From positions 1 through 45,190 of the IMG/VR virus record IMGVR_UViG_3300038551_000068: 45,190 nt of DNA. One strand, written 5' to 3'. The position numbers and the translations under genes are program-made. Origin of the DNA: a virus. Below the pieces are notes generated by a model, which saw only the letters and a list, made by a program, of their open reading frames with translations, was not told where the DNA came from and made no database searches. Shown in pieces: positions 1-45,190 of this stretch (position 1 is the first letter of the stretch; every line of letters begins with the position of its first letter).

Positions 1-130
1 AAAGCTGCGGGCGCAGGCGCGCGAGGCCAAGACCGATGCGCTCGAGAAGGCCGCGAAATTCCAGGGCATGCTGGGCAACCTCGCGATGATCGCCGACACG
101 CCAGACAAATGGGCGCGAGCTATCGACGGG
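1..130. repeat. Left copy of the terminal direct repeat (circular genome overlap)
   Basis: Bases 1-126 are identical to 45061-45186. Base 127 differs (C here, T at 45187) and the last three bases match again. The repeat lies inside an open reading frame that continues in frame from the right end into the left end, so it is best read as an assembly overlap of a circular or circularly permuted genome of about 45,060 bp. The C/T difference is synonymous (both Asp codons) and may be a population variant. Confidence 0.9.
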
Positions 131-940
131 CTAAAGCAGCGCGGCGTGGACGTGTCGCAATATCAGGACTTTTCCTCGCGCGACTATGCACTTGCCCAGG
201 CTGGCAAGGTGTCCGACGTGCTCACGATGGAGTTGCAGCGGCGCAAGGCTGAGATCGCGGGGCAGGGGTCAAAGGCATCATCCCCGCTTGAAAAGGCCAT
301 GGCCGCGCGCGATGCCAAGGCGAGCGAGGATTATGCGACGGCAAGTCAGGGTGCCGCCGACATGGCGCAGAACCTTGCCGCCCTGGAGGATGCGCGACGG
401 CGGACAAACTTCGAGGGCTCGTGGCTCAACAACGCGGCCACGCGCGCGATTGGACGCAACATCGGCGGGGGCGCCGGCATCATCCCGACAAGCAGGGATG
501 TGCAGGCGCTTGACCAGATCGAGGCGGCGTCCAGCAGCCTGACGCGGCAGGCGGCGGAATCCCTCAAGGGCGCGCTGTCCGACCGGGACCTTGCCTTTTT
601 GCAGCAGTCGCAGCCGGGCGGCAGCATGACGGACGAGGCCGCGCAGGCGCCCATCGCGATCATAAAGGGCGGCGGCCTGCGCGCGCAGGCGCGGGCGGAA
701 ATGTATGACGCCTGGATACAGCAATACGGCTCGGCGCGCGGATTCCAGCAGGCTTGGAACCGATATTCGGCGGACAATGCCATTGTGGGGCGTGACGCCA
801 AGGGCAACACGGTCTATCAGATCGAGCCGCGCACGGACTGGCGGCAATATATGGGCGCGAATGCCGGTGCGGCCGCTCCCGTGGCGCCTGCGTCGGCGCC
901 GGCTGCCTCTGGCAATGATCCTTTCGGGATACTCGACTGA
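2..940 (+). CDS. Ejection/internal virion protein, 3' part of a gene split by the window ends
   Basis: This is the C-terminal 312 residues of a protein that starts at 44828 at the right end; joined across the circle it is 390 residues. The frame is continuous through the terminal repeat. The sequence is rich in Ala, Gln and Arg with long predicted helices and an Ala/Pro-rich tail, typical of DNA-ejection proteins encoded after the gp7-like gene in P22-type phages. No catalytic motif is visible. The stop overlaps the next start by one base (TGATG), so translation is probably coupled. The functional name rests mainly on position between the tail genes and the next long internal virion protein. 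Confidence 0.75.
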   Translation, partial: KLRAQAREAKTDALEKAAKFQGMLGNLAMIADTPDKWARAIDGLKQRGVDVSQYQDFSSRDYALAQAGKVSDVLTMELQRRKAEIAGQGSKASSPLEKAMAARDAKASEDYATASQGAADMAQNLAALEDARRRTNFEGSWLNNAATRAIGRNIGGGAGIIPTSRDVQALDQIEAASSSLTRQAAESLKGALSDRDLAFLQQSQPGGSMTDEAAQAPIAIIKGGGLRAQARAEMYDAWIQQYGSARGFQQAWNRYSADNAIVGRDAKGNTVYQIEPRTDWRQYMGANAGAAAPVAPASAPAASGNDPFGILD

Positions 941-3192
941 TGCCAACGATTGCCGAAATGAAGGCATCCTCACCCGCCTACGCGGCGCTGACCGATCAGG
1001 AATTCGCGGATCGCGTCTATGCCAAGCACTATGCGGGGAAGATCGATCGCGCCGAATTCAACAAGCGCGTCGGCATGGGGCCGAAAGAGACGTGGGGAGA
1101 ATACGCGCGCGGCCTCGCGCAGAAGGCAGCACAGGGTGTCACCTTCAATGTTGCCGAAGAGGTCGGAGCAGGCGCCGGTGCCGTCGGCAATCGCGTGGCG
1201 CGCGCGCTCGGCATGGACATCCCCGAGCGCACATACGACGCCATCCTGGCGGAGATGCGTGGGGACGAGCGCAAATTCGAGGCGGAACACCCGGTGCAGG
1301 CCGTTGGTGCCGAGATCGGCGGCGGGCTTCTCGCGGGCGGTCCTGCCGCGCGCGCGGTGATGGCCGCGCCAAGCCTTGCGGCTCGCGTTGGTCGTTCGGC
1401 GCTGACCGGCGCGGGCTATGGCGCCGCGTCTGGCTTCGGAGCGGGAGAGGGCGGCGCGCTGAACCGCGCGGGCGGCGCTGTCGCGGGTGGCGTTATCGGC
1501 GGCATCGCAGGGCCCATCGCCTCCGAAGTCGTGGGGCCTGCCGTCATGCGCACGGGGCAGGGCATCGCATCGGCGGCACGCTATGGGCAACAGGCCATTC
1601 GCAACGCGCGCAATCCAGAGCAAGCGGCGATTGACACCGTGGCTGACCGCATGTCGGCGGCTGGCATCGATCCGGCTGCGATCCGCGCGCAGGTCTCGCC
1701 GCCGCCAAGCGCGGCGCTCGCCAAGCGCGGCCTTACCGATGAGAACATGGCGGACATCATCAGCCGCAGCATGCAGGGCGAGGCGGCGGACGCCATCGGC
1801 CGGACATACGGCATAGGCGCCGACACCGTCCGCCGCTATGTCGCGCGCTATCGCGAGGTCAACCCCACGCCGATGAATATCGTGGACATCGCGAAGGAGA
1901 CGGCCGGGGACGGTGCGGCCGGACCAGTGACGCGCCTTGCCCGCGCGGCCTACAGCCTCGCGGGCGATGACAGCGGAACGGCGGCGCAGCGCCTTATGGG
2001 GCGGCAGGAGACGCAGGGTGGGCGCGTCGGCAACATCGTGCAGCGATCCGTCGCGGGCGGTGACTTCGAGGCCACGCGCGCCGCTGGCCTGCAAAACCTG
2101 CAAGACGAGGCGCGCACGGCGTATGCGGCCTTTCGCGCCGAGCCAGACCTTGCCACGGACCAGCTAGGCGACCTGATGGCCGATCCGCTCTTTCGCCGCG
2201 CCTCGATCCAGGCGCAGCGCAACGCCCGCGTGGATGTGATCCGCCGCAACCAGGAGGCGCGGCGCGCGGGACAGCCGCAAGAGCCCGTGCCCGATGTCGA
2301 TCCAGAGGCGCAAGTCTTCAGCCCCGACATGCTCGATCAGATCCAGCGGCAGCTTCGTATCGCCTCGGAGGGTTTCGCGAGCAATCCGAACAGCGCACGG
2401 CACGCCCGAAATCTCCGCGAGGTGTTCCTTGACCGCATCGAGGAGTACTACCCGACATTTCGCGGCATTCGCGCCAGTTACGCGCAGGGCATGGGGCAAT
2501 TCGGAGAAGAGGGCGCGCTAGAGGCTGGCGCCGCGCTCACCGCGCGCCTCGGCGCCCCTGCTCGCGAGGTCTTGCGCGGCTTCGACGCCTACACGCCCGC
2601 GCAGCAGGAGCTTTTCCGGCTGGGCTTCGCCCGCAAGTTGATGGATGACGCGGCGAACAAGCAAACCGGAGGCGCGGTCGCGAACCAGTTCGACACGCCG
2701 GCCGTCCGCGAGATCGTCGAGCGGCTCTATCCGCGCTCTAATCGCGCGCTCCATGCCCAAGGGCAACGGCTCCTCCGCGACCTGCGGCGCGAGGCGACAA
2801 CGACGCGCACGAAGAACGACATCATGGCGGGATCGCGCACGGCGGAGCTTGGCAGCGACATGGGCCGCATGATGGAAGGCGCATCGGCTGCGGCCGATGT
2901 GGCGACCGGACGGTGGAGCAAGCTGCTCGAAAACCTGTCCACGCGGCTGTCAACGCAGATCGGGCGGCGCGGCGCGGGTGAGGTTCTCGACCTGTTGACG
3001 CAAACCGATCCCGCGCAACTCCTGCCGCTCCTCAATCGCCTGGCGCAATCCGCGACGAATTCGGCGCAGCGGCGCGCCTATATGGACGCTCTTCGCGAGG
3101 CGCGGAGCATCGGCGTCCGCAGGCTAGCCAGTGTCGCGGGGCAGATGGCTGGGCGGGGCAGCGCGATCAAGGACGACACATCACCCGAATAG
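940..3192 (+). CDS. Large internal virion (DNA ejection) protein
   Basis: A 750-residue protein starting in a TGATG overlap with the gene before it. Residues 1-50 resemble the short N-terminal helix pairs common in phage internal virion proteins (MPTIAEMKASSPAYAALTDQ). Residues about 80-200 are Gly/Ala-rich with hydrophobic stretches that could insert into or cross membranes. The central and C-terminal parts are charged, helical and Arg-rich. Its place between the first ejection protein and another coiled-coil protein matches the gp7/gp20/gp16 ejection block of P22-like podoviruses. No lytic transglycosylase motif was recognised. The function is inferred from position and composition, not from a clear domain. 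Confidence 0.7.
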   Translation: MPTIAEMKASSPAYAALTDQEFADRVYAKHYAGKIDRAEFNKRVGMGPKETWGEYARGLAQKAAQGVTFNVAEEVGAGAGAVGNRVARALGMDIPERTYDAILAEMRGDERKFEAEHPVQAVGAEIGGGLLAGGPAARAVMAAPSLAARVGRSALTGAGYGAASGFGAGEGGALNRAGGAVAGGVIGGIAGPIASEVVGPAVMRTGQGIASAARYGQQAIRNARNPEQAAIDTVADRMSAAGIDPAAIRAQVSPPPSAALAKRGLTDENMADIISRSMQGEAADAIGRTYGIGADTVRRYVARYREVNPTPMNIVDIAKETAGDGAAGPVTRLARAAYSLAGDDSGTAAQRLMGRQETQGGRVGNIVQRSVAGGDFEATRAAGLQNLQDEARTAYAAFRAEPDLATDQLGDLMADPLFRRASIQAQRNARVDVIRRNQEARRAGQPQEPVPDVDPEAQVFSPDMLDQIQRQLRIASEGFASNPNSARHARNLREVFLDRIEEYYPTFRGIRASYAQGMGQFGEEGALEAGAALTARLGAPAREVLRGFDAYTPAQQELFRLGFARKLMDDAANKQTGGAVANQFDTPAVREIVERLYPRSNRALHAQGQRLLRDLRREATTTRTKNDIMAGSRTAELGSDMGRMMEGASAAADVATGRWSKLLENLSTRLSTQIGRRGAGEVLDLLTQTDPAQLLPLLNRLAQSATNSAQRRAYMDALREARSIGVRRLASVAGQMAGRGSAIKDDTSPE

Positions 3193-3306
3193 CCAGAGCA
3201 GCGCCGCGCATTGCACGGCGGCGATGATGGCGTAAATCGACAGCCCGACAGCGTCTCCGAACCTATCCGTAAGAATATCCATAAGTAAAATCTTGAGCTT
3301 AACCAT
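3181..3306 (-). CDS. Small membrane protein on the opposite strand (41 aa)
   Basis: A minus-strand ORF beginning MVKLKILLMDILTDRFGDAV and ending with one hydrophobic segment of about 20 residues (SIYAIIAAVQCAALLWLF). A GGAG ribosome binding site lies six bases before the ATG. It fills the only gap between two plus-strand virion genes and overlaps the end of the 750-residue gene by 12 bases. A single transmembrane segment and small size would suit a lysis accessory or inhibitor, but nothing shows its function. It may be a chance ORF; the good ribosome binding site and transmembrane segment argue for it. Confidence 0.4.
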   Translation of the reverse strand: MVKLKILLMDILTDRFGDAVGLSIYAIIAAVQCAALLWLFG

Positions 3307-3310
3307 GCAA

Positions 3311-3328
3311 ATCTCCAACGGGGGAGAT
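3311..3328. promoter_or_regulatory. Palindrome carrying ribosome binding sites for both strands
   Basis: ATCTCC-aacggg-GGAGAT is an inverted repeat. The minus-strand reading gives GGAG six bases before the small membrane protein start at 3306. The plus-strand reading gives GGGGGAG upstream of the 3337 start. The same hairpin could hide the site in either transcript. Confidence 0.45.
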
Positions 3329-3336
3329 ATACGGCA

Positions 3337-4737
3337 ATGCCGATGACCGAGCAAGAGCGCCGACGCCGCGCGGCAGCCGAGCGCAAGCGGCAGCAAGAGG
3401 TGGAGCGTCAGCGCCTTGATGCACAGCGCCGCGATGCCGAATTGGAAGCGCAGCGGCTCGCCAATCAACGCCTGGAACAGGAGCGGCTTGCCCGCGAGGC
3501 GGAGACGGCGGCGCGCTCGCAGGCGGCATCGGCTGAAGAGGCGCGCGCCCGCATGGCCAGCGAGCAGGAGGATGCGCGCCGGCGGCGAGAGCGCGAGGAC
3601 TTCGACGCGTCCTTGCCGGGGCAGGCCTATCAGATCGCTAAGACCGCCGTTCCGCCGCTCGCGGGCCTTTATGCCGGCCACAGGCAGGCGGCTGGGATCG
3701 AGGCGCGCCAAGCTCGCATGGCTCCCGAGGCTGCGGCCAAGATGGGGGCAGGCGGTCGCATCGCGCCCTATATCGGCCGCAGCATGCTGATGCTGCCAGA
3801 GGGCTACATCCTCCGCGAACACATCGCGCCCAGGATACAGAATGATACCGGGCGAGACCTCGTGCGCGGCGTTGGTACGGGCATGACAATGGCGGGCCTT
3901 GGCGTCGTCGGTGAAGGGGCGGTACGCGCGCTGACGCCGCCAGATCGCGGCGGGCCCCGCGCTCCTGCACCTGCTCCTGCACCTGCTCCTGCGCCTGTCG
4001 CCGCCGTTGCCGCGCCGGCAACTCCCGCGCCAGCCGTGCAGCCATCCGGCCCACGTCCACACGCCGATCGCCTGATCGCAGCCGCCCGCGCCGCTGGCGC
4101 CAAGGGGCCACTCAACAAGACCACGGCGACGACGTGGCTTGAAAACAACCTCAATGCCGGGAATCGCGCCGCAGTCGCGCGTGAGCTTGGCGTGAAGAGT
4201 GGCGCGAATTTCTCATCCCGCATCTCGGACGCTGTCCGCACCCTGTCCAAGACGCGCGGCGCGTCATCGCTGCTGCTGCCGATGGCTGCTGGCGCATTGG
4301 CCTATGATGCCACTTCATCGGAGGCCGAAGCGGCCGGCGGCGATGGCGGGGGCGGAAACAGCCTGCTTGCGGGCATCACGGCGGCGGGAACGGCGGCGGC
4401 CGTGCCCTATGCCGTCAGCAAGCTGCCCGAGGTCGTCGGGCGCGCGGCCGGCGCTGCTGGCGTCGGCATGCTCCCCGGCACGATTGACGCGATGACCGAC
4501 TATTCCGAGGACGAGCGGGCACAGGGGCGTAACGCCCTGGCTCGCTACCTGCCGGAATGGATGCAGGGTGGCGAGGTGGCCAAGGCGCGCGAAATGGCAA
4601 CCGTGCCAGAGCGCAACCCGCGCCGCGAGATGATGGCGGCGCGGGTTGGAGATCGCTTTGACGCGGATCTTGAGGCCTTCTTCGCGGCCATAGACGAGCA
4701 TAACGCCAGCATTGGCGGACAGCCTTACGGGCCGTAG
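3337..4737 (+). CDS. Coiled-coil internal virion or tail-associated protein
   Basis: A 466-residue protein. Residues 1-90 are almost entirely Arg, Glu, Gln and Ala and would form a long coiled coil. Residues about 215-245 contain a Pro-Ala repeat (APAPAPAPAP) linker. Residues about 320-390 are Gly/Ala-rich with two hydrophobic stretches. It lies between the large ejection protein and the tail fibre, so it is probably a further ejection or tail component. An alternative start at the next Met (residue 3) has equal spacing to the ribosome binding site. No enzyme motif was recognised. Confidence 0.65.
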   Translation: MPMTEQERRRRAAAERKRQQEVERQRLDAQRRDAELEAQRLANQRLEQERLAREAETAARSQAASAEEARARMASEQEDARRRREREDFDASLPGQAYQIAKTAVPPLAGLYAGHRQAAGIEARQARMAPEAAAKMGAGGRIAPYIGRSMLMLPEGYILREHIAPRIQNDTGRDLVRGVGTGMTMAGLGVVGEGAVRALTPPDRGGPRAPAPAPAPAPAPVAAVAAPATPAPAVQPSGPRPHADRLIAAARAAGAKGPLNKTTATTWLENNLNAGNRAAVARELGVKSGANFSSRISDAVRTLSKTRGASSLLLPMAAGALAYDATSSEAEAAGGDGGGGNSLLAGITAAGTAAAVPYAVSKLPEVVGRAAGAAGVGMLPGTIDAMTDYSEDERAQGRNALARYLPEWMQGGEVAKAREMATVPERNPRREMMAARVGDRFDADLEAFFAAIDEHNASIGGQPYGP

Positions 4738-4745
4738 GAGCAACC

Positions 4746-5702
4746 ATGACCACGCAACTATCATTCCTTTCTGGCCGGCAGATCACGAACTCAAGCGGCG
4801 TCCCGCAGTCTGGCGCGCGCGTCTATCACTATCGCGCGGGCACGACAACGGCGCTGACCGTCTGGCAGAACGCGGGCGGAACTGTCGCGCACACCACGCC
4901 CTATGTGGAATGTGACGCTGGCGGCTTCGTGCCGCTGGTCTATGTCGATGACACCTATGATTGGAAGGTCGTTGTCAGGACATCCGCCGATGTCACGCTG
5001 CAAACCTATGACAACCTGCCGAAAGCTGGCATTGCCGCCAGCCAGATCACAGGGCGCATCGCCCTGCACGCGCTCATCATCGAGGACAAAGACCTTACGT
5101 CCCCGCCCGGGTCTCCCGCCAACGGTGATCGCTACATTGTCGCGAGCGGCGCGACGGGTGCATGGGCCAGCCAAGATGGCAGCGTTGCTGAATATGTCAG
5201 CGCGTCTTCGTCGTGGTCGTTCTCGGCGCCCGAAGAGGGCTGGCAGGCATGGATCGTCGATGAGGATCTGCTCTATCGGCACACAGGAAGCGCATGGGCC
5301 GTCGATGAGGTGTCGCATATTGACCTTGGCCTGCTGACCGCGAATGGTGCTGGCATTAAGCTGCGCGCGCTGTCGCAATCCACGACGCTGTCGGGATCGA
5401 CGACGGACGCGGCGACCGCATTGCCCATTGGGCTAATCCTCGGCGTGTCCACGCGGGTCACGACGGCGATTACCGCATCTGGTGGCGGCGCGTCCTTCAG
5501 CGTCGGTGACGGCTCGACGTCCAATAAATTTGGCGGATCTCTCGGATTCACCGTTGGCGGCACCAATCGCGGGCATATCGGGCCAACCGGCTACTATAGC
5601 GGCACCGATCCCTTGCGATACACCGTCAACACGGGCGCATTCACGGCGGGTGTCGTCCGCAGCGTCATTTGGTATCTGGAATTCACGCCCCCAACATCAT
5701 GA
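4746..5702 (+). CDS. Tail fibre/tailspike with DUF2793 domain
   Basis: A 318-residue protein. Residues 1-95 resemble a phage head/tail-binding N-terminus (GRQITNSSGVPQSGARVYHY ... YDWKVVVRTSADVTLQTYDN). Residues about 112-185 match the DUF2793 signature (PGSPANGDRYIVASGATGAW and APEEGWQAWIVDED), a domain common in tail fibres and gene transfer agents of Alphaproteobacteria. The C-terminus is Gly/Ser/Thr-rich beta structure. It is the last structural gene before the lysis cassette and probably contacts the host surface. It is short for a fibre, and no depolymerase residues were identified. Confidence 0.8.
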   Translation: MTTQLSFLSGRQITNSSGVPQSGARVYHYRAGTTTALTVWQNAGGTVAHTTPYVECDAGGFVPLVYVDDTYDWKVVVRTSADVTLQTYDNLPKAGIAASQITGRIALHALIIEDKDLTSPPGSPANGDRYIVASGATGAWASQDGSVAEYVSASSSWSFSAPEEGWQAWIVDEDLLYRHTGSAWAVDEVSHIDLGLLTANGAGIKLRALSQSTTLSGSTTDAATALPIGLILGVSTRVTTAITASGGGASFSVGDGSTSNKFGGSLGFTVGGTNRGHIGPTGYYSGTDPLRYTVNTGAFTAGVVRSVIWYLEFTPPTS

Positions 5703-5759
5703 CGCGGGTTGCTCGGCACGGCGGCATGAGGCATGCTCCCCTGATGTGGAGGGCGCGAA

Positions 5760-6110
5760 ATGAGCTTGAATATCAACGGTACAGGGCAGCATCGTCAGAT
5801 GTCGGATGAAGTGGGGGCGCCGCAGCCGCGCATGGTTCAAGTCGCGATCAGCTACGCGGATATCGCCAAAATCGGGACCGTGATTGGCGGATTTCTGACA
5901 GCCGCGCTTGCCGGCGGCTACCTGTTTATTCCCGCGCGATCGAGCGACCTTGAGCAGGTGCAGAAGGTCGTGGCCGAGGTGAAGGCCGAGACGGCAAAGA
6001 TCAGTGAGACGGTGCGCGGGCTGCAGGACTCCATGAGAGCCTTCGTTGACCGCCTGGACGCTCCTGTCCGCCAGAACCGCAAGCCGCTGACGGTCGATCC
6101 AGGTGAGTGA
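5760..6110 (+). CDS. Membrane protein with coiled coil, holin or inner spanin candidate
   Basis: A 116-residue protein: a soluble N-terminus, one transmembrane segment at about residues 38-57 (GTVIGGFLTAALAGGYLFIP), then a heptad-rich helix (LEQVQKVVAEVKAETAKISE). It is preceded by GGAGGG and sits directly upstream of the endolysin with one small gene between. This topology fits an inner-membrane spanin or an XhlA-type holin partner. No lipobox outer spanin was seen nearby, so the exact lysis role is open. Confidence 0.6.
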   Translation: MSLNINGTGQHRQMSDEVGAPQPRMVQVAISYADIAKIGTVIGGFLTAALAGGYLFIPARSSDLEQVQKVVAEVKAETAKISETVRGLQDSMRAFVDRLDAPVRQNRKPLTVDPGE

Positions 6111-6111
6111 C

Positions 6112-6351
6112 ATGGTGCTCATCATCCAGAATGTCACGCCCAATCCGACCGAGCGCGGCAACGATGAGTTGCACGACTACGCCGTGAGGGTCAACACCAG
6201 TCGCCCGATCGCTTATTTCAAGCACCGCCGCGATCTTGGCGCGGCTGAATGCCTGCGCGCGGCCGCTGACGCTATCGACGCGGCGCGCAATGCCGAGATT
6301 GAGGCGCTGGTGCTGATCGCGCGCGAGGGGCTGATGCATGGCCAGCGGTAA
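6112..6351 (+). CDS. Small conserved-looking protein in the lysis cassette
   Basis: A 79-residue soluble protein beginning MVLIIQNVTPNPTERGNDEL. The ATG at 6112 has AGGTGAG just upstream; a GTG at 6103 would add three residues and overlap the previous gene. It has the look of a compact alpha/beta domain (DYAVRVNT, AAECLRAAADAID). It overlaps the endolysin gene by 14 bases, suggesting translational coupling. I do not recognise a family; position suggests a lysis or late accessory function. Confidence 0.6.
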   Translation: MVLIIQNVTPNPTERGNDELHDYAVRVNTSRPIAYFKHRRDLGAAECLRAAADAIDAARNAEIEALVLIAREGLMHGQR

Positions 6352-6877
6352 TTTTCGGCGGTGCCTTGAGCATGTGCTCATCCATGAGGGCGGGTACAGC
6401 GATCACCCGTCAGATCCAGGCGGCGCGACGAACATGGGCATCACGCGGGCGGTGCTGGAAAGCTGGCGCGGTCATCCCGTGACCAAGGCGGACGTGCGCG
6501 CGCTGACGCGGGACGAGGCAGCCACGATCTACGCGGCGCGGTATTGGGCGCAAGTGGCCGGCGACGATCTTCCGGCCGGCATCGACTTGGCCGTGTTCGA
6601 TTGCGCGGTTAATCAGGGCGTGGGGCGTGCGGTGAGACTGTTGCAGGGGGCTGCTTACGTGGTACCTGACGGGGTTCTTGGCCCCGTCACCATGCGGGCG
6701 GTGACATCGGCTAACACTCGAAAATTGCTGACTGAGTTCGTGGCGCGGCGGATGAACGCCTATGGGTCGCTGAGGGATACGTTCAAGACATTCGGCTTGG
6801 GCTGGTCGCGCCGGTTGATCGCGGTGCATGCCGAGGCGCTATCCATGCTGGACAAGCCGCCCGCGCCAGATGCATAA
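6338..6877 (+). CDS. Endolysin, glycoside hydrolase family 108 muramidase
   Basis: A 179-residue peptidoglycan hydrolase. The family signature is clear near the N-terminus: HEGGYSDHPSDPGGATNMGI, where the Glu of HEGGY is the catalytic residue. The C-terminal half (LQGAAYVVPDGVLGPVTMRA) is the predicted peptidoglycan-binding part. It would cleave the glycan backbone of the host wall at the end of infection. No signal peptide or membrane anchor is visible, so it would need a holin for export. It is the last gene of the late operon and is followed at once by a terminator. Confidence 0.92.
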   Translation: MASGNFRRCLEHVLIHEGGYSDHPSDPGGATNMGITRAVLESWRGHPVTKADVRALTRDEAATIYAARYWAQVAGDDLPAGIDLAVFDCAVNQGVGRAVRLLQGAAYVVPDGVLGPVTMRAVTSANTRKLLTEFVARRMNAYGSLRDTFKTFGLGWSRRLIAVHAEALSMLDKPPAPDA

Positions 6878-6937
6878 TGCGAGGCATAGCCCATGCACGC
6901 CCGCGCGTCTAGGCTCTTCCCTCGGACGATCGGTTAG

Positions 6938-6970
6938 ACCGCTCCCGCCATAAACGGGAGCGGTTTTCGC
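6938..6970 (+). terminator. Rho-independent terminator at the end of the late operon
   Basis: A perfect 10-bp stem (ACCGCTCCCG / CGGGAGCGGT) with a 7-base loop is followed by TTTTCGC. It lies 60 bases after the endolysin stop and just before the convergent methyltransferase gene, so it ends late transcription. The minus strand lacks a T run on its side, so it should act mainly on the plus strand. Confidence 0.9.
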
Positions 6971-6972
6971 TT

Positions 6973-7950
6973 TCACACGCACTCCATCACGCCTTCGACG
7001 AACGCCGCGGCGAGCGGCGCACAGATTGCATTGCCATAGCCGCGCAATCGTCCCACACGGCCGGTAATCCCTGAAGCCAACGGGAATGAGCCGGGTTCAA
7101 CTGGCCTCCACTTTCCGTCGGTGCATCCGAGCCAGTCAGCAGTTCGCCAGTAGCCGTTAGTCGGGCCGGCCCGGTCAGCGTCCGCGCCTGCTTGCAAAGC
7201 GAGGCCGTGTGCTGGTTGATGCCGCTGCCCTTCGCGTCCGCCGCTTGCGGAGACACCCACCCCGCAAGCTTGGCCTGTCCCGACAGGTTGAGGCACACCG
7301 CGCCCGTCCGGTCCGTCTGGTAATCGCCCATAGTGGTTTTTGGCGTGCCCCAACCCGCCAACATCGCGAAGTCGTTCAGATTCGACCCGTGCCGCCGCTC
7401 GCCCATCGCGAGCCACGCAGCCCCGCCCCCGCTCCCGTCCGCCGTTTGCGGCGTTGGCCAGCCAGTAAAGGCGCTGTCGGATGTGCGGCGCGCCAACGCT
7501 CGCCGCTGCAAGATCGGCCGCAGCGCAGGCGTAGCCCTCTCCCTCCAAGCCAGTTGATACAATGTCCCACCAGCCATATCCAGCCTTGCCCGCAACTTGC
7601 TCGCCAAGGATCGTTGCAGGCTGGCACTGGCGGATGAGTTCGAGCCAGACGGGCCAGAGGTGGCGGGCGTCAGCGGCGCCGCCGCGCTTGCCTGCAACGC
7701 TGAAGGGCTGGCAAGGGCAAGAGCCGGTCCACACTGGCCTGTCGTCTGGCCAGCCGCCCAATCGAAGAGCGTGAGACCAGACGCCGACCCCTGCGAAAAA
7801 GTGATGCTGCGTGAATCCTCGCAGGTCATCGGCTTGCACATCATGGATACTTCGGTCATCGACTTCCCCCGGCGCAATATGGCCACCCCTGATCAGTTCA
7901 CGCAGCCACGCGGCCGCGAATGGGTCATTTTCGTTGTAATAGGCCGTCAC
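6973..7950 (-). CDS. C5-cytosine DNA methyltransferase
   Basis: A 325-residue DNA methyltransferase that would protect phage DNA from host restriction. Motif I is HHFFAGVGVWSHALRLGGW. Motif IV with the catalytic Cys is TGSCPCQPFSVAGKRGG. The motif VI region reads GEQVAG (Gln-Val where ENV is usual). Motif VIII is GAPHIRQRLYW, and motif X is YGNAI near the C-terminus. The start is a GTG at 7950 that overlaps the upstream stop (GTGA). The target-recognition region (about residues 185-260) is low in recognisable structure and has weak codon bias, because another ORF overlaps it. Confidence 0.93.
   Translation of the reverse strand: MTAYYNENDPFAAAWLRELIRGGHIAPGEVDDRSIHDVQADDLRGFTQHHFFAGVGVWSHALRLGGWPDDRPVWTGSCPCQPFSVAGKRGGAADARHLWPVWLELIRQCQPATILGEQVAGKAGYGWWDIVSTGLEGEGYACAAADLAAASVGAPHIRQRLYWLANAANGGRERGRGCVARDGRAAARVESERLRDVGGLGHAKNHYGRLPDGPDGRGVPQPVGTGQACGVGVSASGGREGQRHQPAHGLALQAGADADRAGPTNGYWRTADWLGCTDGKWRPVEPGSFPLASGITGRVGRLRGYGNAICAPLAAAFVEGVMECV
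6987..7859 (-). CDS. Long ORF overlapping the methyltransferase in another frame
   Basis: A 290-codon ORF on the same strand, wholly inside the methyltransferase gene. Its ATG at 7859 has GGGGGA five bases upstream. The product carries a repeated Gly-Trp-X-X-Pro pattern (GWPTPQTADG, GWGTPKTTMG, GWVSPQAADA) and a distinctive C-terminal segment (GQLNPAHSRWLQGLPAVWDD). From memory, similar sequences are annotated as stand-alone proteins in other phages near Dcm-type genes. By hand count over about 66 codons (GWPTP onward) 85% of third positions are G or C in this frame, against about 60% in the methyltransferase frame. No function is known to me. It could still be a by-product of the overlapping gene. 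Confidence 0.5.
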   Translation of the reverse strand: MTEVSMMCKPMTCEDSRSITFSQGSASGLTLFDWAAGQTTGQCGPALALASPSALQASAAAPLTPATSGPSGSNSSASASLQRSLASKLRARLDMAGGTLYQLAWRERATPALRPILQRRALARRTSDSAFTGWPTPQTADGSGGGAAWLAMGERRHGSNLNDFAMLAGWGTPKTTMGDYQTDRTGAVCLNLSGQAKLAGWVSPQAADAKGSGINQHTASLCKQARTLTGPARLTATGELLTGSDAPTESGGQLNPAHSRWLQGLPAVWDDCAAMAMQSVRRSPRRSSKA

Positions 7951-8153
7951 TTCAGCGCCTCGGCAAGCTGGATTGCCCAATGAGCCGCAACGAGGGAGGC
8001 GATGACTGTGAACAGGACGCGGAATATCGACCACGCCACTTCGTCGCACGCCTCGCCAATGGCCTTCGCGATGGCGGCTCGCCGCTCGCTGTCGTCGATG
8101 GTGACAATGTAGGTCTGCCCCGTGCGAAGGGGCTCACCCTGTTGTTTGGTCAT
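7947..8153 (-). CDS. Small single-pass membrane protein
   Basis: A 68-residue protein starting MTKQQGEPLRTGQTYIVTID, with one transmembrane segment near the C-terminus (VAWSIFRVLFTVIASLVAAHW). The ATG at 8153 is chosen because AAGGGG lies six to seven bases upstream; the upstream Met has no such site. The stop overlaps the methyltransferase GTG start (GTGA), so the two are translationally coupled. Function unknown. Confidence 0.7.
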   Translation of the reverse strand: MTKQQGEPLRTGQTYIVTIDDSERRAAIAKAIGEACDEVAWSIFRVLFTVIASLVAAHWAIQLAEALK

Positions 8154-8298
8154 GGCGCACCCCTTTTGCTTGCTTGTCGGTCTTGCATGGAATGTGGCGC
8201 ACGCGCCATCCGCCTTTGCCATTGCGTTCAAAGTGACCTTCGCCGACCGCGACCATCTTGCCGCAGATGTAGCAGGGGCCGGGATGCTTGTTTCTCAC
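8134..8298 (-). CDS. Small zinc-finger-like protein
   Basis: A 54-residue protein beginning with GTG at 8298, six bases after AAGGGG. It contains Cys-X2-Cys (CYICGK) and His-X2-Cys (HIPC) separated by a basic stretch (GHFERNGKGGWRVRHIPC), a likely single zinc site. It overlaps its neighbours by a few bases on both sides, in a tightly packed minus-strand operon. Small proteins of this type are common in phage early regions; the function is unknown. Confidence 0.7.
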   Translation of the reverse strand: MRNKHPGPCYICGKMVAVGEGHFERNGKGGWRVRHIPCKTDKQAKGVRHDQTTG

Positions 8299-8519
8299 GA
8301 CACGCCCCTTTTGCTGGCCGGAATTCCCGCTGCTATCCGCTCCTGCATGCCCTCGCGGAACTGCTCGACGATCTCGCGGCCTTTGCATGGCCACCAGCAG
8401 GACAGCCCGTGCTTGAATTCCGCGTCCGGCATCGCCTTGGCGAGCTTCACGGCCCTGACGTACGCGCCAAGCGTCACGCGCTTGTTGCGCCCGAGCGCTG
8501 GCAGGCTCACATATCGCAT
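8295..8519 (-). CDS. Small conserved phage protein (MRYVSLPAL type)
   Basis: A 74-residue protein beginning MRYVSLPALGRNKRVTLGAY with a strong ribosome binding site (GAGGAG, five bases before ATG). From memory, short proteins with this N-terminus and an EFKHGL..WWP motif occur in many podovirus and siphovirus genomes of Proteobacteria, without a known role. The stop shares GTGA with the next gene. Confidence 0.75.
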   Translation of the reverse strand: MRYVSLPALGRNKRVTLGAYVRAVKLAKAMPDAEFKHGLSCWWPCKGREIVEQFREGMQERIAAGIPASKRGVS

Positions 8520-8538
8520 GTCTGCTCCTCATGAAAAT

Positions 8539-8560
8539 GGCGCCGAGTCTCCCCGGCGCC
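8539..8560 (-). terminator. Hairpin in the minus operon, possible attenuator
   Basis: GGCGCCG / CGGCGCC form a perfect 7-bp stem with an 8-base loop, followed on the minus strand by ATTTT and then by the GAGGAG ribosome binding site of the 8519 gene. It could reduce transcription of the downstream part of the operon. The T run is short, so termination would be partial. Confidence 0.5.
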
Positions 8561-8565
8561 CTGGC

Positions 8566-8688
8566 CTACACCTTCCTGGCCCGCTTTGCCGCCGCATCCC
8601 GTAGCAGCGAGCGGCGGACGACGATCCATCCCCTACGGCGTGCCTCACGCAGCGCCGCGAGGAATAGCGAGCGATCCCGCGCGCTCAC
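8566..8688 (-). CDS. Very small basic protein (40 aa)
   Basis: A 40-residue Arg-rich ORF starting with GTG at 8688 inside a GTGA overlap with the preceding gene's stop (residues VSARDRSLFLAALREARRRG at the start). It has no transmembrane segment and would be mostly helical. The ribosome binding site is weak, so expression probably depends on coupling. The evidence is position and overlap only. Confidence 0.45.
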   Translation of the reverse strand: MSARDRSLFLAALREARRRGWIVVRRSLLRDAAAKRARKV

Positions 8689-8858
8689 CGGCCGCCCCGC
8701 TTGCTTTCGAGCTTCTGCGCTTCGCGGTGGGCATCGGCAGCCATCTGGCGCAGCGCGTACGGGTTAGAATGGGTGATGTTGGCGCCCCTGGCTGCGCGCT
8801 CGTTGAGGCGGCGGGCTTCGGCGCGGAGTTCTTCGGGGGTTTGGGTGGTGCGGGACAT
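8685..8858 (-). CDS. Small protein, first gene after the operator-bearing promoter
   Basis: A 57-residue protein, MSRTTQTPEELRAEARRLNE at the start, helical and charged. GGAG lies seven bases before the ATG in the recurring leader CAACGGAG. It is the first gene behind the minus-strand promoter at 8884-8912 and so is probably among the most strongly expressed of this operon. Function unknown. Confidence 0.7.
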   Translation of the reverse strand: MSRTTQTPEELRAEARRLNERAARGANITHSNPYALRQMAADAHREAQKLESKRGGR

Positions 8859-8883
8859 CAGGTTTCTCCGTTGCTGATGTCCC

Positions 8884-8912
8884 TTTATGCATCACAGGCG
8901 TGATACCGTCAA
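8884..8912 (-). promoter_or_regulatory. Early-type promoter with operator in the spacer
   Basis: On the minus strand: TTGACG (-35), 17-base spacer, CATAAA (-10). The spacer holds CATCACA-GG-CGTGATA (plus-strand reading), one base off the CATCACA-NN-TGTGATG inverted repeat found in other promoters here. A second palindrome, GGTAATTACC (8917-8926), lies just upstream. It drives the genes from 8858 down to the methyltransferase. Confidence 0.75.
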
Positions 8913-8925
8913 TATGGGTAATTAC

Positions 8926-9045
8926 CTATGATGCGTAGGCGAGGGCGATCAGCCCGGCATAGATGGCGGCCAGCACCGCGAGCGCGACGGAGCATGCGAG
9001 GTAATCCGGAAGCGTCGGCGGGCGGTGCTGGCGGCGCAGGCACAT
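8926..9045 (-). CDS. Tiny membrane protein (39 aa)
   Basis: A 39-residue ORF, MCLRRQHRPPTLPDYLACSV then a hydrophobic helix (ALAVLAAIYAGLIALAYA). Its ATG overlaps the stop of the holin-like gene (TAATG), and its own stop lies inside the upstream palindrome of the next promoter. The basic N-terminus and single membrane helix suggest an inner membrane peptide, perhaps a partner of the holin-like protein. Confidence 0.55.
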   Translation of the reverse strand: MCLRRQHRPPTLPDYLACSVALAVLAAIYAGLIALAYAS

Positions 9046-9560
9046 TAGAGCAGCCGCCACGCAGCGCAGGCGCCGAACCAGACAGGCGCGGAGGCGATGA
9101 ACCCTATCATGGCATTGGTGGCGGGGCTGACGGGCAGGCCAAAAGACGGCTTGTCGGGCTCGCTGTCGCGATAAGGCGCGGACAGATCGGGCATGGGGAC
9201 AACATCACCAAGCTCGGCGATCTCCTCGCGTGCGGCCCAAAAGTCCACGGGCGCAGGCGGCGCGGCCACGATCACGCGCTTGGTGATGACGCGCTCACGC
9301 TCCTGGCTCATGCCCAGTGGCGTTGTGGTGATCGCACGCAGGCCCATATTGGCCGCGCCCAGGATGACGACGAAAAGCCCGGCCGCTTGGCTGTGCGTGA
9401 GCCACGCAGGCGACGGCAACAGCATGTCAGGCGCCACGGTCGCGGCAGTGCCGAACAGCACGGCGGTGCCATTGACGATTGTCGTTCGCCACCCCTTGAG
9501 CAGATCGGCGCGCGGCAGGATGTCGGCTACCTCTGGGATTTTGATTGTGACTTGTCGCAT
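9045..9560 (-). CDS. Holin-like membrane protein
   Basis: A 171-residue protein with hydrophobic segments at about residues 27-45, 57-78 and the C-terminus (AMIGFIASAPVWFGACAAWR). The motif AANMGLRAITTTPLG resembles the end of the transmembrane region in several phage holins (ALR..TTTP). The second ATG (9560) is preferred because GAGGGA lies six bases before it. It is distant from the endolysin and on the other strand, so a role outside lysis is possible. Confidence 0.55.
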   Translation of the reverse strand: MRQVTIKIPEVADILPRADLLKGWRTTIVNGTAVLFGTAATVAPDMLLPSPAWLTHSQAAGLFVVILGAANMGLRAITTTPLGMSQERERVITKRVIVAAPPAPVDFWAAREEIAELGDVVPMPDLSAPYRDSEPDKPSFGLPVSPATNAMIGFIASAPVWFGACAAWRLL

Positions 9561-9721
9561 GTGCATTCCCTCGCTTCCGGTGCGTCATCGCACACCAACA
9601 TACCATTCCAGTCTGGGCAATAGTGGAGACCGGGGCATATCATCCGGTCGCGATCCGTGATGGCGCGCCTGGTTATGTCGATCCGCGTCAATAGCGCCTC
9701 CTGCTGTGCGGTCAGGGGCAT
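9527..9721 (-). CDS. Small Cys-rich protein
   Basis: A 64-residue protein with six cysteines in its C-terminal part (MICPGLHYCPDWNGMLVC and RECTC), suggesting a metal-binding fold. The start at 9721 follows GGGG-TGACGCC; an upstream ATG at 9739 would overlap the previous gene more. It overlaps the holin-like gene by 34 bases in a different frame. Function unknown. Confidence 0.55.
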   Translation of the reverse strand: MPLTAQQEALLTRIDITRRAITDRDRMICPGLHYCPDWNGMLVCDDAPEARECTCDKSQSKSQR

Positions 9722-9725
9722 GGCG

Positions 9726-9887
9726 TCACCCCAGGTCATTCGCGGCGGCGCTGCGTGCGCACCAGCCCATCACGAGCCCAAGGATGGCCCACAACGCCGC
9801 GTTTTCGCTTGTCGATGCAACGCAGTAGAGGACTATCGCGCCAATAGCCGCCCCTGCGCACGCTCCGGTTTTCAATTTGAGCCTCAT
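9726..9887 (-). CDS. Small two-helix membrane protein
   Basis: A 53-residue ORF with two hydrophobic segments (CAGAAIGAIVLYCVA and ALWAILGLVMGWCA). The ATG at 9887 follows GGGATGACGCC and overlaps the tail of the XRE regulator gene. It could be a membrane-active peptide or lysis modulator; nothing more can be said. Confidence 0.6.
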   Translation of the reverse strand: MRLKLKTGACAGAAIGAIVLYCVASTSENAALWAILGLVMGWCARSAAANDLG

Positions 9888-9891
9888 GGCG

Positions 9892-10191
9892 TCATCCCTT
9901 CTTCGCGTGCGTGGTTTTTTGGCCGCACTGGACGTCGGCGCCGGTCAGATCCCCAAGTGTGCACCCCAGAGCCTTGGCCAGCATGATGCATTGGACAATC
10001 GAGGGGTTAGCGATGGCCCCGGCCTCCAGGTTGCTGATCATGGTGGCGTGCATGCCGGTCATGTCGGCAAGCTGCCTCTGCGTCAACAGCAGCATGTTTC
10101 GTTTGATGGACACGTACTCCGACATGTGCGCGGCAATGCGTTTGCGCAGGGCGTCGGCTTCGCGGCGGGAAAGTTCGCGTGGTGAGGTCAT
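9892..10191 (-). CDS. XRE-family transcriptional regulator
   Basis: A 99-residue protein with an N-terminal charged helix and a Cro/CI-type helix-turn-helix (LTQRQLADMTGMHATMISNL, then EAGAIANPSIVQCIMLAKAL). It has no peptidase domain, so it is not a classical LexA/CI repressor that cleaves itself. It starts three bases after the RusA stop, in the operon transcribed from the overlapping promoters at 10672-10705. It is a good candidate for the factor that controls those promoters or the CATCACA operators. Confidence 0.85.
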   Translation of the reverse strand: MTSPRELSRREADALRKRIAAHMSEYVSIKRNMLLLTQRQLADMTGMHATMISNLEAGAIANPSIVQCIMLAKALGCTLGDLTGADVQCGQKTTHAKKG

Positions 10192-10194
10192 GGC

Positions 10195-10653
10195 TCAATC
10201 CAGATAGCCGGCATCAGCGGTCAGGCGCATGTGCAGGCCAACGGCCTCTTCCGGTCGCGCCACCCTCTTGCGGGCGGACAGATGCGTCACGCAGCTATCG
10301 TCGGGCCACACGTTGGCCGATGTCACGGCATCGAGAACCGCGCGCGCCAGCTTATCCAGGTCGGGCTTGCGGATGGCTGGGGGCGTCGAGCGCGGCCCTC
10401 TCTTGGGTGTGCTCCCCGGTCGCGGCATCACAAAGAGCAAGTCGGCTCGCACGGGCGTTCCCTCGGGGAATCGAGGTGCGCGGGCCAGCGCCCAGCGGAT
10501 GCTTTCCCGCCATGGTCCGACTGATTTGCTGCTTTCCACCATCCGGCCATGGCCAACATGGCGTTTCGAGCCTTGCGGGGCAGGTTTTCCGGGGATGAAA
10601 ATATCGATGATGAGTGGGGCGGGGTCCGCTTCAGCGGTCGCGACGTCCAACAT
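10195..10653 (-). CDS. rusA: RusA-like Holliday junction resolvase
   Basis: A 152-residue protein of the RusA endonuclease family. Visible features are the N-terminal strand and FIPGKPAPQGSKRHVG, the conserved RKPDLDKLARAVLDA block with the metal-binding Asp residues, and DDSCVTHLSARKR. RusA enzymes cut four-way junctions and often serve in phage recombination or before packaging. GGAGG precedes the ATG. It is the first gene of the minus-strand operon that also carries the XRE regulator. Confidence 0.9.
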   Translation of the reverse strand: MLDVATAEADPAPLIIDIFIPGKPAPQGSKRHVGHGRMVESSKSVGPWRESIRWALARAPRFPEGTPVRADLLFVMPRPGSTPKRGPRSTPPAIRKPDLDKLARAVLDAVTSANVWPDDSCVTHLSARKRVARPEEAVGLHMRLTADAGYLD

Positions 10654-10671
10654 GATGTCCTCCGTTGTGTG

Positions 10672-10705
10672 TGGACACGATAGGGCATTACCTATATCGT
10701 GGCAA
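10672..10705. promoter_or_regulatory. Two overlapping divergent promoters in the same 34 bp
   Basis: Plus strand: TGGACA (10672-10677), 17 bases, TATCGT (10695-10700). Minus strand: TTGCCA (10705-10700), 17 bases, TATCGT (10682-10677). Both -10 boxes are the arms of the inverted repeat ACGATA...TATCGT. The two polymerases cannot bind together, so this looks like a bistable switch between the RusA/XRE operon and the plus operon with the HerA-like ATPase. Confidence 0.7.
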
Positions 10706-10726
10706 GATCAACGGAGACACAGCGTG

Positions 10727-11065
10727 ATGACCAATATCAAGTTCACCCCCGGTCCATGGACGGCGGATGAAGGCCACAAGGGTATGGGGGAAATCCGCGT
10801 CCATTCGGTGGGCGCGCCGCGCCTCGTGGCCTGCGTAGGGAATAACGAGCTAGACTACGCCCGGCATGAGGCCGATGCCCGCCTGATCGCAGCCGCGCCG
10901 GACATGTACGAGGCCCTAGACATGGCACTCATGCTCCTGCAGGTGATGAGTGCCCCCGACATCGGCGGAAGTCTCTGCGGAAGCGCACGCGCGGTAGCGG
11001 AGAAGGCGCGCGCGGCTTTGGTTAAGGCGGGGTGGGATCGAGCGGACTGCGGCCCATCGGAGTAG
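10727..11065 (+). CDS. Ea22-like phage protein
   Basis: A 112-residue protein with the hallmark FTPGPWTADE at the N-terminus and DARLIAAAPDMYEAL in the middle, a pattern found in many small early-region phage proteins of unknown function. The ATG follows ACGGAGACACAGCGTG and is only about 25 bases from the -10 box, so the leader is very short. A 12-bp hairpin follows the gene. Confidence 0.8.
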   Translation: MTNIKFTPGPWTADEGHKGMGEIRVHSVGAPRLVACVGNNELDYARHEADARLIAAAPDMYEALDMALMLLQVMSAPDIGGSLCGSARAVAEKARAALVKAGWDRADCGPSE

Positions 11066-11070
11066 TGAGA

Positions 11071-11106
11071 AGCGCAGACCCGTCAGCAACGAACCGGGTC
11101 TGCGCT
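11071..11106 (+). other. Long perfect hairpin after the Ea22-like gene
   Basis: AGCGCAGACCCG and CGGGTCTGCGCT form a 12-bp perfect stem with a 12-base loop. There is no T run after it, so it is not a standard terminator. It could stabilise the upstream mRNA end or separate expression of the first gene from the ATPase genes. Confidence 0.6.
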
Positions 11107-11174
11107 AAGGACAGGACTGGACATCCCGCGCAAAGCGTAAGCGATCCGGCGGGTAAACCAAAGGGAAAAATCGC

Positions 11175-11477
11175 ATGCCGAGAGGCGACAATCTCAGGGC
11201 CACCATGGGGCACCACATGCCCGAACAGCCCTATTACGAGGCCAATACGGCCGAACTCGCTTTTGACCTTTTCATCGTGGCCATGGCCATAGGGCTCTTC
11301 ATGGCGGGGGTGCTCTTCATCGTGCATTCCGTCCAAACGATCCTCGCGCCGGCCACGCCGGCACCGCAGCCGCCCGCGCCCATGCCAGAGTTGGCCGTGA
11401 CCGCGCCAGACATGACACCCCCACCGCCTGCCTCGCCATCATCGGATTTCGTGATTCCGATCGGCACGGCCGGATAA
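11175..11477 (+). CDS. Single-pass membrane protein with Pro-rich tail
   Basis: A 100-residue protein. Residues 1-28 are polar, residues about 30-55 form one transmembrane helix (LFIVAMAIGLFMAGVLFIVH), and the rest is Pro/Ala-rich (PATPAPQPPAPMPELAV). It lies 15 bases before the HerA-like ATPase gene, so the two probably act together, with this protein as a possible membrane anchor. AAGGG is nine bases before the ATG. Confidence 0.7.
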   Translation: MPRGDNLRATMGHHMPEQPYYEANTAELAFDLFIVAMAIGLFMAGVLFIVHSVQTILAPATPAPQPPAPMPELAVTAPDMTPPPPASPSSDFVIPIGTAG

Positions 11478-11492
11478 TCGACAGGAGACGAC

Positions 11493-12533
11493 GTGACGCT
11501 CTTTACATCCCTCGCCAGCTTTGCAAGCCCGGCCGTCCGCATGTCGTGGGCGCCGGGCGCGCATGACAACGGCTTCCTGCTCATCGTGGGTGGGTCCGGC
11601 TCCGGCAAGACCACGGCCATTCGCCAAATCCTTGGCGGCATGGACGCGGCCGGCATGCCCTCGCTGACCATTGATTTTCACGGCGACATGGCGGACGGGC
11701 GAAAGGTGGAAAGCGTCATCCTGTCGGGCGGGCCTGCGTCCAAGATTGGGCTCAATCCGCTCGACATCGATCCCGTCGCAGTCGCGCGTACCGGGCTTCA
11801 GGAGGCTGTGTGCGACCTGCGCGATGTCATCGCCAGCCGCATCAAGGCAATCGGCCACAATCAGTCCCCCATGCTGGCCGATTACCTCTTAGCCGCGTAC
11901 ACCCGGGCCGGGATTACGGCAGACAACGCGGCGAGCTGGGAGAAGCCGGCGCCGCAGCTCGCCAGTGTGCTCCAGATCATGGCGGACAGCGAGGATAAGG
12001 AGGCCAAGGGGCTCACCAACATGGTGCGCGACATCTTCGGTCACGCCATCTTCAACAAGTCGTCCTACCTGTCGGCTGCGGCGACCATCGCCCGCCCGCT
12101 GCGCATCGACATGAGCGCCATCGGTTCCGACGCGGTCAAGGGCGTGGCGGTGGATACGATCCTGCGCGGCATGATGCGGGCGCTTCGCGCGCGCGGGCAC
12201 ATCACCGGCGCCACGTCGCATCGCGGGCTGTTTCGCACGTTTCTCGTGGTGGACGAGGCGCGGCACGCGGGGACCGCGACCATGGAAACGATATTCCGCG
12301 AGGCGCGCAAATTCGGGCTGGGCGCGGTCCTGGCTGCTCAGCTTATCGACGATTTTGCGCCTGCCGTCCGCGCCCAGGCATCATCATGGCTGCTGCTCAA
12401 GCACGGCACGACAGCCGAGGCAACCAAGACGGGCAAAGAGCTTGGCCTGGACCCGGCAAGGATCGCGGCCCTGGAGGGGCGTGGCCACGGACTTTTTCGC
12501 CAAGGGAATGGCCCCTGGCTGCAAGTGAGGTGA
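11493..12533 (+). CDS. HerA/VirD4-type P-loop ATPase
   Basis: A 346-residue ATPase. Walker A is GGSGSGKTT at about residues 33-41, followed by the family-typical second strand with a conserved Asp (PSLTIDFHGDM). Walker B is FLVVDEARHAG. The C-terminal part has the HerA/VirD4 pattern of a Gln after the sensor strand (GLGAVLAAQLIDDF) and a late L..G.G..R segment. Such ATPases pump DNA or protein through hexameric rings. This gene is not part of the packaging module and is paired with a small membrane protein, so DNA transfer, segregation or anti-host functions are possible. The family call is firm, the role is not. Confidence 0.8.
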   Translation: MTLFTSLASFASPAVRMSWAPGAHDNGFLLIVGGSGSGKTTAIRQILGGMDAAGMPSLTIDFHGDMADGRKVESVILSGGPASKIGLNPLDIDPVAVARTGLQEAVCDLRDVIASRIKAIGHNQSPMLADYLLAAYTRAGITADNAASWEKPAPQLASVLQIMADSEDKEAKGLTNMVRDIFGHAIFNKSSYLSAAATIARPLRIDMSAIGSDAVKGVAVDTILRGMMRALRARGHITGATSHRGLFRTFLVVDEARHAGTATMETIFREARKFGLGAVLAAQLIDDFAPAVRAQASSWLLLKHGTTAEATKTGKELGLDPARIAALEGRGHGLFRQGNGPWLQVR

Positions 12534-12536
12534 GAG

Positions 12537-12779
12537 ATGCGAGGGAAGTACAGCAAGCCGCGCCCGCTGGCCGAGAAGCGAGCCGAAGAGGGCGACCACG
12601 CCCATTACGTCCGCGTCCAGACGCAGGCAGGGCAGGGGCGATCCGACTATTTCGCGGAGCGCGCCAAGTCGATGCAGGGCGGATCAACAAGTTATCGCGA
12701 AAGTAATGGGAGAGCGCCCGTAACATTGCCCAAGCTTAAATTCATGGAGCCAAAGATGATCGCGGGGAAGATGATATGA
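12537..12779 (+). CDS. Small basic protein downstream of the ATPase
   Basis: An 80-residue, Lys/Arg-rich protein (MRGKYSKPRPLAEKRAEEGD at the start) with no hydrophobic segment. GAGGTGAGAG precedes the ATG, which lies four bases after the ATPase stop. It overlaps the next gene by ATGA. It might bind nucleic acid, but no family is recognised. Confidence 0.6.
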   Translation: MRGKYSKPRPLAEKRAEEGDHAHYVRVQTQAGQGRSDYFAERAKSMQGGSTSYRESNGRAPVTLPKLKFMEPKMIAGKMI

Positions 12780-13051
12780 CGACGGACGAATTGTGGAGAC
12801 GGCAGGTTGACCGGGCGCTGTCGCGGGCAGTGACGGCATTTGACGAGGCATTCCGCCGATACGACAAGCGCACGGCGATGCGCCACGTCGTGCCGTGGCG
12901 GGATCGTGTGACGGCGTATCTGATGGACAACCCGAACGCGACGGCAAGGGAGGCGGCGGACGCATGCCGCGCAGGATATACGCAATGCAAGAAATTCATT
13001 GCCGAGCAAAGGGCGCCCAAGGGCGCATCGCCGAAAGAGTGGAGGAGATGA
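12776..13051 (+). CDS. Small putative helix-turn-helix protein
   Basis: A 91-residue protein. Residues 45-80 (VTAYLMDNPNATAREAADAC, then RAGYTQCKKFIAEQR) have the spacing of a winged or homeodomain-like helix-turn-helix. It starts in an ATGA overlap with the gene before. A DNA-binding role is plausible but not shown. Confidence 0.55.
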   Translation: MTTDELWRRQVDRALSRAVTAFDEAFRRYDKRTAMRHVVPWRDRVTAYLMDNPNATAREAADACRAGYTQCKKFIAEQRAPKGASPKEWRR

Positions 13052-13052
13052 G

Positions 13053-13355
13053 ATGCGCGAGGCCAAGCATGTGACGAAGGCTGACCTTGCTGCCTGTCGG
13101 AAGATCGAGGTATGCGGATGGATCGGTATCGCGGAGGATGGGCCGTGGCTGGAGAGCAATGCGCAAATCGGGCAGGGGCGATTTGAGAGGCTAAAGACGC
13201 TTGGGCTTGTCGAGGCAAGCGGGGATGGGCTGATCGCTGGTGCCACGCAGACATACCGGCTCGCGGATGGGTGGGATGTTTCACAAGAAACAAAGGGGCG
13301 TGATACCGTCCGGCTTCTCTTGCCGCAAGCTCCCGCTCAGCCGGACGGACGCTAA
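13053..13355 (+). CDS. Small protein, possible winged-helix domain
   Basis: A 100-residue protein starting MREAKHVTKADLAACRKIEV. The segment GRFERLKTLGLVEASGDGLI resembles the recognition helix and wing of a winged-helix domain. GGAGGAG lies seven bases before the ATG. It is the last gene of the plus operon, which ends at the terminator at 13453-13480. Confidence 0.6.
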   Translation: MREAKHVTKADLAACRKIEVCGWIGIAEDGPWLESNAQIGQGRFERLKTLGLVEASGDGLIAGATQTYRLADGWDVSQETKGRDTVRLLLPQAPAQPDGR

Positions 13356-13452
13356 GCTTCATACGGCAATACCTATCCGTCAAACGTATTGACGCTCAGC
13401 GCGCGCAACAGTTGTGACTTTCGATTTACAAATGCATCAAGCGAGACAAAAG

Positions 13453-13480
13453 AAAGCCCGGCGAGTGATTGCCGGGCTTT
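13453..13480. terminator. Bidirectional terminator between convergent operons
   Basis: AAAGCCCGGC / GCCGGGCTTT is a perfect 10-bp stem with an 8-base loop, with A and T runs built into the arms. It ends the plus operon (last gene stops at 13355) and the minus operon (last gene stops at 13549). The rest of 13356-13548 holds isolated promoter-like hexamers on both strands but no convincing gene. Confidence 0.85.
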
Positions 13481-13548
13481 CAACTTTCGCGAGCGGTGAG
13501 CGAGCGCTCCGGGATCGCGACAGGCCGAAACCGTTTCGAAACCGGGCG

Positions 13549-14721
13549 TTACGCTGCGTTCCGTTTCGTTCCCGCGCGAGGTTTCGAAACGGGACGCAGA
13601 TGCGCGTACCCATCCGAAAGCGTGAGATTGGTGTGCTTCCCGCGACCGGGGAGCACGGTGATTTCCTGCAACCCCATGGCGAGGGCAAGCGGCTTGCTGA
13701 ACTTGCCGTTCACGGGAACCGGCGCCTCGTGCCCCTGCTCGCGGCACCAAGCCAAGCACGCATCGCGCAGTTCGGTGATTGTCAGCCCCTTCTGGCCCTG
13801 CGGCGCCACGGCAAGGCATGCCTCGGCGAACAGGCGGATGGGATCTGGCGCTGGCAGCGCCTTGGGCGGCGCCACGGGCGCGGCGACGGGCTCGGGCTCC
13901 ACATCGATGATCTCACACAGGGGTGGCGTGACCGGCTTGCCGGCGGCGCGGCGGCGCATGGCGTAGGCGACCGTCAGCCCGTCCAGCACGCGGCCGAAGG
14001 CGAGCGGCAGGCTTCCGACGATGCACAGCCCGATGAGGATCAGCACCAGCGTCACCCGGTCCATGTCCACCGGACGAACCGCGTAGCCCCCGAAATCCAG
14101 ATGGCCCGTGGCGCTGGCCGTGGCCGGGCGGATGGCATCCAGACGGGCTTGCGCGGCCTGTATCTGGCGTTCCGCGTCCTCGCGGGCGGTGGCGGCAGTG
14201 ATCCGCTCCCGCAGGGCGCTTGCCCGCTCCTCGGCAGCCTGGCAGCGCTTGGCGCACCCGCCGCGCTCCTTACTGCCCTCTTTAACCGCCAAGGTCTGCA
14301 TGTCGGCAAGCTGCGCCTCCAGATCCGCACGCTTGCCCGTCTCGCTGATGGCATCGCGGCGCGCGCGCGCCGCCGACAGATCGCGCTCGGCACCGGCGCG
14401 GGCCACGGCGTCGGCGGCGGCATTGGTGGCGCTGGCGGCTTCCTGCGCGCGATGGGTGACGAGAGCATTGTTGGCCAGAATCAGCCCGAAGGCGACGAAT
14501 GCCGCGAACCCGCCCACCTTGGTGGCGGCGGCGAATAGGCGCCAGCGCCCGCCGATGCTCCAAGCGAGCAGCGTGATGAGGATGGTCAGGACCGGCAGCA
14601 TGGCGACCGAGCGCCCAACTTGCCACGGCAGACCGATGGCGGGCGCTCCCGCGAGGATCGTGACCGCCTCGACGACGGCCACCGCCACGATGATGATGGC
14701 CCAGATTGAGAACATGAACAT
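13549..14721 (-). CDS. Multi-pass membrane protein with coiled coil and C-terminal domain
   Basis: A 390-residue protein. Three hydrophobic segments occur in the first 90 residues (IWAIIIVAVAVVEAVTILAG, VAMLPVLTILITLLAWSIG, FAAFVAFGLILANNAL). A long charged coiled coil follows (about residues 90-200), then a fourth transmembrane segment (VTLVLILIGLCIVGSLPLAF). A soluble C-terminal domain of about 100 residues ends in a winged-helix-like region (KGLTITELRDACLAWCREQG). It resembles phage inner-membrane proteins of unknown function. Its ribosome binding site lies in the inverted repeat described at 14725-14767. Confidence 0.7.
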   Translation of the reverse strand: MFMFSIWAIIIVAVAVVEAVTILAGAPAIGLPWQVGRSVAMLPVLTILITLLAWSIGGRWRLFAAATKVGGFAAFVAFGLILANNALVTHRAQEAASATNAAADAVARAGAERDLSAARARRDAISETGKRADLEAQLADMQTLAVKEGSKERGGCAKRCQAAEERASALRERITAATAREDAERQIQAAQARLDAIRPATASATGHLDFGGYAVRPVDMDRVTLVLILIGLCIVGSLPLAFGRVLDGLTVAYAMRRRAAGKPVTPPLCEIIDVEPEPVAAPVAPPKALPAPDPIRLFAEACLAVAPQGQKGLTITELRDACLAWCREQGHEAPVPVNGKFSKPLALAMGLQEITVLPGRGKHTNLTLSDGYAHLRPVSKPRAGTKRNAA

Positions 14722-14724
14722 GGT

Positions 14725-14767
14725 TGCGACCTCCGTTGCATCACAGTTGTGACATACGGAGGTCGCA
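14725..14767 (-). promoter_or_regulatory. Inverted repeat that would hide the ribosome binding site
   Basis: TGCGACCTCCGT (14725-14736) and ACGGAGGTCGCA (14756-14767) are perfect 12-base arms. In the minus-strand transcript the arm next to the start at 14721 contains GGAGG, so the hairpin would mask it. The loop contains the operator-like CATCACA-GT-TGTGACA. Transcripts that start inside the loop would leave the site open; read-through transcripts would not. Confidence 0.6.
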
Positions 14768-14788
14768 TAGGACAATACGTATGATTGC

Positions 14789-14992
14789 CTATTTTGCTGA
14801 CTGATGCTGCACCCCTGGCTTGACGCCCACCATGGCGACGACGGCGCCGACGATAAGCAGCGAGATAAGCGCCGCGCGCCACATGGCGATGCTGTGGACC
14901 GCCGCGACCAAGAAGACCGCGAGCGCGACGATGGCCGATATGGTCAGGAAATCGAGCGTGGATAGGGGGCTGATCTCAGCGAGCGTTGTCAT
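14789..14992 (-). CDS. Small two-helix membrane protein
   Basis: A 67-residue protein with two transmembrane segments (LDFLTISAIVALAVFLVAAV and MWRAALISLLIVGAVVAMVG). AAGGGCACGCCA precedes the ATG at 14992. It overlaps the previous gene slightly and belongs to a row of small membrane proteins. Function unknown. Confidence 0.65.
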   Translation of the reverse strand: MTTLAEISPLSTLDFLTISAIVALAVFLVAAVHSIAMWRAALISLLIVGAVVAMVGVKPGVQHQSAK

Positions 14993-15158
14993 TGGCGTGC
15001 CCTTTCCTGCCGCGAGGCCAGCGGCTAGCCCAATCGCGCCTCGGCTGCTGCCCTTTGTCAGCCTGCCCCTGGTCATCGCGGCACAGGCTTTGCTTGCGCC
15101 GCATGTCGTCCTCCGCCTGCTTGGCAAGGCGATCAATGAAGTCCCGAAGCTCATTCAT
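14976..15158 (-). CDS. Small charged protein
   Basis: A 60-residue soluble protein, MNELRDFIDRLAKQAEDDMR at the start, Arg/Asp-rich throughout. The ATG at 15158 lies inside the end of the previous gene; a GTG at 15170 is an alternative. It is packed between two membrane protein genes and overlaps both. Function unknown. Confidence 0.55.
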   Translation of the reverse strand: MNELRDFIDRLAKQAEDDMRRKQSLCRDDQGQADKGQQPRRDWASRWPRGRKGHANDNAR

Positions 15159-15354
15159 GGCCGCGCCCACGCACCATCGTCGCCGCCTCGCGCAGGATCA
15201 GGATCAACGCAAATATGCCTGCGATCGCCACGAGCGTGCCGCCGAGCATGTAAGAGGGGCTCATGTCGAGCCAAGCCAAGGCCATCGTGTACAGGCCGAT
15301 ACCGAGAAGGCGTGCGATTGAGTGTTCCATGCGCTTCAGAATAAACTCAAGCAT
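15151..15354 (-). CDS. Small two-helix membrane protein
   Basis: A 67-residue protein with hydrophobic segments at about residues 14-32 (LLGIGLYTMALAWLDMS) and 36-56 (MLGGTLVAIAGIFALILIL). GGAGG lies eight bases before the ATG, inside the end of the upstream gene. Function unknown. Confidence 0.65.
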   Translation of the reverse strand: MLEFILKRMEHSIARLLGIGLYTMALAWLDMSPSYMLGGTLVAIAGIFALILILREAATMVRGRGHE

Positions 15355-15733
15355 TGATGCGGCCTCCGCTGATGGCTTCCTCGGCGGCGCCGAGGTCGTC
15401 CGCGTCCGCGCCCTCGACCATCACGCTGATGGTGTCAATCATGGCGTCGGCGCTGAAGCCGCGCGCGGTGCCGCCAAGCACCTCGATCGTGAGGCGGACG
15501 GTCGTTTCCCCGCCATCGGGGTCGTGCACGGTGGCGAGCCTGACGGCGCGGGATGTTGCCTCGCCTTCCTTGGCCTGACGGAGGATTTCCGCGACGGCTT
15601 CGGGGCTATTCATCACGCGGAACCAGCCGCTGCCGATGAAGCACATGCAGCGCCCATCCCCGCTAGAAAAGGGGCGAATACCGAGAACCTCGTCCGGGCT
15701 GCGCACAAATGTATTGTCGTCGAGCTTGATCAT
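15347..15733 (-). CDS. Hypothetical soluble protein
   Basis: A 128-residue protein, MIKLDDNTFVRSPDEVLGIR at the start, with an acidic C-terminus. The composition suggests a compact alpha/beta fold. CAACGGAG precedes the ATG, the same leader as in several other early genes of this phage. I recognise no domain. Confidence 0.7.
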   Translation of the reverse strand: MIKLDDNTFVRSPDEVLGIRPFSSGDGRCMCFIGSGWFRVMNSPEAVAEILRQAKEGEATSRAVRLATVHDPDGGETTVRLTIEVLGGTARGFSADAMIDTISVMVEGADADDLGAAEEAISGGRINA

Positions 15734-15796
15734 GTCGTGTCTCCGTTGCTGTGATGTGATCCTGCCAGCGATCCGGCCGGCGCGGTATGCGGGCGA

Positions 15797-16336
15797 CTAC
15801 TTACGCGTGACGGCCTGCCCAGGCGCACGAACCAAAGCCACGGACTGTGGCTTGGGTGCCGGCAGCGCCTTGGCCTCGCCACGATCCAGGGCGCCATCGA
15901 TGATGGATGCCCACAGGCTCTTGACCGGAGGAGGAGCGCGGTGATCGTCCACCAGAATCTCCGCTGGCCGGTTGATGTCCTCGTGGATGGGATCGAGCCA
16001 GCGGTTCACAATGACGGGCTGGTGCTCGATCTCGGCGATGATGTGCCGCCGCTGTAGCTTGATCAATTCCTTGCGAAGCTCCTCTATTTGGGCGGCCTGC
16101 GCCGCATGGTGATGATGGTGGACGGTGTTGAAGCTGTCTTGGATCACCGTCGATTGCGACGGTGGGCCGTACAAGCGCCTTGCCAAATCCTGATACCCCA
16201 TGAAGCCACAGAACAGCGATGCCACGGACAGGGCCACAAAAAACGGGATCGTGGCCTCGGCATTACTGATCATGCCGTACAGACAAAAGCCCGCCAGCGC
16301 GAAGCAGACGAGCGCCGCGACGTGCCACGGGCTCAT
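15797..16336 (-). CDS. Membrane-anchored protein with coiled coil
   Basis: A 179-residue protein with two N-terminal transmembrane segments (VAALVCFALAGFCLYGMI and IPFFVALSVASLFCGFMG), then a His-rich stretch (HHHHHAAQAAQIEELRKELI) leading into a coiled coil and a polar tail. The start at 16336 is set by the ATGA overlap with the gene before and by AAGGA nine bases upstream. The five-His run could bind metal. Function unknown. Confidence 0.65.
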   Translation of the reverse strand: MSPWHVAALVCFALAGFCLYGMISNAEATIPFFVALSVASLFCGFMGYQDLARRLYGPPSQSTVIQDSFNTVHHHHHAAQAAQIEELRKELIKLQRRHIIAEIEHQPVIVNRWLDPIHEDINRPAEILVDDHRAPPPVKSLWASIIDGALDRGEAKALPAPKPQSVALVRAPGQAVTRK

Positions 16337-16536
16337 CTGGAGCGGTCCTTGCGCACCCAGACGTAGACGATGGCCGGAACGGCCACGATGCCGACTGCGA
16401 TGATATGCCAGCCCCATTCGTGGACGATCAGTCGCCCGGCATGTCCGAATGTCGTCCAGGGGTGCGCCTGCCATCCCAGCCACATGATGCCAAAAAGCGC
16501 GGCCATGGCGATGGCTGATGCGGTGATGAATTTCAT
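16333..16536 (-). CDS. Small two-helix membrane protein
   Basis: A 67-residue protein. Residues 1-24 look like a signal anchor (MKFITASAIAMAALFGIMWL), and a second helix is near the C-terminus (WHIIAVGIVAVPAIVYVWV). AGGAGG precedes the ATG. It is the first gene behind the promoter at 16563-16591. Function unknown. Confidence 0.7.
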   Translation of the reverse strand: MKFITASAIAMAALFGIMWLGWQAHPWTTFGHAGRLIVHEWGWHIIAVGIVAVPAIVYVWVRKDRSR

Positions 16537-16562
16537 GGGGTGTCCTCCTGCGTCCTGACCTC

Positions 16563-16591
16563 AGATTGCCATCACACATGTGATAGGGCAA
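16563..16591 (-). promoter_or_regulatory. Minus-strand promoter with operator in the spacer
   Basis: On the minus strand: TTGCCC, 17 bases, CAATCT. The spacer contains ATCACA-CA-TGTGAT (16571-16584), the same inverted repeat as in other promoters of this phage. On the plus strand a perfect TATAAT (16596-16601) lies next to it, without a good -35 box. Confidence 0.6.
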
Positions 16592-16658
16592 TACGTATAA
16601 TCACCGATCCTTGCGCGGCGATGCGTATTGACCCAAGATGGCGCGACCAGGAGGGCAA

Positions 16659-16850
16659 ATGAGAAAACTGCCGGAAAGTGACATGCTTAGGTCGTGGACC
16701 ATCAAGGTGCATCCGAGCCTGATAGAGGGAATCAAGCGCCATCGCGACAGGCACGCGCCGGGCCGTAGCGTGTCGTCGCATGTGCGCCGCATCCTGTCGC
16801 AGGCTGTCGGGGTGCCGCTGCGTGATGGCGTGCTGGCCGATGCTGATTGA
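16659..16850 (+). CDS. Small putative ribbon-helix-helix protein
   Basis: A 63-residue basic protein. SWTIKVHPSLIEGIKRHRDR followed by SVSSHVRRILSQAV has the order strand-helix-helix of Arc/CopG-type DNA-binding proteins. The ATG at 16659 follows AGGAGGGCAA. As the first gene of the early plus region it may be a regulator. The fold call is tentative. Confidence 0.6.
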   Translation: MRKLPESDMLRSWTIKVHPSLIEGIKRHRDRHAPGRSVSSHVRRILSQAVGVPLRDGVLADAD

Positions 16851-17100
16851 CGAGGGCCTGTCCCTGCCGGCAACGCCGCCGCTCGACCGCGAGGAGGCGC
16901 GCGTGGTGGCGCGGTTTTTCCTGACGTTCCTGCGCGAGTTGCCGTTGCCAGAGTGGGACATGCGCGCCGCGCGTTTTCGCGCGTGGGGAGTTGCCTGCGA
17001 GCGGCGCGGGCTGGCCGGCAAGGGGAAGACGCTGCAAAGCCTCGTGTGGGCGACCGGCGGCGATGCGGAGAAATTGCGCGCGCTTCAGCGGATGCGGTGA
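16840..17100 (+). CDS. Hypothetical small protein
   Basis: An 86-residue protein, MLIDEGLSLPATPPLDREEA at the start, with a helical Arg/Leu-rich body. The start at 16840 overlaps the previous gene by 11 bases; the ribosome binding site is weak, so coupling is likely. Function unknown. Confidence 0.6.
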   Translation: MLIDEGLSLPATPPLDREEARVVARFFLTFLRELPLPEWDMRAARFRAWGVACERRGLAGKGKTLQSLVWATGGDAEKLRALQRMR

Positions 17101-17139
17101 AGGCGCATTTGACGATGACGTATCCTAAAGGAGCGAATG

Positions 17140-17334
17140 ATGGCCTGGATTGACGGTGAGCCGCCTAAAGACGGCAAAGCCTACGTCTGCGAGACCCCGA
17201 GCCATGATGGCCCGCTGTTTCTGCGCTGGTTCAAATACAACGGCGCTGAGATGTGGCGCGATTGGGATGCGGACAGCCACCTTGAGGTGACGCGTTGGCA
17301 CCCCTTGGACGAATCCTTAATGGAGGCGGCGTGA
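17140..17334 (+). CDS. Small phage protein (MAWIDGEPPKDG type)
   Basis: A 64-residue Trp-rich protein (FLRWFKYNGAEMWRDWDADS, TRWHP). The pattern of an N-terminal W-x-x-x-x-P-P-K-D-G and a C-terminal T-R-W-x-P is seen in small phage and prophage proteins of unknown role. AAAGGAG lies six bases before the second of two ATGs. Confidence 0.65.
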   Translation: MAWIDGEPPKDGKAYVCETPSHDGPLFLRWFKYNGAEMWRDWDADSHLEVTRWHPLDESLMEAA

Positions 17335-17537
17335 ACGCTTTGTCGCCCGTTGAAATGCTGCAAAAGCTCCGTGAAGCGGTTGTCCGTGCCGGGAGCCAAA
17401 AGGCCTATGCACAGTCCATCGGCGTCTCGGAGCAGTATGTTTGCGACTGCCTGAAGGGCCGACGCGATATTGGCAAGGCGATAGCAGAGCCGATGGGCTA
17501 TCGGCCGACGACAATTTACATTCCCATCCAATCTTAA
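17331..17537 (+). CDS. Small Cro-like helix-turn-helix protein
   Basis: A 68-residue protein started by GTG at 17331 in a GTGA overlap, with GGAGGCGGC just upstream. The helix-turn-helix is clear: GSQKAYAQSIGVSEQYVCDC then LKGRRDIGKAIAEPMGY. Such short proteins act as Cro-type repressors in many prophages. It is a candidate partner of the XRE regulator at 9892-10191. Confidence 0.8.
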   Translation: MNALSPVEMLQKLREAVVRAGSQKAYAQSIGVSEQYVCDCLKGRRDIGKAIAEPMGYRPTTIYIPIQS

Positions 17538-17548
17538 CGGGGCCCGCC

Positions 17549-17926
17549 GTGACGCTGCTCTACATCAAGAAATACAGCCGCGCCTACATCAAGGCGCACC
17601 CGGATTGGCTTTTTGTTTTCGGAGACAACATGCTGCGTCACGGCTTGGCCGGGCAGGCTGCCGAAGCGCGAGGAGAGCCGAACGCTATCGGCATCGCCAC
17701 CAAGCGCAAGCCGACGATGGAGGCTGACGCTTTCCTGTCCGATCTGGATTACGACAACTGGCTCGCGGCTGAACGGACAACCATGCGCCGACTCATGGAA
17801 GCATCGCAGCGCGGTCGCACGATCATCTGGCCGCTCGACGGCATCGGGACCGGCCTCGCGCGGCTGGAGAAGAACGCGCCGTCGATCTGGGCTGCTATCG
17901 ACAACCTGCGTGCAGCAATCCAATAG
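17549..17926 (+). CDS. DUF7831/macro-like phage protein
   Basis: A 125-residue protein with the motif FVFGDNMLRHGLAGQAAEAR then GEPNAIGIATKRKPTM, followed by LSDLDYDNW and IIWPLDGIGTGLA. The pattern G-D-N-x4-G-x2-G-Q-A and the conserved Gly-rich ending match small phage proteins that resemble macrodomains. These may bind nucleotides such as ADP-ribose derivatives, which would fit an anti-defence role, but this is inference. GTG start with GGGG upstream. Confidence 0.7.
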   Translation: MTLLYIKKYSRAYIKAHPDWLFVFGDNMLRHGLAGQAAEARGEPNAIGIATKRKPTMEADAFLSDLDYDNWLAAERTTMRRLMEASQRGRTIIWPLDGIGTGLARLEKNAPSIWAAIDNLRAAIQ

Positions 17927-17945
17927 GGGCCGACATGCGGTGACG

Positions 17946-17992
17946 CCAGCGTATTTATACGTATTGCCCTGATACGCTGGTGAGCGTATATC
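17946..17992 (+). promoter_or_regulatory. Promoter over a long inverted repeat
   Basis: TTGCCC (17964-17969), 17 bases, TATATC (17987-17992). The -35 box lies in the loop of CCAGCGTAT (17946-17954) / ATACGCTGG (17972-17980). This operator-like repeat differs from the CATCACA type. It drives genes from 18038 on. Confidence 0.7.
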
Positions 17993-18037
17993 TCTCTCAT
18001 CGGGCGGCGATGACCCTCCCAGCAACGGAGAGAGACG

Positions 18038-18274
18038 ATGACATACAGCACCCACTCCAGCGACCTCGGAAACATCACTTTTACGGCTCCGGCCGCTGGC
18101 GATAGCCGCTACGGCTACGTCTGGATTGAAACCGCCGGCGGCAAGCGCCAACAGATTTGTGACGGCGGCGATTTCACGGGCTCGACCCTGTCAGCCACAA
18201 CGGCCAGCCTCAAGGCCACGGCACAGCGGTGGCTTCGTCAGCGGCGCCGGTGGCGCAAGGCGATGGGCGTCTGA
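18038..18274 (+). CDS. Small hypothetical protein
   Basis: A 78-residue protein, MTYSTHSSDLGNITFTAPAA at the start, followed by a beta-rich part (SRYGYVWIETAGGKRQQICD) and a very basic C-terminus (RWLRQRRRWRKAMGV). CAACGGAG precedes the ATG. Function unknown. Confidence 0.65.
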   Translation: MTYSTHSSDLGNITFTAPAAGDSRYGYVWIETAGGKRQQICDGGDFTGSTLSATTASLKATAQRWLRQRRRWRKAMGV

Positions 18275-18311
18275 TACCAGCCAAGCACACCCGCCAGCAA
18301 CGGAGAAGACG

Positions 18312-18620
18312 ATGACGCCCCTTCTGAAATTCCTTGTCGCATACAAACGGTTTTCGGATGCTTATGCCGCCTTTGCCGATGTCTTCGCGGAGACTGATGA
18401 GATAGCAAGGGTACGGGCGGCATATCGCACCATGGAAGATGCCTACCTCTCCGCCTGCGCGCTTGCCACAGAAGAGGCGCTCACCGAAGCGCAAGAGAAG
18501 TGGGTTGCCGCAAGCCCGGAAAGCTCCATTTCCATGTGGCAGGTGGCGACCGTTCGCGAGTGTCGCGAGGCACTGCGGGCCGAGGCCGGCCTCGGAGAAG
18601 ACGATGACCAGGGCAATTGA
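18312..18620 (+). CDS. Small helical hypothetical protein
   Basis: A 102-residue acidic, helical protein (MTPLLKFLVAYKRFSDAYAA at the start). The ATG follows CAACGGAGAAGACG, the recurring early leader. Its last 17 bases overlap the next gene. No family recognised. Confidence 0.65.
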   Translation: MTPLLKFLVAYKRFSDAYAAFADVFAETDEIARVRAAYRTMEDAYLSACALATEEALTEAQEKWVAASPESSISMWQVATVRECREALRAEAGLGEDDDQGN

Positions 18621-18837
18621 CGGGTACGTCGAGGCGGGTCGCCAATACGTTTTACAGGGCGGCACCTATACGGAACATCTTCACGGCGTCGATGGCTGCG
18701 GCCCACGCATGCGGGCGATGTCCAGGGCGATGCAGTGGCAGGGCGTCACCATTTACCACCCGGACGACAGCACCTTTCGCGAGATTGCCGTGCTCGCGTG
18801 GGACGAGGCAGGCCGCAATGGCCTCGTGGCGTGCTAA
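18604..18837 (+). CDS. Small hypothetical protein
   Basis: A 77-residue protein beginning MTRAIDGYVEAGRQYVLQGG. The start uses CGGAGAAGACG, a copy of the previous gene's ribosome binding context. It shares TAATG with the next gene. Function unknown. Confidence 0.65.
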   Translation: MTRAIDGYVEAGRQYVLQGGTYTEHLHGVDGCGPRMRAMSRAMQWQGVTIYHPDDSTFREIAVLAWDEAGRNGLVAC

Positions 18838-19037
18838 TGCCGGCCAAGCAGTCACCCGAGGAACGCGCCGCCCTGGCGCGTGACCTCAAGGCGTGGCGTC
18901 GGTCGCTGTGCCTCACCGTCAGGGGTGCCGCCGCGCGCCTCGGCATCTCCCCGCGCACCGTCGAGGGCATCGAGCAGGGGCGCCCCACGGGGCTTGCTTG
19001 GATGATCCGCGCCAAGATCGGAGCGCCCCATGGATGA
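18837..19037 (+). CDS. Small helix-turn-helix protein
   Basis: A 66-residue protein. LTVRGAAARLGISPRTVEGI is a typical helix-turn-helix, followed by EQGRP as in XRE proteins. There is no other domain. It could be another Cro-like regulator of the early operons. Confidence 0.75.
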   Translation: MPAKQSPEERAALARDLKAWRRSLCLTVRGAAARLGISPRTVEGIEQGRPTGLAWMIRAKIGAPHG

Positions 19038-19251
19038 CATCAGGGAAGGCGCCACCGTCGTGTGGCGGGGACCGGAAACACTCAGCGAGACGCCCGGCAT
19101 GCGCGGCACGGTGGTCAAGGTGGGCAGGACGCGCTTTGATTGCGGGCTAAGCGAGGAAATCACCATTTGGATGCGCTGGGATGCGCGGCACGTCGGTGGG
19201 CAGGTATACGGGGCAGGGCATATCGAATGGCTGGAGGCGCAGGATGCATGA
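19030..19251 (+). CDS. Small beta-rich hypothetical protein
   Basis: A 73-residue protein with an SH3-like pattern (GATVVWRGPETLSETPGMRG, TVVKVGRTRFDCGL). GGAGCGCCCC precedes the ATG. It overlaps both neighbours. Function unknown. Confidence 0.65.
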   Translation: MDDIREGATVVWRGPETLSETPGMRGTVVKVGRTRFDCGLSEEITIWMRWDARHVGGQVYGAGHIEWLEAQDA

Positions 19252-19531
19252 CGTGGACGATCCCCGCCGCGAGTGCATCTTCGCCGACCTGTACCGCGAG
19301 CGGCAACGCGTCGTCGCGGAAATCGCGAGGCTGAAGGCGATCTTGCTCGACATCGATACGATAGGCTGTTGCCTGCGCGAGGGCACCATCGACGTGCAAT
19401 GCGCCATGGACGAGATGCGCGCGGTCGGCATTCCGATCCTCATGGACAACATGACGACGCGCGAGGAGAGGGCGAAGCTCGTGGAGCGGGAATTCGCGGC
19501 AGCCAAGAAGAAGTATGCGGCGAGCAAGTAG
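19244..19531 (+). CDS. Small coiled-coil hypothetical protein
   Basis: A 95-residue, strongly charged helical protein (ADLYRERQRVVAEIARLKAI ... REERAKLVEREFAAAKKKYA). GGAGG lies before the ATG at 19244. The next 208 bases (19532-19739) hold no gene that I can support. Confidence 0.65.
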   Translation: MHDVDDPRRECIFADLYRERQRVVAEIARLKAILLDIDTIGCCLREGTIDVQCAMDEMRAVGIPILMDNMTTREERAKLVEREFAAAKKKYAASK

Positions 19532-19677
19532 CCACAAGCAGTTGTGTGTCCAAGGGAATGAGGCCCAAGCCCTAGGTGGCGCTAAAGACACGCGTACCCG
19601 CGCGGGCACATGCGCGGCGAAATCACATAACTGTCACGGATTGGCTTAGGCCGGGACTTGACGCCGTGCTTAAATGC

Positions 19678-19715
19678 GAAAGCCCCGGAGCCGGCCATGG
19701 CTCGACGGGGCTTTC
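19678..19715 (+). terminator. Strong hairpin in the helicase leader
   Basis: GAAAGCCCCG / CGGGGCTTTC form a 10-bp stem that encloses a second stem GAGCC/GGCTC. It ends 24 bases before the helicase start, followed by CTGATCTC rather than a T run. It may be a weak terminator or attenuator controlling helicase expression. Confidence 0.55.
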
Positions 19716-19739
19716 TGATCTCACGGGGAGGCATCCCGA

Positions 19740-21011
19740 ATGACTTACACGAGCATACCTGTCGCACGACCCCACCTCAACGGAAAATCGCCGCACGGCC
19801 AGCCTGACGCAAGATCTCGCCAAGGTGATGCAGCAAGGCCGCAGGCTCCGGACTTCGCTGCGTTCTGGGATGGCGAGGAACAGCCCAAACCCACGCCAGC
19901 ACTGATCAAGCGCGTTCTGCCGCGCGATGGCCTCGTGATGCTGGGCGGCAAGTCCGGCGCTGGCAAAAGCTATGTGGCTGTCCATCTGGCCATATGCCTT
20001 GCGGCCATGACGCCATGGTTCGGCAATGCCCCCCGCATGCAGAGCAACGTGCTCTACATTGCCGCCGAAGGCGGGCCGAACATGGTTCCGCGCATCGCCG
20101 CCGCGAAAAAGGCCGCGGGGATCTCCGATAGGCTCCCCATCCGCGTCATCAGGAGGGCTGCGTTTCCGGCCGGGGACGAGGAGTTCGCCGCGTATGTCCA
20201 GCATGTGGCTTCCGAAGTAAAGGCTATGCGGGAAAGAACCAAGATCGCGAACACGGTGATCATCACGGACACGGTGTCAGCGGCATTCACGCTTGAGGAC
20301 GAGAACGCCGCGTCCGACGTGGTCAAGCTGTGCAAGAGGGCGCGCGCGATCGGGGATGCGTGCCAAGCGCTCCACATCCTCGTCCACCATTTCGGCAAGG
20401 ACGAGGAACGGCTTTTTCGGGGGTCTTCTGCCTGGCGGGACAACATCGACCATGGATTCTCGATCTTCACCGAGCGCGCGAACCGGACAGCCGAGACAGC
20501 CGTCAGGAACATCAACATCGAGAAGTCACGCATGGGGCCGGAGGGCAAATTGTCCGGCTTCACGCTGGCGGACATGCCCATCGGCCTGGACGAGGACGGA
20601 GACGAGTGGGTGGAAGCATATGTCCGGCCCGTCGATTACAAGGAAATCGTGAAGGACAGCCCGGACAAAGCGGACATGTCCGGGAAAACCTCCAAGGCTG
20701 GCAAGGTCTTGCGGGACAGCTTCAATCACGCCCTGCTCGCCAAGGGCGCACGGCATAGCGTTGGGATCGGAGGGCCCGGACAAGTTTTTGTCCGGGCTGT
20801 CCGGCTGGTGGATGTCCGGGATGAATTCTACCGCAGATACCCATCGGACAGCCCGGACACGATCTCGAAAGCGTGGCGCCGCGAGCAGGAGGCCATCGCC
20901 AAACACGGTCTTGGGTACGCCACGGAGCGCGATAAGCGCGAAATTGCGTGGATGTGGCGCCGCGACATGCAGGAAGATGCCCAGATGTCACCATCTGATG
21001 ATTATTCATGA
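19740..21011 (+). CDS. RepA-type replicative helicase (RecA-fold AAA_25)
   Basis: A 423-residue protein. Residues about 75-84 form Walker A (GGKSGAGKSY), followed by LYIAAEGG, TVIITDTVSAA (Walker B) and HILVHHFGKDEERLFRGSSA, as in the hexameric RepA helicase of RSF1010 and many phage/plasmid homologues. It probably unwinds the phage origin. GGGGAGG precedes the ATG. The C-terminal 130 residues contain GPGQVFVRAVRLVDV, encoded by DNA full of CGGACA/TGTCCG repeats. No primase domain was found in or near the gene. Confidence 0.88.
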   Translation: MTYTSIPVARPHLNGKSPHGQPDARSRQGDAARPQAPDFAAFWDGEEQPKPTPALIKRVLPRDGLVMLGGKSGAGKSYVAVHLAICLAAMTPWFGNAPRMQSNVLYIAAEGGPNMVPRIAAAKKAAGISDRLPIRVIRRAAFPAGDEEFAAYVQHVASEVKAMRERTKIANTVIITDTVSAAFTLEDENAASDVVKLCKRARAIGDACQALHILVHHFGKDEERLFRGSSAWRDNIDHGFSIFTERANRTAETAVRNINIEKSRMGPEGKLSGFTLADMPIGLDEDGDEWVEAYVRPVDYKEIVKDSPDKADMSGKTSKAGKVLRDSFNHALLAKGARHSVGIGGPGQVFVRAVRLVDVRDEFYRRYPSDSPDTISKAWRREQEAIAKHGLGYATERDKREIAWMWRRDMQEDAQMSPSDDYS

Positions 21012-21128
21012 AATCGGACAATCGGACATGTCCGGACAAAAGTCGGACAATGTCCGGAGATAGTTGGAGGACAAACGGACAGACGGACATTCTCCCCTTA
21101 AGGGGAATGTCCGATGTCCGGTTGTCCG
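20662..21128. repeat. Cluster of CGGACA/TGTCCG repeats with nested palindrome; candidate origin
   Basis: By hand I count 20 hexamers CGGACA or TGTCCG here: nine in the helicase 3' coding part (20662-20859) and eleven in 21015-21128. At 21076-21120 they build a nested inverted repeat around the perfect palindrome CCCCTTAAGGGG (21094-21105): CGGACA / TGTCCG outside and CGGACAT / ATGTCCG inside. Clustered repeats beside a RepA-like helicase are typical of iteron origins. Regulatory binding sites are an alternative. Confidence 0.6.
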
Positions 21129-21171
21129 AAAAGATGAACAGGTATACCACGCGATCACAACGGAGAGAGCA

Positions 21172-21648
21172 ATGCGCGTTTACATCGATTGCGAGTTCGA
21201 CGGATTCGGCGGGGATCTGATTTCCATGGCGCTCGTGACCGAAGACGGGCGCGAATGGTACGAGTGCTGTGCGGTCAACGGGAGGAAGTTGGAACCCTGG
21301 GTGTGGGACAACGTTATTCCGGTCTTGGGGAAGGCGCCGACCCCCTTCTCGGCGTTCCTGACGTCGCTGGCAGGTTTCATGGCGACGCTCGAGGGATGCG
21401 AGTTCATCGCCGACCACCCCGCTGACTTCACGCACCTGTGCACCGCCATGGACCGCATGAGCGCTGACCAGGACTTCCGCATCCCCATCGCGTGCACCAT
21501 GACGCTGCTGCGTGGCTCGCCCGACATCGCCTCGGATGTGCCGCACAATGCGCTGCATGACGCGAGGGCGCTGAAGATGTGGCATCAGCAAGCCATAGCG
21601 TTGCCAACCAGCAACACCGACGCCCGCAAAAACATCCTCACCGAATAG
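21172..21648 (+). CDS. DEDDh-type 3'-5' exonuclease
   Basis: A 158-residue protein of the DnaQ-like fold. Motif I is YIDCEFDG (Asp and Glu), motif II region has IADHPADFTHL, and motif III is HNALHDARAL (His-X4-Asp). Its short length resembles the Rv2179c-like phage and bacterial exonucleases. It would remove nucleotides from DNA or RNA 3' ends. CAACGGAGAGAGC precedes the ATG. It follows the repeat cluster directly. Confidence 0.82.
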   Translation: MRVYIDCEFDGFGGDLISMALVTEDGREWYECCAVNGRKLEPWVWDNVIPVLGKAPTPFSAFLTSLAGFMATLEGCEFIADHPADFTHLCTAMDRMSADQDFRIPIACTMTLLRGSPDIASDVPHNALHDARALKMWHQQAIALPTSNTDARKNILTE

Positions 21649-21736
21649 CCCCTTGCGACATCCGCCCAAATCACGACAGCTAGCCATGAGCCGGGGACGT
21701 GGCGAGCACCGGCGGTCAATCACGAAGGGACAGACC

Positions 21737-22003
21737 ATGGGTCACGTTGTTCTGAATTCCGGAGCCTGCACGGGCGTCGAGGTGCCGATCACGCAGGAGG
21801 GTGCCGAGGCTGTGCGCTTCACGTTCAACCCCTCAGGCCTTGAGAGCGTCAACCGCATCAAATCGCTTGCCGCCGCGCTCATCTCGGAGATGAAGGCGCA
21901 GCAGGCTGCCAAGCCGGAGGCCGGGCGCGAATTCGCTGTAGCGGTCACTGAAGTGCAAACGGCATCCATGTGGGCAGTGGCCGGGGCAACCAAGGGCCTG
22001 TGA
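21737..22003 (+). CDS. Small hypothetical protein
   Basis: An 88-residue protein, MGHVVLNSGACTGVEVPITQ at the start, with a central helix (VNRIKSLAAALISEMKAQQA). AAGGGACAGACC precedes the ATG. The next gene uses nearly the same leader (GGGGACAGACA), suggesting joint expression. Function unknown. Confidence 0.7.
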   Translation: MGHVVLNSGACTGVEVPITQEGAEAVRFTFNPSGLESVNRIKSLAAALISEMKAQQAAKPEAGREFAVAVTEVQTASMWAVAGATKGL

Positions 22004-22026
22004 AGCCACCAATGAGGGGACAGACA

Positions 22027-22749
22027 ATGCGCACACTCATCGCAATCGCGGCCATGCTGCTCACGGGCGCGGCCCATGCCGCCGATCTGCCGGGCGCGAC
22101 CTATGACGGCAAATACCAGCGCGGCGTCATCGCGGCACCCGCCGAAGCGCCGCACTCTTGGACAGGCGTCTATGGCGGCGCGGCCATCGGCTATGATTTC
22201 GCCAAGCACGACCTGGGGCTGTCTGCGGTCGAGAAGGGCGAGAGCGGCGACGTCGTCACGCCCATCGCTGGCCTGAAGGGCATCGGCGGCGAAGGGGCTA
22301 TCGGGAGCCTGCGTCTCGGCGCGGATTACCAGCTTGGCAAGGTGGTGGCGCGCACCAGGCTGGATTACTCGTGGTCCGAGGTTGAGAGCGTGCTCACCAT
22401 CGGTGACGCCAAGGCGAGCTTCGAGAAGGGCGATGAGTGGAGCGCTTGGGCCGGTCTCGGCCTGTCGGTGACGCCCACGACGATGGTCTATGCGCTGGGC
22501 GGCTATGTCGAGGGCGATTTCTCGGCAGTCGCGGGCTCGGAGCGCGTCCGGCTGGACAATACCGGATACGCTGGCGCGGTGGGTGTCGAGCACGCGTTGA
22601 CCGGAAATGTGAGCATCGTTCTGGAGGGTCAGTACATTCGCTGGGATGAGCAAAACTTCAATTTTGACGGTGGCAGGCTCGATTTGGACAGCTCTGAGTT
22701 GCGGGCGCTGTTCGGCCTCAACTTCCGAATTCCCGTCGATGGCTATTGA
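22027..22749 (+). CDS. Outer membrane beta-barrel protein (Omp25/RopB-like)
   Basis: A 240-residue protein with a clear signal peptide (MRTLIAIAAMLLTGAAHA, cleavage before ADLPG). The mature part has alternating strands and the motif SWTGVYGGAAIGYDF, typical of the small eight-stranded barrels of Hyphomicrobiales (Omp25, Omp31, RopB). It ends in alternating residues (ALFGLNFRIPVDGY). Expressed early, it would change the host surface, as Lom of lambda does, and could exclude other phages. It may have been taken from a host. The stop codon overlaps the -35 box of the first RNA cassette. Confidence 0.85.
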   Translation: MRTLIAIAAMLLTGAAHAADLPGATYDGKYQRGVIAAPAEAPHSWTGVYGGAAIGYDFAKHDLGLSAVEKGESGDVVTPIAGLKGIGGEGAIGSLRLGADYQLGKVVARTRLDYSWSEVESVLTIGDAKASFEKGDEWSAWAGLGLSVTPTTMVYALGGYVEGDFSAVAGSERVRLDNTGYAGAVGVEHALTGNVSIVLEGQYIRWDEQNFNFDGGRLDLDSSELRALFGLNFRIPVDGY

Positions 22750-22774
22750 CGCATGTGGCGACGCGAGGCATAAT
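22746..22774 (+). promoter_or_regulatory. Promoter of RNA cassette 1
   Basis: TTGACG, 17 bases, CATAAT. The -35 box overlaps the stop codon of the outer membrane protein gene. No CATCACA operator is in the spacer, so this promoter may be constitutive. Confidence 0.75.
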
Positions 22775-22780
22775 CGCGGC

Positions 22781-22828
22781 ATGCATTGTGGCAAACTCAC
22801 CCCGGCCTCACCGCCGGGGTTTTTCTTT
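22781..22828 (+). ncRNA. Very short RNA from cassette 1
   Basis: The transcript would start near 22781 and end at a strong terminator: CCCCGGC / GCCGGGG stem, 6-base loop, TTTTTCTTT (22800-22828). The RNA is about 48 bases, mostly terminator hairpin, preceded by a 19-base single-stranded part. It has no ORF with a ribosome binding site. It may be a regulatory RNA or a decoy for an RNA chaperone; it may also only serve to stop read-through. Confidence 0.55.
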
Positions 22829-22889
22829 GTGCGCGGCAGGATACGTATTGACGCATCGCCAAGCGCCGCTCAATTCCCGTCGATAGGTA

Positions 22890-22918
22890 TTGACGCATGT
22901 GGCGCCGCGAGGCATAAT
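22890..22918 (+). promoter_or_regulatory. Promoter of RNA cassette 2
   Basis: TTGACG, 17 bases, CATAAT; the copy of the cassette 1 promoter. A further TTGACG at 22848-22853 has only a degenerate -10 (CAATTC). Confidence 0.75.
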
Positions 22919-22924
22919 CGCGGT

Positions 22925-23002
22925 CGAGGCTTTCCTCCCTCACACGTCATCGATTTTGCGACGCAACTCACAGCCCCGGCCTCACCGCCGGGGTTTTTCT
23001 TT
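22925..23002 (+). ncRNA. Short RNA from cassette 2
   Basis: The transcript would start near 22925 and end at 22974-23002, the same terminator as in cassette 1. It is about 78 bases with a 5' part unlike that of cassette 1 (CTTTCCTCCCTCACACG). The CCTCC segment could pair with ribosome binding sites such as GGAGG, so an antisense role on phage or host mRNA is possible. Confidence 0.55.
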
Positions 23003-23031
23003 GCGCGCGGCAGGATACGTAATTACCCATA

Positions 23032-23060
23032 TTGACGGCATCACAGGTGTGACGCATACT
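23032..23060 (+). promoter_or_regulatory. Promoter with operator in the spacer (nuclease operon)
   Basis: TTGACG, 17 bases, CATACT. The spacer holds CATCACA-GG-TGTGACG, one base from the full inverted repeat. CGTAATTACC lies upstream, as at the 8884 promoter. It drives the genes from 23082. Confidence 0.75.
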
Positions 23061-23081
23061 CAGGGTCGAAAGGGAGGCGCA

Positions 23082-23579
23082 ATGCTCGGGCTATCGGACG
23101 GAGAAGCCATCGTTGGTCTGATCGGGGCCATCGTGGTGCTGTCAATAGCCCTTGTGGGCGTCAGGGAAGCCCGTGAGCGGCAGGAAGAGGACCGCGAGGC
23201 ATCACCCCAGCCAAAAACGCCTTCGCCCGCCACGGACGCTCCTAAGGTCATACAGAGCCTATCAGAGTGGCGGGCTGTTGATGGCGATGGATTGGCGGGG
23301 CCGGGAAGGCAGCGCGTCCGTTTACTCGACTTCGACGCGCCGGAGACGTGGAGACGCGAGGGCGTGAGCGCGCGGGAGAAGGCCATGGGGCTGGCTGCCA
23401 AGGCTCGCCTGTCGCAACTGCTGCACAGCGGCATGGCGCGGCTGGTGCTCACTGGCCGCAAATGCAAATACGGTCGCGATCTTGGGCGGCTTGAAGTGGG
23501 TGGCCGCGATGTCGCGGAAATCATGATCAAAGAGGGGCACGCCCGGCCCTATGACGGAGGCAAAAGACTGCCATGGTAG
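23082..23579 (+). CDS. Membrane-anchored thermonuclease (SNase-like)
   Basis: A 165-residue protein. Residues about 8-28 form a transmembrane or signal anchor (AIVGLIGAIVVLSIALVGVR), followed by a polar linker. The C-terminal 110 residues are a staphylococcal-nuclease fold: VDGDGLAGPGRQRVRLLDFD, APETWR, KYGRDLGRLEVGGRDVAEIM, GHARPYDGGKR. The Arg/Glu/Asp pattern of the active site is partly visible (R-L-L-D, D-A-P-E, Y-G-R). It would cut DNA or RNA at the membrane or in the periplasm, perhaps against incoming DNA. Confidence 0.85.
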   Translation: MLGLSDGEAIVGLIGAIVVLSIALVGVREARERQEEDREASPQPKTPSPATDAPKVIQSLSEWRAVDGDGLAGPGRQRVRLLDFDAPETWRREGVSAREKAMGLAAKARLSQLLHSGMARLVLTGRKCKYGRDLGRLEVGGRDVAEIMIKEGHARPYDGGKRLPW

Positions 23580-23773
23580 ACCAAAAAGAGGGCGCGAGCC
23601 TGAAGCGCGACTCCGAAAAGCGATTCAAGTGCAGATACTGCGGCAAGGACACGCCTGTGTCGGAAAAGTACGTCGGCACGATTTACGCGCGCCAGTATCC
23701 AGGCGGCAAGAAAGCGTTTGACTACTGCTCGATGAAGTGTCGCGGACACGACCAGATGGGGCATGAGGGGTAA
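23573..23773 (+). CDS. Small zinc-finger protein
   Basis: A 66-residue protein with CRYCGK and CSMKC, a Cys-X2-Cys / Cys-X3-Cys pair with about 30 residues between. It starts inside the end of the nuclease gene. Basic residues surround the fingers, so nucleic acid binding is plausible. Confidence 0.7.
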   Translation: MVDQKEGASLKRDSEKRFKCRYCGKDTPVSEKYVGTIYARQYPGGKKAFDYCSMKCRGHDQMGHEG

Positions 23774-23913
23774 TGGACATGGGTGTGATGATGTGCGGAG
23801 GCAACCTGTTTTACGGATTGGCATTTGTGGCGTCTTTAATGGCGCTTGCGTTGGCATTTTATGTTGCTGGTCTAGCGGCGCTGTCGGCATTGGCGCGGAA
23901 ATGGAGCGAGTGA
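23773..23913 (+). CDS. Tiny membrane protein (46 aa)
   Basis: A 46-residue ORF with one hydrophobic helix (LFYGLAFVASLMALALAFYV). The ATG overlaps the stop of the previous gene (TAATG) and has GAGGGG upstream. Function unknown. Confidence 0.6.
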   Translation: MDMGVMMCGGNLFYGLAFVASLMALALAFYVAGLAALSALARKWSE

Positions 23914-23914
23914 C

Positions 23915-24076
23915 ATGGGTGTAATCGTGGTTTGCGGCGTGGTGTTTCTCGGCATCCTGACGGGTGTCGCGGCTTGGCTGATCATGTCGGACGAGGACGG
24001 CAGCGAGGACAGCTATTGGGATGATCTGGAGGCCGCCCGGGCCGAATACAGGTCGGACGTGGACGACAGGAAGTAG
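23915..24076 (+). CDS. Tiny membrane protein with acidic tail (53 aa)
   Basis: A 53-residue ORF: an N-terminal hydrophobic segment (VIVVCGVVFLGILTGVAAWL) and a strongly acidic C-terminus (SDEDGSEDSYWDDLEAARAE). The ATG lies one base after the previous stop. It may form a pair with the preceding membrane peptide. Confidence 0.6.
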   Translation: MGVIVVCGVVFLGILTGVAAWLIMSDEDGSEDSYWDDLEAARAEYRSDVDDRK

Positions 24077-24096
24077 CAGCGGAGAGAGGACTGGAC

Positions 24097-24234
24097 ATGG
24101 ACACGCAGAAGGTAGCCCTGGACCTGCAGAAGGTAGCCCTGGACCTGCTGGCGCTCGCCGACGTTCAGGCTAAGGCTCGGGTTCGGGCCGCACTGGATGC
24201 CGCCGAGAAGAAGCGGAGGCAGGGCAATGGCTGA
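24097..24234 (+). CDS. Small protein with an internal heptad duplication (45 aa)
   Basis: A 45-residue helical protein. A 21-base unit is duplicated in tandem and gives two copies of QKVALDL, so the helix gains one heptad. GGAGAGAGGACTGGAC precedes the ATG. It overlaps the next gene by eight bases. Function unknown. Confidence 0.6.
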   Translation: MDTQKVALDLQKVALDLLALADVQAKARVRAALDAAEKKRRQGNG

Positions 24235-24421
24235 GAAGCTGTACGCCGTCACGCCTGACGGGCGCCTCGTTGAGGTTGCCGAGGTCGTGGCAATCCCCGA
24301 GCAGCCCCCGCAGCCTGCGGAGCCGGAGCCAGCACCGGCGCCGGCAAGGCATATTGGATCGGTGGAGAGGCTGGCAATCTGGTGGCACAAGGCAAAGAGG
24401 GGTGAGGACAGTGAGTGCTGA
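24227..24421 (+). CDS. Small hypothetical protein with Pro-rich linker
   Basis: A 64-residue protein: MAEKLYAVTPDGRLVEVAEV, a Pro/Ala/Glu linker, then SVERLAIWWHKAKRG. GGAGGCAGGGCA precedes the ATG. Function unknown. Confidence 0.6.
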   Translation: MAEKLYAVTPDGRLVEVAEVVAIPEQPPQPAEPEPAPAPARHIGSVERLAIWWHKAKRGEDSEC

Positions 24422-24719
24422 CATGATAGCGGCGCAGAAGCCTGGAACTGGCTACAACATCGAGGTTGGCGTGACCGGGTGCATACGCTGGTACAGCGCC
24501 AAGCAGGGGCGTGGCTACATCATTCCGGACGATGGCAAGGGGGATGTGCTTTTTGACGCAAGCAACGTTCGGGCGTGGTCGCCGTACGTTTTTGTCGATG
24601 GGGCGCTCGTTATTTTTGATCGATACCTGTCCGACAAGGGCTATCGCGGCCTCCGCGTCCGGCTCTATGCCCCGTCATGCTGCCCCACATGCGGGCGACC
24701 CATGGGTGGCGGCAAATGA
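24411..24719 (+). CDS. Cold-shock-like OB-fold protein with C-terminal zinc knuckle
   Basis: A 102-residue protein. GCIRWYSAKQGRGYIIPDDG and GDVLFDASNV correspond to the RNP1 and RNP2 regions of cold-shock domains, though the aromatic residues are altered. A C-terminal CCPTCGRPM adds a Cys pair. It probably binds single-stranded RNA or DNA. GTG at 24411 is the chosen start; ATG at 24423 is possible. It overlaps the SSB gene by ATGA. Confidence 0.75.
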   Translation: MSADMIAAQKPGTGYNIEVGVTGCIRWYSAKQGRGYIIPDDGKGDVLFDASNVRAWSPYVFVDGALVIFDRYLSDKGYRGLRVRLYAPSCCPTCGRPMGGGK

Positions 24720-25150
24720 GCGGCTATTTCGACGGGGCAATCTCTGGCCTGTCCGTGCTGGACGCGTGCGAATTGCGCGAGGCTCGCAACGGCACGCCAT
24801 ATGCCCGCGTCGGAATTGACCACGGCAATGGCAAGGTATGGGTCACGGCGTTTGGTGATCTGGCCCGGTCCATTGCCGGCACTATCGCGAAGGGCGACCG
24901 CGTGCGGGCAGTCGGACAGGTCGAGGTCAAGCTCTTGGAGCGCGACGGACGGCAGGCGGCGGTTGCGACCATGATCGCCCGAAAGATCGAGCGGCAGGAC
25001 GACATCGGCGCGGCGCATGAGGGCAACGACAAGCGCGAGCGCCCGAAGGTGGCGCGGCAATATCGCAGCAAGGCACCGACGCAGGCCGCGCAAGGGCTTT
25101 ATGCTCCGATCGGCAACGCACCGCCTTTTAACGACGAAATCCCTTTTTAG
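24716..25150 (+). CDS. ssb: Single-stranded DNA-binding protein
   Basis: A 144-residue OB-fold protein (LREARNGTPYARVGIDHGNG, VWVTAFGDLARSIAGTIAKG, GDRVRAVGQVEVK). The C-terminus FNDEIPF copies the acidic SSB tip (D-D-x-I-P-F) that recruits partner proteins. It would coat single strands during replication and RecT recombination. It is translationally coupled to the cold-shock-like gene. Confidence 0.85.
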   Translation: MSGYFDGAISGLSVLDACELREARNGTPYARVGIDHGNGKVWVTAFGDLARSIAGTIAKGDRVRAVGQVEVKLLERDGRQAAVATMIARKIERQDDIGAAHEGNDKRERPKVARQYRSKAPTQAAQGLYAPIGNAPPFNDEIPF

Positions 25151-25165
25151 CAACGGAGGCGCAAA

Positions 25166-25618
25166 GTGGGCACTGATCACCCCTTCCCTGGAAAATGGCA
25201 ATGGTGGGCTGGGGCCCACGAGGATCTCCTGACGGTTGGCCCATGCGCCACGAGGCAGGAAGCCATTGACAAAGCAGTGGGCCAGCGGCTTGGCGACGGC
25301 AATGACGGCGTCCTGCGCTTTTTTGTGGTCGAGGCTCTTGAATGGAATATTGACCTGTCGCTGCACTTTGACGCCGCCGACTGGATCGAGGAGCAATTCG
25401 AGGACACCGACGAGCACTGCGATATCGACGGAAGGCGTCCAGTAGACGACATCACGAAAGAGCAAACGGCTGATCTGCAAGCCGTCGTTCGCGCGGCAAT
25501 CAGGGAGTGGCAGGTGCGTCACGGCCTGCCGCTCAGATCTTGGGTGTTCGCCGCAACGCGAAACGAGGAGGTGCTAGCGATCGAGCCCCCGGAAAAACCT
25601 GAACTCGCGGCGTCGTGA
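25166..25618 (+). CDS. Hypothetical early protein
   Basis: A 150-residue acidic protein started by GTG after CAACGGAGGCGCAAA. KWQWWAGAHEDLLTVGPCAT and the later DIDGRRPVDDITKEQTADLQ are typical of a phage family without known function. It ends the operon before the tandem terminators. Confidence 0.65.
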   Translation: MGTDHPFPGKWQWWAGAHEDLLTVGPCATRQEAIDKAVGQRLGDGNDGVLRFFVVEALEWNIDLSLHFDAADWIEEQFEDTDEHCDIDGRRPVDDITKEQTADLQAVVRAAIREWQVRHGLPLRSWVFAATRNEEVLAIEPPEKPELAAS

Positions 25619-25625
25619 AGCCGCA

Positions 25626-25658
25626 CCCGCCGCGCTGGGGCGCATATGGCGGGCTTTT
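25626..25658 (+). terminator. Terminator, first of a pair
   Basis: CCCGCC / GGCGGG stem around a GC-rich loop, followed by CTTTT. It lies just after the 25618 stop. Confidence 0.65.
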
Positions 25659-25662
25659 CTTC

Positions 25663-25689
25663 GGCGGGGCTTTCGGGCCTCGCCTTTTT
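25663..25689 (+). terminator. Terminator, second of a pair
   Basis: GGCGGGGC / GCCTCGCC form an 8-bp stem with one G-U pair and a 6-base loop, followed by TTTTT. Together with the first hairpin it isolates the RecT operon from upstream transcription. Confidence 0.85.
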
Positions 25690-25711
25690 CGTGTGTACGT
25701 GGCATTACCTA

Positions 25712-25739
25712 TTGCCGCATCACACCTGTGATGTATGAT
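25712..25739 (+). promoter_or_regulatory. recT promoter with a full operator in the spacer
   Basis: TTGCCG, 16 bases, TATGAT. The whole spacer is CATCACA-CC-TGTGATG, the perfect form of the inverted repeat. A bound repressor would block the polymerase directly. The leader to recT is short and carries CAACGGAGG. Confidence 0.8.
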
Positions 25740-25763
25740 GCGGCATCAACGGAGGGATTGGAC

Positions 25764-26663
25764 ATGGCAGACATTGCGAAGGCCGATGCGCGCGAAGGTC
25801 GCGTTGTCAGCGCTGGTTTTTTTGACCTTGAGAGCTATGAGCTTATGCATCGCATCGCGCGCGGGTTTGCCGCGTCGTCCATGGTGCCGCAGGATTATCG
25901 CGGCAACAGCGATCAGGCGGTGGGCAACTGCATGATGGCGCTCAACATTGCCAAGCGGCTGAACGCGGACCCGCTCATGGTGATGCAAAATCTTGTCATC
26001 ATCCACGGCCGGCCGTCGTGGTCGTCGCAGTTCCTGACGGCGACCGCCAATGCGTGCGGGCGGTTCTCCGCGCTGCGCTACGCTTTCGAGGGCGAGCCGG
26101 GCACGGACGCTTACGGATGCCGCGCATGGGCCATCGAGCGCGAGACTGGCGAGCGCCTCGATGGGACGTTGATCACGGTTGCCATGGCTAAGGCTGAAAA
26201 GTGGTGGGGGCGCACTGGCAGCAAATGGCCGACGATGACACAGCAGATGCTCACCTATCGCGCCGGCGCGTTCTGGGTGCGCGCCTATGCGCCGGAGTTG
26301 TCCATGGGCCTCCTGACGAAAGAGGAAATGGACGACATCACGGACATCACGCCGCCGACGCGATCCGCGCGCGCCGCACCGCAGCCTGCCAAGGCAGCAC
26401 TGCCCGCGCCTGCCGTCGATGTGACGGAGGCAGAGGACGCCGGGCCGGAATATGTGCAGGAGCCAAGCGAGCCCGCGCATATATCCGAGGACATGGCGGC
26501 GGATTTGCGCGACATGGCCAGCGTCGTGAAGTCGGCGGAGGTGCGCAAGTGGCTGTCCGGCCTTGGTGCCAAGAGCTACACGACCATCCCCGCGCACCGT
26601 GCCGAAGAGGCACGCCGCACGCTGCAAGTCCTCGTGGACGCTGCTGAGAGGGACGGGGCATGA
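25764..26663 (+). CDS. recT: RecT-family single-strand annealing recombinase
   Basis: A 299-residue protein. The conserved RecT region is clear: QAVGNCMMALNIAKRLNADP, HGRPSWSSQFLTATANACGR, GTLITVAMAKAEKWWGRTGS, WPTMTQQMLTYRAGAFWVRA, with GLLTKEE after it. It would anneal complementary strands in phage recombination. The C-terminal 100 residues are Ala/Pro-rich and end in a helical segment. No RecE/lambda Exo-type partner nuclease was recognised. Confidence 0.88.
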   Translation: MADIAKADAREGRVVSAGFFDLESYELMHRIARGFAASSMVPQDYRGNSDQAVGNCMMALNIAKRLNADPLMVMQNLVIIHGRPSWSSQFLTATANACGRFSALRYAFEGEPGTDAYGCRAWAIERETGERLDGTLITVAMAKAEKWWGRTGSKWPTMTQQMLTYRAGAFWVRAYAPELSMGLLTKEEMDDITDITPPTRSARAAPQPAKAALPAPAVDVTEAEDAGPEYVQEPSEPAHISEDMAADLRDMASVVKSAEVRKWLSGLGAKSYTTIPAHRAEEARRTLQVLVDAAERDGA

Positions 26664-27085
26664 ACAACCCAGTCCGCGAATGGATCACGAGCAACGCCGT
26701 CCGCGAATGGATCGAGCGGCGCGGCCTGACGCTGGAGCAGGCCGCGCACGCGATGCTGCTGGTTCCGCACACGCTGCGCATGAAGATGAGCGACAGCGCC
26801 TCGCGCCGGAAAACCACGCGCGATGATCTGATCATCATCTACACGCTTGATCTCATCGACGCGCTACAGGCTGGCGACACCGGCGCGGCGAACGCCGCCC
26901 GCGCGGCTCTGGTCATGGCGCGCGAGCCTGCCACGCCTCGGGAGATTTACGCGGCGGGGCTTGGCTACATCGCCGAGGGGATGGAGAGGGACAGCACATC
27001 ACGCAAGCAACGCGGCTTGGCGATGATCCGCGAGGCGCGCCTCATGCTTGACGCGGCGCAGGCGAGGGTAGTTGCGCGGGCATAG
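26660..27085 (+). CDS. Hypothetical helical protein next to recT
   Basis: A 141-residue helical protein. Residues 3-33 contain two similar segments, VREWITSNA and VREWIERRG, a short internal duplication. Residues 20-45 (GLTLEQAAHAMLLVPHTLRM) resemble a helix-turn-helix. It starts in an ATGA overlap with recT, so a link to recombination is likely. Function unknown. Confidence 0.65.
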   Translation: MNNPVREWITSNAVREWIERRGLTLEQAAHAMLLVPHTLRMKMSDSASRRKTTRDDLIIIYTLDLIDALQAGDTGAANAARAALVMAREPATPREIYAAGLGYIAEGMERDSTSRKQRGLAMIREARLMLDAAQARVVARA

Positions 27086-27098
27086 GGGATTGCCCTTA

Positions 27099-27127
27099 TT
27101 GCCGGACAGGATCGGGCGCACCATAAT
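27099..27127 (+). promoter_or_regulatory. Promoter of the 51-aa gene
   Basis: TTGCCG, 17 bases, CATAAT, without an operator in the spacer. It is followed by ATCACATCACAGCAACGGAGG, the common early leader. Confidence 0.75.
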
Positions 27128-27153
27128 CACATCACAGCAACGGAGGACTGGAC

Positions 27154-27309
27154 ATGTACGAGATTTGGATGGTGGTTGACGGAAAGCGGGTAAAGAGGGT
27201 GGAGAAGTTGGCCGCGATGGCGGACAAAGAGCGCGCCGAGCGCCGCGCGGCCTCTTGGGCCATGGCCAGCGACCCGGGGACAACATTCGAGGTCGTGGAG
27301 GTGAAATAG
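27154..27309 (+). CDS. Small charged protein (51 aa)
   Basis: A 51-residue protein: MYEIWMVVDGKRVKRVEKLA, a helix rich in Arg, Glu and Ala, then TTFEVVEVK. The beta-helix-beta order suggests a small folded protein. CAACGGAGGACTGGAC precedes the ATG. It has its own promoter. Function unknown. Confidence 0.7.
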   Translation: MYEIWMVVDGKRVKRVEKLAAMADKERAERRAASWAMASDPGTTFEVVEVK

Positions 27310-27312
27310 GTA

Positions 27313-27340
27313 TTGCCGTCACGCCAGCATGTCTCATAAT
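27313..27340 (+). promoter_or_regulatory. Promoter of the small RNA before the terminase genes
   Basis: TTGCCG, 16 bases, CATAAT, starting three bases after the stop of the 51-residue gene. The -10 box is the same as that of the RNA cassettes at 22.7-22.9 kb. Confidence 0.75.
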
Positions 27341-27345
27341 GGCGG

Positions 27346-27427
27346 CGAGGCAAGACAAGTCACCCCCACTTCTGCCTCGTTCATCGGATCAACGTCGGCA
27401 CCCCAAGCGTCGACGTTGATTTTTTTT
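27346..27427 (+). ncRNA. Structured small RNA with its own terminator
   Basis: The transcript would start near 27347 and end after eight T residues at 27427, about 80 bases. It has two hairpins. Hairpin 1 pairs CGAGGCA (27346-27352) with TGCCTCG (27373-27379) and contains an inner AAGT/ACTT stem with a C-rich loop. Hairpin 2 pairs ATCAACGTCG with CGACGTTGAT (27388-27420) and is the terminator. No ORF with a ribosome binding site fits. The layout is that of a regulatory RNA; its target is unknown. It also insulates the late promoter from early transcription. Confidence 0.65.
27388..27427 (+). terminator. Strong terminator between early and late regions
   Basis: A 10-bp perfect stem with a 13-base loop, followed by eight T residues. 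It ends both early transcription and the small RNA. Confidence 0.92.
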
Positions 27428-27455
27428 GCGCATACCCCATGGTGCCGCTTATATA
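27426..27455 (+). promoter_or_regulatory. Possible late promoter before the terminase genes
   Basis: TTGCGC (27426-27431), 17-18 bases, TTATATA (27449-27455). The -35 box begins in the T run of the terminator. It is the only promoter-like site before the whole late operon that I can see. Confidence 0.5.
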
Positions 27456-27493
27456 CAGGGCGCGCAACGTGCCGCACGACAAAGGAAAAATCC

Positions 27494-27580
27494 ATGGCCA
27501 AAAAACCGACGCCTAAGACCGAGAAAGCCCCGATGGACGGCAAGAAGGGCAAGAAGGGCGGCAAAAAACCGGGCTGCTAA
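27494..27580 (+). CDS. Very small Lys-rich peptide (28 aa)
   Basis: MAKKPTPKTEKAPMDGKKGK and eight further residues, ending in Cys; about one third Lys. AAAGGAAAAATCC precedes the ATG. It is the first ORF after the late promoter. It may bind nucleic acid, serve as a leader peptide, or be spurious. Confidence 0.45.
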   Translation: MAKKPTPKTEKAPMDGKKGKKGGKKPGC

Positions 27581-27598
27581 GGTAGGGAAGCAGAAGCA

Positions 27599-27970
27599 AT
27601 GGCAGGAAGAGGCTCCCGCCCAGGGGAGCGAAGGGGTGGGCGCAAGCCTGGAACACCCAACAAAGCGCATGCTCACGAGGCCGAATTCCGGCGCAGAGTC
27701 CTGCTCGATGCGCGCGCGGCGGGCGTGACGCCGCTTGAATTCATGCTTGCACTGATGCGGGACGAGGAAAACCCAAAGGGGATGCGCTTCGAGGCCGCGA
27801 AAGCTGCGGCGCCCTATATCCACGCGCGCCTGTCGAGCGTGCAGGTGTCCGGGGATGCGGACAAGCCAATAGAGCACAATGTTACAGTCGCGGACGCTTT
27901 CACCAGCCGAATTGCTCGCCTCGCTGCCAGAGCCGCAGAGAGCGAAGGAGATAGCGAGCCTGACGCCTGA
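27599..27970 (+). CDS. terS: Terminase small subunit-like protein
   Basis: A 123-residue protein with GGRKPGTPNKAHAHEAEFRR near the N-terminus, a common beginning of small terminase-like proteins, then a helical domain (LEFMLALMRDEENPKGMRFE, AAKAAAPYIHARLSSV). It would recognise the packaging site and feed DNA to the large subunit. It overlaps the large terminase gene by 92 bases in another frame. Confidence 0.75.
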   Translation: MAGRGSRPGERRGGRKPGTPNKAHAHEAEFRRRVLLDARAAGVTPLEFMLALMRDEENPKGMRFEAAKAAAPYIHARLSSVQVSGDADKPIEHNVTVADAFTSRIARLAARAAESEGDSEPDA

Positions 27971-30104
27971 CGCGCGGGAAACGCTGCTCTATCACTGGCC
28001 ATTTTGGGCGCGTCCAGACCAGAACGCGCCGACTGGAAAGTGGCACACATGGCTGATTCTTGCGGGCCGTGGCTGGGGAAAGACGCGCACGGCGGCCGAA
28101 TGCGTGAGGCAATGGGCATGTGGCGACACGCCATTGGCGCCTGGCCGCTACGGGCGCATCGCCATTGTTGCCGAGACGGCGGCCGATTGCCGTGACGTTG
28201 TCGTGGAGGGTGAGAGCGGATTGCTCGCGATCCATCCGGATGGTTTCCGCCCGCATTACGAGCCGTCCAAGCGCCGGCTGACATGGCCAAACGGGGTGAC
28301 GGCAACGCTCTATTCGGCGGAAGATCCTGACCAGCTACGCGGGCCGCAGCATCATGCGGCTTGGTGCTTTGTGGCCGGGACGATGGTGGCAACGCCGTGC
28401 GGGCATCGTGCGATCGAAACCCTTTGCGCCGGTGATTTGGTGTGGACCAGAAGGGGCGCGCGTCGCGTTCTTGGCAATGCGACGCGCAAGGGTGCTGTGG
28501 GCCGGATAACCTTTAGTGACGGCCAAGAATTGATAGGCACTGGGTGTCATCCGATATATCTTACATCTGGCTGGACGAGATTAGACCAGCTTCGTGTGGG
28601 GGATATTGGATGTGCAATCGCTGCATCTCCTGGGGCGGAAAGCTCTGGCATCGCTACGGCGAAGGGCGCGGCTCATATTACGAGCGCACGGACAAGAGCG
28701 TTCGCCCAAAGAAGACGCTTCGCCTGCACCGTGAGGTCTGGCTTGCTGGGCGCGGCCCGATCCCTGATGGCTGCGAAATTCACCATGTCGATGACGACAA
28801 GACGAACAATCACATCAGCAATCTGGAGTGTCTGGAGAAGGGGCAACATTCGGCAAGGCATCGAAGCGTGGCGCCGATCCCTCGATGGGATGTGGAAGCT
28901 GCCCCCTTTCATGTGCTTGCCTGCTCTGGTTGCGGGGACGAAATCAAGCGTAAGCGTCGATCAAAGCGCCCGACGTGTCCGCGCTGCGCGATACGCCGGG
29001 CTGAGCAAAAGCGCAAATCCGTTCGCCATTGCCAGCAATGCGGAGGGGAATTCAGGACGCGCGCCGGCAACTTCTGCAGTCAGCGTTGCGTCAACCTGGC
29101 AACCCGTGGCGGTACAGTCAGTGTACTGCCTGAAAGTTGACGGGGAGCCTGAATACTTCGCCAACGGCATCCTCGTCCATAACTGCGATGAAATGTGCAA
29201 GTGGCGATATGCGCAAGAGACGTGGGACATGCTGCAATTCGGGCTACGTCTTGGCGACGATCCCCGGCAGGTCATCACCACGACGCCGCGCCCTATCCCG
29301 CTCCTCAAGCAGATCATGTCCGACCCTGGCACGATCATCACGCGCGGCGTCACGACGGACAATCGCAGCAATCTGCCGGCCAAGTTCTTTTCGCAAATCG
29401 TCAGCAGGTATGCGGGCACGCGTCTAGGCAGACAGGAGCTTGACGGCGAACTGCTCGACGATGTGCCGGGCGCGCTGTGGACGCGGCGCGGCCTGGACGA
29501 GCAGCGATGGCCGCGCGGCAAGCGGCTCCCCGACATGCAGCGCATCGTGGTCGCCATTGATCCGGCTGCGGCGGACCCTGGAAAGCAGATGCCGGATGAG
29601 GGCGCGGAGACGGGCATTGTGTGCGTTGGCATGGGCGTGGATGGGCGCGGCTATGTGCTTGAGGATGGATCATGCCGGCTTGGCCCGATGGGGTGGGCAC
29701 GCCGCGCCATCGCGCTTTATGACCGCTATCAGGGCGATGCGATCATCGCGGAAATCAACCAGGGCGGCGCCATGGTCGAGGCCGTGCTCAGATCCGAGCG
29801 CCCGACCATACCGGTGATCACCGTGCACGCCTCGCGCGGCAAGGTCACGCGCGCCGAGCCTGTCGCGGCCCTTTACGAGCAGGGGCGGGTCAGCCATGTT
29901 GGCGCGCTGGCGGCCCTTGAGGATCAAATGGTTCTGTTCACGCCAAACGGCATCGAGGGCAACACGACGGCGGATCGCGTTGACGCGCTCGTATGGGCGT
30001 TGACCGAGCTTTTTCCGTCCATGGTGTTCCGCCAGCCGGTGGACGATGACGATGATGAGGCATGGATGCGAGACCGCAACCGCTCAAGGGAGACGGGCTA
30101 TTGA
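27879..30104 (+). CDS. terL: Terminase large subunit interrupted by an intein
   Basis: A 741-residue ORF: TerL ATPase-nuclease plus an in-frame intein. Extein 1 (residues 1-162) has YHWPFWARPDQ and Walker A GRGWGKT (63-69). The intein is residues 163-435. Extein 2 starts at Cys436 with CDEMCKW, whose Asp-Glu is the Walker B pair. After it come TTTPRPIPLLKQI (motif III-like), and the nuclease motifs VVAIDPAAADPG, IIAEINQGG and DRVDALVWAL. Without the intein the protein is 468 residues, the usual TerL length. The motor is inactive until splicing joins LRGPQHHAAW to CDE. The start at 27879 lies inside terS; its ribosome binding site is weak. Confidence 0.93.
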   Translation: MLQSRTLSPAELLASLPEPQRAKEIASLTPDARETLLYHWPFWARPDQNAPTGKWHTWLILAGRGWGKTRTAAECVRQWACGDTPLAPGRYGRIAIVAETAADCRDVVVEGESGLLAIHPDGFRPHYEPSKRRLTWPNGVTATLYSAEDPDQLRGPQHHAAWCFVAGTMVATPCGHRAIETLCAGDLVWTRRGARRVLGNATRKGAVGRITFSDGQELIGTGCHPIYLTSGWTRLDQLRVGDIGCAIAASPGAESSGIATAKGAAHITSARTRAFAQRRRFACTVRSGLLGAARSLMAAKFTMSMTTRRTITSAIWSVWRRGNIRQGIEAWRRSLDGMWKLPPFMCLPALVAGTKSSVSVDQSARRVRAARYAGLSKSANPFAIASNAEGNSGRAPATSAVSVASTWQPVAVQSVYCLKVDGEPEYFANGILVHNCDEMCKWRYAQETWDMLQFGLRLGDDPRQVITTTPRPIPLLKQIMSDPGTIITRGVTTDNRSNLPAKFFSQIVSRYAGTRLGRQELDGELLDDVPGALWTRRGLDEQRWPRGKRLPDMQRIVVAIDPAAADPGKQMPDEGAETGIVCVGMGVDGRGYVLEDGSCRLGPMGWARRAIALYDRYQGDAIIAEINQGGAMVEAVLRSERPTIPVITVHASRGKVTRAEPVAALYEQGRVSHVGALAALEDQMVLFTPNGIEGNTTADRVDALVWALTELFPSMVFRQPVDDDDDEAWMRDRNRSRETGY
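28365..29183 (+). other. Intein in the terminase large subunit (Walker B site)
   Basis: A 273-residue intein in frame with TerL. Block A: CFVAGTMVATPCGHRAIETL, CAGDLVW, with Cys1. Block B: IGTGCHPIYLTSGWTRLDQL, with the conserved T-x-x-H. Block F/G: VYCLKVDGEPEYFANGILVH and the terminal His-Asn, followed by Cys+1 of the extein. These are the residues of a class 1 intein. The middle (about residues 249-405 of the ORF) reads as basic low-information sequence in this frame and has no endonuclease motif. That stretch is the shadow of the HNH gene in another frame. Confidence 0.93.
28610..29140 (+). CDS. HNH homing endonuclease nested in the intein in another frame
   Basis: A 176-residue HNH endonuclease on the same strand as terL but shifted in frame (the offset from the terL start is 2 modulo 3). 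The ATG at 28610 has GGGGGA six bases upstream. The HNH core reads LHREVWLAGRGPIPDGCEIH, HVDDDKTNNHISNLECL, then GQHSARH. The C-terminus has two zinc-binding modules (CSGCGDEIK ... CPRC and CQQCGGEF ... FCSQRC). It fills exactly the space between the two halves of the splicing domain and ends just inside block F. It probably cuts intein-free terL genes and spreads the element. Normally such domains are in frame with the intein. Confidence 0.88.
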   Translation: MCNRCISWGGKLWHRYGEGRGSYYERTDKSVRPKKTLRLHREVWLAGRGPIPDGCEIHHVDDDKTNNHISNLECLEKGQHSARHRSVAPIPRWDVEAAPFHVLACSGCGDEIKRKRRSKRPTCPRCAIRRAEQKRKSVRHCQQCGGEFRTRAGNFCSQRCVNLATRGGTVSVLPES

Positions 30105-30106
30105 GC

Positions 30107-32224
30107 ATGACCTATGAGGCCGGCGGCGACATGCCGGCCGAAGAGCCCCTATCCGCCTCCGCGCTCGATATGCTGGAGATGGCCGCGCAGTCGCCAAACA
30201 TCGCGAGTGACATTGACGCGGATCTGCGAAGCCAGATCGCCGCGCGCGTCATAGACCAATACACACTCGACCGATCCTCCCGCGCGACATGGGAGGAAGA
30301 GGCGCGCTTGGCGATGGACGCTGTCCTTCAGCGATCCGAGGCGAAGAACTACCCTTTCGAGGGCGCGAGTAACGTCAAATTCCCGGTGCTGACATCGGCC
30401 GTGCTGCAATTTGGCGCACGCACCTATCCCGCGCTGGTTCCAGGAGACCGCGTGGCGAAAGTCAAGGTGATCGGCAGCGATCCCTACGGCCTGAAACAGG
30501 CGCGCGCGGAGCGGCTGGGGTCGCACATGTCCTGGCAACTCCTAAAGGACATGCCGTGGTGGGAACAGGACGTTGACGTGCTCGTCCACCAACTGCCCGG
30601 CATGGGGCACGCCTTCAAAAAGGTCTATTACGATCACGCGTCCGGGCGGCCGTGCTCACATCTCGTCAGCGCCATGAACGTGGTGGTGCACCAGAGCACA
30701 CGCGATCTGGAGAGCGTGCCGCGCATTACCCAGGTCATTGACGATCTGTACCCACACCAGATTGACGAGCGTATCCGCGCGGGTACGTTCCTGGAATTCG
30801 CCTATGGCCAAGCGAGCCCCGGCGCTTCGGAATTCGGTGCCCATGAAACCCCATCGGACGAGGATGCGCCGCACATTTTCCTTGAGCAGCATCGCTATGA
30901 GGATCTGGACGGCGACGGGCTTCGCGAGCCGTGGATTGTCACGGTTCACAAGGATAGCGCGACCGTCGTTCGCATCGTGTCCGGCCACGACCTCGACCGC
31001 GCGATCATCCGTGATGACGGGACTATCGTCAGGCTGCCGCGCAAGGCTTATTTCGTTGGCTACCCCTTCCTCCCCGACCCCCTCGGCGGCTATTACGGCA
31101 TTGGATTTGGGCGGCTCCTGCGTCCCATTGGCGAGGCGGTGAACACATCACTCAACCAGATCATCGACGCCGCGCACCTGCAGAATGCCGGCGGCGGCTT
31201 CATCGGCAGCGGGCTGAACACGAAGAAATCCACGATCCGCGTGGAGATGAACAAATGGACCAATGTCAGCGCGCCCGGCAAGACGATCCGCGAGGCCATC
31301 GTCCCACATAGCTTTGCGGGCCCGTCGCCTGTGCTCTTCAATGTTCTCGGCATGCTGCTGGACGCCGCGAAGGGTATCGCCAGCGTGCAGGACGTGATGA
31401 CGGGGGACGCCAAGGCCCAAACGATGCAGCCAACAACCCTTCTCGCGCTGATTGAGCAGGGCATGAAGGTCTATACCAGCATCGTGAAACGGATTTTCCG
31501 TTCGCAGTCGCAGGAATTCGCGTTGCTCTATGCCATGAACCGGGAATTTCCGGACGAGGACGCCTACGCCCGTGTCATTGACTGGGAGGCGCCGCAGGCC
31601 ATTGTCGCGCTGATGACGCAATACCAGCAGGCTGTCGCCGAGGCGCAAGCGCAGGGCGCCGAGCCGCCGACGCCACCCCCGCCGCAGATGCTTGAGCACC
31701 TGCGGCGCCCGACGATGGTAGGGGACTATGAGGACGAGAACTGCGATGTCGTCCCGGTCGCCGATCCCAGCACCGTCACCGACATGCAGCGCATGGCCAA
31801 GGCGCAACTCGTCCGCGAACTGGCGACCGAGGGGCAGGACGTCATAGACCGTGGCGCGGCCTATCGGCGCGTGCTCATGGCGGCCGGCATCGAGGACGCG
31901 GATGGCTTGATGAAGCAGCAGGCCGAGCCAGATCCGCTAATTGTGGAAGGCGCGAAGGCTGAAATTGAGCGCAAGCGGGCGGGTGCCATGAAGGATCTCG
32001 CGCTTGCCGACAAGGCCGCGATGGAAACAGAGGGCAGCAAACAGGCCATCGCCATGGAACACGCGCGGATCGCCAGCGGCGCCATGGACGACGACGCCGC
32101 GCTGGAGAGCGAAAGCAAGCGCATGGCCGCGAATAAGACGCGGCTGGAGATGCAGCTTAGCCAAAGACAGCAGGAGCAGGCGGAGCGCGAAGCGGAGGCC
32201 TATGCCACGGGAGAAGCTGGATGA
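30107..32224 (+). CDS. Portal protein
   Basis: A 705-residue protein. The core carries features of podovirus portals: EEARLAMDAVLQRSEAKNYP, FEGASNVKFPVLTSAVLQF, DMPWWEQDVDVLVHQLPGMG, GYYGIGFGRLLRPIGEAVNT, SLNQIIDAAHLQNAGGGFIG, then MTGDAKAQTMQPTTLLALIE. The C-terminal 150 residues are a long charged helix typical of P22-like barrel extensions. It would form the dodecameric vertex for DNA passage. ATG at 30107 is chosen; TTG at 30101 sits better after AAGGGAG. Confidence 0.9.
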   Translation: MTYEAGGDMPAEEPLSASALDMLEMAAQSPNIASDIDADLRSQIAARVIDQYTLDRSSRATWEEEARLAMDAVLQRSEAKNYPFEGASNVKFPVLTSAVLQFGARTYPALVPGDRVAKVKVIGSDPYGLKQARAERLGSHMSWQLLKDMPWWEQDVDVLVHQLPGMGHAFKKVYYDHASGRPCSHLVSAMNVVVHQSTRDLESVPRITQVIDDLYPHQIDERIRAGTFLEFAYGQASPGASEFGAHETPSDEDAPHIFLEQHRYEDLDGDGLREPWIVTVHKDSATVVRIVSGHDLDRAIIRDDGTIVRLPRKAYFVGYPFLPDPLGGYYGIGFGRLLRPIGEAVNTSLNQIIDAAHLQNAGGGFIGSGLNTKKSTIRVEMNKWTNVSAPGKTIREAIVPHSFAGPSPVLFNVLGMLLDAAKGIASVQDVMTGDAKAQTMQPTTLLALIEQGMKVYTSIVKRIFRSQSQEFALLYAMNREFPDEDAYARVIDWEAPQAIVALMTQYQQAVAEAQAQGAEPPTPPPPQMLEHLRRPTMVGDYEDENCDVVPVADPSTVTDMQRMAKAQLVRELATEGQDVIDRGAAYRRVLMAAGIEDADGLMKQQAEPDPLIVEGAKAEIERKRAGAMKDLALADKAAMETEGSKQAIAMEHARIASGAMDDDAALESESKRMAANKTRLEMQLSQRQQEQAEREAEAYATGEAG

Positions 32225-32463
32225 TGCCCACCGATGATGCCATTGAGGAATGGCGCGCTCACCCTGTGACCGAGTGGTTCATGGACGTTTTCATTCCCGC
32301 CGAAATGAACCGCACGCGAGCCGCGTTCAACGAGGCGGCGTGGTCTGGACAGGTTGATGGCGTGGCCCATGCAGCGTATCGCGAGCGGCACGATACGCTG
32401 GAGTGGGTGCGGACGCTGGATGCCGAGACGATTAATCACGCCTTGGAGAGCCAAGGCGAATAG
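32221..32463 (+). CDS. Small hypothetical protein in the head operon
   Basis: An 80-residue helical protein (MMPTDDAIEEWRAHPVTEWF at the start, then AEMNRTRAAFNEAAWSGQVD). It starts in an ATGA overlap with the portal gene and has GGGAGAAGCTGG upstream. Small proteins of this type sit between portal and scaffold in related phages. Function unknown. Confidence 0.7.
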   Translation: MMPTDDAIEEWRAHPVTEWFMDVFIPAEMNRTRAAFNEAAWSGQVDGVAHAAYRERHDTLEWVRTLDAETINHALESQGE

Positions 32464-32471
32464 GAGGAAGC

Positions 32472-32837
32472 ATGCAGGACGATAGCGGGATAGTTCCGCT
32501 CGAATTCAAGGTCGTCGTTCTCCCCGATGAGAGCGAGGTATCGAAGATGGCATCCAAGGCGAACATCCTCGTACCAGACACCGCGCAGGGCATGTATCAG
32601 GCTGGTGTCATGACCGGCGTGCTGGTCGCCGCTTCGCCGCACGCGTTTTCCTATGTCGAGGAGTGGCCCGAGGGCGCGCGCCCACCGTCTGCCGGCGATC
32701 GCGTGGTGTTTGCTCGATATGCCGGCCTCACCATCAAGGGCAAGCCCTACGTCAACGACCACGGGCGCGAGGATCGGCGCGAATATCGCGTGATCAATGA
32801 CAAGGATATCGTCGCGATTCTGAGGTTCGAGGCATGA
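32472..32837 (+). CDS. GroES-like co-chaperonin
   Basis: A 121-residue protein with the GroES/Cpn10 pattern: PLEFKVVVLPDESEVSKMAS, SKANILVPDTAQGMYQ, a mobile-loop-like middle, PPSAGDRVVFARYAGLTIKG, and YRVINDKDIVAILR at the end. Phage co-chaperonins such as T4 gp31 help the host GroEL to fold the capsid protein. Its place before the scaffold and capsid genes fits this. AGGAGGAAGC precedes the ATG. Confidence 0.85.
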   Translation: MQDDSGIVPLEFKVVVLPDESEVSKMASKANILVPDTAQGMYQAGVMTGVLVAASPHAFSYVEEWPEGARPPSAGDRVVFARYAGLTIKGKPYVNDHGREDRREYRVINDKDIVAILRFEA

Positions 32838-33676
32838 GCGGCGACCTTGACGATGCGGCGGAAGCCGAGACCGAGGCGGCAGAGGTCGTCGAAGCGGTCG
32901 AGGATAGCGGCGAAAGCGCGGTGGAGGCGGAGGCCCGCAAGCAAGGGTGGGTGCCGCGCGAGGAGTATCGCGGCGACCCGAGCGATTGGACCGACGCGGA
33001 AGAATATGTCCGCATGGGAGATCCGCGCTATCTGCGCAAGGCCCTGAAGGACACGCGCAAAGGTCTCTCGAAGCTTGAACGGAAGCTCCAGGAGAAGGAC
33101 GCCGAGTTCGCCGAGCGCCTCGACCGCTTCGAACGCATGAGCAAGGCACAGCGCACCAAGCTGTATGCGGACATCGAGGCCGCGCGCAGACAGGCGGTTG
33201 CCGAGGGCGATACCGATCGCTATGACGAACTCAACCGCACCGAAGCGGCGCTTTACGAGCAGGAGCAGGCCGCGAGCAAGCCGCCAGCGAAGAAGCCGGA
33301 CGCGGCGCCGGCGGAGGTTCACCCCGATGTTGATCGGTGGGTGCAGGAAAACCCATGGTTCACCAGGGATAAAGTTCTCAATCGGTCGGCGTCCGCGATC
33401 CATGAGCAGCTTATGGAGGATGAGCCGGGCTTGACCGTCGCCGAGAACCTCGCGCGCACGCGGGCCGAAGTGATGCGCCGCTTTCCCGAGAAGTTCGGCA
33501 AGAAGCCAGCCGCGCGCGGTATCGCCGACGTCGAGGGCGGGCAGAGGATGGGCGCGACGAAGGCGGCGAAGGGCTGGGCGGACATCGCCCCGGACGATAG
33601 GCGCATCCTCGAGCAGCACATCTCGGAAAAGCTGTACAAGGACAGGGCGGACGCGGCGAAGGCGTATTGGAGCTAA
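32834..33676 (+). CDS. Scaffold protein
   Basis: A 280-residue, strongly acidic and helical protein. The N-terminus is Glu/Ala-rich; GWVPREEYRGDPSDWTDAEE and KLERKLQEKDAEFAERLDRF are common in phage scaffolds, and the C-terminus is basic. It lies between the portal and capsid genes and overlaps the GroES-like gene by ATGA. Confidence 0.8.
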   Translation: MSGDLDDAAEAETEAAEVVEAVEDSGESAVEAEARKQGWVPREEYRGDPSDWTDAEEYVRMGDPRYLRKALKDTRKGLSKLERKLQEKDAEFAERLDRFERMSKAQRTKLYADIEAARRQAVAEGDTDRYDELNRTEAALYEQEQAASKPPAKKPDAAPAEVHPDVDRWVQENPWFTRDKVLNRSASAIHEQLMEDEPGLTVAENLARTRAEVMRRFPEKFGKKPAARGIADVEGGQRMGATKAAKGWADIAPDDRRILEQHISEKLYKDRADAAKAYWS

Positions 33677-33678
33677 TC

Positions 33679-34182
33679 ATGGTCGAGATCACCAAGGCCC
33701 CGCGCGGGCGCCCGCGCAATGACCGCGCCAGCGAAATACTGACGCAAAGGCGTCGACGCACTGAATTCGGGCTGCGCTCGCATCAGCGGTTTAGTGTGCC
33801 AGACGAGTACCGCGATGACGCAAATTACGTCTATCGCTGGATCGTGGACCGCCCAGGCCGCGTGGAAGCATTGACAAAACAAGACGATTACGATTTTGTC
33901 GTGAAGCAGGAGATCGCGGACGACGCCCGGCAGACGGGCGGCGGAACGCGCATCGAGCGGCACGCGGGAACCGACACGCAAGGGCAACCTGTCCGCGCCT
34001 ATCTGGTCCGCAAGCCGAAAGAGTTCTATGAGCACGACAAGCGTGCCGAACAGCAAGATCTCTCCAAGAGGATGGCCGCGATCAAGCGCGGCAGGGTGCC
34101 CGACGATCAGGGCGCGCCGGTTCCGGATGACGGCATGTATGTGCCGCGCGGCGGGATCGTCATTCAGGAAAACGACACCTGA
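33679..34182 (+). CDS. Hypothetical head-operon protein
   Basis: A 167-residue basic protein, MVEITKAPRGRPRNDRASEI at the start (resembling an AT-hook-like RGRPR), then RFSVPDEYRDDANYVYRWIV. Similar small basic proteins lie before the capsid gene in several podoviruses. GGAG lies six bases before the ATG. Function unknown. Confidence 0.7.
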   Translation: MVEITKAPRGRPRNDRASEILTQRRRRTEFGLRSHQRFSVPDEYRDDANYVYRWIVDRPGRVEALTKQDDYDFVVKQEIADDARQTGGGTRIERHAGTDTQGQPVRAYLVRKPKEFYEHDKRAEQQDLSKRMAAIKRGRVPDDQGAPVPDDGMYVPRGGIVIQENDT

Positions 34183-34218
34183 CCCAGCCCGCACGCCGGG
34201 CATATAGGAATCCTCTGA

Positions 34219-34842
34219 ATGCCCAACAGCAATGCCCCATTCGGGCTAAAGCCGGTGCGGCACCTGCTCGGCGTGCCGCTCAACGGTGCCGTGGTGCCGA
34301 TGCTGGCCCCCTCTGGCTATGCCACCGCGCTTTTCATCGGCGATCCCGTCATCAAGATCGCTGCCGGCTCCAACACATCCGCCATCAAGCGGCCGGGCGT
34401 TGGTGAATTCGCCATCGGCACGTTGCCGCAGATCAACAAAGCCGCTGCCGGCGCGACGAACCGTATCACGGGCGTCATCGTCGGATTTGCCCCGAACCCG
34501 GACGGCCTCGGAACGATCTATGGCCCCGCGTCCACCGATCGCATCTGCTATGTCAATGTCGATCCGTACACCGTTTGGGAGGTGCAGGCGGACGGCGCGA
34601 TCCCGGCGGCTGACATGGGCCTGAACGCGAACCTCATTTTCACGCAGTCCGGTTCCACGACAACGGGGCTGTCTGGCGTGGAACTGAACAGCGCGACACA
34701 GGCGGCCGACGCCACATTCCAGTTGATCATTCAGCGCGCAGTTAATCGCGTGGACGTGGACACCACGCTTACGCGGGCGAAGGTGGAAGTGATCATCAAC
34801 CTGCACACCGAGCGCGGCATCGCGTCCGGCCTTGGCATCTAA
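34219..34842 (+). CDS. Head decoration or capsid-associated protein
   Basis: A 207-residue protein beginning MPNSNAPFGLKPVRHLLGVP, a common N-terminus of a phage structural family found just before the major capsid gene. It is beta-rich with Gly/Ala/Thr (ALFIGDPVIKIAAGSNTSAI). It probably decorates the capsid. GGAATCCTCTGA precedes the ATG. Confidence 0.75.
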   Translation: MPNSNAPFGLKPVRHLLGVPLNGAVVPMLAPSGYATALFIGDPVIKIAAGSNTSAIKRPGVGEFAIGTLPQINKAAAGATNRITGVIVGFAPNPDGLGTIYGPASTDRICYVNVDPYTVWEVQADGAIPAADMGLNANLIFTQSGSTTTGLSGVELNSATQAADATFQLIIQRAVNRVDVDTTLTRAKVEVIINLHTERGIASGLGI

Positions 34843-34854
34843 GGAGGCCTGACC

Positions 34855-35766
34855 ATGCCTGGAGTTATCACGACCGGTAATCACCCCAAGGCGCTTTGGG
34901 AAGGCATCCAGCGCTGGTGGGGCCGCGAATACGATCGTCAGCCGAAATTCCACACCCAGATGTTCGAGGTGAAGGGATCGACGAAGGCGTATGAGGAAGA
35001 TGTTGAACTGACCGGCTTTGGCCTCGCGCCCGTGAAGGCGGAGGGCGCGGACGTGTCATTCGACAGCGAGACGCAAGGCGCGGTCACGCGTTACACGCAT
35101 GTGGCCTATGCCCTTGGCTACATCGTCACGCAGGAAGAGCAGGAAGACAATCTTTACGAGATCGTGTCCCGCCGCCGCTCCACCGCGCTCGCCTTCTCGA
35201 TGGAGACCACGCGCCAGATCGTTGCCGCGAACTTCTTCAACCGGGGCTTCAACTCATCCTACACCTTCGGCGATGGCAAAGAGGCCTTCGCCACGGATCA
35301 CCCGACGCTTGACGGCACGCAGTCGAACGAACTGAACCCGGCTGCGGACTTCTCTGAGGCGGCGCTTGAGGATCTTATGATCCAGATCGCCGACGCCAAA
35401 AATTCGCGCGGCCTGAACATCGCGCTTCGTGGGGTTGATCTGCTTATCCCGAATGCCCTGATGTTCGAGGCAACGCGGGTGCTGAAGTCGGAATTCCAGA
35501 ACGATACCGCCAACAACGCGGTAAACGCGATCCGGAACATGGGGTTGCTCGGCAAGGCGCCCATCGTGAACCCCTACTTCACCGATCCTGACGCTTGGTT
35601 CGTCAAAACCAATTGCCCCGCCGGCTGGACATTCCTCAACCGGAAGGAACTTGATTTCGGGCAGGACAACGAATTCAACACGGGCAACGCGAAGGCCAAG
35701 AGCCGTATGCGTTTTTCCGTTGGACACACTGACTTTCGTGGGGGTTACGCGTCGGCGGGCGCGTAG
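34855..35766 (+). CDS. Major capsid protein
   Basis: A 303-residue protein, with AAGGAGG before the ATG, the best ribosome binding site in the head operon. Features such as NHPKALWEGIQRWWGREYDR, TRYTHVAYALGYIVTQEEQE, RGVDLLIPNALMFEATRVLK and GWTFLNRKELDFGQDNEFNT occur in HK97-fold capsid proteins of this phage group. Position after scaffold and decoration genes and before a hairpin supports it. Confidence 0.88.
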   Translation: MPGVITTGNHPKALWEGIQRWWGREYDRQPKFHTQMFEVKGSTKAYEEDVELTGFGLAPVKAEGADVSFDSETQGAVTRYTHVAYALGYIVTQEEQEDNLYEIVSRRRSTALAFSMETTRQIVAANFFNRGFNSSYTFGDGKEAFATDHPTLDGTQSNELNPAADFSEAALEDLMIQIADAKNSRGLNIALRGVDLLIPNALMFEATRVLKSEFQNDTANNAVNAIRNMGLLGKAPIVNPYFTDPDAWFVKTNCPAGWTFLNRKELDFGQDNEFNTGNAKAKSRMRFSVGHTDFRGGYASAGA

Positions 35767-35772
35767 CAGCAG

Positions 35773-35800
35773 GGCCGCGCGGAGTCACCGCCGCGCGGCC
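35773..35800 (+). other. Stable hairpin after the capsid gene
   Basis: GGCCGCGCGG / CCGCGCGGCC is a 10-bp perfect stem with an 8-base loop (AGTCACCG). There is no T run. It may protect the capsid mRNA end or reduce transcription of later genes. Confidence 0.65.
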
Positions 35801-35863
35801 GCGCACATCGAACCGGATCGTATCCGATAGCGGCCCTAAAGGGGTGATACGGGAGATTTCAGC

Positions 35864-36790
35864 ATGCCAGTCACGAATTACCCGGGTGGCTTCTCGGATG
35901 GTGTTACCATTCGCGGCGTCCCTCTGCTTTCCGCCCATCCCGGCAAGGTGTTTTGGGTTGATAGCGTCAACGGCTCCAACAGCAACAAGGGCACGTTCCA
36001 GCGGCCCGTCGCTAGCATCGACTATGCTGTTGGCCTCTGCACCGCAGGCAGGGGTGACATCATCGTTGTCAAACCCGGCCACGTCGAGACGGTCACGGCC
36101 GCTGGTGGGCTGTCGCTTGATGTCGCGGGGGTCGCGATCATTGGCCTCGGCACTGGCTCACTGCGGCCCACCGTGAATTTCACGACGGTTGTCGGCGCCG
36201 ACATGAACGTGGATGCGGCCAACGTCACCGTCTACAACCTGCTGTTCGTCGGCGGCATCGATGCCCTCACCGGTCCTATCGACGTGAACGCGGCCGACTT
36301 CTCGATGATCAACTGCGAGACGCGCGACGGCACGAGCACCCAATGCGTGGACTTCATCGTCACGGACGCTAACGCCAATCGCCTCTACATCGATGGGTGG
36401 GTGCATCGCGGCGATGCATCGGCGGGCGCGGACACGGCTATCAGCATTGTTGGCGGCGACGGCATCACGATCAAAAATTTTTGGATCGATGGCAACTTCG
36501 CCGTGGCGGCGATCGAGAACGTTACCACGGCAACGACCAACATCACCATTTACGGCGACGGGCCGTGCTATGCGCGGACCAGGAACAGCGCGGACGTGAT
36601 CGTCACGTTGAATTCGTCGGCGACGGGCTATATCGGGCCGAACATCAATGCTCGCCTTGCTGACAACGCGGCCAATGTTACCGAGGCGTTCGTTGCCGCC
36701 GCTGGCGTCTTTTTCCAGCCGATCAACATCGTCAACAACGCGGGTGAGGTCGGCATGCAAACCAACATCACCGCGACGACGGACGCTTAA
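35864..36790 (+). CDS. Beta-helix-like head or fibre protein
   Basis: A 308-residue protein. GKVFWVDSVNGSNSNKGTFQ followed by PVASIDYAV is the usual start of right-handed beta-helix (pectate-lyase-like) domains, and the middle has repeated strands (FSMINCETRDGTS, LYIDGWVHRGD, ITIKNFWIDGNFAV). It could be a head fibre or a surface-binding decoration. No catalytic residues can be named. CGGGAG precedes the ATG. Confidence 0.75.
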   Translation: MPVTNYPGGFSDGVTIRGVPLLSAHPGKVFWVDSVNGSNSNKGTFQRPVASIDYAVGLCTAGRGDIIVVKPGHVETVTAAGGLSLDVAGVAIIGLGTGSLRPTVNFTTVVGADMNVDAANVTVYNLLFVGGIDALTGPIDVNAADFSMINCETRDGTSTQCVDFIVTDANANRLYIDGWVHRGDASAGADTAISIVGGDGITIKNFWIDGNFAVAAIENVTTATTNITIYGDGPCYARTRNSADVIVTLNSSATGYIGPNINARLADNAANVTEAFVAAAGVFFQPINIVNNAGEVGMQTNITATTDA

Positions 36791-36804
36791 TCGAGGCGCG
36801 CCAC

Positions 36805-37683
36805 ATGGGCCTAATCCTCCCCGGTGGCCCGTCTTGGGCGCACTGGACCGACAACATGGGCGATGTGTCGTCCGGCACGGCCTACGGCACGATCCACCAA
36901 GCGGGCGCGTCTAGCTCCGACAGCACGCCCGCTGGCGTTCTCGCCGCGCTGACGCATGACTGCGAATATCTCGTCATCGGGTATGGCGGGTTTTCAGCCG
37001 GCACGGCGGTTGATGGCTCCGCGCTGCTGGATATCCTCGTCGATCCTGCGGGCGGCACGAGCTGGTCGGAATTGATCGCCGATTTGCTGGTCGGGAACGG
37101 CTGGGGCTCCACCATGCCCAATTTCGCCTCGGCGTCCGGCACGACGATTTTCCAGCCGCAATATTTCCACTTCCCCATCTGGATACCGGCTGGCGCATCC
37201 ATCGGCGTGCGCGCGCGGGCGAAATCGTCGGCTCCGCTGTCCACGAGCCGCGTGTTCATGGCGGCGGCCGGCGGCAACCGCAATCCGGCAAGCTGGTGGT
37301 GCGGGCAGAGCGTGGAGACGGTCGGCAGCATTGACACCACGAACTGTCGCGGGGAGGTGCACACAACATCCCTGACCAACTTCGGCTCGTGGGATGATAT
37401 CGGCAGCCCCATATCGGGCGCGGCCGGCGCAGTGCAATACGCCGTCCAAGGGCCGGGCACGGCCATATCGGCGGCGGACGCGATGTGCTTCGAATTCGGC
37501 GTGGGCGGCGACAGAATCGGGCCGTCGATCTGGAAGGGGCAATCGTCCTCCGAGGTCGGCACCACATTCACTGTGTGCGGGCCGATCTTCGCCCAGATCC
37601 CAGACGGCGCGCAGATGCAGGTGCGATCGAAGGCGCTTAATGCCGCGACGGGGTACGATGTCGCGGCCTATGTGGTGCATTAG
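36805..37683 (+). CDS. Structural protein of unknown role
   Basis: A 292-residue Gly/Ser/Ala-rich, beta-type protein (MGLILPGGPSWAHWTDNMGD at the start, PQYFHFPIWIPAGASIGVRA in the middle). It belongs to a run of virion genes between the capsid and head-tail connector genes. GAGG precedes the ATG. It may form a trimeric fibre or decoration. No family recognised. Confidence 0.65.
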   Translation: MGLILPGGPSWAHWTDNMGDVSSGTAYGTIHQAGASSSDSTPAGVLAALTHDCEYLVIGYGGFSAGTAVDGSALLDILVDPAGGTSWSELIADLLVGNGWGSTMPNFASASGTTIFQPQYFHFPIWIPAGASIGVRARAKSSAPLSTSRVFMAAAGGNRNPASWWCGQSVETVGSIDTTNCRGEVHTTSLTNFGSWDDIGSPISGAAGAVQYAVQGPGTAISAADAMCFEFGVGGDRIGPSIWKGQSSSEVGTTFTVCGPIFAQIPDGAQMQVRSKALNAATGYDVAAYVVH

Positions 37684-37695
37684 GAGGGGCTATCC

Positions 37696-38046
37696 ATGAC
37701 AATCACTGTCGAGGCCTTCACCGGCACCGAAACGGTATCCACGACCGAGCATTCGATGACGACGGACACGGCCGGGCCGGACGCCGACACCACGTCGGGC
37801 ATCTTCCAGGCCTTCGTGGATCTGAACGCCGTGGCGGCGGGCGATGTCTTCGAATTCCGGGCCTACGAGAAGGTCCGCACGGGCGACACGCAAAGGCTCA
37901 TCTATTCGGCGCGCTTCGCGGGCGCGCAGGCCATGCCGGTGTGGGTGTCGCCGACGCTCGTGCTCGGCATCGGCTGGGATATGACGCTGAAGAAGATCAG
38001 CGGGACGGATCGCGCCATTAACTGGCGAATTTCAAGGGTGGCGTGA
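37696..38046 (+). CDS. Small structural protein
   Basis: A 116-residue beta-rich protein (MTITVEAFTGTETVSTTEHS at the start, DVFEFRAYEKVRTGDTQRLI). AGGAGGGGC precedes the ATG. It shares TGATG with the next gene. Function unknown; position indicates a virion part. Confidence 0.65.
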   Translation: MTITVEAFTGTETVSTTEHSMTTDTAGPDADTTSGIFQAFVDLNAVAAGDVFEFRAYEKVRTGDTQRLIYSARFAGAQAMPVWVSPTLVLGIGWDMTLKKISGTDRAINWRISRVA

Positions 38047-38474
38047 TGGCGGCGTTCGTAAAATTCAACCAATTCATCGCGGATCTTGGTCTTGGGGTGC
38101 ACAACCTCGATACGGGCACGCTCAAGATCGCACTGACCAACACGGCGCCGACTACCGCGACCGATGCGACACTTTCGAACATCACGCAGATCACGGCCGC
38201 GAACGGCTATTCCTCGGGCGGCGCGACCGTCGCGAATGCCGCGTACTCGCAAACATCCGGGACGGGCAAGCTGACTGGTGATGATGTGGTTTTCACGGCC
38301 TCGGGCGGCTCGATAGGGGCATTTCGGTATGCCGTCCTTTACAACGATACGCCAACGTCGCCGGCCGATCCGCTTATCGGCTATTGGGATTACGGCGCGT
38401 CCATCACGATCACGGACGGCAATACATTCACTGTCGATTTCAGTGCCAGCAATGGCCTGCTACAGATCGCATAG
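38046..38474 (+). CDS. Structural protein
   Basis: A 142-residue protein, MAAFVKFNQFIADLGLGVHN at the start, then TGTLKIALTNTAPTTATDAT. Proteins with this pattern are common in the structural modules of phages and are annotated as virion or head proteins. GTG at 38043 would add one residue. Confidence 0.7.
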   Translation: MAAFVKFNQFIADLGLGVHNLDTGTLKIALTNTAPTTATDATLSNITQITAANGYSSGGATVANAAYSQTSGTGKLTGDDVVFTASGGSIGAFRYAVLYNDTPTSPADPLIGYWDYGASITITDGNTFTVDFSASNGLLQIA

Positions 38475-38477
38475 CCA

Positions 38478-38828
38478 ATGGCATGGGCCTTCCAGCCGCT
38501 ACTTCCGGGTGCTGCCCAGCAAGAGGCTGGGGGCGGCGGTGGTAGCATCACGCTCACGGCGGATGAGGGGCTTGTCAGTCTTTCCGGCCAGACGGCGCCG
38601 CTCGCTGTCGCCATCGTGTGTGCCCAAGGATCGCTCGTTCTCACTGGTCAGGCCGCGCTATTCATGACGACGCTTGTGGCCGAGGCTGGCACCATCGCAA
38701 TCACCGGCTACGGCGTCCCGAACCCGAACGCGGGCGCCGAGCCGCCATCCGGCCCATCGCCCGGCGCGGCTACGGCTGGCAGCCGAAACGACGCGCCGCG
38801 CTTCTCTCGAACGCGCTGGAAGCGCTGA
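38478..38828 (+). CDS. Small structural protein with Ser/Gly repeats
   Basis: A 116-residue protein with three similar beta units (GSITLTADEGLVSLSGQTAP, GSLVLTGQAALF, GTIAITGYGV) and a Pro/Arg-rich tail. The start is three bases after the previous stop and has no clear ribosome binding site. A small fibre or adhesin-like protein is possible. Confidence 0.55.
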   Translation: MAWAFQPLLPGAAQQEAGGGGGSITLTADEGLVSLSGQTAPLAVAIVCAQGSLVLTGQAALFMTTLVAEAGTIAITGYGVPNPNAGAEPPSGPSPGAATAGSRNDAPRFSRTRWKR

Positions 38829-38847
38829 CATCTGAAAGGGCATCGCC

Positions 38848-39243
38848 ATGGCCGATACCGTTGACGTTAAGACGATCTTTTCCGGCCGGCGCCTGAAGGT
38901 CTTTCACCTCATCAATCGCTCGGACGGCACGGGCGAAAGCGGCGTGGCCAAGGTCGATATTTCCGCGCTCACCGACCCGGCTGGAAACACCTGCACGTAT
39001 ACGTCCATCGACCGGATCGAATATTCGGTATTCGGCTTCGACTATGTGCTGCTGGCATGGGACCACACGACCGATGATGAAATCGCAGTCCTGAAGGGGC
39101 AGGGCGTCATGGATTGGTCCATGTCTGGCGGGAGTGTCGATCCGCGCACGGCCGGTGACACGGGCGACATCAAGCTGACGACGTCGGGCGGGGCCGCCGG
39201 GTCTGGATACGACATCACCCTTTACCTGCGGACCAAGGCATGA
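38848..39243 (+). CDS. Structural protein
   Basis: A 131-residue protein, MADTVDVKTIFSGRRLKVFH at the start, with RSDGTGESGVAKVDISAL and a C-terminal YDITLYLRTKA. Such proteins are frequent in podovirus head-tail modules without a known role. AAAGGGC precedes the ATG. ATGA overlap with the next gene. Confidence 0.7.
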   Translation: MADTVDVKTIFSGRRLKVFHLINRSDGTGESGVAKVDISALTDPAGNTCTYTSIDRIEYSVFGFDYVLLAWDHTTDDEIAVLKGQGVMDWSMSGGSVDPRTAGDTGDIKLTTSGGAAGSGYDITLYLRTKA

Positions 39244-39488
39244 CGCTGCGCAACACATACCGGGCCGGCGACTGGCTTTGTGTGTGCCAGCGCTGTGGTT
39301 TTGAATATTACGCATCCGACATCAAGCGCGAATGGACCGGGCTTCTGGTCTGCCGCGAATGCCATGACCCTCGACACCCGCAAGAGTATGTACGCGGCAA
39401 GGCGGACAACCAGACGGTTCCTTTTTCCTCACCGCCTGGCGAGCCTGTGTTTCTCGCGGTCGGCGACATCACGCGGGATGATCTCTAA
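39240..39488 (+). CDS. Zinc-ribbon protein in the head-tail region
   Basis: An 82-residue protein with two Cys pairs (CQRCGFEYYASD and CRECHDPRHPQEYVRG) that form a likely zinc ribbon. Small proteins of this family lie next to the tail genes of many phages. It shares TAATG with the next gene. The exact role is unknown. Confidence 0.75.
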   Translation: MTLRNTYRAGDWLCVCQRCGFEYYASDIKREWTGLLVCRECHDPRHPQEYVRGKADNQTVPFSSPPGEPVFLAVGDITRDDL

Positions 39489-40171
39489 TGGCCCTGTCCG
39501 GCAGCGCTGACTTCTCGATCAATGCCCGCGAGGTCATCGAGGCCGCGCTTCGCAAGATGAACGTTCTCGGCGTGGCCCAAAGCCTGGATGCGGACGAGGC
39601 GGACGCGGCCCGTCTGGAATTGAATGTGATGCTCAAGGGGTGGGCGCGCTCTGGCCCGCACCTGTGGAAGGTCGCGCGGGGGTCTGTGGCGCTGACGGCC
39701 GCGACGGCCAGCTATGATCTGGCCGCGTCATTGAACCCCCTGCGCATTCTGTCCGCGCGCTATCGCGACACGTCGAGCCGCGACCTGCCGATGAGGCCGC
39801 TTACAGGCGAGGATTACGACGACCTGCCGCTAAAATCGTCGGCGGGTATCCCGACGCAGTATTATTTCGATCCGCAGCGCGGCGCTCCAACGCTTTATCT
39901 CTGGCCGGTCAAGGCGACGGTGACGACGGAAACCGTGCGACTGACCTACCAGAAGCGTACCGACGATATCGACGACCTGTCTGATGATATCGACATCGCG
40001 CAGGAGCATTTCGACGTGCTTGTTTACGCGCTTGCCGAGCGGCTTTTGGACGATTACGGCGTGGAAGGTGAGGTGGCAAGGCGCATCATCTCGCGGTCGC
40101 AAATGCTCCTGCGAGAGGCGATGGATTGGGAGCGCGAAATGATGGTCCGATTCGATCTGGGGCGGACGTGA
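39488..40171 (+). CDS. Head-tail adaptor (P22 gp4-like)
   Basis: A 227-residue protein with the gp4/tail accessory factor pattern: REVIEAALRKMNVLGVAQSL, LNVMLKGWARSGPHLWKVAR, YFDPQRGAPTLYLWPVKA, and a C-terminal helix (EHFDVLVYALAERLLDDYGV). It would close the portal and connect the tail. It overlaps the next gene by TGATG. Confidence 0.85.
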   Translation: MALSGSADFSINAREVIEAALRKMNVLGVAQSLDADEADAARLELNVMLKGWARSGPHLWKVARGSVALTAATASYDLAASLNPLRILSARYRDTSSRDLPMRPLTGEDYDDLPLKSSAGIPTQYYFDPQRGAPTLYLWPVKATVTTETVRLTYQKRTDDIDDLSDDIDIAQEHFDVLVYALAERLLDDYGVEGEVARRIISRSQMLLREAMDWEREMMVRFDLGRT

Positions 40172-41616
40172 TGCCCACAATCCCGCTCGCGCTCCCCACC
40201 GCATCGACGCTTGGCCGCGACGGTCAGGACGCGGCGGCGCGCCTTATCAACGGTTACCCGGAGATGCACGGCGCCGATGGTAAGACGCAATTCACGATCT
40301 ATGGAGCGCCTGGCCTGACGCGGTGGGACCAAAACAGCTATCCCGCCAGCGAGCGCGGGCTGTTCGCGCGGGCGGATGGCGAATTGCTCGCCATCCTCGG
40401 CGGCAGCATCGTGTCTTTCGACGTCAACGGCCTGGGATCGACGCTGACGAGTATCGCGGGGGCTGATCGCTGCATCCTCGCGGGCAATCTCGCGGACCCA
40501 ATCCAGGTTGCCATCGTGCGCCCTAATGTCTCCTGGTACGTCCTGACCGGAAGCGCGCTATCCGAGGCTCCCGACAGCGATCTGCCCACGCCAAACTCGT
40601 GCGATTACCTGCGCGGTCGCACGCTTTACGGCATCGATGACGGGCGCGTCTATTGCTCTGACACCGACGACGCCGCGAGCGTATCGGCGCATGCTTTCGA
40701 CATCGCCAACTCATCGTCTGACGGCCTCGTCCGCGTGTTTGCCAATGCCGGATTCGCCTACCTGTTCGGCAAGCGGACGCTGGAGATATGGCAGCCTGAC
40801 CCATCGCTTGCCGGACAACCCTTCCCCTTCTCGCCAGTGCAGCAGGATATTGATCTTGGGCTCATGGCCCGGCATTCGGTCGCGCGCTTTGAAAAGGCGC
40901 TGATGTGGGTGGACCACAAGGGGATCGTGCGCTATGGCCGCGATGGTGGTGCCGAGCGGGTGTCAAGCCATGCGGTGGAGCGCTCGATTGAAGCGCTAAG
41001 CGCGGCGGATCGCGCCGCGATGATCGGCAGCATCCATTCGTTTCACGGGCACGAAACATTTACGCTCAAGGGGGCCAATTTCACATGGTGCCTGGATCTG
41101 CCGCTCGCGCGGCAGGCGGGTTTCAGCAAGGCGTGGTACGAGCGGCAATCCTATGGCCTGGACCGCTGGCGCGTGAACAGCGCGATCGAATTCGCGGGCG
41201 GCTACATCCTCGGCGCCGAGGACTCTGGCGAGCTATACCGCCTCAATCCGTCATCCTATGACGAGGACGGCGAAGCGCATGTTCTCGAAGTGCGCTGCCC
41301 TCACTCGCATCGGTTCCCCGATGGCATGCTGGTGGATGCTGTGCAGATCGACGTGGTGACGGGAGTTGGCCTTGGCGCTGGAGATGATAGCGACACCGCG
41401 CCGGCGATCATGGTGGATTTCAGCGACGACGGCGGGAAGACGTTTCGCGGCGAGCGTGTGGCCAGCATTGGTGGGCAAGGGCAGTTCTCGACCACGGTCA
41501 GGCTCAATCGCTGGGGGCGCTGCACGGAAAAGGGCCGCGTCTGGCGGATACGCGCCAGCGCCAAGACGCTCAAGGCGATCAACGGCGTGTCTCTGGAGGC
41601 GAGGCGGGCTGGATGA
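40171..41616 (+). CDS. Packaged-DNA stabilisation/tail protein (P22 gp10-like)
   Basis: A 481-residue protein. RLINGYPEMHGADGKTQFTI and YGAPGLTRW near the N-terminus, NSCDYLRGRTLYGIDDGRVY, FAYLFGKRTLEIWQPD and VARFEKALMWVDHKGIVRYG match P22 gp10-type proteins that form a beta-propeller tail hub. With the gp4-like protein it locks the DNA in the capsid. ATG at 40171 is set by the overlap with the previous stop. Confidence 0.88.
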   Translation: MPTIPLALPTASTLGRDGQDAAARLINGYPEMHGADGKTQFTIYGAPGLTRWDQNSYPASERGLFARADGELLAILGGSIVSFDVNGLGSTLTSIAGADRCILAGNLADPIQVAIVRPNVSWYVLTGSALSEAPDSDLPTPNSCDYLRGRTLYGIDDGRVYCSDTDDAASVSAHAFDIANSSSDGLVRVFANAGFAYLFGKRTLEIWQPDPSLAGQPFPFSPVQQDIDLGLMARHSVARFEKALMWVDHKGIVRYGRDGGAERVSSHAVERSIEALSAADRAAMIGSIHSFHGHETFTLKGANFTWCLDLPLARQAGFSKAWYERQSYGLDRWRVNSAIEFAGGYILGAEDSGELYRLNPSSYDEDGEAHVLEVRCPHSHRFPDGMLVDAVQIDVVTGVGLGAGDDSDTAPAIMVDFSDDGGKTFRGERVASIGGQGQFSTTVRLNRWGRCTEKGRVWRIRASAKTLKAINGVSLEARRAG

Positions 41617-43604
41617 CGCTTGTCACGATCCCTGACAAGAGCCTGCCGCTTGCCGATCCCAAGACGGGACGCATCAGCCTGGAATGGTATTCCACTCTGC
41701 AAAGCCTGGCCCGCATCGCCAACAAAGTGCCCTCCCGGCCCGGCCTGCGGCAACTCCTCGTCCCCACATCGGATCTGCCGCTTGTCGATAGCGAGACGGG
41801 CCGCATAACACTGGAATGGTATCGGCTGTTCAATGCGACCGTGCGTGCGGCCGACGATGTGGACGCAAACGACATCGAAAGCATCATCCGCGCGGTGACG
41901 CTCATTCCCGGATCAACGGAGTTCGGTTACCACACGAGCGAGGTCCGCGTAGACGGCGGCGCCGGCTCGACCTACACCGAGAACAGGCACACCTACAGCC
42001 ACGCCAGCGACTACATGATGTCCATGGACGAGCTTGCGGCAGCCCTGCCCGAATGCGAGACCGTTTCGCTGTTCGTGTCGTGGTTCGGCACGGACCTGCG
42101 GTGTGGCTCGTGCGAGATCAAGCCGCGCGTGGACACGTCCACCAAGGCCACGACGCCGATATCATGGGGCGTGGCGGGGCTGACGCGCGCGACGGCGGAG
42201 ACCGTGACGACGGTGGGTTTCCGGCCGGCCTATGGCGGAACGCCAAGTGATCAGACCATCATCGCCTGTATTCAGGACATCAAGGCGCGCGGCTATGGCG
42301 TCATCTACACGCCCTTCATCGTGATGGACATCGAGCAGGGCAACGCGCTGCCCGATCCCTATACCGGCGCGACCGGACAGCCGGCCTATCCCTGGCGCGG
42401 TCGCATCACCTGCGATCCGGCGCCGGGGGTTATGGGCTCGCCAGACGAGACGGCAACAGCGGGCGCGCAGGTGGACGCCTTTTACGGCACGGTGACGGCG
42501 GCTGATTTTAGCGTTTCGCCCGGATCGGTGAGCTATTCCGGCCCGGCTGAATGGAGCTATTCCCGCTGCATCCTCTATCAGGCGGCTCTATGCGCGGCGG
42601 CTGGCGGCGTGGACATCTTCATGATCGGCTCGGAAATGCGCGGGCTGACATGGGTGCGCGACAGTGCGAGCACATATCCATTCGTGGCGCACCTCAAGAC
42701 GCTGGCGGCAGAGGTCAGCGCGCTCCTGCCGTCCGCGCAGATCAGCTATGCGGCGGACTGGTCCGAATTCTTCGGGCACCAGCCGGCCGATGGCTCGGGC
42801 GATGTTTATTTCCATCTCGACCCGCTGTGGTCGGACAGCAACATTGACGCGGTGAGCATCGACAATTACTGGCCGCTGTCGGACTGGCGCGACGGCTCCA
42901 CGCATCTTGACGCGTTGGCGGGGTATGAAAGCCCGTCCGATCTGGCCTATCTGCGGTCGCAGATGCAGGGCGGGGAAGGATACGACTATTTTTATGCCTC
43001 AGATGCTGACCGGACAGCGCAAGTGCGAACGGACATTTTCGACGGGACATACGGGGAACATTGGGTTTTTCGTTTCAAGGACGTGAAGGGCTGGTGGGAA
43101 AACGAGCATCACGACAGGCCCGGCGGCGTGCGCAGCGGATCGCCGACGGCGTGGGTTCCGGAGAGTAAGCCGATATGGTTTTCCGAGATCGGTTGCGGCG
43201 CGGTTGATAGGGGATCGAACCAGCCCAACGTCTTCCTTGATCCCAAGTCCTCGGAGAGCTTCTCGCCATACTTTTCCAGCGGCGCGCGCGACGACATCCA
43301 GCAGCGCCGGCACCTGCGCGCCTTTATCACATGGTGGGACGAGACGTCAGCCGACTTCGTGGAGGACCAGAATCCGCAATCGTCGGTCTATTCGGGCCGC
43401 ATGGTCGATACGTCACGCATCATGGTCTACACATGGGACGCCCGTCCCTATCCGCAATTCCCGAACTTCCGAACGGTCTGGTCGGACGCCGACAATTACG
43501 AAACCGGGCAATGGCTTAATGGTCGGGCCTCGCCAAACGCGATGGAGCCATTCATATTCGCAGCATCGCAATATGGTGACATTGACCCTGATGGAGTGCT
43601 GTAA
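41613..43604 (+). CDS. GTA-type TIM-barrel tail protein
   Basis: A 663-residue protein. Residues about 8-35 and 53-78 are two copies of a short motif (GRISLEWYSTLQSL and GRITLEWYRLFNAT). From residue 150 on it matches the TIM-barrel-like domain of the gene transfer agent tail protein: YTPFIVMDIEQGNALPDPYT, AYPWRGRITCDPAPGVMGSP, DIFMIGSEMRGLTWVRDS, IDAVSIDNYWPLSDWRDG, PIWFSEIGCGAVDRGSNQPN. Glu residues in IGSEM and FSEIGC are in place for a glycosidase-like centre. It may cut cell-surface glycans during entry. In GTAs this domain is part of a longer siphovirus-type protein. Confidence 0.85.
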   Translation: MTLVTIPDKSLPLADPKTGRISLEWYSTLQSLARIANKVPSRPGLRQLLVPTSDLPLVDSETGRITLEWYRLFNATVRAADDVDANDIESIIRAVTLIPGSTEFGYHTSEVRVDGGAGSTYTENRHTYSHASDYMMSMDELAAALPECETVSLFVSWFGTDLRCGSCEIKPRVDTSTKATTPISWGVAGLTRATAETVTTVGFRPAYGGTPSDQTIIACIQDIKARGYGVIYTPFIVMDIEQGNALPDPYTGATGQPAYPWRGRITCDPAPGVMGSPDETATAGAQVDAFYGTVTAADFSVSPGSVSYSGPAEWSYSRCILYQAALCAAAGGVDIFMIGSEMRGLTWVRDSASTYPFVAHLKTLAAEVSALLPSAQISYAADWSEFFGHQPADGSGDVYFHLDPLWSDSNIDAVSIDNYWPLSDWRDGSTHLDALAGYESPSDLAYLRSQMQGGEGYDYFYASDADRTAQVRTDIFDGTYGEHWVFRFKDVKGWWENEHHDRPGGVRSGSPTAWVPESKPIWFSEIGCGAVDRGSNQPNVFLDPKSSESFSPYFSSGARDDIQQRRHLRAFITWWDETSADFVEDQNPQSSVYSGRMVDTSRIMVYTWDARPYPQFPNFRTVWSDADNYETGQWLNGRASPNAMEPFIFAASQYGDIDPDGVL

Positions 43605-43727
43605 ATGGCGCGCCCTGCCTCGCTCCCCACATCTGACACGCCCGTCATCAAACGAGATGGCCAGCCGACGCGGGAGTGGTATACGTTCTTGCAGCGCCTC
43701 GCTAAGACGCTGGAAAGACAACGATGA
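43605..43727 (+). CDS. Tiny protein with the EWY motif (40 aa)
   Basis: MARPASLPTSDTPVIKRDGQ and PTREWYTFLQRLAKTLERQR make up the whole protein. It repeats the motif seen twice at the N-terminus of the TIM-barrel protein before it (D-x-x-G-x-x-x-x-EWY). It is separated by no gap from that gene and overlaps the acetyltransferase gene by ATGA. It could dock on the same partner. Confidence 0.6.
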   Translation: MARPASLPTSDTPVIKRDGQPTREWYTFLQRLAKTLERQR

Positions 43728-44149
43728 TCCGCCCTGCCACGCAATCGGACGTGCCTGATCTTGTGCCGATGGCGCGGGATTTCATGGCGGCTGGCGATCA
43801 TTGGGGGCATCGGCGCTGCTTTGACGGCGACACCTTCGCCGCGCACGCCAGCGCGGCAATCGCACACCCGGATTGCGGGTTTTTTGTTTCTGATCGTGGC
43901 GGCGTGGTGGATGGCGTTATCGCCATGCTGCTGGCGAGCGATCCCTTTGACGGGCGCGTGTCGGCGCTCAAGATGCATTGGCTTGGCGCTCCCGGCGCCG
44001 GGCTCAGGCTTGAACGTCATGGCCGAGAATGGGCGGCCTCGCGCGGAGCTACCGGGGTGACGATGTCTGCCGTGAACGACAGGGGCGCGGCGCTATTGGA
44101 GCGGCTGGGGTATCAGCGGACGGAAATCATCTACCGAAGGGCGATCTGA
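43724..44149 (+). CDS. GNAT-family N-acetyltransferase
   Basis: A 141-residue protein with MIRPATQSDVPDLVPMARDF, GVIAMLLASDPFDGRVSALK, GLRLERHGREWAASRGATGV and RGAALLERLGYQRTEIIYRR, the order of GNAT motifs C-D-A-B. Acetyltransferases in this late position are frequent in podoviruses and may modify a virion or host protein. ATGA and TGATG overlaps couple it to its neighbours. Confidence 0.82.
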   Translation: MIRPATQSDVPDLVPMARDFMAAGDHWGHRRCFDGDTFAAHASAAIAHPDCGFFVSDRGGVVDGVIAMLLASDPFDGRVSALKMHWLGAPGAGLRLERHGREWAASRGATGVTMSAVNDRGAALLERLGYQRTEIIYRRAI

Positions 44150-44826
44150 TGGGCATTGAGACGGCGATTCTCGGGGCTGCGGTAATCGGTGCCGGGACGT
44201 CCCTTTATGGCGGCGCCCAACAGGCGAAGGCGCAAAAGAAGGCCACCAGCGCGGCCATAGCGGCGCAAAACAAGCAATATGCCGAGACCAAGTCCCTGAT
44301 GGAGCCGTACACGTCGGCGGGCACGACGGCGCTTGACACCTATCAGGCCGCGCTTGGGCTCAAGGGGGCGGACGCGCAGAAGGCGTACCACGACAGCTTC
44401 CAAACCGATCCGGGATGGACGGCGGCACAAGAGGCTGGCTTGCAGGCGGTCGATGATCGCTATCGGCTTGGCGGCACGAGCGGCGGCAACATGCGCGCGG
44501 CGCTCTATGACTATGGTCAGCGGAACATGTTGTCAGCCTACAACACGAGGCTGCAACAGCTTGGCGGGCTGGTGGATACCGGCCGGTCGGCCGCTGGCAC
44601 GCTTGCCGGCGCGTCTAGCTCGCTGGGGTCGAGCAACGCGAGCCTCCTCGCGGGCATTGGCTCGAATGCGGGCAGCAGCACCGTGAACGCAGGAAACGCG
44701 GTGTCCGGCGCGCTCACCAATCTTGCCGGGCTCAATCTCTACAACCAGGGCATGGCGTCGGGGCAGGCCGGCACAATGGCAAACGGCGGGTGGTCAACTC
44801 GCACCGTCAATTACGCGGGACTCTGA
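44149..44826 (+). CDS. DNA ejection protein (gp7-like)
   Basis: A 225-residue protein. A hydrophobic N-terminus (MGIETAILGAAVIGAGTSLY) is followed by a basic Ala/Gln-rich helix, then the conserved block YAETKSLMEPYTSAGTTALD, TDPGWTAAQEAGLQAVDDRY, GNMRAALYDYGQRNMLSAYN found in P22 gp7-like proteins. It probably goes with the DNA through the envelope. It starts in a TGATG overlap. Confidence 0.8.
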   Translation: MGIETAILGAAVIGAGTSLYGGAQQAKAQKKATSAAIAAQNKQYAETKSLMEPYTSAGTTALDTYQAALGLKGADAQKAYHDSFQTDPGWTAAQEAGLQAVDDRYRLGGTSGGNMRAALYDYGQRNMLSAYNTRLQQLGGLVDTGRSAAGTLAGASSSLGSSNASLLAGIGSNAGSSTVNAGNAVSGALTNLAGLNLYNQGMASGQAGTMANGGWSTRTVNYAGL

Positions 44827-44827
44827 C

Positions 44828-45190
44828 ATGCCGCTACCAGATCCATTCATCCCCAGCGTCAACAACCTGCTGGCCGCACGCACGCAGGGCTATCAGACCG
44901 GCGCCGCGATGCGTGAGCGCGACGAGGCCGCGCGCAAGGAAGCCGAGCAAAAGAGCCTGCTTCGCGGCGCGGGCGATCTAGCCGCGAGCGGGAACCTGCG
45001 CGGCGCGCGCGATGCACTTTATCGTGGTGGCGACTTCGCCCGGGCGGAGTCATTCGACGAAAAGCTGCGGGCGCAGGCGCGCGAGGCCAAGACCGATGCG
45101 CTCGAGAAGGCCGCGAAATTCCAGGGCATGCTGGGCAACCTCGCGATGATCGCCGACACGCCAGACAAATGGGCGCGAGCTATCGATGGG
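44828..45190 (+). CDS. Ejection protein, 5' part of the gene split by the window ends
   Basis: Starts MPLPDPFIPSVNNLLAARTQ at 44828, one base after the previous stop, and runs off the right end at codon 121. It continues in frame at base 2 of the window (joined protein 390 residues, 1,173 bases). The N-terminal part is helical and charged (RDEAARKEAEQKSLLRGAGD). Confidence 0.8.
   Translation, partial: MPLPDPFIPSVNNLLAARTQGYQTGAAMRERDEAARKEAEQKSLLRGAGDLAASGNLRGARDALYRGGDFARAESFDEKLRAQAREAKTDALEKAAKFQGMLGNLAMIADTPDKWARAIDG
45061..45190. repeat. Right copy of the terminal direct repeat
   Basis: Identical to bases 1-126, with one synonymous C/T difference at 45187. See the left copy. Confidence 0.9.

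Follow-up and report, generated by a model that had tools for sequence, protein, structure and literature searches.

A phage terminase intein that carries a complete HNH endonuclease gene overprinted in another reading frame

The large terminase gene (terL) of the phage in IMG/VR record IMGVR_UViG_3300038551_000068 (the window, the whole stretch of 45,190 nucleotides that was analyzed) is interrupted by an intein, and a complete HNH endonuclease gene lies over the linker of that intein in a different frame. We consider it very probable that this is a mobile TerL intein whose homing endonuclease is the overprinted gene, translated separately from the precursor. An earlier sequence-only reading had proposed this nested layout, and its coordinates for terL, the intein and the HNH gene prove exact to the base. 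In the following sections, we describe the two reading frames, the selection acting on each of them, and their distribution among relatives.

Anatomy of the intein and of the nested gene

The terL precursor is encoded by a 741-aa open reading frame (27,879–30,104, on the plus strand like all features below) that reads through exteins and intein without a stop, also across the HNH gene. A domain search of this frame matched Terminase_6N (E 1.8e-26) and Terminase_6C (E 2.7e-15) around the intein, together with a Hint/intein domain (Hint_2, E 3.7e-9; Intein_splicing, E 7.5e-6). The N-extein (27,879–28,364, 162 aa) comprises the ATPase with its Walker A motif and ends ...QHHAAW, directly before the CDE of Walker B; the uninterrupted TerLs L020–L023 read AAW-(A/L)DELAKW at this position. 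The intein (28,365–29,183, 273 aa) extends from C1 to H272 and N273: it opens CFVAGT, carries TxxH at residues 59–62 and closes ILVHN, after which the C of the Walker B CDE occupies position +1, placing the insertion point within Walker B at W|CDE. The C-extein (29,184–30,104), delimited by the open frame and the Terminase_6C match, contains the remainder of the ATPase from CDE onward and the RNase H-like nuclease. Subtracting the 273 residues of the intein from the 741 of the precursor gives a TerL of 468 residues.

The two splicing halves flank a segment of quite different character. The N-terminal half (28,365–28,618, approximately residues 1–85) carries blocks A and B with C1, T59 and H62 in invariant columns and is predicted at a pLDDT of ~90, while the C-terminal half (29,073–29,183), with blocks F/G and ending ...EPEYFANGILVHN, is identified by TIGR01443 (above its cut-off), by conserved columns and by the AlphaFold model. 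An alignment of 16 relatives shows C1, F2, T59, H62, H272 and N273 to be invariant. The AlphaFold model of the intein frame has two confident segments, residues 1–85 and 236–273, which together match the gp41-1 intein in Foldseek (TM 0.85 on the target), and a low-confidence region, residues 88–231, over the HNH gene. That region (28,625–29,057) is an open shadow linker, free of amino-acid constraint and predicted to be disordered (pLDDT mostly <50). The insert thus displays C1 with block A, the TxxH of block B, a C-terminal HN followed by C at +1, and a Hint fold, as expected of an intein, which the sequence-only reading had recognized from blocks A/B, F/G and the adjoining CDE.

The nested gene (28,610–29,140, 176 aa, ATG to TGA) occupies a frame different from that of terL, such that the first base of each intein codon falls on HNH codon position 2. 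The open frame itself spans 28,544–29,140, and the ATG at 28,610 is the conserved start. It is preceded by a Shine-Dalgarno-like GGGGGA (28,598–28,603) composed of the intein codons V-G-D, and a purine-rich site is found here in 16 of 16 family-1 relatives. The product matches HNH_3 (E 1.9e-14) and PHROG HNH families (3e-21); the HNH_3 motif and zinc knuckle mark it as an HNH/zinc-finger endonuclease, so that the full gene with zinc fingers, ATG and GGGGGA described earlier is borne out. H58, H59, H80 and the CxxC pairs are invariant in the HNH alignment, and N67 and N71 are conserved at ≥90%. Its AlphaFold model is confident (mean pLDDT 88.7), and the best PDB match in Foldseek, a weak one (E 7e-3), is the homing endonuclease I-HmuI. 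The final ~20 HNH codons overlie the conserved C-terminal half of the intein; within this dual-coding zone (29,079–29,140), the HNH tail (GNFCSQRCVNLAT...) and the intein segment SVASTWQP...VYCLKV are each conserved in their own alignment, so ~60 bases encode two conserved proteins together.

A group I intron with HNH was also considered as the container of this gene; no Rfam match was obtained in 27,000–31,000 at E values up to 1, and an RNA intron around the HNH gene was rejected on this basis. Out-of-frame HNHs can reside in phage genes by another route, since the authors of the ShiLan domain found no intein or intron splicing domain around such genes and suggest that the inserted segment remains part of the protein (PMC11855218, 2025). 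By analogy, the TerL insert might never be spliced, with the HNH gene riding in TerL and the shadow peptide retained. We regard this as very improbable: a full splicing domain is present here, its catalytic blocks are complete and invariant at both ends, the predicted structure has the Hint fold, and since Walker B is split by the insert, its retention should kill the ATPase.

According to the mobile-intein explanation, the 741-aa precursor would be read straight through, and the Hint halves (residues 1–85 and 236–273) would fold around a disordered linker of ~150 residues, after which the intein would excise itself to yield the 468-aa TerL. The same mRNA would be initiated inside the intein, at the ATG at 28,610, to produce a separate 176-aa HNH protein; the targets of this protein would be terL alleles lacking the intein, cut at Walker B, and their repair would copy intein and nuclease jointly into the cut allele. 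Nesting out of frame would follow from the entry of a whole gene, whose stop codon would truncate TerL if inserted in frame; the other frames hide it.

Two selection regimes and the start of the nuclease

To evaluate the open intein frame, we used 83 contiguous nested loci (16 family-1 and 67 family-2; GC 28–70%), keeping the HNH protein of each fixed and redrawing synonymous codons from TerL codon usage. The intein frame contains no stop over the HNH gene in any of the 83 loci, and the third frame contains stops in all of them. The chance of an open frame is P ~0.34 in the GC-rich studied phage, so this copy alone does not prove dual coding, and it falls below 0.001 in several single AT-rich loci. 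The product of the per-locus values over the 83 loci is ~1e-162, which is not a true joint probability since the loci are related. As a control, 22 HNH relatives located outside a contiguous intein ORF have 115 stops in the corresponding frame versus 109.3 expected. The contrast between nested and control loci, which is independent of the combined P, indicates that the frame is kept open only where the intein must be read through. Base composition alone could therefore account for the open frame of the studied phage (P 0.34) but is rejected for the family. Resampling further revealed that, given the HNH protein sequence, the frame in use is far easier to keep open than the other out-of-frame option.

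Substitution rates separate the two frames on the same DNA. In the core, dN/dS is 0.12–0.40 in the HNH frame versus 0.9–1.4 in the intein frame, and the N-block of the intein has values of 0.19–0.32 in the intein frame. Protein-level selection therefore switches frame within the element, with two regimes on the same DNA, and the description of the terL frame over the HNH gene as shadow sequence holds. These ratios also bear on the idea that the HNH frame is a decaying fossil whose translation has been lost, leaving only the intein to matter. Mini-inteins with HNH remnants do exist, as such decay would give; however, the low HNH-frame ratios extend across divergent pairs and reflect purifying selection, the catalytic and zinc residues are invariant, and the studied copy is intact. 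We give the fossil reading a very small probability, slightly below that of an unspliced insertion.

The position of upstream stops is informative about how an active HNH gene is expressed. Upstream of the HNH start, the same frame soon meets a stop that still lies within the intein (80 of 82 loci; median distance 16.5 nt), and the nuclease consequently needs its own start. A Shine-Dalgarno match of ≥4 nt is seen ahead of 55% of HNH starts versus 15% of the internal ATGs of the same TerL genes, although the start in the studied phage has only GGGGGA and not the canonical GGAGG. Because the frames overlap in one transcript, it is formally possible that programmed ribosomal frameshifting joins the N-half of the intein to the HNH protein, with no independent initiation of the nuclease. 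The nearby stop would confine such a shift to a very short stretch or push it beyond the start, the Shine-Dalgarno enrichment is at odds with it, and a fusion of N-half and HNH would also lose the C-half; its likelihood appears about as low as that of a retained, ShiLan-like insert. Upstream stops and Shine-Dalgarno enrichment thus favor initiation of the HNH protein at its own start, a view drawn from sequence features.

Relatives, mobility and origin

A search of viral contigs with the HNH protein returned 16 further family-1 copies, full or partial, and wherever the copy is full, it is nested in an intein of TerL with the identical shift of frame, and TerL itself stays open. A scan of genome contigs with the family-1 HNH gave no confirmed relative, and a DNA-level search of cultured phages detected similarity in the exteins only. 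The family-1 inteins are located at Walker B, mostly at W|CDE, and inteins at this motif constitute a single clade. In L007, L013, L014 and L016 (intein starts 4717, 366, 1822 and 4705), the insertion lies 2–4 residues upstream of W|CDE but has not left Walker B, and position +1 is C or S in each case; the insertion site apparently slides.

When deposited phages and plasmids were queried by tblastn, members of the HNH superfamily emerged hidden in the TerL genes of Tetrasphaera phage TJE1, Acinetobacter phage Highwayman, Rhodobacteraceae phage LS06-2018-MD07 and a Halobacterium plasmid. The insertion in these four loci is at another TerL site, close to DH|CDALRY, a motif of the nuclease domain, and the nuclease is unannotated in the three phage records. 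The family-1 and family-2 HNHs are homologous (hhalign probability 99.9, E 1.3e-31). A family-2 profile search matched >534 loci; the best 80 of these and the four deposited loci together include 67 contiguous nested inteins, all with an identical frame offset. The plasmid locus (Halobacterium sp. GSL-19 plasmid pGSL19_54.9, 795–3155) has the nested layout in a TerL-like gene adjoined by a portal gene and is probably a plasmid-like provirus. Streptomyces plasmid pS1D4-14.2 (1557–3923) is annotated with an HNH gene and a truncated terminase and not with the full nested-intein TerL ORF.

So that loci would not be picked by their nuclease, we also searched with the N-half of the intein only and obtained 79 complete inteins out of at least 496 relatives. 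A full HNH in the shifted frame was found in 66 of them, and the other 13 are mini-inteins, seven with an HNH remnant and six without a match; since mini-inteins lacking HNH exist, the splicing domain can persist alone. No HNH occupies the intein frame or the third frame in any of the 79, and neither the HNH searches nor the splicing-domain search found an in-frame HNH homologue. In the studied intein and in all full-length relatives, the HNH is out of frame, at odds with the in-frame endonuclease of a canonical intein. Combined, the HNH-based and splicing-domain sets contain at least 119 distinct nested nucleases at 95% identity, or 98 at 60%, and the majority of the scanned host proteins match terminase families.

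This recurrence addresses the concern that assembly or sequencing indels have displaced an HNH that is truly fused in frame, as in ordinary inteins. The studied DNA is a metagenomic virus record, which would allow for such errors, but the identical offset occurs in dozens of independent assemblies and in isolate genomes and plasmids (TJE1, Highwayman, LS06-2018-MD07, and the Halobacterium and Streptomyces plasmids), and at each of these loci both the start and the stop of the HNH gene fall within the intein. The artifact was rejected, and we assign it a negligible probability; the sequence-only reading had named paired frameshift errors and an in-frame fusion of the same HNH as the observations that would speak against it, and neither was encountered.

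Other arrangements were observed in the same genes. L009 (2557–3348) and L011 have a second intein in TerL, of 264 aa, after AALYEQ; it contains a different HNH (2805–3302) in the same shifted frame, giving two nested inteins in one gene. In L018, L153, L156 and L160, a LAGLIDADG-type intein lies upstream (at Walker A in L018, by eye; with a Pfam endonuclease match in L153, L156 and L160, those of L156 and L160 being canonical LAGLIDADG inteins), and the Walker B intein is only a mini-intein without full HNH. No upstream LAGLIDADG-type intein accompanies a full nested intein in the scanned set; perhaps one active nuclease carries both inteins in these four loci. Elsewhere in the window, the protein encoded at 41,613–43,604 contains a GTA TIM-barrel-like domain (E 4.9e-142), which is familiar from alphaproteobacterial gene transfer agents.

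Comparison of inteins with their exteins shows that intein and HNH move together between distant TerLs. The studied intein is 62–67% identical to those of L001, L002 and L004, in TerLs whose exteins are only 31–32% identical, and its closest extein (L005, 59%) surrounds an intein of 53% identity. Rank correlation is 0.74 between intein and HNH distances and 0.24 between extein and intein distances. The intein-free TerLs L020–L023 (69–78% identical) have A or L at +1 in place of C, and the residues flanking the intein thus do not coincide exactly with these empty sites. This distribution across TerLs and empty alleles would fit joint homing of intein and nuclease.

Free-standing HNH relatives lie beside terL in Lactobacillus phage CL2, Exiguobacterium phage EauM-23, Sphaerotilus phage SN1 and Salmonella phage Shemara. 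Because such relatives adjoin intein-free terL genes, they are a plausible source of the nested nuclease, and the earlier proposal that a free-standing HNH gene entered a mini-intein is plausible with respect to this source and, putatively, to the direction; the entry is old and not local to the studied phage. In L090, L099, L111, L112, L121 and L129 (Vibrio phage 1.245.O), two ORFs, separated by the HNH, encode the intein halves; the five metagenomic loci among them (all but L129) have close to the neutral number of stops in the intein frame. These six are candidate naturally split TerL inteins, which may plausibly descend from nested ones.

Relation to known elements and implications

Canonical mobile inteins (e.g. 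LAGLIDADG inteins such as PI-SceI) include the endonuclease as an in-frame portion of their own polypeptide. The TerL intein resembles them in its Hint domain, the endonuclease between blocks B and F, the conserved active-site insertion point and its apparent mobility, but its nuclease is a separate overlapping gene. It also resembles gp41-1-type and other split inteins, with a splicing domain nearest to gp41-1 and an endonuclease that is a gene of its own between IntN and IntC. The "fractured genes" of Dassa and co-workers (2009) reportedly consist of split inteins in which a free-standing endonuclease gene separates the two halves, and the six candidate split loci look exactly like this; in contrast, the studied intein and most relatives are one continuous chain, with both halves in the single ORF 27,879–30,104 and the nuclease overprinted rather than set between two ORFs. 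The I-HmuI-like HNH_3 enzymes and the free-standing phage HNHs beside terL share the HNH_3 motif and zinc knuckles and are homologous, yet they are ordinary non-overlapping genes or intron ORFs.

The closest parallel to the overprinting is the ShiLan domain, likewise a complete HNH/zinc-finger gene in another frame of an essential-looking phage gene, with a stop-free host frame, a patchy distribution suggesting homing, and I-HmuI as the best fold match. The TerL HNH differs in lying within a complete intein, in >100 loci and at two main TerL sites. Out-of-frame HNHs without a splicing domain and split inteins with free-standing nucleases are thus already known. We found no report in the open-access literature of an intein with an out-of-frame nuclease; a 2025 preprint on phage inteins, with "Non-Canonical Architecture" in its title, may overlap.

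The layout recurs in >100 phage genomes and so represents a conserved, little-described design for a selfish element. It seems somewhat probable, at lower confidence than our reading of the studied element, that these loci constitute a widespread, unrecognized class of phage TerL mobile inteins in which the nuclease is always a complete overprinted gene in one fixed alternative frame, the intein frame is selected only for openness, and loss of openness can produce split inteins. Such elements also expose an annotation problem, as deposited records miss either the nuclease or the TerL precursor. They furnish a large natural set of dual-coding sequences, with one frame constrained as protein and the other only stop-free, that is useful for studies of overprinting, and they suggest a concrete route linking free-standing HNHs beside terL, contiguous nested inteins, mini-inteins and split inteins. 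An endonuclease gene that overlaps the intein and is translated on its own would give mobile inteins an additional means of carrying the enzyme, and would uncouple splicing from DNA cutting at the protein level.
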